Source: Rhizobiales bacterium Ga0077530 (GTDB lineage: Bacteria; Pseudomonadota; Alphaproteobacteria; Rhizobiales; Hyphomicrobiaceae). Taken from it: a DNA stretch of 40,865 bases. How positions within the stretch are numbered: position 1 is the stretch's first letter; each line of letters begins with the position of its first letter. Position numbers and translations under genes: made by a program. The notes below the pieces were generated by a model that searched no databases, had not been told where the DNA came from, and saw only the letters and a list, made by a program, of their open reading frames with translations. The stretch lies in the NCBI GenBank assembly GCA_001464855.1, contig LNEA01000030.1, positions 1 to 40,865 of the forward strand, read 5' to 3'. Shown here one piece after another: positions 1-40,865 of the stretch.

Positions 1-1
1 G

Positions 2-127
2 CGTTCCTTCGCGGCGTTGCTGCCTTACAAGGTCACGGTTCATGGATCCAATATCAACCTTGGAGATATTGAGGCGCTGCGGACACTAGCGAAGCCGACC
101 GCGACAATCGACGATGTCACCGTTTAG
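2..127 (+). CDS. 3' end of an unidentified gene (partial)
   Basis: The second frame is open from the window edge to a TAG at 125-127 and gives about 41 residues ending in IDDVTV. The piece has ordinary protein composition (for example LLPYKVTVHG and GDIEALRTLAKP), so it is probably the C-terminus of a real protein whose start lies outside the window. I do not recognise the family. The 250 bases that follow, up to the resolvase, hold no convincing gene. Confidence 0.4.
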   Translation, partial: RSFAALLPYKVTVHGSNINLGDIEALRTLAKPTATIDDVTV

Positions 128-378
128 AATTCAAGCGCGTGGCGTGATGCCGGGGCAGTCAGCATGAGGCAGAGCAGGTGTAGCGCGCGCGGGAAATGTC
201 TGCTTTCGAATTGAGGAGTGCAGTACTTGCTGGGCAGGCTACCGATTGTGCGCAATGTGCCCGACTGATGATCGCTTTTATGCGGAGCATCGATACCGGG
301 CTGCCGTAACGCGCAGCGTCTAACGTCCGAGGTGGGTCACGATCGACCGTGGCGGCCATTCCGCGCTGCGTCAGCTGA

Positions 379-975
379 TCACCTGCCAGCGGACTTCCGC
401 CTGCCCGTTGCGTGATCCGGCTCCTTTGTGTGCTCCCCAAGAATCCGGTAGATCGTCATGCGCGAGATCCCAAGAGCTCGAGCCGCGGCCGCGGGGCCGT
501 TTCCATCGTTGATAAGTGCCATCACGCTATCGCGATTGATCCGCGGCTTGGCTCCGGTGTAAACGCCCGCACTCTTCGCTTTGGCGATACCCTCGGCTTG
601 CCGCTCGCGGCGGACGTCGGTTTCGAACTGCGCGAACACTGCCAACATGCCGAAGAAAGCGCGACCCGCCGATGTCGCCGTGTCGACGCTCTGCTCAAGT
701 ACGCGCAAGTGGGCGCCCAAGGCTTCGATCTCATGAGCGATGTTGGCAAGGTCACGGAGCGACCGGCCGAGGCGATCCAACCGAGTGACTACGAAGCTGT
801 CGCCTTTCGTCAGCACCTTCATGGCGAGCTGTAATTGGTCGCGTCCATCTCGCTTAGTGCCGGAGCGCTTCTCCTCGAACACGATCGCGCAGCCGTCCTT
901 TTCAAGGGCCGCGTTCTGAATCGTGAGGTCCTGGTCGTCGGTGCTCACGCGTGCGTAGCCGATGCGGCGTCCCAT
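379..975 (-). CDS. Serine recombinase / resolvase-invertase family
   Basis: This 198-residue protein has the full layout of a small serine recombinase of the Tn3-resolvase/DNA-invertase type. The N-terminal catalytic domain begins with YARVSTDDQ, where Ser11 is the expected nucleophile. The conserved arginine motif TRLDRLGRSLRDL follows near residue 65, and the long helix E has the usual FAQFETDVRRERQAEGI. A C-terminal Hin-like helix-turn-helix (AAAARALGISRMTIYRIL) would bind the crossover site. Length is normal for the family. The gene faces left and its 5' side carries a 15-bp inverted repeat that could be the site it binds. No transposase lies next to it, so whether it resolves a transposon or a plasmid multimer, or inverts DNA, cannot be told. 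Confidence 0.9.
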   Translation of the reverse strand: MGRRIGYARVSTDDQDLTIQNAALEKDGCAIVFEEKRSGTKRDGRDQLQLAMKVLTKGDSFVVTRLDRLGRSLRDLANIAHEIEALGAHLRVLEQSVDTATSAGRAFFGMLAVFAQFETDVRRERQAEGIAKAKSAGVYTGAKPRINRDSVMALINDGNGPAAAARALGISRMTIYRILGEHTKEPDHATGRRKSAGR

Positions 976-985
976 CCATTTGCTC

Positions 986-1057
986 CTGCGTCACAAAAGG
1001 ATATGGATGTGTCATTTAGTGTCACATAAAAAAGAATACAACCCTTTTGTTACGCAG
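986..1057. promoter_or_regulatory. Inverted repeat, candidate res site / resolvase operator
   Basis: Arms at 986-1000 (CTGCGTCACAAAAGG) and 1043-1057 (CCTTTTGTTACGCAG) match at 14 of 15 positions as an inverted repeat, 42 bp apart. Between them the hexamer GTGTCA occurs twice with 4 bp between copies. The left arm lies 11 bp upstream of the resolvase start codon. Paired dimer sites overlapping the resolvase promoter are normal for this family, so a role in recombination and autoregulation is inferred. Confidence 0.5.
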
Positions 1058-1133
1058 AAATGGGGGAGCTAGATGTGCATCACAAGGGTGTACCCTGTTG
1101 GTACTGGCGCGGTTCGACTTCGACCGCTCTTCC

Positions 1134-2384
1134 TCACACGAAGCGCTGTGCCGAATAGGGCGCGGGATCGATCGGCGACGGGCGTCCCAGCACTATGTTC
1201 GACACGATCTTCGCGCTCGGCGGGCCGCCGGTCATGCCGAAGTGCCCATGGCCAAGCGCCAGGAAGACATTCGGCAGGCCCGGTGCTTGCCCGAGGATCG
1301 GCAAGCTGTCCGGTGTCGATGGGCGGAATCCCATCCAAAAGCGGTGCTCGCGCGTATCGACATCCGGGAACATTCCCTTGACGTGCTCGAGCAGCACCTT
1401 CGCGCGCTCGATATTTGGCGGTGCCTGTAGGCCGGCGATTTCCACTGTGCCACCGACGCGAAGACCATGCTCCATGGGCGTCACGCCGAACGACCTCGTC
1501 TTGTTCGAGATCGGCAGGCGCAGATCGATGCCAGGCGCCGTCAGCATTGCATGATAGCCACGCTCCGTTTCGAGCGGGACGCGGATGCCGAGCGGCCGCA
1601 GCAGATCGTTCGACCATGCACCAGCCGCGATAACGACCTTCCGCGCTTTCCGCCAACCGATATTGGTCATGACGGTGTGGCCGCCGCTCTCGCCGGGAAT
1701 GATGCGTGATGCGCGTTCGTTGACGAGCGTGCCGCCGGCCTCCTGCAGCAGATCGCCAAGAGTTTGCACGAGGCGTTGCGGGTTGACCGTGAAGCCATTG
1801 CCCGGCAGCAAAAGGCCGCGCACCACTCGGCGCGAGATCCCCGGAAACATCTGCCGCAGATCGTCCTGGGTAAGTTTTTCGGTCCGAATGCCCTGACGCT
1901 CGCGGAGGCTGCGCTCAAGCGCGGCCGACGGGGTTTCGGTGTCGCTCTCCCACGCGTGCACTTGCCCGAGAGGGCGGATCAGTTCCGAGAATTTCGCTTG
2001 GCCCAGCAGTTCGCGCCAGCAGTCGAAGGTTGTCTGATGCAGCGCGCGCATCGCATCCGAGATCGATTCGACCCGGGACGCGCGGCTTGCCATGACCCAT
2101 CGCACCAACCACGGCAACGCCGTCGGCAGATAACGTGGATCGACGGAGAGTGGGCCCAACCGGTCGGTCAGCCAGCCCGGAACCTTGCGCACCATTCCGG
2201 GTAACGCGATCGGCACCGAAGTGTCCGCGCTGATGAGGCCGGCGTTTCCATAGGAAGCACCGCCGGCCGGAGGCAGGGGATCCACGACGACGACGGTCTC
2301 GCCGGCGCGCTGGAGGTAGAGGGCCGTCGTCAGGCCGGCGACGCCGGCACCGATGACGATCGTGGGATCAACCGCTTCTGGCAT
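1134..2384 (-). CDS. FAD-dependent oxidoreductase, D-amino acid dehydrogenase (DadA)-like
   Basis: This 416-residue protein of the DAO/DadA flavoprotein family would oxidise an amine or D-amino acid to an imine and pass electrons to the respiratory chain. The N-terminus has the dinucleotide-binding motif GAGVAGLTTALYLQRAG (residues 12-28), and VVVVDPL marks the end of the second strand. Near the C-terminus, LGHGHFGMTGGPPSAKIV is the flavin-contacting segment typical of DadA-like enzymes. It is the last gene of a six-gene operon, 49 bp after a permease gene. An imine-forming enzyme next to RidA is metabolically coherent. The exact substrate is unknown; glycine- or sarcosine-oxidase-like activity cannot be excluded. 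Confidence 0.85.
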   Translation of the reverse strand: MPEAVDPTIVIGAGVAGLTTALYLQRAGETVVVVDPLPPAGGASYGNAGLISADTSVPIALPGMVRKVPGWLTDRLGPLSVDPRYLPTALPWLVRWVMASRASRVESISDAMRALHQTTFDCWRELLGQAKFSELIRPLGQVHAWESDTETPSAALERSLRERQGIRTEKLTQDDLRQMFPGISRRVVRGLLLPGNGFTVNPQRLVQTLGDLLQEAGGTLVNERASRIIPGESGGHTVMTNIGWRKARKVVIAAGAWSNDLLRPLGIRVPLETERGYHAMLTAPGIDLRLPISNKTRSFGVTPMEHGLRVGGTVEIAGLQAPPNIERAKVLLEHVKGMFPDVDTREHRFWMGFRPSTPDSLPILGQAPGLPNVFLALGHGHFGMTGGPPSAKIVSNIVLGRPSPIDPAPYSAQRFV

Positions 2385-2433
2385 GGTTCACCGTGGTCCG
2401 AGTTGGCAGGCGATGATTGAAGGCGCGGGCGGA

Positions 2434-3243
2434 CTATGTCGATCCGTCTTTGCCGGTGGCTTTCGCGTCGCGCAAGCTGCGCAGGAGCATATCGAAGAGG
2501 AGCACGACGCCTGTGACCGCTATGAGGAACGCGCTCACCGCCGCGATCACGGGTTCAAGTTCGAGGTGGAGGCTGTTCCAGATCCGGACGGGTAGCGTCT
2601 GCGCCCGCACGCCCGCGAGAAACAACGATATGATCAACTCGTCGAACGATGCGAGAAATGCGAACAGTGCCGACGACATGATGCCGGGGAAGGCGAGCGG
2701 GATCACGACGCGCCGGAACACGTAGACGCGGCTGCCACCGAGACTGAGGCCGGCGCGCTCGAGATTGATGTCCACCCCTTGGAGCGATGACAGGAGGATC
2801 AGGACGACGATCGGCAACGTAACAACGGCATGACAGAAACCGATCCACACGACGTTGCCGATCAGGCCGAATTTCGCGGTCACGAAATACATGGCGATCG
2901 CGGTGATGACGTGGGGGACGATGATCGGGATCAACAGAACCGATAGGACGATTTTCTTTGCCCTGAAGTCGCCGCGCACGAAAGCGTAGGCAGCGAAAAA
3001 ACCGAGCACCGTGGAAATAACGCAGGCGATCAGTGCGATAATGAGGCTCGACGACAGGGACTGGCGCCATCGCGTATCGCCGAAGAAGGCTGCAAACCAT
3101 CGAAACGAAAACGAACTCGGAGGAAATCGCAGATACCCTTCGCCGCTGAACGCGAGCACGCACACGATCAGGATCGGCACCATCAGCAGCAGGCAAGCCA
3201 GTGCGATGTAGAATGACAGGGTTGCACCTCGTGCCCGGCCCAT
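2434..3243 (-). CDS. ABC transporter permease, PotC-like
   Basis: A 269-residue inner-membrane permease of the spermidine/putrescine (PotC) type. Several hydrophobic helices are visible, the first at residues 8-30. The cytoplasmic EAA loop, which docks onto the ATPase, is GLSLGGSRVYVFRRVVIPLA. It starts 4 bp after the stop of the other permease gene, so translation is probably coupled. The pair would form the membrane channel of the uptake system encoded by this operon. Family assignment is firm; substrate is not. Confidence 0.88.
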   Translation of the reverse strand: MGRARGATLSFYIALACLLLMVPILIVCVLAFSGEGYLRFPPSSFSFRWFAAFFGDTRWRQSLSSSLIIALIACVISTVLGFFAAYAFVRGDFRAKKIVLSVLLIPIIVPHVITAIAMYFVTAKFGLIGNVVWIGFCHAVVTLPIVVLILLSSLQGVDINLERAGLSLGGSRVYVFRRVVIPLAFPGIMSSALFAFLASFDELIISLFLAGVRAQTLPVRIWNSLHLELEPVIAAVSAFLIAVTGVVLLFDMLLRSLRDAKATGKDGST

Positions 3244-3247
3244 CGCC

Positions 3248-4096
3248 TCACGCCCCCATCATGCGTCGGACGTCGGTGACACGGTAGTAGATGACGTAAA
3301 GCACCAGCGTCATCGCCAGCAGCGCCATCGACATGATAGCCGCGCTTGTCCAATCCAGCGTGATCTCGACGGCGCGCTCGATCAACATTGCGATCATCAC
3401 ATCGCTCGGTCCGCCCATCAGCGCGGGCGTGATGAAGAAACCGATCGCGAGAATGAAAACGATGAGCGCGCCGGAGATGACGCCATGCAAGCTGAGCGGG
3501 AAATAGACCTTGCGGAAGGTGTAGAGCGGAGATGCGCCAAGACCGTAGGCGGCACGCACTAGGTTGGTGTCTATCGAGCGCATGGTCGCATACAGCGTCA
3601 GCACCATGTACGGCATCAGCACATAGGTCATGCCGATCAGCACGCCCATCTTGTTGTAGAGAAGTTGCAGCGGCGCATCGATGATGCCGAGTGAGAGCAG
3701 TGTCTGATTGATGGCGCCGTTGCGTCCGAGCAGGACCATCCAGGAATAGGTCCTCACGATCACGCTCGTGAAGTAGGGCACGATGATGCAGAACAGAACG
3801 AGCGCAAACCGCCAACCGGTGCTGTTTGCCAGATAGTAGGCAATCGGATAGCCGATCACGAGGGTCAGTACCGTGACCAGTGCCGATATCCAGTTGGTCG
3901 TGACGAGAGCGTTCACGATGCCCGGCGCCGTCAAGACATCGACGAAGCGCTCAACCACGGCGCCGACGCTTCCCTCCTCGGCCAGCACGCCAACAAAGAA
4001 CCACACGAGAGGGATGACAAAGAGCAGGATCAGCAGCGCGAACGCCGGCAAGAGCAGCAAGCTGGGATCGAACGCGCGATGTGCCCGCTGCGTCAT
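3248..4096 (-). CDS. ABC transporter permease, PotB-like
   Basis: A 282-residue permease of the PotB type with about six hydrophobic segments, the first at residues 12-36. Its EAA loop is AYGLGASPLYTFRKVYFPLS. The start codon overlaps the stop of the ATPase gene (ATGA), so the two are translationally coupled. It pairs with the PotC-like permease downstream to form the transmembrane part of the importer. Confidence 0.88.
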   Translation of the reverse strand: MTQRAHRAFDPSLLLLPAFALLILLFVIPLVWFFVGVLAEEGSVGAVVERFVDVLTAPGIVNALVTTNWISALVTVLTLVIGYPIAYYLANSTGWRFALVLFCIIVPYFTSVIVRTYSWMVLLGRNGAINQTLLSLGIIDAPLQLLYNKMGVLIGMTYVLMPYMVLTLYATMRSIDTNLVRAAYGLGASPLYTFRKVYFPLSLHGVISGALIVFILAIGFFITPALMGGPSDVMIAMLIERAVEITLDWTSAAIMSMALLAMTLVLYVIYYRVTDVRRMMGA

Positions 4097-5223
4097 GATC
4101 CGAGCACCAGACTGTCGGTGACGGCCCAGGTCAGAACCACAGCGTCTCCGATCTCGAAGCGCGGCCCGCCAACGTTCTGCACGTCGACCGTGATCTCCGC
4201 CGATGCGACCGCGACAACATAGCGATTGATGTTGCCGAGAAACGATCGGCGGCGCACCTGTCCCGCGACGCTGTTGGCTTCCGCCACCGCATCGCCTGGA
4301 CCCGGCGTCGAGATTGCGACGCGCTCCGGCCGGATGAAAAGATGAACCGTCTTTCCCGCCAGATCGGGGGATGCGGCGGGCGCCTTCAGGAGTACATTGT
4401 CACCGATCCTCAGGGTGGAACCCGCCTGTGCGGCCTGTTGCAGGTTTCCCTCGACGAGATTAGCCTCGCCGAGGAACCGGCCGATGAACGTGTTCACTGG
4501 CCGCTCGTACATGTCGCCCGGCGCCGCGATCTGCTCGATGCGGCCGCGATTCATGACGCCGATGCGGTCGGACATGTTCATCGCTTCTTCTTGATCGTGC
4601 GTGACGTACACGACGGTCATGCCGAGCTGCCGCTGAATTTCCTTTATCTCGACCTGCATGTCGTAACGCAAATTCTTGTCCAACGCGCCGAGTGGCTCAT
4701 CCATGAGAACGACACGCGGCTCGAATACGATTGCGCGGGCGATCGCGACACGCTGCTGCTGCCCGCCCGACAACTGCCGAGAGAAGCGATCGGCGAAGCG
4801 ATCGAGCCGCACCAGAGCCAGCGCATCACCGACACGCCGCTTGACGTCAGCTTCCGCCGCGCCTCGCGCACGGAGCGGAAAAGCGACGTTCTCGAACACG
4901 TTCAAATGTGGAAAGATCGCGTAGTTCTGAAACACCATGCCGAAGCCACGCGCCTGCGGCGACTTCATTGTGATGTCTTCGCCGTCGACGAGAATGCGGC
5001 CACCATCGACGTTGGCGAAACCCGCGATCATCATCAGAGTCGTCGTCTTGCCCGAACCCGAAGGGCCGAGAAGCGAAAAGAATTCGCCAGACTTGATGTC
5101 GAGCGAAATCCCGTCAACGACCGCTTCTTCCCCGTACCGCTTGGTTACGGTCTCGAGCGATATAGCCCCCAGCCCATCGGTCGCGCGACGTAGCGGCGGC
5201 ACTTGAACGTCCTGCTGAGCCAT
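4093..5223 (-). CDS. ABC transporter ATP-binding protein, PotA-like
   Basis: A 376-residue ATPase that would power the PotB/PotC-like permeases. The Walker A motif is GPSGSGKTT (about residues 53-61), the signature is LSGGQQQRVAIARA, Walker B is VVLMDEPLGALD, and the H-loop is VYVTHDQEEA. After about residue 240 comes a C-terminal extension (TOBE-like, with LFIRPERVAIS) as in PotA/MalK-type ATPases, which often senses substrate or regulators. All key residues are present, so it should be active. It lies 26 bp after the RidA gene. Confidence 0.92.
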   Translation of the reverse strand: MAQQDVQVPPLRRATDGLGAISLETVTKRYGEEAVVDGISLDIKSGEFFSLLGPSGSGKTTTLMMIAGFANVDGGRILVDGEDITMKSPQARGFGMVFQNYAIFPHLNVFENVAFPLRARGAAEADVKRRVGDALALVRLDRFADRFSRQLSGGQQQRVAIARAIVFEPRVVLMDEPLGALDKNLRYDMQVEIKEIQRQLGMTVVYVTHDQEEAMNMSDRIGVMNRGRIEQIAAPGDMYERPVNTFIGRFLGEANLVEGNLQQAAQAGSTLRIGDNVLLKAPAASPDLAGKTVHLFIRPERVAISTPGPGDAVAEANSVAGQVRRRSFLGNINRYVVAVASAEITVDVQNVGGPRFEIGDAVVLTWAVTDSLVLGS

Positions 5224-5249
5224 AGGGGGAGTGGACTTTATGCTGCCGG

Positions 5250-5630
5250 CTACTTGCCGAGATATGCGTGGGCCACGAGCTCGACCCGGATGCCCGGGCT
5301 CAACAGCTCCTTCACCACTACCGTCGCGCGGCTTGGGTATGGCTGAGCGAAGTACTGCTTGTAGACCTCGTTCATCGCCGGCGCATCGGCCGCGTCGACG
5401 ATGTAGATAACGATTTGCGCGACATCGAGAAGCGTTCCGCCGGCAGCCTCGATGGCCTGCTTCATGTTGTCGAGTGTCTGGCGCATCTGGACGGTCATGT
5501 CGCCCTGCACCATCTCGCCGGTGCGAGGATCACGCGGCACATGAGCCATATAAACGGTGTCGCCTGCCCGAACGGTCCCATTCACGGGGCCTTTCGACTG
5601 CGCGAGCTTCGTGTCGACGACATGAAACAT
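5250..5630 (-). CDS. RidA (YjgF/YER057c/UK114) family imine deaminase
   Basis: This 126-residue protein matches the usual RidA length and fold. Recognisable parts are the strand with VRAGDTVYMAHVPRD, the helix QTLDNMKQAIEAAGGTL, and the C-terminal segment PSRATVVVKELLSPGIRVELVAHAYL, whose Arg is the conserved ligand for the substrate carboxylate. RidA proteins hydrolyse reactive enamine/imine intermediates to keto acids and ammonia. Here the gene sits between the binding protein and the ATPase, in one operon with an imine-producing FAD oxidoreductase, which suggests a dedicated catabolic role. Assignment to the family is strong. Confidence 0.88.
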   Translation of the reverse strand: MFHVVDTKLAQSKGPVNGTVRAGDTVYMAHVPRDPRTGEMVQGDMTVQMRQTLDNMKQAIEAAGGTLLDVAQIVIYIVDAADAPAMNEVYKQYFAQPYPSRATVVVKELLSPGIRVELVAHAYLGK

Positions 5631-5667
5631 TTCCTACTCCCATCAAGACACACGATGCTCTCAGTTT

Positions 5668-5682
5668 CGCGCACGCCGTGCG
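5668..5682 (-). other. Short hairpin between binding-protein and RidA genes
   Basis: A 5-bp stem (CGCAC/GTGCG) with a 3-nt loop abuts the stop codon of the binding-protein gene. There is no T-run, so it is unlikely to be a strong terminator. It may limit read-through or protect the upstream message. Confidence 0.3.
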
Positions 5683-6762
5683 TTAGCGCAGGACCCACTT
5701 CTGCCAGACGGCATTGACCTTTGTACGATTGGCTGCCCACCAGTCGATGTCGCGCCGGAAGCCGCCCTGCGTCCACGGCAATTTGGTCTTCGGATCGAGC
5801 AGCTCGGGCGCTGTCGCCGGATAGGATTTCTTGTTGACCGGGATAGCCTTGTAGGCGCGCATCCACGCTGACTGGATATCGGGGCTCAGGCTGAAATCGA
5901 TAAATTTTAGCGCCGCGTCGATATTCTTCGAGCCCTTCGGGATGCCGTACGACTGCACGAGGACCATGTTCTGGTTCCACTGCGCGCCGAGCGGCGCACC
6001 CTTGTCGATGGCAACCCCAAGACGCGTGCTCCACAGGGACGCAAGAACCACCTCTTTGTCGGCCAGCATCTGGGTAGAAAGGGCGCCGGTGTCCCAGAAC
6101 TTGGTGATCGCCGGGCGCACGCGCGACAGCGATGTGAATGCGCGGTCGATATCGAGCGGATAGATCTTGTCGTTGGTGGGCGCGACGCCGTCAGCGACCA
6201 ATGCAAACTCGAGGTTCGGGGAGCCGGACGCCATATCCGGCAACGTGCGTGGCCCGGGGAACGCCTTGATGTCCCAGAACTCAGCCCACGACTTAGGCTC
6301 TTTGCCAGTCGGATAAGCGGCCGTGTGATAGCCCATCACCATCGCGTAGATGAAGTTGCCAACCTGCTCCTTGCGCTTGACGATCGGGTCGAGGTCATCA
6401 GGGTTCGTGAGCTTGAAAGCCGAATAGTCCATCGGCAGCAGCGCGCCCGCCTGATCGAGCTGCAGCAGCGTGTCGTCCCCCGTGTCGATCAGGTCGACTT
6501 CCATGTTACCCGAGCGGTGCATCGCGAGAAGCTTCGCAACGGTCGCTGGCACGGGAATGATCTCGATACCCGTCGCTTTGCGGAAGGGCTCGTAGACGTG
6601 CTCCTTTTTCACCTCATCGAAGCTGCCGCCGGGCGTGCGTACCGGAAGCTGAACGTTGGCCCAAGTCGGCCGGGTGATGATGAAAGGCGCCGCGATGAGC
6701 GAGGTGCCGAGCGCTGCTGTGATCTGCCGGCGTGATAAGCGTACCTTCGTGTCTTCGGACAT
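5683..6762 (-). CDS. Extracellular solute-binding protein, PotD-like, Tat-type signal
   Basis: A 359-residue periplasmic binding protein of the polyamine/Fe-type (family 1) group, first gene of the operon. The N-terminus has a twin-arginine signal: LSRRQITAALG, a hydrophobic stretch LIAAPFII, then a likely cleavage after a TWA motif near residue 35. The mature part begins with VQLPVRTPGGSF and contains IEIIPVPATVAKLLAMHRSGN, the usual opening of PotD-like folds. It would deliver the substrate to the permeases encoded downstream. Tat export suggests folding before export. The start is supported by GAGGG about 8 bp upstream. The substrate is unknown; an amine or amino acid is inferred from the enzymes in the operon. 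Confidence 0.88.
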   Translation of the reverse strand: MSEDTKVRLSRRQITAALGTSLIAAPFIITRPTWANVQLPVRTPGGSFDEVKKEHVYEPFRKATGIEIIPVPATVAKLLAMHRSGNMEVDLIDTGDDTLLQLDQAGALLPMDYSAFKLTNPDDLDPIVKRKEQVGNFIYAMVMGYHTAAYPTGKEPKSWAEFWDIKAFPGPRTLPDMASGSPNLEFALVADGVAPTNDKIYPLDIDRAFTSLSRVRPAITKFWDTGALSTQMLADKEVVLASLWSTRLGVAIDKGAPLGAQWNQNMVLVQSYGIPKGSKNIDAALKFIDFSLSPDIQSAWMRAYKAIPVNKKSYPATAPELLDPKTKLPWTQGGFRRDIDWWAANRTKVNAVWQKWVLR

Positions 6763-7368
6763 AGCCGGCCCTCATCTTGGATGTTGATCTAAGAAGATCT
6801 AACTCATGCATCCTAATCGAGCAATTTGAACTCGCGCTCGTTTTCGCGCACCCGACCTGAATTAGTTACTGTGCCGGACGAGCCGCTGCATTGACCCCAA
6901 CAGATCTGAGGCGGGAGGATCGCGGTGCGCGGCCCTCAGGACGCCATTCCATCGCTCCTGTCCGCGGGACCGCGTCGCCCGGCGCGGGTCAACGCTGGCA
7001 GGGCCGGCGATCAGCAAAAGCTGCATTGTGACTCCCGACGTCCCGTTGTTCCGCCTTCCATAGCAATACGTCGAATGACTGCTCCGGGTCAGAATCAACC
7101 ATTTGCTCTGACGCTCCGCGAGACTGCTTCACCTTCAGGTGCGGACGAACTCGGCCAAGACGCGAACCGACGAGATGGGCCAATTCCGGAAGTGCCGTCC
7201 GTACCTTGCCTGGCCGTGTCGACCGCGCGTCATCCCTTTTACGGACATCACCTCCGTTAGAGATTCGAGTCTTCCGCAGAGGTTATCGGAGGCCCGCATC
7301 GACGCTCGCTCACCGCGAGTAGTCATTGGCCGCCGAAGCTGGAGGTCCGAGCAAGAAAGGCATTTGGC
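6763..7368. other. Intergenic region upstream of the PotD-like operon
   Basis: About 600 bp between two minus-strand operons. Close to the binding-protein start lies an inverted repeat GATCT-AAGA-AGATC (6786-6799), a plausible operator. The 12-mer CATCTTGGATGT at 6773-6784 recurs upstream of the tctC-like gene. The rest has open frames on both strands with no recognisable protein. I see no terminator with a T-run after the aldehyde dehydrogenase. Confidence 0.4.
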
Positions 7369-8820
7369 TCAGAACGGATACGCGCGCGGCCCGGTCTGAA
7401 TGGTGATCCAGCGCAACTCAGTGAACTCGTCGATCGCCGCCTTGCCGCCGAATCGCCCATAGCCCGAGGCCTTCATGCCACCGAACGGCATTTGCGGCTC
7501 GTCGTGCACGGTCGGCCCGTTGATGTGGCAGATGCCGCTCTCGATGCGGCGCGCGACAGAGAGCGCGCGCGCAATGTCTCTGCTGAAAACGGCGGCAGCG
7601 AGTCCGTACTCAGTGTCGTTGGCGACCCGGATCGCCTCTTCGGCGCTGCCGACGCGAACGATCGTCGCGACCGGGCCAAAGCTCTCCTCGCCGTAGATGC
7701 GCATATTCGGCGTGACGTGATCGACGATCGTCGCCGGCAGGATCGTGCCCGGCATGACGCCGCCGGCGATCAGCTTCGCGCCCTTGGCAATCGCATCGGC
7801 AATTAGCGCGTTGACTCGGTCCGCCGCTTGCGAGCCGACGAGCGAGCCAAGCACCACGTTGCCTTTGCGCGGATCGCCGGACGGCAGCGACCGCACCTTC
7901 TCGGCAAATTTCCCGACGAAGGCGTCGGCAACCTTCTCGTCGACGACGACGCGCTCGGTCGACATGCAGATCTGGCCTTGGTTCATGTACGCGCCGAACG
8001 CCGCCGCTTTCACAGCTTCGTCGAGGTCGGCATCGTCGAGGATGACGAGCGGTGCCTTGCCGCCCAGTTCGAGTAGGACGCGCTTCAGGTGTCTCGCCGC
8101 CATCTCGGCGATCACGCGGCCGACCCGCGTCGAGCCCGTGAAGTTGACGCGGCGGACGGCGCTATGGCCTATGAGGGCCTCGACGATCGGCTGGGCATCG
8201 TCGGGTGCATTGGTGATGATGTTGATGACGCCGTCGCCGAGGCCGGCTTCGGTGAGGCATTGGCCGATGAGTCGATGGACGCCGGGGCTCACCTCCGACG
8301 CTTTCAGCACGACCGTGTTGCCGCACGCGAGGGGCATAGCCACTGCGCGCACGCCGAGGATGACGGGCGCGTTCCAAGGCGCGATACCAAGTACGACGCC
8401 GACCGGCTGGCGGAAGGCCATGGCGAGATTGTTCGGCTTATCGGTCGGGATGACCTCGCCCGAGATCTGCGTCGTCATGGCGGCGGCTTCGCGCAGCATC
8501 CCCGCGGCGAGCATGACGTTGAAACCTGCCCAGCCGGCGGTGGCACCAATCTCGGCCATCATCAGTCGCGTGAATTCCTCAGCTTTCGACGCGAGGATGT
8601 CGGCGCCCTTGTTGAGGCGTGCGCGCCGCTCGCTCGGGCCGAGCGCCGACCAGGCGGGGAAGGCCGCCGCCGCCGCGTCCGCCGCGCTGATCGCGTCTTC
8701 GACCGTCGCCGCGGCGACCGTGCTTGCGACTTCTCCCGAAATCGGGTTGTTGCGCTGATAGACGGCGTGACCGGTGGCGACACGATCCTTGCCGCCGATG
8801 AGAAGGTTGATCGCGTTCAT
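7369..8820 (-). CDS. Aldehyde dehydrogenase (internal start of the fused frame)
   Basis: Alternative reading of the second half of the fused frame as a free-standing 483-residue enzyme. The ATG at 8820 starts MNAINLLIGGKDRVA, a normal N-terminus for the salicylaldehyde/vanillin dehydrogenase group, and AGAAGG lies at a proper distance upstream. The enzyme would oxidise an aldehyde, perhaps aromatic, to the acid. Its place in a Liv-type operon suggests that the imported compound is or yields an aldehyde. Confidence 0.55.
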   Translation of the reverse strand: MNAINLLIGGKDRVATGHAVYQRNNPISGEVASTVAAATVEDAISAADAAAAAFPAWSALGPSERRARLNKGADILASKAEEFTRLMMAEIGATAGWAGFNVMLAAGMLREAAAMTTQISGEVIPTDKPNNLAMAFRQPVGVVLGIAPWNAPVILGVRAVAMPLACGNTVVLKASEVSPGVHRLIGQCLTEAGLGDGVINIITNAPDDAQPIVEALIGHSAVRRVNFTGSTRVGRVIAEMAARHLKRVLLELGGKAPLVILDDADLDEAVKAAAFGAYMNQGQICMSTERVVVDEKVADAFVGKFAEKVRSLPSGDPRKGNVVLGSLVGSQAADRVNALIADAIAKGAKLIAGGVMPGTILPATIVDHVTPNMRIYGEESFGPVATIVRVGSAEEAIRVANDTEYGLAAAVFSRDIARALSVARRIESGICHINGPTVHDEPQMPFGGMKASGYGRFGGKAAIDEFTELRWITIQTGPRAYPF

Positions 8821-9675
8821 GGGGGGCGCCTTCTGTGCCTCGGTTGATAGGGATGAGGGTGTGTCTTTGACCGATCCGAGCCGGGCTGAAGGATCCGCAC
8901 CGTTGGTGGGCTCGCTCAGCAGCGGGACACTCGCGCGCAGCCTCCGGGCCGCCGTAGTGCCGCGCATCCCGCCGCCGAGATAAGCCCGCTGCACTGCGTT
9001 GTCGGCGGCAAGCTCGGCGGCGCGGCCTTCACCCGCGATCCGGCCGTTCTCGATGATGTAGCCGCGATCCGCGATGGCGAGACCGGCGCGCACGTTCTGC
9101 TCGACGAGCAGGATGCCGAGGCCGGTATCGCGCACGCGCCCGAGCGCCTGAAACAGCTCCTTCGACAGGAGCGGCGACAGGCCGAGCGACGGCTCGTCGA
9201 GCAGCAGCAGCTCTGGCGCCGACATCAGTGCGCGCCCGATCGCCACCATCTGCTGTTCGCCGCCCGACATGGTGCCGACGCTTTGCGCAAGCCGTTCTTT
9301 AAGGCGCGGGAAGAGGGCCAGCACCTCGGCGAGCGTTTTCTGCTCGCCGGCGCGCGCGCGCGTGGCATAGGCGCCGAGGAGCAAGTTCTCCCGCACCGTC
9401 AGCTCGGCAAAGATACCGCGTCCCTCCGGAACGAGCGCGATGCCGGCTTCGACGATTTCGTGGGGGGCGAGCGCGGTGAGGTCCTGGGCCGCGAACGTCA
9501 TCCGCGTGCACTTGGCCGGCTTCAACAGGCCGGCGATGGCCTTCAGCAGCGTCGTCTTGCCGGCGCCGTTCGTGCCGAGCACGACCGCGACCTCGCCGCG
9601 GTCGAGCGTCAGGGTCACGTCGGATAGTGCCCGATGCTTGCCGTAGGAGACGGAGAGGGATGCGATCTCAAGCAT
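7369..9675 (-). CDS. In-frame fusion: LivF-type ABC ATPase + aldehyde dehydrogenase
   Basis: One open frame of 768 codons covers two normally separate proteins. Residues 1-235 are a complete LivF-type ATPase: Walker A GTNGAGKTT (34-42), signature MSGGEQQ (136-142), Walker B LLLLDEPS (156-163) and QNVRAGLAIADRGYIIENG. Residues 236-285 are a low-complexity linker. Residues 286-768 are a full 483-residue NAD(P)-dependent aldehyde dehydrogenase. It resembles benzaldehyde/vanillin/salicylaldehyde dehydrogenases, with Glu in LLELGGKAP, catalytic Cys in GQICMSTER and NTEYGLAAAVFS near the end. The dehydrogenase has its own possible start at 8820, with AGAAGG 8 bp upstream, so two proteins, or a fusion plus a free enzyme, could be made. 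The start at 9675 overlaps the LivMG stop by 8 bp. A sequencing or assembly error that removed a stop cannot be excluded. Confidence 0.85.
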   Translation of the reverse strand: MLEIASLSVSYGKHRALSDVTLTLDRGEVAVVLGTNGAGKTTLLKAIAGLLKPAKCTRMTFAAQDLTALAPHEIVEAGIALVPEGRGIFAELTVRENLLLGAYATRARAGEQKTLAEVLALFPRLKERLAQSVGTMSGGEQQMVAIGRALMSAPELLLLDEPSLGLSPLLSKELFQALGRVRDTGLGILLVEQNVRAGLAIADRGYIIENGRIAGEGRAAELAADNAVQRAYLGGGMRGTTAARRLRASVPLLSEPTNGADPSARLGSVKDTPSSLSTEAQKAPPMNAINLLIGGKDRVATGHAVYQRNNPISGEVASTVAAATVEDAISAADAAAAAFPAWSALGPSERRARLNKGADILASKAEEFTRLMMAEIGATAGWAGFNVMLAAGMLREAAAMTTQISGEVIPTDKPNNLAMAFRQPVGVVLGIAPWNAPVILGVRAVAMPLACGNTVVLKASEVSPGVHRLIGQCLTEAGLGDGVINIITNAPDDAQPIVEALIGHSAVRRVNFTGSTRVGRVIAEMAARHLKRVLLELGGKAPLVILDDADLDEAVKAAAFGAYMNQGQICMSTERVVVDEKVADAFVGKFAEKVRSLPSGDPRKGNVVLGSLVGSQAADRVNALIADAIAKGAKLIAGGVMPGTILPATIVDHVTPNMRIYGEESFGPVATIVRVGSAEEAIRVANDTEYGLAAAVFSRDIARALSVARRIESGICHINGPTVHDEPQMPFGGMKASGYGRFGGKAAIDEFTELRWITIQTGPRAYPF

Positions 9676-11350
9676 CTGGCTCTCCGAGATAGGCGCGCAC
9701 GACCTCGGGCTCCGCGAGCGCGAGCCGCGGCGTGCCCTCGGCGATGATGCGCCCGGCGTTCATCACGACGCAGCGATCGCAGAGCGCGTGGATCGCATCC
9801 ATCACATGCTCGACCATGACGATGCTCATACCATCGAGCCGCAGCGCCTCAATGAGCGCAATGCCCTCCTCGAGCTCGGTCGGGTTCAGCCCGGCCAGCC
9901 ACTCGTCGAGCAGCAGCAACTTTGGCTCGAGGGCGAGCGCGCGGGCGAGCTCGAGCCGCTTTTGATCGATATAAGTCAGCTCCGCCGCCGGCAGGTCCGC
10001 CTTGTGGTGGAGGCCGACGCGGGCGAGCAGCGCCTCAGCTTCATCGCGTGCGTCGGCTCCCGTCATCGGAAGGGCACGAAACGCCAGGCCGGGCGCCACA
10101 TTCTCAGCGACGCTCATGGCGGGGAGGACGCGCACGAGCTGGAACGTGCGCGCGATGCCGTAGCGGGCGATGGTCTCGGGATTTTCGGCGGCGATTGCGC
10201 GGCCCATGTAGCGGATCCCGCCGCTGTCCGGTTTGAGCGCGCCCGAGATCAGGTTGAGGACGGTGGTCTTGCCAGAGCCGTTCGGACCAACGAGGCCGAC
10301 GATCTCACCGGGACGCACCTCGAACGACACGCCGTCGACGGCATTGAGGCCGCCGAAAGACCGTTTGAGATCCGTGATCGCGAGAACGCTCTGGTCGCGA
10401 GCGGGTTGCACCACGAGCGCGCCTGCGGGCTTCGGTGGTGCCGTGGACCGCAAATCGTCGACAAGGCCGATGACGCCGCGCGGCAGGCCATAGACGATCA
10501 GGATGAAGACGGCGCCGAGCAGGATCGAATAGGCGTTGGGGAAGTTGGCCTGCAGGATCTCGAACAGCAGCACCAGCGGCACCGCGCCGAGCAGCGGCCC
10601 GAACAGCGCGCCGGCGCCGCCGAGCAGCGCCATGATGACGACCTGGAACGAGATCATCGGATTGAAGGCGATGGTCGGGTCGATGTACGTCCAGCGCGGC
10701 GCCATGATCGCGCCGGCGAGCGCCATGATCGCAGAACTCAACGCGAAGAGTGCGATCTTGACCCGCGTCGTGTCGATGCCGGTGTGGCGCGCCACCATCT
10801 CGTCGGCGCCGATAACGCGGGCGGCGAGGCCGAAGCGCGAGCGGTTGATCAGCCAGCTGGCGAGCAGTACGGCGACGGCGAGTGCGAGAAGCTGCCAGTA
10901 GATCGCCGACTGCGGGATGTCGAGAAAGAGATAGCGGCCCATCGTGCCTTTGACGTTGACCTCGTACCAGGTGACGAGCTGGCGGATCAGCTCGGTGAGG
11001 CCGAATGTGAAGATGACGAAGTAGACGCCGGAAAGCCGCAGCGTCGAAAGACCGACGACGAGGGCGATGACGAAGCCCCCGAGCGTCGCGAGCATCAGCA
11101 CGACCGGCCACGGCACGATCTCGGCTGCCATGGCGGCGGCATAGGCGCCGATGCCGAAGAAGGCGGCGCTCGCGAGCGAGATATAGTGTGTCGGGCCAGA
11201 GAACAGCGCCCAGGCCGTCGCCAGTACCATGAACTGGAGCATTCCGATCGCGACAGCGAGGACATAGCCGCTGGCAACGAGCGGCAAGCCCACCAATAAC
11301 AGTGCCGCAAGCAGCGCCAGCGCGACGAGAGGGGCGCGCGCGAGGTTCAT
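9668..11350 (-). CDS. Fused LivM permease / LivG ATP-binding protein
   Basis: A 560-residue protein joining two parts of a branched-chain-amino-acid-type (HAAT) ABC importer. Residues 1-300 are a LivM-like permease with about eight hydrophobic segments and the typical SRFGLAARVIGADEMVARHTGID loop region. Residues 318-560 are a LivG-like ATPase with Walker A GPNGSGKTT (355-363). The signature is atypical, LTYIDQKRLELARA instead of LSYGQQR, and Walker B runs into DEWLAGLNP instead of DEPAAGLNP. Such variants occur in this family and need not mean loss of function. Its start overlaps the LivH stop by 4 bp, and its 3' end overlaps the LivF frame by 8 bp. Confidence 0.9.
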   Translation of the reverse strand: MNLARAPLVALALLAALLLVGLPLVASGYVLAVAIGMLQFMVLATAWALFSGPTHYISLASAAFFGIGAYAAAMAAEIVPWPVVLMLATLGGFVIALVVGLSTLRLSGVYFVIFTFGLTELIRQLVTWYEVNVKGTMGRYLFLDIPQSAIYWQLLALAVAVLLASWLINRSRFGLAARVIGADEMVARHTGIDTTRVKIALFALSSAIMALAGAIMAPRWTYIDPTIAFNPMISFQVVIMALLGGAGALFGPLLGAVPLVLLFEILQANFPNAYSILLGAVFILIVYGLPRGVIGLVDDLRSTAPPKPAGALVVQPARDQSVLAITDLKRSFGGLNAVDGVSFEVRPGEIVGLVGPNGSGKTTVLNLISGALKPDSGGIRYMGRAIAAENPETIARYGIARTFQLVRVLPAMSVAENVAPGLAFRALPMTGADARDEAEALLARVGLHHKADLPAAELTYIDQKRLELARALALEPKLLLLDEWLAGLNPTELEEGIALIEALRLDGMSIVMVEHVMDAIHALCDRCVVMNAGRIIAEGTPRLALAEPEVVRAYLGEPDA

Positions 11351-12222
11351 CGCGCGGGACTCCCAAAGAGCCCTTGCGGCCGGATCAACAGCACGATCAT
11401 GAACAGGGCATAGGTGACGGCGAGGGTCAGCCCGGGATCGACTAGCCGCGTGACGCCGGTCTCTATCACGCCGAGGGCGAGGCCCACCACAAGCGCGCCG
11501 ATGACGTTGCCGACGCCGCCGACGATGACGACGATCAACGCCTTCATCGTGAAAACGACGCCCATCGAGGCATTGAAGGTCAGGAACATGCTGACGAGCA
11601 CGCCGCCCGCCGCAACGAGGGCGCCGCCGAGCGCGAACGCAAATGCCGAGGCGGTCCGCACATCGATGGCAACGAGGCTCGCCGCCGTCGGATTGATGGC
11701 GATGGCGCGGATCGCAGTGCCGGTGCGCGTCCGGGTCAGCGCGAGGTAAAGGCCGATGCCGATCAGGCCCGCGAACAGAAACGCGATCAGCCGGTTAAGC
11801 GCCAGCGTCGTCCCGAGCACGGAGACCGGCACGGAAAGGTAGCCGTAGCTGTAGTACTGGCCGCCGAACGCGACGAGCGCCACGCCCTGCACGATGAACA
11901 GCAACCCGAAGGTCGCGAGAATGCTGTCGACTTCGAGCTGCCCACGGCTCTTCGCGCGGTTGACCAGCGGCGTGAGCAGATAGCGGTAGATCGCCCAATT
12001 GGCGAGAAAGGCGAGCGGCACCGCGACGATCAACCCGGCGAGCGGGCTTATGCCGAGATCGCTGTAGAGCCAAAACGCCAGGAACGCGGCGCCGACCAGG
12101 AACTCCCCGTAGGCGAGGTTCATAATCCGCGCGACGCCGTACTGAAGCGTCAAACCCATCGAGATGAGTGCGTACATGCCGCCGAGCACGAGGCCCGAGA
12201 TGAGGATGTCGATGAGCAGCAT
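11347..12222 (-). CDS. LivH-type ABC permease
   Basis: A 291-residue permease of the LivH family, with LVLGGMYALISMGLTLQYGV at the N-terminus and SMFLTFNASMGVVFTMKALIVVIVGG in the second half, both hallmarks of the family. It pairs with the LivM half of the next gene. It follows the binding-protein gene after a 74-bp gap that contains a hairpin. Substrates of this group include branched-chain amino acids, urea, amides and aromatic acids. Confidence 0.9.
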   Translation of the reverse strand: MLLIDILISGLVLGGMYALISMGLTLQYGVARIMNLAYGEFLVGAAFLAFWLYSDLGISPLAGLIVAVPLAFLANWAIYRYLLTPLVNRAKSRGQLEVDSILATFGLLFIVQGVALVAFGGQYYSYGYLSVPVSVLGTTLALNRLIAFLFAGLIGIGLYLALTRTRTGTAIRAIAINPTAASLVAIDVRTASAFAFALGGALVAAGGVLVSMFLTFNASMGVVFTMKALIVVIVGGVGNVIGALVVGLALGVIETGVTRLVDPGLTLAVTYALFMIVLLIRPQGLFGSPAR

Positions 12223-12240
12223 GGTTTACGCCAATCGATG

Positions 12241-12286
12241 GCTGGAGCCCCGGACACTCTCCCCCGAAAACGGCCGAGGCTCCAGC
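12241..12286 (-). other. Intercistronic stem-loop after the binding-protein gene
   Basis: A perfect 9-bp inverted repeat (GCTGGAGCC at 12241-12249, GGCTCCAGC at 12278-12286) with a 28-nt loop fills most of the gap between the LivK-like and LivH genes. It lacks a T-run. Such structures commonly raise the ratio of binding protein to membrane components by stabilising the upstream message or causing partial termination. Confidence 0.55.
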
Positions 12287-12296
12287 AGCTGTTCCC

Positions 12297-13505
12297 CTAG
12301 TTGGCCCAGACGGGCTTGGGGAACAGTGGTGACTTGGCGCCCTCGTAGCTGGTCGGCGCGAGGCCTACGAACTCGCCGCCTTGCCACTGTCCGACCCACC
12401 ACACGATCGGCATGATGTTGTCGGCGAGCTTGATCTTGCCCATGATCGTGTCGAACGTGCCGGTCTGCAGTTCCCTGATGATGGCGGAGTGATCGATCTT
12501 GCCGACCCTTTCGATCGCTTGCTGGAGCATCTGGAGACTGACGTAGGTGACGGGGCTCGCCCAGCGGTCTGGTTCGCGTCCGATCGATTCCGTGTGGCGC
12601 TTGAAGTACGCCTGGAGCGCCGGGCTCGAGACGTTCCAACCGCCGACACCCATCACGCCTTCGATGCTGGCGCCGAACTTACCTTTGAATACGGGAAAGG
12701 CCGTGCCGACGGCAGTGTAGAACACCTTCGGATTGTAGCCGAGGACCCGCGCCGCATCGGTAATGCCGATAGTGTCGGGGGGATAGCTAAAGGCGACGAA
12801 GCTATCGGCGCCGGTCGCAATCGCATCCTTCAGCAACGCCTGCATGTCCTGCGTGCCGATTGGGTAGGTCTTGTCGAGGGCGAGTTCAAAGCCGGCCGAC
12901 TTGAACGCCACCCGTGCTGCCGTGGCGAGCTCGATGCCGAAGGCGTCGGCGACGGATACCATGGCGATCTTGGCGCCGATCTTGTTTTCGGCCTTGAGTT
13001 TGCCGAGCACCTCCGCGAGCGCGACGGCGCCCGGCTTCGACGGCCCAAGGAACCAGAAGCTGTTCGGCCAGCGCTTCGCCATCTCCGGCGAGCGATCGGT
13101 CGCGGCGGTGACGGCGAGGTGCGGATAGCCGAGCCGGTTGAACGTCGGGCCCACCGCGAGATTGAGGCCGGTGCCCCACGGCGGCAGGATGATGTCGACC
13201 TTGTCTTGCGTCGCGAGCCGCTCGATCGCCTTGACGGCCTCCTCCGAATTCGAGCGGTCGTCATACTCGACCACTTCGACCTGGAGCTTCTTGCCGCCGA
13301 CCGAGATGCCGCCGGCTGCGTTCACGTCCTTCACCCAGAGCTGATAGTTGGGGAGCGTGGTGACGCCGGCGCCACCCGCGAAGGGGCCGGTTTTCGAGAT
13401 TGCGTAGCCGATCCTGATCTTGTCCTGCGCGAGGCTAGCTTGACCGGCGAAAAGCGCCGATATAGCCGCAGCCAATGTCAGCCTGCTGAGAGACGTTCGC
13501 AGCAT
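12297..13505 (-). CDS. ABC transporter substrate-binding protein, LivK-like
   Basis: A 402-residue periplasmic binding protein of the type-1 (Leu/Ile/Val-binding) fold. I chose the ATG at 13505 because AGGAGG lies 9 bp upstream and it gives a clean signal peptide (RTSLSRLTLAAAISALFAGQ, cut near ASLAQD). An upstream in-frame ATG at 13580 would add 25 unlikely residues. The mature protein starts KIRIGYAISKTGPFAGGAG, the usual ligand-binding opening, and includes WVKDVNAAGGISV and VEYDDRSNSEEAVKA. It is the first gene of the operon, and a divergent AraC-type gene lies 200 bp away. The dehydrogenase in the operon hints at an aromatic or aldehyde-yielding ligand; this is inference. Confidence 0.9.
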   Translation of the reverse strand: MLRTSLSRLTLAAAISALFAGQASLAQDKIRIGYAISKTGPFAGGAGVTTLPNYQLWVKDVNAAGGISVGGKKLQVEVVEYDDRSNSEEAVKAIERLATQDKVDIILPPWGTGLNLAVGPTFNRLGYPHLAVTAATDRSPEMAKRWPNSFWFLGPSKPGAVALAEVLGKLKAENKIGAKIAMVSVADAFGIELATAARVAFKSAGFELALDKTYPIGTQDMQALLKDAIATGADSFVAFSYPPDTIGITDAARVLGYNPKVFYTAVGTAFPVFKGKFGASIEGVMGVGGWNVSSPALQAYFKRHTESIGREPDRWASPVTYVSLQMLQQAIERVGKIDHSAIIRELQTGTFDTIMGKIKLADNIMPIVWWVGQWQGGEFVGLAPTSYEGAKSPLFPKPVWAN

Positions 13506-13707
13506 ATCGAGGGTCCTCCTGAGGCCGGCGCAGTGCGGACCTTGGTCCATCACCCACGCGCAGCGCGTTTCCTCTCTCAAGCCGGGCTCTTGTCATGGCG
13601 TGCATGGGCCCGTGCTTGACAGAGTGAACACCATGTGGTCGCCTCTGGAAATGGACAAAACGAGTGAAGAGTTGCACTAAACAATCGCTCAGTGGCGGCT
13701 CGGCAAT

Positions 13708-14658
13708 GTGCCGTGGGGCGCCGACAGCATTATCCTGCAGGCTCGGCCGGTGACGGCGCAACCCTCCGAAACCATTGCATCGCGCCTTCGCTCTATCCCC
13801 GTGGAGAGCCATTTCGAGGCCCGCGAATGGCGTCTCAGGTCGGCAATCGCGGGTGCGCTCGATCACGGCCTACTGCTGCAGTCCGGCGAAGCCTGGCTCC
13901 ATGCCGGTGAGGAACGCCGCCATGTCCTCGGCCCGGCCTTCGTGTGGAGCCCGGCCCTAGCGGCCGACCGGCTCGTCATTGAGGCGGGTGGCAGCGGCCA
14001 CATGCTCCAGATCCGCCGCGACTTGATGGAGCAGACGTTCCGCCAGATCCCGGAAGTCAGCGAACTCGTCAATCTGCTCGCCGCCGAGCAGCCGCTGGTG
14101 CTGGCGATCGAGGCCAAGAGCGCGACGCAACTCTCCCGCGCGATGTCACTGATCGCGAGCGAATTGCGCGCGCCCGGCCCCGGCGCCGAGACGATCATCT
14201 CGTCGGCGCTCGTGATCTCGTTCGTACAGCTCTGGCGCCACGTCGGCGCGCACGCCCTCGCGCGCGGCGAAAGCGGCGGCGCGGCGGCACTCTTGATGCG
14301 CTTTCGCCAACTGGTCGAGGAGCGTTTCCGTGAGCCCTGGCGCGTCGAGCGCTATGCCGAAGCTCTCGGCGTCACGCCCGGGCGGCTGCACGCGGTTGCC
14401 GTGCGCACGCTCGGTCGCGCGCCGCGCGTCCTCATCCAGCAGCGCGTTCTCTATGAAGCCGTGGTGCGGCTCGAACGCTCCGCCATCACCATCAAGCAGC
14501 TGAGCTTCATGCTCGGCTTCAAGGATGCGGCTTACTTCAACCGGTTCTTTGCCAAGCACGTCGGCTTGCCGCCGGCCCGCTATCGTCGCGCCTGCATCCG
14601 CCGCGATGTTGCGGGGCGAGCGCCGCAGGTGCCCTTCACATTCTTCGATTGGCCGTGA
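13708..14658 (+). CDS. AraC-family transcriptional regulator
   Basis: A 316-residue regulator, divergent from the Liv-type operon and so probably its regulator. The N-terminal 190 residues form a sensor domain like those of AraC/cupin-type activators. The C-terminal 100 residues hold the two helix-turn-helix motifs, VERYAEALGVTPGRLHAVAVRTLG and ITIKQLSFMLGFKDAAYFNRFFAKHVG, the second being highly typical of AraC. No ATG is in frame after the upstream TAA at 13678, so GTG at 13708 is the first usual start, and its ribosome-binding site is weak. Aromatic-compound operons are often under AraC-type control. Confidence 0.85.
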   Translation: MPWGADSIILQARPVTAQPSETIASRLRSIPVESHFEAREWRLRSAIAGALDHGLLLQSGEAWLHAGEERRHVLGPAFVWSPALAADRLVIEAGGSGHMLQIRRDLMEQTFRQIPEVSELVNLLAAEQPLVLAIEAKSATQLSRAMSLIASELRAPGPGAETIISSALVISFVQLWRHVGAHALARGESGGAAALLMRFRQLVEERFREPWRVERYAEALGVTPGRLHAVAVRTLGRAPRVLIQQRVLYEAVVRLERSAITIKQLSFMLGFKDAAYFNRFFAKHVGLPPARYRRACIRRDVAGRAPQVPFTFFDWP

Positions 14659-15071
14659 GGATTGGCGTTTTTGGTTTCGGTGCACAGTGCATTCTTGATG
14701 TTGAAACAGACATCATGGATGCCCGCTTGAATCATCGGCCTGTGAAACATGATCCTGTTGCGGTGCATACGCTGCTCACCGCCCGGCTCTACAGATTTTG
14801 AACACGAGTGTTGCGCCCCTACACGGCGTTCGTCGGCTATTGCTCACGAGCACGCATTGCTCGGTGCCAACCGTAGGTCCGCTGCACCATCGGAAGCCGT
14901 TGTCTAAGTCGGATTCTTCCGCTCTGACCACGACAAGCTCGAGACGACGGCGCGCTAACGCAATTGACCACCGGCATGATTGCGGCCATCGAGAGCCCGC
15001 TCGAGGCGCTGTCCTTGCCGAAAATGAGATTCGAACAGAAGGGCAATCGCAAGCGGAAGGGCCGGCCGCCT
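14659..15071. other. Intergenic region between araC-like and tctA-like genes
   Basis: About 410 bp between convergent genes. Open frames on either strand show no recognisable protein, and I see no clear T-run terminator. The 15055-15090 stretch is rich in GGCCGGC/GCCGGCC palindromes just after the tctA-like stop, which could act as a weak terminator. Confidence 0.3.
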
Positions 15072-16550
15072 TCAGCCGCCGGCCGAGGCCGGTGGGGATT
15101 TGGTGCGTTGCAGCGCCGAAGAGACAAGCGGCCAGAGCAGCAACACGAAGCCGAGCGTCATGATCGTCCCACACAGCCAGTTCGACCAGAACGCCCCGAG
15201 CGACCCGCCGTGTATGATCATGGACTGTCGGAACGCATCCTCAGCCTTGTCGCCGATCACCATGGCGAGCACCAGCGGTGCAATCGGATATTCGCATTTC
15301 TTGAACAGATAGCCGATGAGGCCGAACAGGAAAGCCAGCCACAGGTCGAACGGCGAACTCGATACCGTCCAGGCGCTGACGAAACAGACCACCACGATCA
15401 GCGGCGCGATGATGGCAAAGGGGATACGCAGGATGGCGGCAAACAAGGGAACCGTAAACAGCACGAGCACGACTGCCACCACGTTTGCCACGTACATCGA
15501 GGCAATCAGGCCCCAGACGAAGCTCTTCTGGTCAACGAACAGCATGGGGCCCGGGTGCAGGCCCCAGATCATAAGGCCCCCCATCATGACGGCGGCGGTC
15601 GCTGAGCCCGGTATGCCGAGCGCCAGGTCGGCCGCCTCAGGCGCGATGACGCCCTCCGGTACTCCCTTGCCGAACTCGCCGGTGCGCGGCGCAAAGCGCC
15701 TGGCGAGACCGTAGCTCATGAACGACGCAGCCGTTGGGCCGCCGGGGGTGATCCCCATCCAGCAGCCGACAAGGCTCGATCGGACCAGCACGACCCAGTA
15801 CGACGGCAGCGCCGCTATCGTCTTCAGGACGTCGCGCGGTGAGATGCGCGCGTGCACGCCGCGGAATTCGAGGCGCTCCTCCATGGTGGCGATCAGTTCG
15901 CCGATACCGAATAGTCCGATGACCGCTACAAGAAAACTGACCCCCTTGATCAGATCTGGCAATTCGAACGTCAGCCGCAGCGATCCTGAGATCGTGTCCA
16001 TGCCGACGGCAGCGAGCGAGAAGCCCATTCCAGCCGATACCAGTGTCTTGAACGGCGACGCGCCGCCGAGGCCCACAAAGCAGGCGAACGCCAGAAAATA
16101 GACAGCGAAATATTCAGGCGACGAGAACTTATGCGCGAAGGTCGCGGCAGGGCCAGCCAGCAGCGTGATGACGACCACGCCGAAGAGCGCGCCGAATGCG
16201 GCCGACAGGAACGCGTAGGACAGCGCCTCGGTGGCGCGCCCCTGCTTCGCCATGGGGTGACCATCGAACGTCGTCGCGACCGATGACGGTTCTCCCGGGA
16301 TATTGAACAGGATCGACGTGGTCGATCCGCCAAACAGGGCGCCCCAATACATGCTCGCGAGCAAGATGATCGCGGAGACCGGCTCCATCGTGAAAGTCAG
16401 AGGGATCAACAGTGTCACGCCATTCGGCGCACCGAGTCCGGGAAGCACGCCGACGAGGATGCCGAACAACACGCCGACAACCATCAGCATCAAATGGTAG
16501 CCAGTTAGTGCGACCTGGAACCCGTGCAAGAGGTCGCCGATGTTGTCCAA
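15072..16550 (-). CDS. tctA: Tripartite tricarboxylate transporter, large permease (TctA family)
   Basis: A 492-residue integral membrane protein of the TctA/DUF112 family. The early motif GVLVGVLPGLGAPNGVTLLIPLTF and SMYWGALFGGSTTSILFNIPGEPSSVATTFDGHPMAKQG are diagnostic, as is the second half-repeat with GITPGGPTAASFMSYGLARR and GIPGSATAAVMMGGL. It would be the main channel of a secondary, ion-driven importer for a carboxylate. It is the last gene of the tctCBA-type operon, 19 bp after the small permease. Confidence 0.92.
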   Translation of the reverse strand: MDNIGDLLHGFQVALTGYHLMLMVVGVLFGILVGVLPGLGAPNGVTLLIPLTFTMEPVSAIILLASMYWGALFGGSTTSILFNIPGEPSSVATTFDGHPMAKQGRATEALSYAFLSAAFGALFGVVVITLLAGPAATFAHKFSSPEYFAVYFLAFACFVGLGGASPFKTLVSAGMGFSLAAVGMDTISGSLRLTFELPDLIKGVSFLVAVIGLFGIGELIATMEERLEFRGVHARISPRDVLKTIAALPSYWVVLVRSSLVGCWMGITPGGPTAASFMSYGLARRFAPRTGEFGKGVPEGVIAPEAADLALGIPGSATAAVMMGGLMIWGLHPGPMLFVDQKSFVWGLIASMYVANVVAVVLVLFTVPLFAAILRIPFAIIAPLIVVVCFVSAWTVSSSPFDLWLAFLFGLIGYLFKKCEYPIAPLVLAMVIGDKAEDAFRQSMIIHGGSLGAFWSNWLCGTIMTLGFVLLLWPLVSSALQRTKSPPASAGG

Positions 16551-16569
16551 GCCCTGCCCTCCAAGCGCG

Positions 16570-17091
16570 TCAGTGAATGCCGAGCCAAGCCTCGACGGGT
16601 CCCTTCATCAGGGGCACATGGAGCCAGAGCTCGAACATGAAATAAAAGACGGCGGCCGTGCCGAAGCTGACCGCCAGCGCCGCTGGAAGACGATAACGCC
16701 CCTGCCAGAGCATCACCGTCAGCATGTAGGCCACCATCGCGACATAGAGGCCAAGTTTGAAGATGAGGGCTAAAACGAGGAACCCCAGCATCGGCAGCAG
16801 GAATAAGGCAACACGTCTGGCCTGATCCGCGTTGATCGCCATCGGCGCGTCCGCGTGGCGACGCGCAAACAAAGCTTCAAACAGTGCGCCGATCGCTCCG
16901 ACGACGACAATCATGCCCATCCAGAAGGGGAAATAGCCCGGCTCAGGCCCGCGCTCGCCCCAGCCGATGCGATATTCGAGCGCGCCGAGGATGATAGTTG
17001 CGCCGAACGCCAGCGCCAGCGCCGCCGCAATGACTTCGAGCGTGCGCCGCGTTGCGAGGGCGCGGCTCGCCGACGGATCGTGCTGCTCCAA
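16570..17091 (-). CDS. tctB: Tripartite tricarboxylate transporter, small permease (TctB family)
   Basis: A 173-residue protein with four hydrophobic segments (around residues 18-35, 50-68, 90-125 and 138-158) and the motif GPEPGYFPFWMGMIVVVGAI, typical of TctB. It would form the membrane complex with TctA. The start codon is TTG at 17091, with GAGG 8 bp upstream; no better start is in frame. It sits between the binding-protein gene and tctA, separated from the former by a strong hairpin. Confidence 0.85.
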   Translation of the reverse strand: MEQHDPSASRALATRRTLEVIAAALALAFGATIILGALEYRIGWGERGPEPGYFPFWMGMIVVVGAIGALFEALFARRHADAPMAINADQARRVALFLLPMLGFLVLALIFKLGLYVAMVAYMLTVMLWQGRYRLPAALAVSFGTAAVFYFMFELWLHVPLMKGPVEAWLGIH

Positions 17092-17125
17092 TTCCTGATC
17101 CTCGGAAGACCATCACTGGTGCCGA

Positions 17126-17161
17126 TCGGGGCGACTGATGACCGATGGTCCGTCGCCCCGA
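17126..17161 (-). other. Strong intercistronic hairpin between tctC-like and tctB-like genes
   Basis: Arms TCGGGGCGAC (17126-17135) and GTCGCCCCGA (17152-17161) form a perfect 10-bp stem, extended inside by GACC-GAT-GGTC. It lies 37 bp after the tctC-like stop and 35 bp before the tctB-like start. There is no T-run, so partial termination or message protection is more likely than a full stop. Confidence 0.6.
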
Positions 17162-17197
17162 ATTGCCTCATCGGTTACGCCGCGCGGCGGCCGCGGT

Positions 17198-18187
17198 TCA
17201 CTGGACCAGCCAGCCTTCTTCTTTGAACACAGCCTGGAAGCGCACGTAGTCGCCGTCGATGAACTTTGTGAGATCGCCGCCGATCAGGACGCGACCCGAC
17301 TGAGCCGTGCGAGCGACGTATTCCTTCCATTCGGGTGTCTCGGCGACTTTGCGCAACAGATCCTGATAGAAGGCCACGGCCTCGGCCGGAACCTTGCCGG
17401 GCAAGGACGCGATACGCGGCTGCTGGAACTGATCGATGGCGATGCCCTGCGACCTGCAGGTCGGAATGTCCGACCAGGCCTGCGTCTCCGTGACCTTCGG
17501 GCCTGCCGCCAGCGGCTCCCTGTTGAAGACACAGAGCGGCCGAACCTTGCCCGCCTTCCAATTGCCGACGGACTCGGCCGGGTTGTTGACGTGGCTGTCG
17601 AGGTGGCCACCCGAGAGCTGCACGTCAGCCTCACCGCCGGACTTGTACGGCACATAGATGATCTTCGCGCCAATCGCCTTGTCGAGCAGCTTGGTGACCA
17701 GCTCATCAGAGTCCTTCGACTGCGCACCCGCCATCTTCCACTGGCCACCCTTGGCCTTGACGGCTTCGACAAAGCCCTTGGCATCCTTGATCGGACTGTC
17801 GCCTTTCACCCAGATCATGAACTCGTCGAAAACCATCGCGGCAATCGGCGTGAGATCCCTGTGCGTGAACGCCACTTTGGCAGCGAGCGGCAGCACGTAC
17901 ATGTTGTGCGTGCCGAAGACGAGCTTGTGCGGATCGCCTTCAGCGCTCTTCGTGTAGACGTATCCTTCCGCGCCGGAGCCGCCGCCCTTGATGGTGACGA
18001 TGATCGGCTGGCTCATGAGATTGTTCTTCTGAACGGCAGCCTGCACTGCGCGCGCGAAGATATCCGTGCCGCCGCCGGCCCCCGCCGTCACCACGAATTC
18101 CACGGCTTTTGAGGGCTTCCACTCCGCCAGCGCGGCAGATGCCGGCAGCAGCGCCATAGCGAAAGCGAGGGGGGCGAGCTTATTCAT
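17198..18187 (-). CDS. tctC: Tripartite tricarboxylate transporter substrate-binding protein (TctC/Bug family)
   Basis: A 329-residue periplasmic protein with an N-terminal signal (LAPLAFAMALLPASAALA, cut before EWKPSKAVEFVV). Typical Bug motifs are VVTAGAGGGTDIFARAVQAA and the second-domain segment KIIYVPYKSGGEADVQLSGGHLD. It would capture a carboxylate or related organic acid for the TctAB permease. It is the first gene of the operon, with a strong ribosome-binding site (GGAGGAG, about 7 bp upstream). The ligand cannot be read from the sequence. Confidence 0.9.
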   Translation of the reverse strand: MNKLAPLAFAMALLPASAALAEWKPSKAVEFVVTAGAGGGTDIFARAVQAAVQKNNLMSQPIIVTIKGGGSGAEGYVYTKSAEGDPHKLVFGTHNMYVLPLAAKVAFTHRDLTPIAAMVFDEFMIWVKGDSPIKDAKGFVEAVKAKGGQWKMAGAQSKDSDELVTKLLDKAIGAKIIYVPYKSGGEADVQLSGGHLDSHVNNPAESVGNWKAGKVRPLCVFNREPLAAGPKVTETQAWSDIPTCRSQGIAIDQFQQPRIASLPGKVPAEAVAFYQDLLRKVAETPEWKEYVARTAQSGRVLIGGDLTKFIDGDYVRFQAVFKEEGWLVQ

Positions 18188-19873
18188 TGGATCTCCTCCG
18201 ACACGCGCGCCGTGTGTTCCGGCGCTTCAAGACTGATACCCGCCAAATTGGTATGCGACCCCCAAGATCTTTTTTGGGCCATTCCGGCGCATCCATCTTG
18301 GATGTCGGCGCTGGTCTGTCAATCCGGTTGTAAGCGGCGATGTTCAGAGAGTTCCAAGGTAACAACGCCTCCGCTGTGTGCAGGCGACGCGTCTGTTCAA
18401 CAAATGCTCGTCCACTTTCCGACCAGACGTCGGCTAACCTCCAAATCAGCTGACACAAACTATCTTTCCGCGCCGCCCTCTCCAACGACCACGAACGGGG
18501 GCCAGACGGACGGATGCGCGGCAGGCGCCAGGGGCCTTGTCGCGACGGTCATCGCGAGCAGGGCCTGGCGCAGAGCTTCGGCGCGGCCAAGCCACTTGTT
18601 CGTGGCCAACGCATTGACAGCCCCGGTGACGAGCGCGAGGCCCGACAATGCCTCGGCAGCCTCGCCTTGGCTAGTGCCGCCAGCAGTGTTGCAGGCCGAC
18701 CGAACTACCCAGTCAGTGTCGACCTTAAGGGACGCGATCTGGTTGAGCCATCAGCGCATGCAGATGTCTAAAACCCTGTGGAACCAGCGCTGCAGCTGGA
18801 AGCAAGGACCGGACAGTCCTCGCCGATTGGCTGAATAAAGAGAACGGGTTCGATTTCGGGACGCCGGCCGACTTGCGAGCGACGCACACCCGGCTAAAGG
18901 CGGAAGCATATAACGCGCTCGCCGGAGATCTGGTGGCGATACGGTGGTGGTCGCTCGGAGCAAAACCGTGTCGCGCGTCAACGGCTGTTGAGGGTAATGG
19001 CCGCCCAAATCATCGCCGCGCCAGCCACGCCGGCAACCAGATCCGACGACCTCGATTCAGCTACGGTCGAGGAACTGCTCCGCTTCGATAGCATTCGCGA
19101 GCATCAATGCAATTATTCTCTTACCTTCCGGCACGACGTGCTGCGCGATTGGACGGTTGGTCATCTTCTGCATGACGATGCCGCCCTGCTTGCCAAGCTT
19201 CCATTGTCCGAGCCGGTTCCGGCTTCCCTCGTGCGCGCATTGGAATTTTCGGCTCGACTTGCGCTAGATGCCGACGACAACGGGAGCCGATGGCTGGCGC
19301 TGCTGTCGAGCCATACTCACCTATACCCCTTCCTGTACCCCTTACAAGGAGACGATGCCGGCAGACACGAATGGACAACTAGAGACATCTAAATGTGAGC
19401 AGCGGCAAAGCGCGCAAGGTCAAACGCCTTAACTATTAGGGATTTAGAGCGGTGGACAAGACGAACCGAGACCTTTGCAGACTTTGGTGGAATATCGGAT
19501 CGGGATGGCAGCTACGTCCACGATGGCTCCCCTACGGGGCGCCATTAGACGTTGTTCTGGCTAAGCTAATTCCATCAGACAGTTCTCATGCCGCTGAGCG
19601 CACCACGTTGCGGCTTGGGGCGTCCTGACCTACACACGCCGCTCGCCGTTTAGATCTTTCTTTGGACCTGAGATCTTTTTCAGGTCAGTTTCAGTAATCG
19701 ATACTATGGTCCGGGATAGCGGGGCGCTCTAATCTGCGTTTGCGGCCACGGAAATCCTGGTCGACAGGCGGAATTCCGCCGAGTTAACCAGCGCGATCAG
19801 TGGCTCATGCTGCCGGACTCAAGATAAGGTACCCTTCGCCTCATCAAATGTTGTCTTGGGTACGGATGTACTC
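18188..19873. other. Long mostly non-coding stretch with decayed coding remnants
   Basis: About 1.7 kb between the tct-type operon and the coiled-coil gene. The first 120 bp should carry the tctC-like promoter; CCCAA...TTGGG around AAGATCTT (18262-18279) and CATCTTGGATGT (18294-18305) are possible operator elements. Only 18800-19392 shows protein-like sequence, described separately. The stretch 19393-19873 holds nothing I recognise, apart from the start region of the next gene. Confidence 0.4.
18802..19392 (+). pseudogene. Decayed gene, possible remnant of a large STAND/AAA-type ATPase
   Basis: Two plus-strand frames carry protein-like sequence in succession. The first (from about 18802) reads DRTVLADWLNKENGFDFGTPADLRATH. 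The second (18988 or 18997 to 19392) reads SLTFRHDVLRDWTVGHLLHDD and then VPASLVRALEFSARLALD. The pattern FRHDVLRDW resembles the H-D-x-x-R-D-W segment of large signal-transduction (STAND/NACHT-like) ATPases. No intact frame joins the two and no ATP-binding part is present, so this looks like a frameshifted 3' remnant. The family call is tentative. Confidence 0.35.
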
Positions 19874-22005
19874 ATGCCCAGCGAGTCTATTCTTTCAGTT
19901 GTTCGTTACAGCGATCCCGGTTTCGCGGCGGAATGGCTTTGCCGCGCGTTCGGATTTGCCGTTCACCGTTCCACAGATCGACTCGAAGGCGGCCTCGCCT
20001 ACGTGGTGCTGCGCTGTGGCGACGACCTCGTTCTGATCGCGTCATCAGGTGACGATGATCTCATTGTGGAACCTGGCGAAGTTAGTAAACGGTCGACGCA
20101 GGCCTATTTCATCCCCCCGGAAGAGATCGATGCGCATTGTGCGACGGCCGTGCAGGCTGGCGCGGCGATCGAGATCTCTCCCCGCGACAAGGATGGTGGG
20201 CGTTATTACGTTTGCCGCGATCCTGGAGGGCATCTCTGGGTCTTCGGGCAACCACCGCCGAGCATAATGCTCGAGGTCAGCCGTCGCGATGGCGGTTGGC
20301 GGCGGTCGCGATCGGCTAAGTATCTGATCGCTGCGGCTGTACTCGTCGTGGCCGCAGTCGGCACGGGCATCGCGCTCCACAGCGCCGAGCACCCGGTCGC
20401 GAAGTCGTTTACCGACCTATTTGCCAGTGCGTTCCAGCCGGAAACCGCACCACCTGCGGCGCTACCCAATCCAGCCACGCCGATGGCATGGCAGCGGCCA
20501 GCCGAACAACAAGTCGACGAGGAGAAACAGCGGCGGGCGGCCGAGGCTGCCCAAAGGGCCGAGCAAGAACGCCAACGGCAGGCCGCTGAGGCCGCGCAGA
20601 AGGCCGAGCAAGAACGCCAACGCCAAGCCGCCGAAGCCGCGCAGAAGGCCGAGCAAGAACGACAACGCCAAGCCGCCGAAGCCGCTCAGAAGGCCGAGCA
20701 AGAACGCCAACGCCAAGCCGCCGAGACGGCGCAGAAGGCCGAGGAAGAACGCCAACGGCAGGCCGCCGAGGCTGCGCAAAAGGCCGAGCACGAACGCCAA
20801 CGGCAGGCCGCCAAGGCCGCGCAGAAGGCCGAGCAAGAACGCCAACGCCAAGCCGCCGAAGCCGCGCAGAAGGCCGAGCAAGAGCGCCAACGCCAAGCCG
20901 CCGAAGCCGCGCAGAAGGCTGAGCAAGAACGACAACGCCAAGCCGCCGAAGCCGCGCAGAAGGCCGAGCAAGAACGACAACGGCAAGCCACCGAAGCCGC
21001 GCAGAAGGTCGAAGAGGAACGCCAACGCCAAGCCGCCGAGACGGCGCAGAAGGCCGAGCAAGAACGCCAACGCCAAGCCGCCGAAGCGGCACAGAGGGCC
21101 GAAGAGGAACGCAGACGCCAAGCCGCCGAAGCCGCGCAGAAGGCCGAAGAGGAACGCCAACGGCAAGCGGTCGAGGCGGCGCAGAAAGCTGAGCAAGAAC
21201 GCCAACGGCAGGCCGCCGAGACCGCGCAGAGGGCCGAAGAGGAACGCAGACGCCAAGCCGCCGAGACGGCGCAGAAGGCTGAGGAGCGGCAGCGTCAGGT
21301 GGCCGAGGCTGCTGAGGCCGCGCGAAGGGCCGACGAGGAACGTCAACGTCAAGTCGCTGAGTCGGCGCGGCTGGTCGAGGAGGAGCGTCTGCGTAAGTTG
21401 GCCGAGGCTGCGCGACAAGCTGAAGTAGAGCGTCAGCGGAAGGCGGCCGAGGCTGCTCAGAAGGCCGAGCAAGAACGCCAACGACAGGACGCCAAGCCGC
21501 CGAAGCGGCGCGAAAGGCCGAAGAGGAACGCAAACGCCAAGCCGCCGAAGCCGCTCAGAGGGCCGAGGAAGAACGCCAACGCCAAGCCGCCGAAGCGGCG
21601 CGAAAGGCCGAAGACGAGCGGCAGCAACTGGCAACAGCGGAAGCAGCGCGGATCGCCAACGAAGCAGCCGAGACCAAAGCGCGGACCGATCAAGAGAACA
21701 GCCGGCGCACACTTGGTTTTACCGTCACTCTCGAAGACGGCGCCAGATTCCTAAAACGCGGTCGAGCCCTATTGTCGACGGGCGATGTCACCAGTGCCCG
21801 ACTGTTTCTCGAGCGCGCGAGCAATGCCGGCATCGCAGAGGCGGCCATGGAACTCGCCGAAACCTACGATCCAGCGGTGCTGACGCGCCTCAACGTCGTG
21901 GGCCTCGCGGGAAATCGCGAGCAAGCGAAAGCCTGGTACCTGCGGGCGCAGGTGCTCGGCTCTTCCGCGGCAGCGGAGCGACTGAAGAGCCTCGGTGGTC
22001 AATGA
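19874..22005 (+). pseudogene. VOC domain - membrane segment - coiled coil - Sel1-like protein, broken by an 8-bp insertion
   Basis: The gene starts at ATG 19874 (MPSESILSVV); TTG at 19856 is a possible alternative. Residues 1-125 form a glyoxalase/VOC-type fold (RYSDPGFAAEWLCRAFGF ... YVCRDPGGHLWVFG). One membrane helix follows (about residues 151-172), then a proline-rich stretch, then about 24 copies of a 15-residue Ala/Glu/Gln/Lys/Arg coiled-coil unit. Within the coil, the 8 bases 21484-21491 (ACAGGACG) interrupt an otherwise perfect unit and shift the frame. The first frame ends at 21754 in junk sequence. The correct continuation (22005) has ARKAEEERKRQ and then a Sel1/TPR-like end (ARLFLERASNAGIAEAAMEL ... 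AKAWYLRAQVLGS). Without the insertion the product would have 713 residues. The gene may be inactivated, or the insertion may be an error in repetitive DNA. Confidence 0.75.
20537..21626 (+). repeat. 45-bp tandem coding repeats (15-residue coiled-coil units)
   Basis: About 21 units before the 8-bp insertion and 3 after it encode variants of AAEAAQKAEQERQRQ. Most units are 15 codons; one near 21275 is one codon short and the next is three codons longer. The array is open in several other frames on both strands, which produces long false frames. The low divergence of the first ten units suggests recent expansion by unequal exchange. Confidence 0.9.
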
Positions 22006-22038
22006 CACCCCGCAGAACGTGGAGCGATGGAGATTATC

Positions 22039-23220
22039 ATGCGTAATTTTTGGCGCCTCGGTTTCCGGACATTTGCCGCGGTCTTGATTGCGGGCTTGGC
22101 GCAGGAAGCGTCGGCGCAAGGCGGCGACAAATGGGGGGAGGCAGGCAGGGAACGGCTCAATCAAGGAACGATCGGGCTCGCAGCAGGGCTCCCCGAGGGC
22201 GCGCCGCTCCGCCTCGCCGCCGAAATCGCCCGGGCATTGAACCAGGGCGATGATTTGCGCATCCTGCCGATCGTTACGCGCGGCGTATTCGACAATTTCG
22301 TCGACCTGCTGCAGTTGCGTGGCGTCGATGCAGCGATCGTCTATGGCGATACGCTTCTGCATTTCGAGAAGGTCGAAAAAGTTCCGAACGTCGCCGCGCA
22401 GGTCAACTACGTCGCCAGCCTGTTTCCCTCCGAGCTGCAGATCTTCGTTCGACCGGAAATCAACTCCATCGAAGACCTGGCCGGAAAATGGGTCAACTTC
22501 AACAGCGAGGGGACGGCGGCCGCATACAGCGGGCCCATCATATTCAAGCGGCTTGGCATCAAGGTCGTCGAGAAATTCGATCCGCATCCCGCGGTCATGC
22601 GCGATATTCGCACGTCGGATAAATATGCGGCGACGGTTTGGGTTACTGCGAAACCGGTTGCCGGAATTGCGCAGGCCGATTGGCCGGCGGGGTTCAAGTT
22701 GATTTCTGTGCCTTACACAAAGGAGCTGGAAGAGCTTTATTTGCCGGCCACGCTCGACGGCAAGGACTACCCAAAGCTCATCGCCGCTGGCCAGAAAATC
22801 GAAACCATCGCCGTTCCTGCCGTGCTCGCCGTCTACAACTGGCAACCGGGGTCTGCTCGACACGCGCGCATGGTCCGCTTCGTGGACAGTCTGTTCGCGC
22901 GGCTCTCGGAACTTCAGAAACCGCCGTACCATCCCGCCTGGAAAGACGTCAATCTTGCGGCTCCCGTCCCGGGCTGGAGGCGTTATGGCCCGGCGCAGAA
23001 CAAGCTCGACGAGCTCCGTGGTGCTGCGGCCAATCCCTCCTCGCCGCAGATCGCGCGCGATACCGCCTCGTCGAGAGGCGCATGCAATGTCGACCTCTGC
23101 GCCAAGGCCTTCCGCTCGTTCGACCCTGCAAGCTGCACGTATCAACCGCGAGGCGGTGCCCCACGCGTAAAATGCGACCTGACTGCCACGCCGCAGCCTT
23201 CGCCTGCCACCAGCCGTTGA
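22039..23220 (+). CDS. TAXI-family TRAP transporter solute-binding protein with BA14K-like tail
   Basis: A 393-residue exported protein. I prefer the ATG at 22039 because GGAG lies 6 bp upstream; the ATG at 22027 has its ribosome site too close. A signal peptide runs to about EASAQ. The central part is TAXI-like: IGLAAGLPEGAPLRLAAEIA, VDAAIVYGDTLLHF, INSIEDLAGKWVNFNSEGTA and VWVTAKPV. After about residue 340 comes a cysteine-containing tail (CNVDLCAKAFRSFDPASCTY ... VKC) that resembles the BA14K motif of rhizobial surface proteins. No TRAP permease genes are nearby, so the protein may serve sensing or envelope functions with the upstream coiled-coil protein, whose corrected stop lies 33 bp before this start. 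Confidence 0.75.
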   Translation: MRNFWRLGFRTFAAVLIAGLAQEASAQGGDKWGEAGRERLNQGTIGLAAGLPEGAPLRLAAEIARALNQGDDLRILPIVTRGVFDNFVDLLQLRGVDAAIVYGDTLLHFEKVEKVPNVAAQVNYVASLFPSELQIFVRPEINSIEDLAGKWVNFNSEGTAAAYSGPIIFKRLGIKVVEKFDPHPAVMRDIRTSDKYAATVWVTAKPVAGIAQADWPAGFKLISVPYTKELEELYLPATLDGKDYPKLIAAGQKIETIAVPAVLAVYNWQPGSARHARMVRFVDSLFARLSELQKPPYHPAWKDVNLAAPVPGWRRYGPAQNKLDELRGAAANPSSPQIARDTASSRGACNVDLCAKAFRSFDPASCTYQPRGGAPRVKCDLTATPQPSPATSR

Positions 23221-23338
23221 GGTGGCGGCATCCGCCATCGCGAGCGCGAATGCCGCGTTGCGATTGTCGTTGCCGGACGCCAGTAGTAGCGTTGCATGAC
23301 GTCGAACGCATGCTGGACCGGATCGAGAGCCAAGTTTC

Positions 23339-24463
23339 ATGTCGCTGAGCCCCGTTGACCTTGCCGCCGAACTCATTCGGTTCGACACCATCAATCCGCC
23401 GGGACAGGAAGAAGCCTGCACGCGGCATCTGGAGCACCTTCTCGAGGCGGCTGGATTTTCGTGTTCGAGGATTCCGCTCGCCGATGGCCGCCCCAACCTG
23501 ATCGCCCGCATCGGCGGCAGCGATCGCAAGGCACCGCTCGCCTTCACTGGACATACCGACACCGTTCCGCTCGGCCTCAAGCCGTGGAGCGTGCCGACGC
23601 ACGACGGACTGATCAAGGACGGCAAATTGTGGGGCCGCGGCTCCGCCGATATGAAAGCCGGAGTCGCGGCTTTCGTGGTTGCCGCGATGGAGATGGCGCC
23701 TCGCCTCGCCAACACGCCGGGCGTCATTCTCTACATCACGGCTGGCGAGGAGACGGGGCTCGCCGGCGCCGTCAAGCTCGCGGAACGCGACATGAAGGGC
23801 GAGGCCGGCGCTCTCGTCGTCGCCGAGCCGACCAGCAACCGACCGCTCTGCGGCCACAAGGGTGCGGTGTGGCTGAAGGCAATCACACAAGGTGTGACGG
23901 CGCACGGCTCGATGCCCGAGCAGGGTGTCAACGCCGTGTATTCGGCGGCGCGCGCGGTGACCAAGCTGGAGACGTTTGATTTCAACGTGGCGCGGCACCC
24001 CATCATGGGCGGCGCGACGCTCAACGTCGGCAGCTTCGCCGGCGGCATCAATGTCAACTCGGTGCCTGACCGCGCGGAGATCGGCATCGACATCCGCACC
24101 CTGCCGGGCATGGACCACGTGCGTCTACGCGAGCAGCTCAACAGTTATCTCGGGCCCGACGTGGAGCTGGCCACGATGGTCGACGTCAAGGGTGTGTGGA
24201 CGGACCCAGACGACCCCTGGATGCGCGAGCTGTTTGCGGTCAGCGCAGAGATCCGGGGCATCCCATCGAAAGTGGAGTCGGCTCCCTACATCACGGACGC
24301 GAGCGTGCTGACGCCGGCGTTGGGCGGCGTGCCGACGACCATCCTCGGGCCAGGACCGGCGCATCTCGCCCACCAAACGGATGAGTGGTGCGAGATCGAG
24401 CGCATCGACGAGGCACAAAAAATCTACGCGCGATTGATCGAGAACTGGTGCGGGCTCCGGTAG
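23339..24463 (+). CDS. M20-family metallopeptidase / amidohydrolase (ArgE/DapE-like)
   Basis: A 374-residue zinc-dependent hydrolase. Metal and catalytic positions are all visible: His72 in GHTDTVP, Asp104 in GSADMKAG, the catalytic and metal Glu137/Glu138 in AGEETG, Glu163 in VVAEPTS, and the late His in LAHQTDEW. The lid domain includes HGSMPEQGVNAVYSA. Enzymes of this group remove acyl or succinyl groups from amino acids (acetylornithine deacetylase, succinyl-diaminopimelate desuccinylase) or cleave small peptides. Which substrate applies here cannot be read. It follows the TAXI protein gene after 118 bp without a recognisable promoter. Confidence 0.88.
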   Translation: MSLSPVDLAAELIRFDTINPPGQEEACTRHLEHLLEAAGFSCSRIPLADGRPNLIARIGGSDRKAPLAFTGHTDTVPLGLKPWSVPTHDGLIKDGKLWGRGSADMKAGVAAFVVAAMEMAPRLANTPGVILYITAGEETGLAGAVKLAERDMKGEAGALVVAEPTSNRPLCGHKGAVWLKAITQGVTAHGSMPEQGVNAVYSAARAVTKLETFDFNVARHPIMGGATLNVGSFAGGINVNSVPDRAEIGIDIRTLPGMDHVRLREQLNSYLGPDVELATMVDVKGVWTDPDDPWMRELFAVSAEIRGIPSKVESAPYITDASVLTPALGGVPTTILGPGPAHLAHQTDEWCEIERIDEAQKIYARLIENWCGLR

Positions 24464-24634
24464 CTGCAGGTGAGGAGCTGCAGCCGATCATGTTCGCGCT
24501 GCGACGCCGCCGATCTTGCGGGCCGTCGCAAAAGGCCACACAGTGAATGAGATTGCCGCCGAGCTATTCCGGCGCGCAACCGGTGCGTACTGCCGTCACA
24601 ACCGCGCCTTGCACGCGAACCGCACCTGAGCCCT

Positions 24635-25606
24635 ATGGACACCTCGGACGATCGCAATCGCAGCCACGACGCGGACCCGCAGCCGGCTGCCGGCCCACCT
24701 CTGTGCGACGGTGCGCGCCATACGCGCCGACGCTTTCTGATCATCCACAATCCGATTGCAGGACGAAACCGCCTCGGCCTCGTGCATGATGTCGTCCGCC
24801 GTCTCCAGGAGGCTGGCGCCATGGCGGATCTCCTGAGCCTCTCGGGGGATGTGACCAACGCGGACATCGCAACTCGGATTGGCGCCTACGATGCGATCGT
24901 GGCGTCGGGCGGCGACGGCACCGCGCGCAGCATTGCGTCTCTACTGCAGGGCCACGATACGCCGTTCGCGCTGATACCGGTCGGCACCGGCAACGTGCTT
25001 GCTGCCGAACTGGGTTTGCCGCGGGACGCCACCGCCATCGCGCACATGTTGCTCCATGGCCCGATGGTCCGCCTTTCAACCGCCACTGTGAACGGGTCGC
25101 CATTTCTCCTGATGATCGGCGCCGGTTTCGACGGCCAGGTGATCGCGCGGCTACCGCTGGCTTTGAAGCGGCGTGTTGGCCGGATCGCCTTCAGTTGGCC
25201 GGTGGTCGCGACCCTTGCCCGAAAACCCCGCCTATTCACCGCGACCATCGATGGGCAATCGCATGATGCCTCGTGGCTCGTTGTCGCAAACGCTGCGCGC
25301 TATGGTGGCCCCTTCACGCTGTCGCGGCGCACGACCGTCCTCGCGCCAGGCTTCAATGTCGTGATTTCGCGGGCGACAAAGCGACGACAGCGTTTTTCGG
25401 AGCTCTTCAACCTATTGATGGGACGTCTGGAGCGATCCGCCACGATTGACATGCGGCCAGCACGCGACGTCGAGATCCAGGACGCGGGAGCCCTTCCTGT
25501 CCAGGTCGATGGCGAGCCGCTGATGTCGACGTCGTACAGGATCGCGGCAGATGTCTCAGGCACGAACATGATCGTACCGGCCGGATCGGTTACCCCTCGA
25601 TCGTGA
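24635..25606 (+). CDS. Diacylglycerol kinase family lipid kinase (YegS/LCB5-like)
   Basis: A 323-residue protein. After about 30 variable residues it has the family core: FLIIHNPIAGRNR, VASGGDGTARSIAS with the GGDGT nucleotide-binding motif, and PVGTGNVLAAELGLPRD. The C-terminal beta domain contains MIGAGFDGQVIARLP and QVDGEPL. Such enzymes phosphorylate diacylglycerol, phosphatidylglycerol or sphingoid-like lipids with ATP. It is the last chromosomal gene before the tRNA-derived attachment site. Confidence 0.88.
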   Translation: MDTSDDRNRSHDADPQPAAGPPLCDGARHTRRRFLIIHNPIAGRNRLGLVHDVVRRLQEAGAMADLLSLSGDVTNADIATRIGAYDAIVASGGDGTARSIASLLQGHDTPFALIPVGTGNVLAAELGLPRDATAIAHMLLHGPMVRLSTATVNGSPFLLMIGAGFDGQVIARLPLALKRRVGRIAFSWPVVATLARKPRLFTATIDGQSHDASWLVVANAARYGGPFTLSRRTTVLAPGFNVVISRATKRRQRFSELFNLLMGRLERSATIDMRPARDVEIQDAGALPVQVDGEPLMSTSYRIAADVSGTNMIVPAGSVTPRS

Positions 25607-25630
25607 TCGCGGATGAGAGCTGAGAGCGGG

Positions 25631-25675
25631 TGGAGCGGGCGATCGGGATTGAACCGACGACATTCAGCTTGGGAA
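25631..25675 (-). other. 3' fragment of tRNA-Gly(CCC), attachment site of the integrated element
   Basis: On the minus strand, 45 nt read as the 3' end of a glycine tRNA: anticodon loop TTCCCAA (anticodon CCC), right half of the anticodon stem GCTGA, T-arm GTCGGTTCAATCCCGAT, acceptor strand CGCCCGC, discriminator T and encoded CCA. Upstream of the anticodon loop the sequence no longer fits a tRNA: the left anticodon strand, D-arm and 5' acceptor strand are missing. A tRNA 3' end beside an integrase is the classic mark of an att site. The 3' end points away from the integrase, so the intact tRNA should be at the far, right end of the element. Confidence 0.75.
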
Positions 25676-25851
25676 TAACAGTGTCTATCTACGCGCAAAT
25701 ACCCAACCTCACTTAAAATCAATGCTTTACCCCAACTCGACTACGCGCCTATTCGCGGCAAAACTACCCATTTCGCCATAAAATGTCCCCTATGAGTCCC
25801 CTAGATTTGTGGCGATTGATTCTCGACACGCATTGCAGGGGCCATTGCACC

Positions 25852-27135
25852 ATGAAGACTTCGACCAAGAGCATCACCACCCGGATCGTAGATAGCCTTC
25901 CCGCCGATACCGAGGTCCGTGATTCGCAATTGCGCGGCTTTGGCATACGTCGCCAGAAAAGCGCGGACGTTTCCTACTTCGTCCAACGACGGGTACGAGG
26001 CCGCATGCGCCGGTTCACCATCGGCAGGCACGGAAGCCCCTGGACAACGACAACCGCCCGCGAGGAAGCCTCCAGGTTGCTGCTACTCATGCGGGCCGGA
26101 GGAAACCCTGCTGTCGAACGCGCAGCCGCCCGCGCCCGACAAATGACCTTTCAGGAGCTCACAGAGCAATTCCTTGAGATCCATGGCCCGACGTTGAAGG
26201 CTTCGACCCTCGTCACCTACACCGACTGCATCGAGTTGCGTCTGCGCCCGAAGTTTGGCAGCAAGCCTATCAATGAAATTACCCACATGGATGTAGCGAA
26301 GGCGCACGTCTCGTGGCGGGAGCACAAGACCGCCGCTAACAACGCGCTCACTTGCCTCTCGTCGATATTCGGCTGGGCGGAGGACCAGAAACTCCTGCCC
26401 AAACACACCAATCCGTGCCCAGACATCAAACGCTACAAGACGTCAAAGAAGGAGCGCTACCTTTCGCGCGATGAGCTGAGACGACTCGGCGTTACGCTCG
26501 ACTCTTGGGAAGCAAACGGCAAGATCAACATCTATGCCGCTTATGCCATCCGACTGCTTATCGTGACCGGCGCGCGCCTCAGTGAGATCCTCACCCTGCA
26601 GTGGTCCAACGTCCATTGGGAACACAGGGTTCTTCAGCTGCCGGATAGCAAGACGGGCTTCAAATACATCTTCCTCAACGACTATGCCTTGGCAGTCCTC
26701 AAGAGCATCCCGCGCATTGCGAGAAACCCCTACGTCATCGCTGGCAAGAAAGAAGGCCGCCACTTCGTCGGCCTCACCAAGATCTGGTACGCGTTGCGCG
26801 CAGAGGCCGGCCTCGACGACGTACGCATTCATGACCTCAGGCACTCGTTTGCATCGTTTGCGATTACGCTAGGTGGCTCCAACATCCCCATACTCGGCCG
26901 GGTACTCGGCCACTCCAACCCCGAAACCACCGCCCGCTATACCCACATCGCCAAAGACCCTGCCGCTGCGATCGCCGACGCGACGGGACGGGAATTGGCG
27001 CTGATCATGAATCGCGACTTCCGGCTTCCGAGAGCGCGTCCCATCTACGTCGTCCGCTCTACGGTCGCTCAGCACGTTTCAAAAGCCCGGGTAAGGCGCA
27101 AGCCATTGCGCATCGCGACCACGCTCAATGTCTGA
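25852..27135 (+). CDS. int: Tyrosine recombinase / phage-type integrase
   Basis: A site-specific recombinase of 427 residues from the ATG at 25852. A start at 25783 would add 23 residues without a ribosome site. The arm-binding N-terminus (SITTRIVDSLPADTEVRDSQLRGFGIRR) is like that of P4-type integrases. The core-binding domain covers about residues 95-185. The catalytic domain has Arg in VTGARLSEIL, His-x-x-Arg in IHDLRHSFAS, the second His in GRVLGHSNPETT and the Tyr nucleophile in TARYTHI. It lies 176 bp from the tRNA-Gly fragment and should insert and excise the element at that tRNA gene. Confidence 0.92.
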   Translation: MKTSTKSITTRIVDSLPADTEVRDSQLRGFGIRRQKSADVSYFVQRRVRGRMRRFTIGRHGSPWTTTTAREEASRLLLLMRAGGNPAVERAAARARQMTFQELTEQFLEIHGPTLKASTLVTYTDCIELRLRPKFGSKPINEITHMDVAKAHVSWREHKTAANNALTCLSSIFGWAEDQKLLPKHTNPCPDIKRYKTSKKERYLSRDELRRLGVTLDSWEANGKINIYAAYAIRLLIVTGARLSEILTLQWSNVHWEHRVLQLPDSKTGFKYIFLNDYALAVLKSIPRIARNPYVIAGKKEGRHFVGLTKIWYALRAEAGLDDVRIHDLRHSFASFAITLGGSNIPILGRVLGHSNPETTARYTHIAKDPAAAIADATGRELALIMNRDFRLPRARPIYVVRSTVAQHVSKARVRRKPLRIATTLNV

Positions 27136-27178
27136 CTAGATTCGTCACTGACCATCCATGGCACCGCGATAACGAGTG

Positions 27179-27550
27179 TCACCACCACGAAGAGTAGAAC
27201 ACCGTGTCGCCGTTCGCGATAGCCTCGCGGGCTTTGGCGATGAAATCCATGTCGTCGTCATACTCGCTTTGATCACCAAATGAGGTGCCGAAGAAGGGAC
27301 CGTGTGTCTCGGGAAGGCGGCGGGCTTTCAAGGTGAGCTCGAGCACGTCCAGGTCATAGGCGGTAAGCATCAGCGTTGCGCAGTTGAAGTCGTCATCCTG
27401 ACCGCCTTTGGCGCGGTAGAGCCGTTGCATCCAGCCGTGTAGATTGGGGTGCTTGCGCCACTCGTGGATCTGCCTGCAGTCGCTTGGTTCGAAGTCCGTT
27501 GGCGTGCTTGGGACGCTGCTGGTGGTGAAGGCGTACATATCGAGGCCCAT
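27179..27550 (-). CDS. Conserved plasmid-type hypothetical protein (MGLDMYAF family)
   Basis: A 123-residue protein starting MGLDMYAFTTSSV and continuing with QIHEWRKHPNLHGWMQRLYRAKGG and ETHGPFFGTSFGDQSEYDDDMDFIAKAREAI. I recognise the MGLDMYA start from small hypothetical proteins common on alphaproteobacterial plasmids and integrative elements; no function is known to me. The frame is open upstream, but the ATG at 27550 marks where the conserved sequence begins. Its leader (CAAACCAAACGAAAGCA) resembles those of other genes in this block. It is the last gene of the block, separated from the methyltransferase gene by 272 bp that hold no gene. Confidence 0.7.
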   Translation of the reverse strand: MGLDMYAFTTSSVPSTPTDFEPSDCRQIHEWRKHPNLHGWMQRLYRAKGGQDDDFNCATLMLTAYDLDVLELTLKARRLPETHGPFFGTSFGDQSEYDDDMDFIAKAREAIANGDTVFYSSWW

Positions 27551-27561
27551 GGTGAGTGCTT

Positions 27562-27731
27562 TCGTTTGGTTTGCGTTTTGTCCTCCCGGACGCGGTACGC
27601 ACGCACGCAGGCGGGGCCTCAGCGTCAATGGCCAACACGGGCGCGAAGCGCTGGCGCGGGCAGGCGGTTGACGCAGGGGTGCCTGAGGGCAGTCTCCGCA
27701 GATCCGTTGGAGGCAAATCCAAACCAAACGA
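27562..27731. repeat. 12-bp inverted repeat bounding the spacer before the last small gene
   Basis: TCGTTTGGTTTG at 27562-27573 and CAAACCAAACGA at 27720-27731 are perfect inverted copies 146 bp apart. The left arm coincides with the leader of the 123-residue gene. The enclosed spacer has no recognisable gene. The arms could mark a leader duplicated in inverted orientation or a small excisable or rearranged segment. Confidence 0.4.
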
Positions 27732-27822
27732 GTGCGCCGGCGCGTGGTCCCTGATGACAGCCAGTAACCTGGCAATGAGCTGCATCGCCACTCGGCCTTC
27801 ACGCAAGCGAGCCGCACGATCA

Positions 27823-28551
27823 CTACGCCGCGCAGTCCCCAGACTTAGTCGGGTCCGCCCGTGTCGAGAGCCAGGCGAACCGCGTCGCGCGCTTTTCGTC
27901 GTGGTTCCAAACCACCCAGCAATAGCGCTGTTTTGCAATTGTAGTCGTGGCCTGTGCCGGATCGCCGCTCGGCCAGCAGACACATTCGTCGAGCGCATAG
28001 ATGATCGACGGCGGATGAGCCAGGAAGAACGCGTGGCGACGTGGATGACAAAGGCTGTTGATGTTGAGCAGCATGGCGACTTTGCCACTGGATTTGGCAG
28101 TGAGATGCAATGCGTGTTTCACGAACGCATCACCCAAACCTCGGCCGTACGGTGGATTGGTCACGATGTGCTTGGCGAGTGCCAGTCGCTCTCCGAGAAA
28201 GTCGCGGCCAGGCTCACCGTATCCGTGGTCGACCAGATCGGTGGAAACGACCGAATGGCCGGCCTCTAGAAGCACCTTCGAGATGTGACCTTCGCCACAA
28301 GCGGGTTCCCAGATCGAGCCCTCAAAGCACTCGACAGCCAGTAGCGCACGCGTGGCCTCAGGTGGTGTCGGATAGAACTCGTAGGGCGCCCGACCAGGGC
28401 TTATGCGAGGACCGAACCGGAAGGCCCGTGCGGTTTCTGCAATCAGGTTGGTGGTCCGGACCTCGTTCGGACGAAGCAAACGCATTCTGGCGGGCGCTGG
28501 CGCAGCCTCGGGAGGCTTTAATTCGCGTGGATGGATCAGTCGGAGGCTCAT
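27823..28551 (-). CDS. Orphan adenine-type DNA methyltransferase-like protein
   Basis: A 242-residue protein. After a variable N-terminus it has YEFYPTPPEATRALLAVE, then motif I WEPACGEGHISKVL for S-adenosylmethionine, STDLVDHGYG, and motif IV TNPPYGRG, the catalytic signature of N6-adenine/N4-cytosine amino-methyltransferases. No restriction enzyme or target-recognition domain is adjacent. Such short orphan enzymes on mobile elements often guard against host restriction or mark element DNA; that role is inferred here. Its start overlaps the stop of the preceding 92-residue gene (ATGA), so it is translated as part of the small-gene block. Confidence 0.75.
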   Translation of the reverse strand: MSLRLIHPRELKPPEAAPAPARMRLLRPNEVRTTNLIAETARAFRFGPRISPGRAPYEFYPTPPEATRALLAVECFEGSIWEPACGEGHISKVLLEAGHSVVSTDLVDHGYGEPGRDFLGERLALAKHIVTNPPYGRGLGDAFVKHALHLTAKSSGKVAMLLNINSLCHPRRHAFFLAHPPSIIYALDECVCWPSGDPAQATTTIAKQRYCWVVWNHDEKRATRFAWLSTRADPTKSGDCAA

Positions 28552-28826
28552 GGGATGTTGCTTTCGCTTGTTTGTGACTCACCACCGATGAGGATGGTGA
28601 CGGTTGGAAGAACATCGATGCTGTCTTCATCGGTTTGCTCGAGATGCCAGTGACCGATGGCGCACGCGACAAGCTTCAGGAAATCGAGCCTCTCGCGTTG
28701 GGCGTAGTGCCCAAGATTCGCGATCAGGTCCGCAATGGCTTCCTCAGGAAGATGCGAACCTGCGATGTCGGCGTAGAGGTCGACGCAGGCGTCGGCCCAT
28801 AGGGCGCGCTGGCGGTTGGTCGTCAT
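28548..28826 (-). CDS. Hypothetical protein, 92 residues, in overlapping gene block
   Basis: The product starts MTTNRQRALWADACVDLYAD and is predicted mostly helical (AIADLIANLGHYAQRERLDFLKLVACAIGHWHLE). I do not recognise the family. The frame is supported by tight coupling: its ATG overlaps the stop of the upstream 106-residue gene and its stop overlaps the ATG of the methyltransferase gene, both as ATGA. The overlaps suggest equal, co-translational synthesis with its neighbours. Confidence 0.65.
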   Translation of the reverse strand: MTTNRQRALWADACVDLYADIAGSHLPEEAIADLIANLGHYAQRERLDFLKLVACAIGHWHLEQTDEDSIDVLPTVTILIGGESQTSESNIP

Positions 28827-29143
28827 ATCAGGACCTCCTTTCGCGGGAACTTCTCGTCGAGAAGCCTCACGATCTTGCGTGGCAAGTATTTGCGTGGATT
28901 GTCATAGCCACGCTGCGCCTGCGGTGAGATGAGCTCGCGACCGTCCCTCGCAATCTCGATGATGATGTCGTTGTGGCAGCCCCAGCTGAAGCTGCGCACA
29001 TCGTATCCAGCGGTCTCAAGCACCGACACAACCTCGTGGGTCATGTAAGCGCTGGCTCCGTCGCCAAATCCGAACTTGTCGAAAGCCTCTTCCCAGTTCC
29101 AGTGGAGGGTTCCACCGCACGCAAGGCATTTAGATTGAGGCAT
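28823..29143 (-). CDS. Hypothetical protein with N-terminal CxxC, 106 residues
   Basis: Begins MPQSKCLACGGTLHWNWEEAF. The CLAC pair looks like half of a zinc-binding knuckle, but no second pair is obvious, so metal binding is uncertain. The middle part (YMTHEVVSVLETAGYDVRSFSWGCHNDIIIEI) and the C-terminus (NPRKYLPRKIVRLLDEKFP) have normal protein composition. It overlaps the preceding gene by 14 bp and the following one by 4 bp. Its leader reads AAAACCAAAGAAAGCAG. The family is unknown to me. Confidence 0.65.
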   Translation of the reverse strand: MPQSKCLACGGTLHWNWEEAFDKFGFGDGASAYMTHEVVSVLETAGYDVRSFSWGCHNDIIIEIARDGRELISPQAQRGYDNPRKYLPRKIVRLLDEKFPRKEVLI

Positions 29144-29354
29144 GGCCGCTGCTTTCTTTGGTTTTGATGCGGCATACCTCGAGGATTTCGAAGTGACCTG
29201 TGCCTAGCGCTCTGATGCGAGGTTCTGTGCGACCTCTGTGCAGATAGAGATCGCTTGCAAGCTCCCCGGCTTCGCGGGCGTCAATGGCGTCGACGTCGAT
29301 TGCGTAGATGCAGATCTCCTGAAGCGTCACCTCGTAAGGTCGGCGGCGGCTCAT
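29130..29354 (-). CDS. Hypothetical protein, 74 residues, in overlapping gene block
   Basis: The start at 29354 (MSRRRPYEVTLQEICIYAID) is chosen because it overlaps the stop of the upstream 56-residue gene as ATGA, matching the style of the block; a start four codons earlier is possible. The product contains DAREAGELASDLYLHRGRTE and RIRALGTGHFEILEVCRI. I do not recognise it. No membrane segment or signal is visible. Confidence 0.6.
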   Translation of the reverse strand: MSRRRPYEVTLQEICIYAIDVDAIDAREAGELASDLYLHRGRTEPRIRALGTGHFEILEVCRIKTKESSGHASI

Positions 29355-29521
29355 GATGGATTGCATTCATTGTCGTCCCACGTGTAGGCGGGGTTGTCGT
29401 CGTAGTGATCGCTTGCGAACCAGGCATCGAGGATGTCGTCGAGGTCCGCCTCCGCCACTCCCTGGATAGGGAAGGGGCAGAGGCTTGCGACCACCGCGCG
29501 TTCTGCTGGGGTGAGCTTCAT
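29351..29521 (-). CDS. Small hypothetical protein, 56 residues
   Basis: A short frame from ATG 29521 to TGA 29351. It gives an acidic protein: MKLTPAERAVVASLCPFP, then ADLDDILDAWFASDHYDD, ending ECNPS. The ATG overlaps the TGA of the upstream 72-residue gene (TGATG) and its own TGA overlaps the next ATG (ATGA). Two tight junctions and the acidic, ordered composition make a real gene likely despite its size. Function unknown. Confidence 0.6.
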   Translation of the reverse strand: MKLTPAERAVVASLCPFPIQGVAEADLDDILDAWFASDHYDDNPAYTWDDNECNPS

Positions 29522-29739
29522 CAGCGGCTCTCCCCTTGGGCGGGTTTGTCTTTGCGGATGCGGATGACGAGGCGTCCGTCGCTGCCGACCGGCACGAACT
29601 CGAGCGCGAGGTTCAGGCCCTGACCGTCTTCGTGCAACCAGGCGGCTCCGACCTTGGTCCAGTAGGCGCTCTTGCCTTCACCGCGGACGTGAAGCACGTC
29701 GTGGGTTGGCTTGCGGTTGGTGGTTTCTTGGTTTGCCAT
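29521..29739 (-). CDS. Conserved plasmid-type hypothetical protein, 72 residues, first gene of the block
   Basis: The ATG at 29739 is preferred over one at 29769 because AGGAG lies 9 bp upstream. The product contains THDVLHVRGEGKSAYWTKVG and AAWLHEDGQGLNLALEFVPV, then GRLVIRIRKDK. The pattern of a GEG followed by YWTKVGAAW and a final GRLVIR resembles small uncharacterised proteins common on rhizobial plasmids. Function is unknown. As the first gene it probably follows the promoter of the seven-gene block, in the 29740-29960 region. Confidence 0.65.
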   Translation of the reverse strand: MANQETTNRKPTHDVLHVRGEGKSAYWTKVGAAWLHEDGQGLNLALEFVPVGSDGRLVIRIRKDKPAQGESR

Positions 29740-30238
29740 TGTGGCTGTCTCCTTTGGTTTCGAGGCCACATCTGTTGCGGCCTGTCGGGGACAAAGGGAG
29801 CCATCGGCTATGAGGAGACAGAACAGAGGGGAGGGGCCTCACCCGGCTGCACAAGCGCACGCGCGGAAGCTGGGGACACCCCTTGGACGGGCTCCGCCGT
29901 GGCTCATCTTCCCCGATTGATTGGACGCACAGCGTGTTTGGCATTGGCCAAACGGTGACGCCCTACAAAACAAGATCACGAACCTGCCGAGCTACACGCT
30001 GCTGCTTGTCAGTCCGGTATTGGACACGCGCTCACTGGTCCGTCGGCGAGCCGGTCCGCTGGAAGAGCTTTGAACTAGAGTTTGCATGAGCGTGCAGCTC
30101 GCGCGGGCCGACGATGTCGCTTTATGTGTTGCGCGAATGGGCTCGCATGGAGTGAATGAATCTATTTGCAAAGAGAGGCGGCATTGATGCTGACGAGTAT
30201 TTCCATTATAAAGCGGTATTATAACGGAAGACATTGAC
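29740..30238. promoter_or_regulatory. Divergent promoter region between the small-gene block and a plus-strand unit
   Basis: About 500 bp. A perfect inverted repeat GTTTGGC-ATTG-GCCAAAC at 29936-29953 is a plausible operator for the minus-strand block. On the plus strand a good promoter lies at 30184-30212. A 33-codon frame from ATG 30088 is not convincing. The region is noticeably more AT-rich towards its right end. Confidence 0.4.
30184..30212 (+). promoter_or_regulatory. Sigma-70-type promoter for the 30239 gene
   Basis: TTGATG (-35, 30184-30189), a 17-bp spacer, then TATAAA (-10, 30207-30212). The match is 4/6 and 5/6 to the consensus. Transcription would start near 30219, followed by GGAAG at the right distance from the GTG start at 30239. 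Confidence 0.5.
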
Positions 30239-30373
30239 GTGGAATATCTGCAAGGCATTGAACTATTCTGGGCGAGCCCGGAGCGCTACGCCACAACGGG
30301 ACTCGACTGGGGCAATGCTTCTCATTATCCCGACATGGCCCACAATCTCCACAAGCTCTCACGGGAATCTTAG
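30239..30373 (+). CDS. Small hypothetical protein, 44 residues
   Basis: From GTG 30239 to TAG 30371-30373. GGAAG lies 8 bp upstream and a good promoter further upstream. The product, opening with EYLQGIELFWASPERYATTG and ending with HYPDMAHNLHKLSRES, is rich in aromatic and charged residues and looks like real protein. I do not recognise it. It ends 5 bp before the start of the next gene, which suggests a two-gene unit. Confidence 0.5.
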   Translation: MEYLQGIELFWASPERYATTGLDWGNASHYPDMAHNLHKLSRES

Positions 30374-30378
30374 GCGAG

Positions 30379-30921
30379 ATGCAAGTGTGCCGCGACGCGG
30401 CGCGCAAGAAAGAGCTGCGTGACCAGCTCACACGCGTCGATGCGCGGCTGTCCGTCCTGGAGCGGAGGTCCTGGCGCAAGGGTGTGCAACTGCCGGCCGA
30501 TGGACGGGACACCGTGTGCCGACTGGCTCTTGAGAAGATGGCGGATGCATTGGAGGAAGCCGCAGCTGCCTGGGTGCAGGCTGAGGCCACGGATGGCCGG
30601 AAAGTCTTGGTTGGGGCGATGTTGGAAATCGGATTGAGGTTTGGCGGAGTGGCTCAGCGCGAGGGTAAGTTGGCGAGATACGTAAGAGGGCCGCACGCTG
30701 GACTTGCGGTGGTGGCCGAATTCGTTGTGAACGGACAAGATTGTCTGGAGATGGAGGACTCGCCGACCTTGGCCGCTTTGGTGGGCTTCGCGCGCGCGAT
30801 ACCCTCGATGGAACAGCTTGAGGGTGACGGCAAGGCTGGAGATGCGCTCTTGAAGACGCTAGGAGAGTTTAAGCAATTGCTTGAGGATCGAGCGGCGCGC
30901 ACTGATACTCGTTTTACATAA
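30379..30921 (+). CDS. Hypothetical protein, 180 residues
   Basis: Begins MQVCRDAARKKELRDQLTRV. The first half is helical and charged (ALEKMADALEEAAAAWVQAE) and the second half has LARYVRGPHAGLAVVAEFVV, then a helix GDALLKTLGEFKQLLEDRAA. No signal peptide or membrane segment. It starts 5 bp after the preceding small gene and may be co-translated with it. I cannot assign a family. The two together could be a small two-component module such as toxin and antitoxin, but nothing in the sequence proves this. Confidence 0.55.
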   Translation: MQVCRDAARKKELRDQLTRVDARLSVLERRSWRKGVQLPADGRDTVCRLALEKMADALEEAAAAWVQAEATDGRKVLVGAMLEIGLRFGGVAQREGKLARYVRGPHAGLAVVAEFVVNGQDCLEMEDSPTLAALVGFARAIPSMEQLEGDGKAGDALLKTLGEFKQLLEDRAARTDTRFT

Positions 30922-31079
30922 GATTCATTATGCGAACAAATGCACCGCAGCCCTTTTCGGGCACTCTTTGTGTCATCTTTCAATAATCATTGCACTTCGG
31001 CCATTTATTATTAAAACTTCTGGTCCGCCCCTGTGGCCAATTAGATTGTTTGTTTTGGGGGTGGTATTTAGAAAAAATA

Positions 31080-31114
31080 CAGGGTATATTTACTTTGAAA
31101 GTGAAAGTACCCTG
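31080..31114. promoter_or_regulatory. Inverted repeat at the start of the DUF4143 ATPase gene
   Basis: CAGGGTA (31080-31086) and TACCCTG (31108-31114) are perfect inverted copies with 21 bp between them. Allowing one mismatch the arms extend to 10 bp. The right arm ends 2 bp before the TTG start, so a bound protein or an RNA hairpin here would directly affect translation. The surroundings (30925-31110) are the most AT-rich part of the window. Confidence 0.45.
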
Positions 31115-31116
31115 CA

Positions 31117-32316
31117 TTGTTTATTCGACGCTCCCTTCAAGATGCCCTGCTAAATTTTGGCAGCAAGTTTCCCATTATTCTAGTGACGGGCGCTCGCCAA
31201 GTCGGGAAATCCACCCTGCTTCGCCACGCCATTCATGACGCGGAATACGTCACTCTCGATGACCCCGAAGACCGCCAGCAGGCCCAAAAGGAGCCCAAGC
31301 TGTTCCTCTCCCGCTTCAAGGGACGGACCATCATTGACGAGGTGCAGTACGCCCCCGAATTGTTCCCCCTGCTCAAGATGCGGGTCGATGAGGAACAACG
31401 GATGGGCCAGTTCTGGCTTAGCGGCTCACAGCAATTTCATATGATGAAGAACGTCACAGAATCGCTTGCCGGCAGGGTGGCAATCCTTGGCTTGGCCGGA
31501 CTGTCGACGCGGGAATTGCTAGGGGAGCCCGATGCGCTTCCGTTGGAGCAACGGCTTTCAACAACCGTCAAAGCGCTGCCGTTGGGTGAGGTCTTTGAGC
31601 GAGTCTGGCGGGGCAGTTACCCTGCTCTGCACGATGGGCGAGGCCTTACTCCGGAAGAATTCTATCCGGCGTACGTCCAAACGTATCTTCAGCGAGATGT
31701 GCGTGACCTTGCTCGGGTGGGCGATGAAAGCGCCTTCCTGCTGTTCATGCAGCTGGTGGCAGCACGCACGGGCCAGCTGCTGAATTCGAGTGAGATTGCC
31801 AATGAGGCGGACATTTCCATCACGACCGTTCGGAATTGGCTGTCTATCCTCCAGGCGTCCGGTATCGTGGCCTTTGTCGACCCCTATCACAGCAACCGCA
31901 CAAGCCGGCTGGTCAAGACCAAGAAGCTGTACTTTCTCGATACCGGCCTCGCCGCCTGGCTTGGCGGCTGGAAGACAGCGGAAGCTCTCGCGCGCGGCGC
32001 GGCTGCCGGCGCCTTCCTCGAGACTTACGTTGTGAGCGAGGTGATGAAGGGAAGTTTCAATCGTGGTCAGCAGCCGGAATTCACGTTCTTCCGCGATCAC
32101 AACGACCGCGAAGTGGATATCCTGTCGATTGGCAGCAATACCCTTGTGCCCATGGAAGTGAAAACGACGTCCCGCCCCGACGGTCGGACGGCACGGCGTC
32201 TGTTGTTGGGCGAAAGCCTCAAGCTTGAACAAGGGCAAGGCGCCATCGTCTGCATGGTCGACAAGATCTATCCCCTCTCGGAGAAGGTCAACGCCTACCC
32301 GGTGGGGATGGTCTAA
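31117..32316 (+). CDS. AAA-type ATP-binding protein with DUF4143 domain
   Basis: A 399-residue protein. The N-terminal ATPase domain has Walker A VTGARQVGKSTLLRH (about residues 23-37), Walker B TIIDEVQYAPEL and sensor-1 LSGSQQF. A winged-helix-like part follows (LLNSSEIANEADISITTVRNWLSIL), then a DUF4143/nuclease-like C-terminus with FLETYVVSEV, EVDILSIG and VPMEVKTT, a D...ExK pattern like PD-(D/E)XK folds. Such proteins are widespread in bacteria and archaea and poorly understood; links to genome defence or mobile elements are suspected. The start must be TTG 31117, because a TGA at 31102 closes the frame upstream. It stands alone, with AT-rich DNA on its 5' side. Confidence 0.85.
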   Translation: MFIRRSLQDALLNFGSKFPIILVTGARQVGKSTLLRHAIHDAEYVTLDDPEDRQQAQKEPKLFLSRFKGRTIIDEVQYAPELFPLLKMRVDEEQRMGQFWLSGSQQFHMMKNVTESLAGRVAILGLAGLSTRELLGEPDALPLEQRLSTTVKALPLGEVFERVWRGSYPALHDGRGLTPEEFYPAYVQTYLQRDVRDLARVGDESAFLLFMQLVAARTGQLLNSSEIANEADISITTVRNWLSILQASGIVAFVDPYHSNRTSRLVKTKKLYFLDTGLAAWLGGWKTAEALARGAAAGAFLETYVVSEVMKGSFNRGQQPEFTFFRDHNDREVDILSIGSNTLVPMEVKTTSRPDGRTARRLLLGESLKLEQGQGAIVCMVDKIYPLSEKVNAYPVGMV

Positions 32317-32649
32317 CCGGGTCGGATTTATTCACTTACGAGTATTTCGTTGCTCTAAAACTCTGACCTAAGGGGGCGAGATTATCGAGTTTGTTCACTT
32401 AAGAGTCCGACAAAAAACTAAGTCATTGAAATCATGATGCCGCGACCAAATTAGCGTGACGATATTCAGCTCGCTCCGCACTTGGTCTTCGCCTTGGCGA
32501 CAATTATCCCGAACTGTACTCCCGACTGACTAAGGAAGGGAATTCGGTTGAGTGCCGTTTCGTGCTATTCAACGTCTGAAGTGAAATTGCACGAATATGG
32601 CTTGTTGGGCCGCACTAAACCACATGCCGCCGAGCCAGCGTGAAGTTCT
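32317..32649. other. Intergenic region with a spaced direct repeat
   Basis: No gene seen. TTCACTTACGAGT (32331-32343) and TTCACTTAAGAGT (32394-32406) are 12/13 identical direct repeats. They are bracketed by the inverted hexamers GTCGGA (32321-32326) and TCCGAC (32406-32411). These could be protein-binding sites or traces of an insertion near the ATPase gene. Confidence 0.35.
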
Positions 32650-33045
32650 TTATTCCGTTGTCTTGCCGTCGAAGTGTTCAGTCGATGCTTCCGCTTTCGC
32701 TTTGGTGGCAGCTACGAACCCATCGCGATGGTGGGGCGGACTGTAGAGCGTGTAGAGCTTCATCGGCTTGCTGGACGTGTTGGTCACGTTGTGCCGCGCA
32801 CCGGCAGGGACGACGATGCCATCGCCCTCTTGAATCTCGGATGACGTGCCGTCAATCACCACGACCCCCTTCCCCACTTCGATGCGGAAGAACTGATCGG
32901 TGTCTTTGTGGACCTCCTCGCCGATCGCCTCGCCGGGCGCCAATGACATCAACACCAGCTGCAAATGCTTTCCCGTGTACTGCACGCGACGAAAATCGCT
33001 GTTCTCTTCTGTGGATCCCTCGATGGGGTCGATAAAGCCTTTCAT
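32650..33045 (-). CDS. Cupin-domain protein
   Basis: A 131-residue single-domain cupin. Motif 1 is GEEVHKDTDQFFRIEVGKG and motif 2 is VPAGARHNVTNTSSKPMKLY. The first motif has His-Lys-Asp-Thr-Asp-Gln in place of the classic His-x-His, as in many cupins labelled mannose-6-phosphate-isomerase-like, so the metal site may differ. The ribosome site is good (AAGGAGA, about 6 bp upstream), and the leader AAACCAAACAAGGAGA matches those of other genes in the element. The reaction or ligand is unknown. Confidence 0.82.
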   Translation of the reverse strand: MKGFIDPIEGSTEENSDFRRVQYTGKHLQLVLMSLAPGEAIGEEVHKDTDQFFRIEVGKGVVVIDGTSSEIQEGDGIVVPAGARHNVTNTSSKPMKLYTLYSPPHHRDGFVAATKAKAEASTEHFDGKTTE

Positions 33046-33113
33046 GGTGTTCTCCTTGTTTGGTTTAACTTCCCACTATGCGCCCTTAAGGGCGCTGGTG
33101 ACATTGATCTGAG

Positions 33114-33455
33114 TTATGTCGGAGTGATGCCCTTCGTCTCTTGGCCCTCATCTCCGTCGGCACTTCGCCTCCCCTGCCCTGCAATGCGCCGTTCCGCGAC
33201 GGCTAGGGCAGCGTCGAGCTCGCGTGCGACGATTGGAGGCTCATTATCCTGCGCGGCGGTTCCTGCGTTGCGCAGATGGCGTGCAGCCTGCTCGGGCACC
33301 TCACCGCATTGGTGGGCGATCTCGTCGTGGTAGCTGCTGATGAGCTCGATGGCGAGCGGCCGCATCGCGCGGGGATTCGGCCCACCTCTAACAGCGCAGC
33401 GCTGCAGATATTCATCGAGTGCGTCGCGCAGAGGTGCAAGTCGGTCGGCTTCCAT
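33114..33455 (-). CDS. Hypothetical protein, about 113 residues
   Basis: Best start is probably the ATG at 33455 (MEADRLAPLRDALDEYLQRC); the frame is open to 33548 but the extra residues look random. The rest is helical and charged (ELISSYHDEIAHQCGEVPEQ, ARELDAALAVAERRI). The family is unknown, and no signal or membrane segment is seen. A shadow of another gene is unlikely because no better frame covers this region. Confidence 0.45.
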   Translation of the reverse strand: MEADRLAPLRDALDEYLQRCAVRGGPNPRAMRPLAIELISSYHDEIAHQCGEVPEQAARHLRNAGTAAQDNEPPIVARELDAALAVAERRIAGQGRRSADGDEGQETKGITPT

Positions 33456-33686
33456 CGAAAGCATCATAGCACATTCCACGCATCCCATGAGCCAAGCACT
33501 TTTGCTCAGACGGCGAGAGACGTTGGCGCATAGAGCAACGGCAGCCATCGCTCTGCCATTTTAGCGGGGAAGGCCCAGTCGATCGTCGCGTTCGAGCAAA
33601 ACAGCGGCAGCAAGCACTTGGGCCGCTGATTGTATTTGCCAAATGGCTCCGCTAGCGCAGCCTCTAGCACGTATTGAATAAAGAAA

Positions 33687-33704
33687 CCTGCACCGGGGTG
33701 CAGG
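33687..33704 (-). terminator. Rho-independent terminator after the secreted-protein gene
   Basis: An 8-bp GC-rich stem CCTGCACC/GGTGCAGG with a 2-nt loop, 19 bp past the stop of the minus-strand gene, followed on that strand by TTTCTTTATT. The plus-strand side also runs into CTTTCTAGTTTTT, so it may work in both directions. Confidence 0.75.
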
Positions 33705-33722
33705 CTTTCTAGTTTTTAGATG

Positions 33723-34391
33723 TTAATCAAGGGGGCGCAGTTTGGTCACGGTGTAGCTGATCGAGACCTTGTGAACACCGACGTTTTTGTTGTCGGTGGA
33801 GTCACCTTCGTAGTCAGCCGCAACCTGAAGCGATTGGCTGCTTGCATTATAAGCGGCGGTCACGCGAGAGCGTTTGCTGCCCGAGGTCTCCATAACGGTA
33901 CCCGAGAAACTGGCGTTCATGTTGGGGATCAAAAGGCTACCAGCGATACCCTCGCCCGAGCGGCAACCCCAGCCACCGGCGGCAGGGTCACAGGAAGCAA
34001 TGACGGTGACGTTTTTCTTGTCCAGATAGGGGCTCATATCAATCGGACCAACTGAGCAACTGTTACGGCCTGTACAGGAAAGGCTTGGGTAATCGGTTAT
34101 GACCTCTTCGTCATAAATTTCCATGTTATCAAGGTTGCCGCCGCCACCAACTGCAACACAGCCCTCGGCGTCGCGCCCGGCCTTACCTTCGTCAGATGCA
34201 AAAATCATGTCCTTGTTGTTACAGGTCAGCATGCGGTTGATGATGGTTTCAAGCGCCGCAGTGGATGCACGCAAACGCATTTCAAAACTTGCGTTATCCT
34301 GAGCCGAGCGGCTACCAGCCGTCATTTCAATGGCGGCGGCACTGGAACTGAGTCCAAGTAATGCAACAAAGGCGATGATTGTGTGTTTCAT
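33723..34391 (-). CDS. Secreted cysteine-containing protein of unknown function
   Basis: A 222-residue protein with a clear signal peptide (HTIIAFVALLGLSSSAAA, cut near AIEMTAG). Six cysteines occur in the mature part, in the settings MLTCNNKDMIF, EGCVAVGGGGN, LSCTGRNSC and SCDPAAGGWGC; they probably form disulfides in the periplasm or outside. The C-terminal half is beta-rich (NASFSGTVMETSGSK, VHKVSISYTVTKLRP). The opening RASTAALETIINRMLTC is reminiscent of shufflon/minor-pilin tails, but I cannot make a firm match. Base composition is clearly lower in GC than in neighbouring genes and it has its own terminator, which suggests a separately acquired gene. Confidence 0.75.
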   Translation of the reverse strand: MKHTIIAFVALLGLSSSAAAIEMTAGSRSAQDNASFEMRLRASTAALETIINRMLTCNNKDMIFASDEGKAGRDAEGCVAVGGGGNLDNMEIYDEEVITDYPSLSCTGRNSCSVGPIDMSPYLDKKNVTVIASCDPAAGGWGCRSGEGIAGSLLIPNMNASFSGTVMETSGSKRSRVTAAYNASSQSLQVAADYEGDSTDNKNVGVHKVSISYTVTKLRPLD

Positions 34392-34719
34392 ATATTTTTA
34401 TATAAGCCTGCACTAACGGCTCCTGCAAGAAACTGACCCCCAGTTTCAAACCCCACTGTGGCCGAGGAATTACTAATTACAGCGCCTGGCCTAGTTGCTT
34501 CGCTGGATATGGGTGGTCGGAGACAGGTCTGCACGCTCTTCCGCCCGAGCTTTGGGAGAGCTGGTTCCAGGGCACGAAGGTGGATCGGGATGGCCGCTTT
34601 GATTGCCGAAATTCTCGTTGGTAAATGAGTGGGTTAACTAGTGAAATGGAATATTCTTTGCCGCTATGACTGCCGCTTGTTTCAACTGCTGGAGTTACAG
34701 GTACCCGGATGCCTATAGG
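34392..34719. other. Intergenic region, no gene recognised
   Basis: About 330 bp upstream of the secreted-protein gene and downstream of the RHH gene. The first 20 bp (ATATATTTTTATATAA) probably hold the promoter of the secreted-protein gene, which lacks an obvious ribosome site. Nothing else is recognised. Confidence 0.3.
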
Positions 34720-34740
34720 TCTGGATACCCAGACATCTGG
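34720..34740. promoter_or_regulatory. Half-site element 1 (candidate partition or RHH binding site)
   Basis: Reads TCTGG-ATAC-CCAGA-CA-TCTGG, that is, three alternating half-sites. Its reverse complement matches CCAKA-N2-TMTGG-N4-CCAKA exactly. It lies 2 bp past the stop of the RHH gene. Confidence 0.5.
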
Positions 34741-34742
34741 GG

Positions 34743-35120
34743 CTAGGCCCCTCCCCTCACGCGACGGCCATCTTCGGGCATATCGTCCTCATCAATGCGG
34801 ATGCCAACGGCCCTCAGGCCGCGCATCACGACGTGACGTGCCGTACATTTGGAATGAAACGCTTCCGATTGGATCGCATCAATCACGTAAGCGGGTAGAT
34901 CGACCGTGAACTTCTTGAGGGGTTTGCGTTTGGGACGCGCCGGGGCGGCCGCCATAGCAGGCACGGCCGGCGTCGCACTCCCCTCTCCTGCCTTGCTTGA
35001 GGTAGCGTCGGCAGGAAAGACGGCGCTCGGTACGTTGCGCACTCTCGAGAAATCTTCGGCAGCTTTGGTCGCGAGATCGAAATCAATGGCTTTGATCGGA
35101 ATGGCGGTCTTGGTGTTCAT
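34743..35120 (-). CDS. Ribbon-helix-helix DNA-binding protein, probable partition partner of ParA
   Basis: A 125-residue protein. Residues 1-65 are a flexible, Ala/Pro-rich N-terminus. Residues 66-112 look like a ribbon-helix-helix domain: KKFTVDLPAYVIDAIQSEAF is the strand and first helix, TARHVVMRGLRAVGIRI the second helix. This layout (mobile N-terminus plus RHH) matches ParG-like centromere-binding proteins, and the gene directly follows parA with a 1-bp overlap (TGATG). It would bind the centromere and stimulate the ParA ATPase, and probably represses its own operon. An RHH antitoxin or regulator is the alternative, but no toxin gene adjoins. Confidence 0.7.
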   Translation of the reverse strand: MNTKTAIPIKAIDFDLATKAAEDFSRVRNVPSAVFPADATSSKAGEGSATPAVPAMAAAPARPKRKPLKKFTVDLPAYVIDAIQSEAFHSKCTARHVVMRGLRAVGIRIDEDDMPEDGRRVRGGA

Positions 35121-35818
35121 CAGGCAGCGGCTTTCTGTTCATTGAGTCCTAGGAGCGCAAGAATGCGGTCAGTGAGATCGTCGAGCTGATCCACGGCCTT
35201 CCTTACCGGCTCCCGTGTGCGGTTCGCAAAATGCGGCGGTTGCCCGGTCAGGAACACCTCCGCATACGGCGCGCGCTGGTGGACCACCATGCCGAAGGGC
35301 TCAACGCCGGACCGCTTCACATCTTCGAGCGCGGCGCGCTGGTAGGTTGGCCAGAGCGGACTCACCTCATTCAGCAGCACGCGATGCAGGATAGGCTTCC
35401 CGATCATCGTGCTCAGGTGCGTGAGTTCACGGTGAAGCTTGGCGGCTTCGATGATGTCGGGCGCGGACAACTTGGAGGGCGTTATCGTAAGGTCGGCGAC
35501 GGTTGCCGCCTGGATGGTCGTCTTCTGATAGACACCGGCCACGTCGACCAGGATGAAGCCACTGCGCGTATCACAGTGGTGCTTCAGACGATCCATGAAC
35601 TCCCCCTCCCCTAAGCCTTCGACGGTGAGGATGCCGGCGAGGTCGGGAAAGCGCTTGAACCATTGCTCCAGGGTCCGGTTCTGATCGAGGTCAAGCACCA
35701 AGACCGGGTAGCCCCGTGCCGCGAGCGCGCCCGCCAGACAGGCGCAGCTGGTCGACTTGCCGACCCCTCCCTTTGGTGAGGCGAAGGCGATAATGGTGGG
35801 GCGCATGGCAGTTGTCAT
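35120..35818 (-). CDS. parA: ParA-family partition ATPase
   Basis: Starting from ATG 35818 the protein has 232 residues and opens with a deviant Walker A motif in FASPKGGVGKSTS (Lys16 and Lys21). It also has LVLDLDQNRTLEQW, and SGFILVDVAGVYQKTT as the Walker B region. The lack of an N-terminal helix-turn-helix places it with short type Ib (ParF-like) ATPases, which pair with RHH partners as here. The frame is open upstream to 36034, but those residues overlap the repeat-rich intergenic DNA and look artificial. Another ATG at 35806 is possible; neither start has a clear ribosome site. The protein should segregate the element in an extrachromosomal phase. Confidence 0.88.
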   Translation of the reverse strand: MTTAMRPTIIAFASPKGGVGKSTSCACLAGALAARGYPVLVLDLDQNRTLEQWFKRFPDLAGILTVEGLGEGEFMDRLKHHCDTRSGFILVDVAGVYQKTTIQAATVADLTITPSKLSAPDIIEAAKLHRELTHLSTMIGKPILHRVLLNEVSPLWPTYQRAALEDVKRSGVEPFGMVVHQRAPYAEVFLTGQPPHFANRTREPVRKAVDQLDDLTDRILALLGLNEQKAAA

Positions 35819-35900
35819 GTAGCGACTGTGCGTGTCGCTAGTGACCTGGGCAACAAGATCCCCTGTTTTGTGGTGTTCCGGGGTTATGGGGGTGTGTTGT

Positions 35901-35938
35901 TCTGGTCTACCAGAGACCCAGATATATGGGTCTCCATA
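35901..35938. promoter_or_regulatory. Half-site elements 2 and 3 upstream of parA
   Basis: TCTGG-TCTA-CCAGA (35901-35914) is followed 3 bp on by CCAGA-TA-TATGG-GTCT-CCATA (35918-35938). A longer inverted repeat GAGACCCA/TGGGTCTC (35913-35934) overlaps it. The cluster lies about 85-120 bp before the parA start, where a type Ib centromere or operator would be expected. Further partial half-sites lie at 36010-36021. Confidence 0.6.
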
Positions 35939-36065
35939 GGCCCAGGCATAGTGCGCAGTTGCCCCATCAATGCGCAAAGCAAACACCGGATGTGCGTATG
36001 TCCAAGCATCCAGACAACTGGTAAAGCGTACCAACAGTCCTCTGGAGTTATGAGCTTACAGACAT

Positions 36066-36086
36066 ACAGGAGTATGGAGCTCCCGT
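36066..36086. promoter_or_regulatory. Degenerate half-site element 4
   Basis: Matches the 21-bp pattern at about 14 positions (core GTATGGAGCTCCC), and CATAC-AGGA-GTATG forms an inverted repeat at its left side. It lies upstream of the cytochrome c gene. Confidence 0.35.
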
Positions 36087-36201
36087 GTCCTGGGCGTCTT
36101 GGGGTGCGGGAAGGGCTTTGCAGAGCTTGCGGTGCATCAAGGCAGGGTAGGCGAGGCTGCAATAAGATTGTTGCATCAACGCGGTCTTGGGGACTTGCAG
36201 A

Positions 36202-36606
36202 ATGTGGACGACTTGGTCGAGCGCAATGGTCGGTACGGCGGCACTACTCGTTTGCACGGGAACGTCAGTCGTAGATGCCGTCGCGCAATCACCGGAACCT
36301 TCTGCAACGCGCGGGCGCGCGCTGGCTGTACGACTTTGCGCTAACTGCCACCTGGTGGACGGCCTGGGTCAATCTGCGCCGGAGGGCATTGGTACGTTTC
36401 GGGGGATTGCCAACCGTCCTGGACAATCGGCTGACCGCATTGGCAACACGCTCATGTTGCCGCACATGCCGATGCCCGATACGCAGATTACGCGCGAGGA
36501 GCTCCAGGACATTCTTGCGTATCTCGAGACCTTGCGCACCAATCCGGACGTCCCGCCATTTATCGCACCGAGCACTCAGAAACCGCAGTACCCATCCAAG
36601 TCGTAG
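36202..36606 (+). CDS. Small c-type cytochrome
   Basis: A 134-residue exported protein. The start at ATG 36202 gives a signal peptide (MVGTAALLVCTGTSVVDAVA, then QSPEPS). The haem-binding motif is LCANCH (C-x-x-C-H), followed by GIGTFRGIANRPGQSADRIG; a Met in LMLPHMPMPDTQITREE is the likely sixth ligand, and the final helix ELQDILAYLETL is typical of class I cytochrome c. It would carry electrons in the periplasm. Its presence among partition genes, without any redox partner, is odd and suggests cargo carried by the element. Confidence 0.85.
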   Translation: MWTTWSSAMVGTAALLVCTGTSVVDAVAQSPEPSATRGRALAVRLCANCHLVDGLGQSAPEGIGTFRGIANRPGQSADRIGNTLMLPHMPMPDTQITREELQDILAYLETLRTNPDVPPFIAPSTQKPQYPSKS

Positions 36607-36645
36607 CTTGTTCCCGTCATACGCGAAAAACCTATCGCCAGACAT

Positions 36646-36666
36646 ACAGGTGTATGGATATCTGGA
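36646..36666. promoter_or_regulatory. Degenerate half-site element 5
   Basis: Matches the 21-bp pattern at about 16 positions, with core TATGG-ATAT-CTGGA. The preceding GACATACAGG is shared with element 4. It lies between the convergent cytochrome c gene and the 75-residue gene, so a promoter role is unlikely; this favours a partition or structural role. Confidence 0.4.
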
Positions 36667-36678
36667 GCACTTGCTTTG

Positions 36679-36906
36679 CTAATGGGAACGCCCATCGTCG
36701 TCGGTACGGGCATTTTCGAGCTCGGCCTGCTTTGCCACTTCGGCGTACTGAAGCACGCGTTCGATGGTGTCGAGCGCTTCGCGCATCTCCTTTTCTTCCA
36801 TGGCAATACTGACAGCGTCGGGGTAAGGGGACAGCCTATCGAGCTCAGCCCGCAGTTCGGCGAAGAGTTCGCGGCGGCGGAGGACGGCAGCTGGAATCTC
36901 ACCCAT
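36679..36906 (-). CDS. Hypothetical protein, 75 residues
   Basis: The product MGEIPAAVLRRRELFAELRA is followed by ELDRLSPYPDAVSIAMEEKE and MREALDTIERVLQYAEVAKQ. It is helical, charged and cytoplasmic, possibly a short coiled coil. It lies 9 bp after the lipoprotein gene on the same strand, so the two probably share a message. Family unknown. Confidence 0.6.
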   Translation of the reverse strand: MGEIPAAVLRRRELFAELRAELDRLSPYPDAVSIAMEEKEMREALDTIERVLQYAEVAKQAELENARTDDDGRSH

Positions 36907-36915
36907 GGATTGGGC

Positions 36916-37335
36916 TCACTTTGTCTTCTGCTGAGCTTTGGTCGCGTCGATAGCTTTGCCCATGGCTTCGACGTTGGTGCTTGGAGCCGCACCACAGTCC
37001 TTGTCGGCAGCGATTGAGTTGAGCCGCGTGTAGCGATTGCGCATGGCTTCAACCTCGATCTTCTCGCTCTCGGTGAAGTCCATGAAGAACCAGGGCACGA
37101 TCAGAAAGAGGCCGGCCGCGCCAAGCGCGACGTTCTTGCCGGTCTTCTGCGTCTCTGGGAGCTTTGCTGCGATGTTGGCATCGATCTGGCTCATTTCAGA
37201 AATCAGCGCGTCACAGGAGCGCCGTTCGTCCCCAATCTGCGCGACTGCCATTGGGTTTGCGGGGCGACCAGCGCAGGCACTGATCAAGAGAACCGAGGCG
37301 AGGGTCACGTGGAGGGCAGGGGAGCCATGTTTCAC
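36916..37335 (-). CDS. Predicted lipoprotein with a second membrane segment
   Basis: I chose GTG 37335, which gives a 20-residue signal ending in the lipobox LISAC (cleavage before Cys); the frame is open much further upstream but without a plausible N-terminus. The mature part has DERRSCDALISEMSQIDANIAAKL, then a hydrophobic segment NVALGAAGLFLIVPWFFMDF, then ESEKIEVEAMRNRYTRL. The combination of a WFFMDF-type segment with a helical ESEK stretch recurs in hypothetical proteins of alphaproteobacterial mobile elements. Its function is unknown; an entry-exclusion or envelope role is only a guess. Confidence 0.6.
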   Translation of the reverse strand: MKHGSPALHVTLASVLLISACAGRPANPMAVAQIGDERRSCDALISEMSQIDANIAAKLPETQKTGKNVALGAAGLFLIVPWFFMDFTESEKIEVEAMRNRYTRLNSIAADKDCGAAPSTNVEAMGKAIDATKAQQKTK

Positions 37336-37447
37336 AAATGCGCTTTCGTTGAATGCCCTCACTATGGCGTCGCACTTGTGAGGCTGTAAACAGCGCCACA
37401 CCAAACAGGTGTGCGAGGCTGCTAACGTATTGGGCACGCGCAAATGA

Positions 37448-37485
37448 GCGGCGTCTCTCAGATGGGAGAGACGACGTGAAACATC
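37448..37485 (+). repeat. Direct repeat, left copy, beside the RhuM-Fic gene
   Basis: About 38 bp beginning GCGGCG and ending ACATC, roughly 80% identical to 38662-38701 in the same orientation. This copy also contains a perfect 8-bp inverted repeat (CGTCTCTC/GAGAGACG). Confidence 0.5.
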
Positions 37486-37520
37486 GCATCGGTGGTGATG
37501 GCGCTGCTGCTCCTCGTGCA

Positions 37521-38504
37521 TCACGCAATGAGGTTCATGATCAAGCGGATGATCTGGTCCTTCTGACGGGGTTCGCTTTGAGCTGTGAGCAGTGCGAGGG
37601 CCACCAACGAAGCGTCCGTCATGCGGCGATTGAGCCCTTGGCGAGCAAGGTAGCTCACAAACAGAAAGCTGCCGATCCGTTTGTTGCCGTCCGCAAACGG
37701 GTGATCTTTGATCACGAAGTACAACAGGTGCGCGGCCCGATTCTCGACAGTGGGATAGAGTGCCTTGCCGCCAAACGACTGGTTCAAGCCTTCGAGAATG
37801 CCGTCGAGCTGCTCTCCGCGCTCTAGGCCGAACAAATCCGTGGCACTGCCGGCGGCAAGCAAGCTGCGCTTCAAGGCGGAGATGGCTTTGCGAGCTTTGG
37901 AAGGCGAAAGGTTCGCGGGACGCCTCGCGGCCGTGGGAGGCTGCGTCAGCGTTCCTTCATCGTAGGCGAGCAACAATTGCCAGCTGCGCGCGTACGTTTG
38001 AACGATTTCAAGAATCGCGCGGCCTTCGTCCGAGACAAGACCTTGCGCCGAAAGTGTCGTGCTCAGGAGGTCTATGGCGGATTGGAGCTCGGCTACACCA
38101 CGCGTCTCAAGGCGGTGGGCGTTGAGCGAGTAGCCCTTCAGAAGATGATCGCGAAGGACGCTGTTCGCCCAGATGCGGAACTGTGTCCCGCGCTTGGAAT
38201 TGATGCGGTAGCCAACGGAGAGGATAGCGTCGAGATTGAAGTACTCGATACTACGGGAGACTCTGCGTCCGCCTTCGCTTTGAACTGTTGCATATTTTGC
38301 AACTGTTGAGATGCGCGCCAGCTCTTTGGTTCGGTAGATGTTTGAGAGATGGCGGGAGACGACGGATTTATCGCGGCGAAAGAGGTCAGCAATCTGTTGG
38401 AGTGATAACCAAACGGAGTCGGCTTCCAGTCGAACTTCAAGGGCGAACGTGCCATCGGCCTTGAAGATGGCGACGTCGGAGGAGGGCGGCTTGGTTGTTG
38501 GCAC
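37521..38504 (-). CDS. RhuM-type protein with Fic/Doc-like C-terminal domain
   Basis: A 327-residue protein. The N-terminal half is the RhuM/virulence-protein region with a KilA-N/HTH-like start (VWLSLQQIADLFRRDKSVVSRHLSNIY) and the hallmark SRSIEYFNLDAILSVGYRIN. The C-terminal half carries a Fic-superfamily motif, HPFADGNKRIGSFLF (His near residue 268). Here NKR replaces the usual NGR, as in Doc-type enzymes that phosphorylate rather than AMPylate their target. Proteins of this layout occur on phages, plasmids and islands, often with toxin-like roles. No separate antitoxin gene is next to it. The gene lies between two direct repeats. Confidence 0.85.
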   Translation of the reverse strand: MPTTKPPSSDVAIFKADGTFALEVRLEADSVWLSLQQIADLFRRDKSVVSRHLSNIYRTKELARISTVAKYATVQSEGGRRVSRSIEYFNLDAILSVGYRINSKRGTQFRIWANSVLRDHLLKGYSLNAHRLETRGVAELQSAIDLLSTTLSAQGLVSDEGRAILEIVQTYARSWQLLLAYDEGTLTQPPTAARRPANLSPSKARKAISALKRSLLAAGSATDLFGLERGEQLDGILEGLNQSFGGKALYPTVENRAAHLLYFVIKDHPFADGNKRIGSFLFVSYLARQGLNRRMTDASLVALALLTAQSEPRQKDQIIRLIMNLIA

Positions 38505-38603
38505 TTTGGGGACGGTGCCGCCCGGCTATCCGATAGGCAAGCAAGGTGCCCGATTGCGCGGCAGTTTAACGGCCATAAAGCGCCGGCAACTCCCGACTGA
38601 CAT

Positions 38604-38624
38604 CCATAGGTATGGGTGTCCATA
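38604..38624. promoter_or_regulatory. Half-site element 6 upstream of the RhuM-Fic gene
   Basis: CCATA-GG-TATGG-GTGT-CCATA, an exact match to the pattern CCAKA-N2-TMTGG-N4-CCAKA. It lies 100 bp upstream of the RhuM-Fic start, at the same distance as element 3 from parA. Confidence 0.5.
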
Positions 38625-38661
38625 GATACAGGCGTGGCAAAGAACGGTCGCCCATGAGATA

Positions 38662-38701
38662 GCGGCGCATCGCAGATGTGAGAGACGCCGCGTGACACAT
38701 C
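38662..38701 (+). repeat. Direct repeat, right copy, beside the RhuM-Fic gene
   Basis: Partner of 37448-37485, sharing CAGATG, GAGAGACG, CGTGA or GTGA, and ACATC in the same order. It ends 5 bp before the stop of the antirestriction gene. Together with the left copy it brackets 1.2 kb. Confidence 0.5.
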
Positions 38702-38705
38702 ACCC

Positions 38706-39593
38706 TCATCCGGAGGGCTGACGCGCGAGAAGGTAGGCGACCGCTTCCTGTGCGCGGGCAGCAGCAGTGAAGATGGCTTTCTTGTCAGCTTTCAGGACGG
38801 CGAGCCAATGCGCGATGTACTGCGCATGATCGGCGCGGGGCTGCGCGCTGAACCCTAAGTGCGCCATCAGCATGGCGCTGCCGAGCTCGGCTACGAGCTC
38901 CTCCACGCAGTAGGCATCGTCGCCGAAGCGTTTACCGAGCTGGCGGTTGCAGCGCTTCTCGACTCCGGTGGCGTGTGTCGCCTCGTGGAGGACCACGCTG
39001 TACCAGTCGTCGGCACGTTCGGTCTCGGTACGACCGTCGAAGAGACGCTCGTCAGGCATGTGGATCGTGTCGGTGCTGGGGCGATAGTAGGCTTGGTCGC
39101 CGCCGACCAGGATCGGCACACCGATGTATGCTAGGAACGCTTCAGCTTCGAGGCGTTTGGCAATGAACGGGCGCTCTGGAACTTCCGGCAGATCATAGCC
39201 GTCGACCTGAGCGACATTGAAGACCCATGAGGCCTTGGCGACGCGGCGCTGACCATCGTCGTTGTTGTCGTCGGGATTGGGATCCACCTCGTAGGCTTTG
39301 TAGAAGATGACGAGCGCGGCCTTCGCGCCTTTGCGGACCTGAGCACCGAGCTCCTGCCATTGGCGGTAGGTGGCCCAGAGCGAGACGGGATAGTCGGCGA
39401 CCTGCGCCTCGGCCCAGAGGCTCAGGATGTTGATGCCGTTGTAGGCGTGCTTTGTGTAGGCGTTCTTCGGTAGCAAGGTCGACAGTCCAGCACGCTGCCA
39501 GGGCAGGCGGGCTTTGCCCACACCGGCTTCTATAGCGGCAACAATCTTGTCGGTGACGGCCTGGTGAACGTCGATGGCGGGACGGTTGGTCAT
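38706..39593 (-). CDS. ardC: ArdC-type antirestriction protein with zincin-like metallopeptidase domain
   Basis: A 295-residue protein. The N-terminal ssDNA-binding-like domain (about residues 8-130) has the typical NAYTKHAYNGINILSLW, LWATYRQWQELGAQVRKG and ASWVFNVAQVDG. The C-terminal metallopeptidase domain has HEATH at 203-207 in VVLHEATHATG and a later Glu in EELVAELGSAML. ArdC proteins ride on conjugative elements and protect incoming single-stranded DNA from host restriction. Its presence argues that the element moves by conjugation even though no transfer genes are in view. Upstream lies a strong hairpin. Confidence 0.9.
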   Translation of the reverse strand: MTNRPAIDVHQAVTDKIVAAIEAGVGKARLPWQRAGLSTLLPKNAYTKHAYNGINILSLWAEAQVADYPVSLWATYRQWQELGAQVRKGAKAALVIFYKAYEVDPNPDDNNDDGQRRVAKASWVFNVAQVDGYDLPEVPERPFIAKRLEAEAFLAYIGVPILVGGDQAYYRPSTDTIHMPDERLFDGRTETERADDWYSVVLHEATHATGVEKRCNRQLGKRFGDDAYCVEELVAELGSAMLMAHLGFSAQPRADHAQYIAHWLAVLKADKKAIFTAAARAQEAVAYLLARQPSG

Positions 39594-39892
39594 GGCACGA
39601 GCTCCGTTGGTTCACGGCCGGCCTCCAATGGCCGGCTCGTGCGCCGTCAGAACCCGAGGGCGGGAAGGGCCCCGCACCCGCAGGGCGCGCGCAAGCGCGA
39701 GGGCTTGCCCCTTGCGGGATACCCGCACCGGGTTAGGCGCAGAAATTCGAGCCGGGCAGGGGAGGGTGGGAAGCGCACCGGAAGCACCTGGCCAGTGGCC
39801 AACGTCGCGCGTCGTTCGCGGCCGCGCGATGAGTGCTGCAGAGAAGAGCAGGAGGACTTACGCCGCGTGTCGAACGGCGTAACAATCGGCGC
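39594..39892. other. GC-rich structured region upstream of ardC
   Basis: About 300 bp with no gene recognised but dense in palindromes: GCCGGCC/GGCCGGC near 39620-39645, the large hairpin at 39677-39718, and GCGGG-ATA-CCCGC at 39714-39726. It must hold the ardC promoter. Confidence 0.4.
39677..39718. ncRNA. Long stem-loop upstream of ardC (possible RNA element, oriT or terminator)
   Basis: The arms pair as CCCGCA/TGCGGG, GGG/CCC and GCAAGC/GCTTGC around a 6-nt loop (GCGAGG), 15 base pairs in all with one 5-nt bulge (39686-39690) and one 1-nt bulge. There is no T-run on either side. The type label is tentative: the pairing is seen, while transcription and role are not. Confidence 0.4.
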
Positions 39893-40174
39893 ATGGCGTT
39901 ACACACTCGATCAATGGTGAGATTGGCTCCGGAGCCGGATGGCTATGGCTTCATCTATGGCAAGGTATGGGACGAGGAGGGCACCATTCACGATGTGAAC
40001 ATTCTGCCTCCGGCGGCGGAGTGGCGTGGGCAATCGAGACTTGCGGGGTTTGAGCCGCATGCAAGCGATTGGATCCTGTACCTCGATGGCGAGGAAGTCG
40101 CGCGGGTTGGGAGCGGGGCGGAGCTTGAGCGAACGGTTATTGGTTATTTGTCGGCAGCAAGAGATCAGCGCTGA
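39893..40174 (+). CDS. Hypothetical protein, 93 residues
   Basis: Start ATG 39893 (MALHTRSMVRLAPEPDGYGF); a start at 39914 is equally possible. The product contains IYGKVWDEEGTIHDVNILPP and ASDWILYLDGEEVARVGSGA, ending with a helix LERTVIGYLSAARD. No signal or membrane part. It is divergent from ardC across the structured region. Family unknown. Confidence 0.6.
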   Translation: MALHTRSMVRLAPEPDGYGFIYGKVWDEEGTIHDVNILPPAAEWRGQSRLAGFEPHASDWILYLDGEEVARVGSGAELERTVIGYLSAARDQR

Positions 40175-40291
40175 CAGACCCTAGAAGCTAGCGGAGACAT
40201 TTCACGCGCAGACCGCATTGAAATTGTGCCATACCAGCACCATATAATCCTTAGCGGCTACAAAACCTGAGCTGCGACCCCAACCCCGTCT

Positions 40292-40558
40292 CTGGATAAT
40301 CTCATCGATGCAACACGCGTCGAGGTCGCGGCGGCTTTCCTTCGGAGGTGTGACATTCTCGATCGACGTACAGGGTCCGAACACAAGGAACTTGAGGCAT
40401 TGGACGAAGACCGCGGTCGGGTCCTCGAGCGCCCCTCTGAGTCGAAAACGAGAAAATGCCTTCTCTGTCGCGACGGTTTTCCAAGCGCGTGGGCAGGGGA
40501 ACGAATCTGCCGTCGCTGCAAATCGTCGTCTACTTGGCGGAGCGGCGTTCTGAAATAG
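40292..40558 (+). CDS. Small zinc-knuckle protein, start codon unclear
   Basis: The frame is open from 40271 to TAG 40556-40558. It ends with RKCLLCRDGFPSAWAGERIC followed by RRCKSSSTWRSG: two C-x-x-C pairs spaced as in a zinc ribbon, of a kind I have seen in small alphaproteobacterial proteins. No ATG, GTG or TTG precedes the conserved part; CTG at 40292 is the only near-start, and the first TTG lies inside the helical region. So the gene may use a rare start, be truncated at its 5' end, or be frameshifted. The frame on the opposite strand (40202-40573) is less convincing. Confidence 0.5.
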   Translation: MDNLIDATRVEVAAAFLRRCDILDRRTGSEHKELEALDEDRGRVLERPSESKTRKCLLCRDGFPSAWAGERICRRCKSSSTWRSGVLK

Positions 40559-40579
40559 CGCCTGCTGCCTCACCGCTCA

Positions 40580-40861
40580 ATGCAACATCAACCGAAAAGG
40601 ACGGGCGTCTTTGATGGCGCCCAAATCTGGATGAAAACGACAACGAGATCCAACACAACCAAGCGCACTCATTCTAAACCAGCATCGGGGCTCACTCTCA
40701 CTAACTCCGCTGGAAGCGCCAGGAGAAGCCACGCGCGCTATCTCGAACTTGCGCGCGCGTCGGAGCGACCGGGCGACCACGTCGCAACGGAAAGCCTGTA
40801 CCAGCATGCCGAGCATTACATCCGGCTTCTCACCAGCCCGACGCACGAACCACGGCGCTAA
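40580..40861 (+). CDS. Short DUF4167-like protein
   Basis: A 93-residue protein. Its C-terminal half reads SARRSHARYLELARASERPG and DHVATESLYQHAEHYIRLL. That is the pattern of the DUF4167 domain, whose usual form has a tyrosine-rich YLQLARDA...AENYLQHAEHYLR. Chromosomal members in Rhizobiales are longer, with a disordered basic tail; this one has only about 45 residues of basic, Thr/Ser-rich N-terminus. It starts 21 bp after the zinc-knuckle gene and probably shares its message. The fold probably binds RNA or protein, but its role is not known to me. Confidence 0.7.
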   Translation: MQHQPKRTGVFDGAQIWMKTTTRSNTTKRTHSKPASGLTLTNSAGSARRSHARYLELARASERPGDHVATESLYQHAEHYIRLLTSPTHEPRR

Positions 40862-40865
40862 TCAG

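Follow-up and report, generated by a model that had tools for sequence, protein, structure and literature searches.

A conserved structured RNA leader ahead of a six-gene methyltransferase operon on an integrative element of Hyphomicrobiaceae

A structured RNA leader of about 205 nt stands directly ahead of six overlapping genes on an integrative element of a Hyphomicrobiaceae bacterium, and leaders of the same type precede ardC and DUF736 genes elsewhere. The leader may represent a new and widespread class of cis-regulatory RNA for establishment or anti-restriction operons (those with ardC, DUF736 or DUF736-like genes, and the methyltransferase operon described here) on alphaproteobacterial elements, a proposal to which we give about an even chance. 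The six coupled genes are somewhat more probably than not an operon for establishment (anti-restriction), carried by an integrative and probably mobilisable element in tRNA-Gly(CCC). The block itself resembles known arrangements, and the leader is the more surprising part. A preliminary description of this DNA, which dealt with a block of seven genes, contains neither the attachment site of the element nor the leader, its most notable feature. The window, that is, the whole stretch of 40,865 nucleotides that was analysed, is contig LNEA01000030.1 of a fragmented genome in 747 contigs. Its relatives are Hyphomicrobiaceae, referred to below as the family. The following features are discussed.

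25631 to 25675, no strand assigned: attachment-site half at the left edge of the element, a 45-bp copy of the 3' half of tRNA-Gly(CCC)
25783 to 27135, plus strand: tyrosine integrase of the element (Pfam Phage_integrase, 2.5e-21; Arm-DNA-bind_3, 6.6e-08)
27179 to 27550, minus strand: 123-aa gene (MGLDMYAF...), a separate unit with homologues in six other genomes of the family
27823 to 28551, minus strand: methyltransferase, an M.TaqI-like catalytic domain without recognition domain, as judged by motifs, PHROG 799 and fold
28548 to 28826, minus strand: 92-aa acidic protein, phrog_3963-like (1.1e-05; pN/pS about 0.45)
28823 to 29143, minus strand: 106-aa protein, companion of the methyltransferase, with an N-terminal CxxC and an invariant H-N
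29130 to 29354, minus strand: DpnD/PcfM-like small protein (start at 29354 or 29366) with PF14207 relatives
29351 to 29521, minus strand: 56-aa acidic protein with homologues in other elements
29521 to 29739, minus strand: 72-aa product of the first gene of the operon, DUF736-like by weak PF05284 matches of its relatives
29740 to 29945, minus strand: structured RNA leader of the operon, about 205 nt, recognised by fold z and covariation, without an Rfam match
38706 to 39593, minus strand: ArdC-type anti-restriction protein of the same element (Pfam ArdcN, 8.5e-34; MPTase-PolyVal, 7.5e-46)
39594 to 39772, minus strand: putative diverged leader copy that runs up to the start codon of ardC (15.3 bits, E 0.007)

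The six genes run on the minus strand from 29739 to 27823 and overlap, in order, by 1, 4, 14, 4, and 4 bp. The first gene (29521-29739) and the second (29351-29521) have 1 bp in common (TGATG), and the second and third (start 29354) have 4 bp (ATGA). The third (end 29130) shares 14 bp with the fourth (28823-29143), the fourth shares 4 bp with the fifth (28548-28826), and the fifth shares 4 bp with the methyltransferase (27823-28551). The sixth junction is a gap of 272 nt from the methyltransferase stop to the 123-aa gene (27179-27550). Reading of the sequence thus confirms the earlier statement that five of the six junctions overlap by 1-14 bp. The single coupled unit of seven genes proposed there holds for six; the seventh is separated by the gap and is mostly found away from the block. 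Four-base overlaps are the usual layout within bacterial operons. Therefore, they are evidence for one operon but not for a fixed protein ratio. Nor are the six genes a fixed machine, since members are lost, swapped, or duplicated among elements.

Homologues exist for all seven reading frames of the block. In the closest comparison pN/pS is below 1 for every gene (range 0.04 to 0.46, with a single distant homologue used for the 123-aa gene), so that the small frames are under purifying selection. Among more distant pairs, the smallest proteins give values near or slightly above 1, where the alignments are short and uncertain. The 56-residue gene, described earlier as easily missed, is real: it has homologues in other elements, and pN/pS is 0.33 and 0.39 for the two nearest.

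The leader is kept in seven distinct elements, each time directly ahead of the operon, and many of its columns are invariant. Its RNA fold is more stable than that of shuffled sequences by 3.0 standard deviations (z -3.0). RNAalifold gives 45 pairs, nine of which are changed on both sides. With 14 sequences, two-sided changes are found in 20 of the 45 pairs compared with 9.8 in shuffles (0 of 500), and the covariation score is 0.237 compared with 0.098 for shuffled alignments and 0.04-0.06 for slid controls. With 34 distinct sequences, the number of such pairs is 36 of 45 (0 of 500 shuffles); note that the later leader alignments were fitted to a covariance model. The leader matches none of the covariance models of Rfam 15, and no description of it was found in the literature searched, which covered few subscription journals. 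It is a candidate for a new RNA family. The alternative of a conserved upstream peptide was rejected as unlikely, one-base indels being present even between close copies.

Within the family, the leader is found in only 12 of 103 genomes, and no copy was found with most relatives of the operon. A covariance model recovers further copies in the family, four before DUF736-like genes and one before a relative of the 56-aa gene. One more copy precedes an apparent insertion sequence (by eye). At one locus (L196, 2249-2438, minus strand), a second leader copy lies about 1.7 kb from the first and is followed by an apparent insertion sequence. When a second leader model was searched against 377 genomes of the order and 385 of the class, matches were found in other families. 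The end of the model is no more than 5 nt from a start codon in 22 of the 27 further genome matches examined, one of the 27 being apparently a duplicate of a sequence from which the model was built (L203 and L004). The genes after those 22 leaders are DUF736-like (14), DUF736 (three, two of them named by eye), ardC (two), and unknown (three); the Pfam check covered one ardC and one DUF736 gene. With the ribosome-binding stretch as part of the model, some of the agreement with start codons is a foregone result, whereas the kind of gene that follows is not.

When the part of the window that belongs to the element was scanned without filters, the stretch before ardC (39594-39772) was the sole other match with E < 0.05. 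The corresponding position before the ardC of a congener gives no significant match (3.8 bits), and the copy before the ardC of the window is therefore suggestive only. Parts of the leader are found more widely. Its central stem occurs in 13 plasmid records; in Sphingobium pTK2 it lies 104 nt upstream of ardC, and elsewhere it precedes other genes. Its last hairpin, together with the ribosome-binding site and ATG, occurs in 49 contigs of a viral collection, mostly before DUF3489-type genes, as assigned by a Pfam check of two viral contigs. In these contigs (L235-L283) the hairpin GGCCGCRAYRGNYGYGGCC is followed by GGAG and ATG. They are at most candidate members of the RNA family of the leader.

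The last gene of the operon encodes a protein that matches PHROG 799 (DNA methyltransferase) at 1.9e-48. Its motifs are in the order X-I-IV (TPPE, EPACGEG, and NPPYG), as in M.TaqI, and are invariant or nearly so; N132, P133, and P134 are unchanged across 50 sequences. By these motifs, it is a predicted N6-adenine DNA methyltransferase of the gamma class. The predicted structure (pLDDT 84.6) aligns with M.TaqI over 160 residues (Z 15.9, rmsd 2.4), and METTL5, an rRNA methyltransferase, is nearly as good a fold match (Z 15.5). DNA modification, proposed earlier for the block, is supported as far as the type of the enzyme is concerned (DNA m6A), with DNA as the presumed substrate, since the fold is common to rRNA methyltransferases such as METTL5. 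The catalytic domain fold and the X-I-IV order with NPPY are shared with M.TaqI, a gamma-class enzyme. Unlike M.TaqI, the window protein, 242 aa in all, has no target-recognition domain: the M.TaqI alignment ends at its residue 225, and the 242-aa model has no further folded domain. No restriction family is found in the block or in the neighbours scanned. In PADLOC, the match of the methyltransferase to mad2 is marginal, with nothing else for it, and the small proteins of the block have no match. M.EcoGIX protects plasmid DNA on entry (PMC7736820). The window protein is like M.EcoGIX and M.BceJIII, which make m6A on single strands (PMC7736820), in being a mobile-element enzyme with no known restriction partner, probably of m6A type and with a proposed role in DNA protection, a likeness by description.

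The 106-aa family is associated with this methyltransferase. In the bacterial family, 20 of its 23 matches lie within about 1.1 kb of a methyltransferase match. Its distribution is narrow: the gene is present in 4 of 347 genomes drawn from the order, all four in Hyphomicrobiaceae. The AlphaFold model of the protein (pLDDT 77.9) has no confident match in a fold search (best Z 4.0). From the METTL5-TRMT112 fold match of the methyltransferase and the CxxC motif, one might guess that the 106-aa protein is a Trm112-like activator of the methyltransferase. The 92-aa and 56-aa proteins each have a net charge of -10. For the third gene, five members of a mixed set that includes its family match PF14207 (DpnD/PcfM; best 6.4e-05), and the protein of the window is below the cut-off of this family (13.7 bits vs 25, E 0.064).

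Nine members of the mixed set match PF05284 (DUF736) weakly (best E 0.019); the 72-aa protein of the window itself has no match to PF05284 and does not reach the Pfam cut-off. It is 97% and 89% identical to its counterparts in the two nearest elements. DUF736 genes are carried by all Mesorhizobium ICEs of one large class (PMC8627217). The first gene of the operon is like these rhizobial genes in being DUF736-like, and true DUF736 genes bear the same type of leader. The differences are that the window protein is below the Pfam cut-off and that a leader goes unmentioned in the part of PMC8627217 consulted.

From its left edge, the element consists of the 45-bp tRNA-Gly(CCC) half, the integrase, and then the block. 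The 45-bp copy matches at 100% the intact tRNA-Gly, which this genome has on a different contig (G000:C291:5399-5473, L164). In the congener G024, the 45-bp repeat (one difference) is found at 278528 and 329875 of one contig, and a complete element of about 51 kb lies between the two. Within these repeats are an integrase (80% DNA identity), the block module, ardC, and an AAA/DUF4143 ATPase; a diacylglycerol-kinase-like gene is outside the repeats in G024 and outside the element in the window genome alike. In the congener G026, the repeat occurs twice, 84 kb apart on one contig, and G025 has it only once, as an empty site would. The element is an integrative one, with an integrase and attachment repeats. 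The repeats, the integrase, the complete copy in G024, and the single site in G025 indicate that the block is cargo at one end of it. Carriage of the block by a mobile element, as the preliminary description had it, is borne out by the integrase and the 45-bp attachment repeat.

The window contains only part of its own element. The complete copy in G024 encodes two relaxases, a T4SS coupling protein, and a UmuC-type polymerase (Pfam, with part of its genes scanned), and the element is probably mobilisable. By megablast, the region has no match among phages and matches plasmids in ardC-like DNA only. A RhuM/Fic-type gene (37521-38504, minus strand) and the AAA/DUF4143 ATPase gene (31117-32316, plus strand) of the element match PDC-S23 and PDC-S01, candidate models for defence in PADLOC. 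G024 has, between integrase and module (G024:C8, about 280786-289510; L112, 786-9510), radical-SAM-like and glycosyltransferase-like cargo (by eye) that is absent from the window.

In the establishment reading, the operon would be expressed on entry of the element into a new cell. The bare M.TaqI-type catalytic domain would methylate adenines of the element, perhaps on a single strand, and host restriction enzymes would thereby be blocked; the small proteins may help the methyltransferase or counter other defences. The leader RNA would fold between promoter and start codon and set the amount or timing of translation of the operon. Its control of the first gene would spread to the overlapping genes through translational coupling. 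Given leaders of this type before ardC and DUF736 genes elsewhere, the operons probably share one signal or binding protein. Feedback on the leader by the DUF736-like protein would be a guess, and one weakened by the leader copies that precede the 56-aa gene instead. An anti-restriction role in establishment is described for the ardC of R388 (PMC7213743). The anti-defence role suggested earlier for the block fits the presence of ardC in the element and of the same leader type before ardC elsewhere. If the leader is such a class, many separate alphaproteobacterial mobile elements use one RNA-based switch; the timing of anti-restriction in newly arrived elements is known mainly from enterobacterial plasmids. 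The shared leader would also be a handle for finding further counter-defence genes by the leader alone. The methyltransferase and its narrow 106-aa partner form a second testable unit.

The methyltransferase might instead mark the DNA of the element to time its replication, excision, or expression, with the small genes as maintenance regulators. ParA and a small partner are encoded within the element of the window, parA and its partner directly follow the methyltransferase at another locus (L118), and the DUF736 genes of the Mesorhizobium ICEs mentioned above are in keeping with such a role. This alternative is nevertheless unlikely, as ardC is in the same element and the leader is found before ardC elsewhere.

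In plasmid leading regions, orphan methyltransferases count among the most prominent functions (PMC11541004). The anti-defence islands of these regions resemble the present element in combining an orphan methyltransferase (here an apparent orphan), an anti-restriction protein, and many small uncharacterised genes, and in both cases structured regulatory sequences are found upstream of genes. Here, however, the element is an integrated one of Hyphomicrobiaceae, the protein families are others, and the leader has no Frpo-like hexamers. In the G024 element, the operon does not adjoin the relaxase genes; a leading-region position is therefore unsupported. The position of the leader ahead of what are probably anti-defence genes agrees with the model of PMC11541004, in which it would be a single-stranded DNA promoter (Frpo-like), the hairpin of the entering strand being read by RNA polymerase to give early expression, and the sequence is able to fold as DNA. 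Such a promoter is, however, quite improbable. A sigma-70 consensus scan finds no -35/-10 pair in the leader, the fold z as DNA is only -1.4 compared with -3.0 as RNA, and the ribosome-binding site marks the end of the structure. G-U cells also outnumber A-C cells (68 vs 28), though the alignment favours G-U. On the IncN plasmid pKM101, CUP elements precede ard genes. There too, one conserved upstream element is found before several anti-restriction genes, but here it is a covarying RNA fold that ends at the ribosome-binding site, and the likeness is one of arrangement.

The gene families of the block are found together, all oriented alike, in many elements, and this holds for at least one further family of the order as well. 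The full order (DUF736-like, 56-aa, DpnD-like, 106-aa, 92-aa, and methyltransferase) is present in G024 (L112/L003), is rearranged at L115 and L119, and is reduced elsewhere. The constant gene order expected of the proposed system is thus kept in the congener and partly reshuffled in other elements. Methyltransferase relatives are found in 39 of 103 genomes of the family, and many relatives retain the methyltransferase and one or two companions only. A second copy of the module in the same genome, beside tRNA-Ala (L111), is without the 92-aa gene. Between the two copies, dS is about 0.3-0.5 for four genes compared with 2.0 for the methyltransferase. The partner genes are replaceable, which counts against a tight machine. 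That the block is cargo without a shared function, gathered by chance at a hot spot of integration, as its mosaic order, frequent gene loss, and the unequal divergence of neighbouring genes might suggest, is very improbable, given that the same families recur in one orientation in these many elements and beyond the family and that a single leader heads the operon.

The operon recurs near the tRNA side of islands that sit in many different tRNA genes. At all 16 distinct relative loci, the first tRNA downstream lies on the opposite strand, 16 bp to 9.5 kb away, so that its 3' end faces the operon. These tRNAs are Ala, Phe, Arg, Gly, Ser, Leu, and Tyr. At L111, L114, L117, L119, L115, and others, relatives of the operon stop 16 to 180 bp short of the 3' ends of unrelated tRNAs, which in every case lie on the opposite strand.

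The 123-aa gene is outside the coupled unit. A homologue is near the methyltransferase in one of the six other genomes; the homologues are mostly elsewhere. The protein has a weak match to phrog_7971 (E 0.0099). The region upstream of the gene folds slightly better than expected (z -1.7). In the window this is the gap at 27551-27822 (minus strand), and several relatives of the 123-aa gene have hairpin-rich upstream regions of other types.
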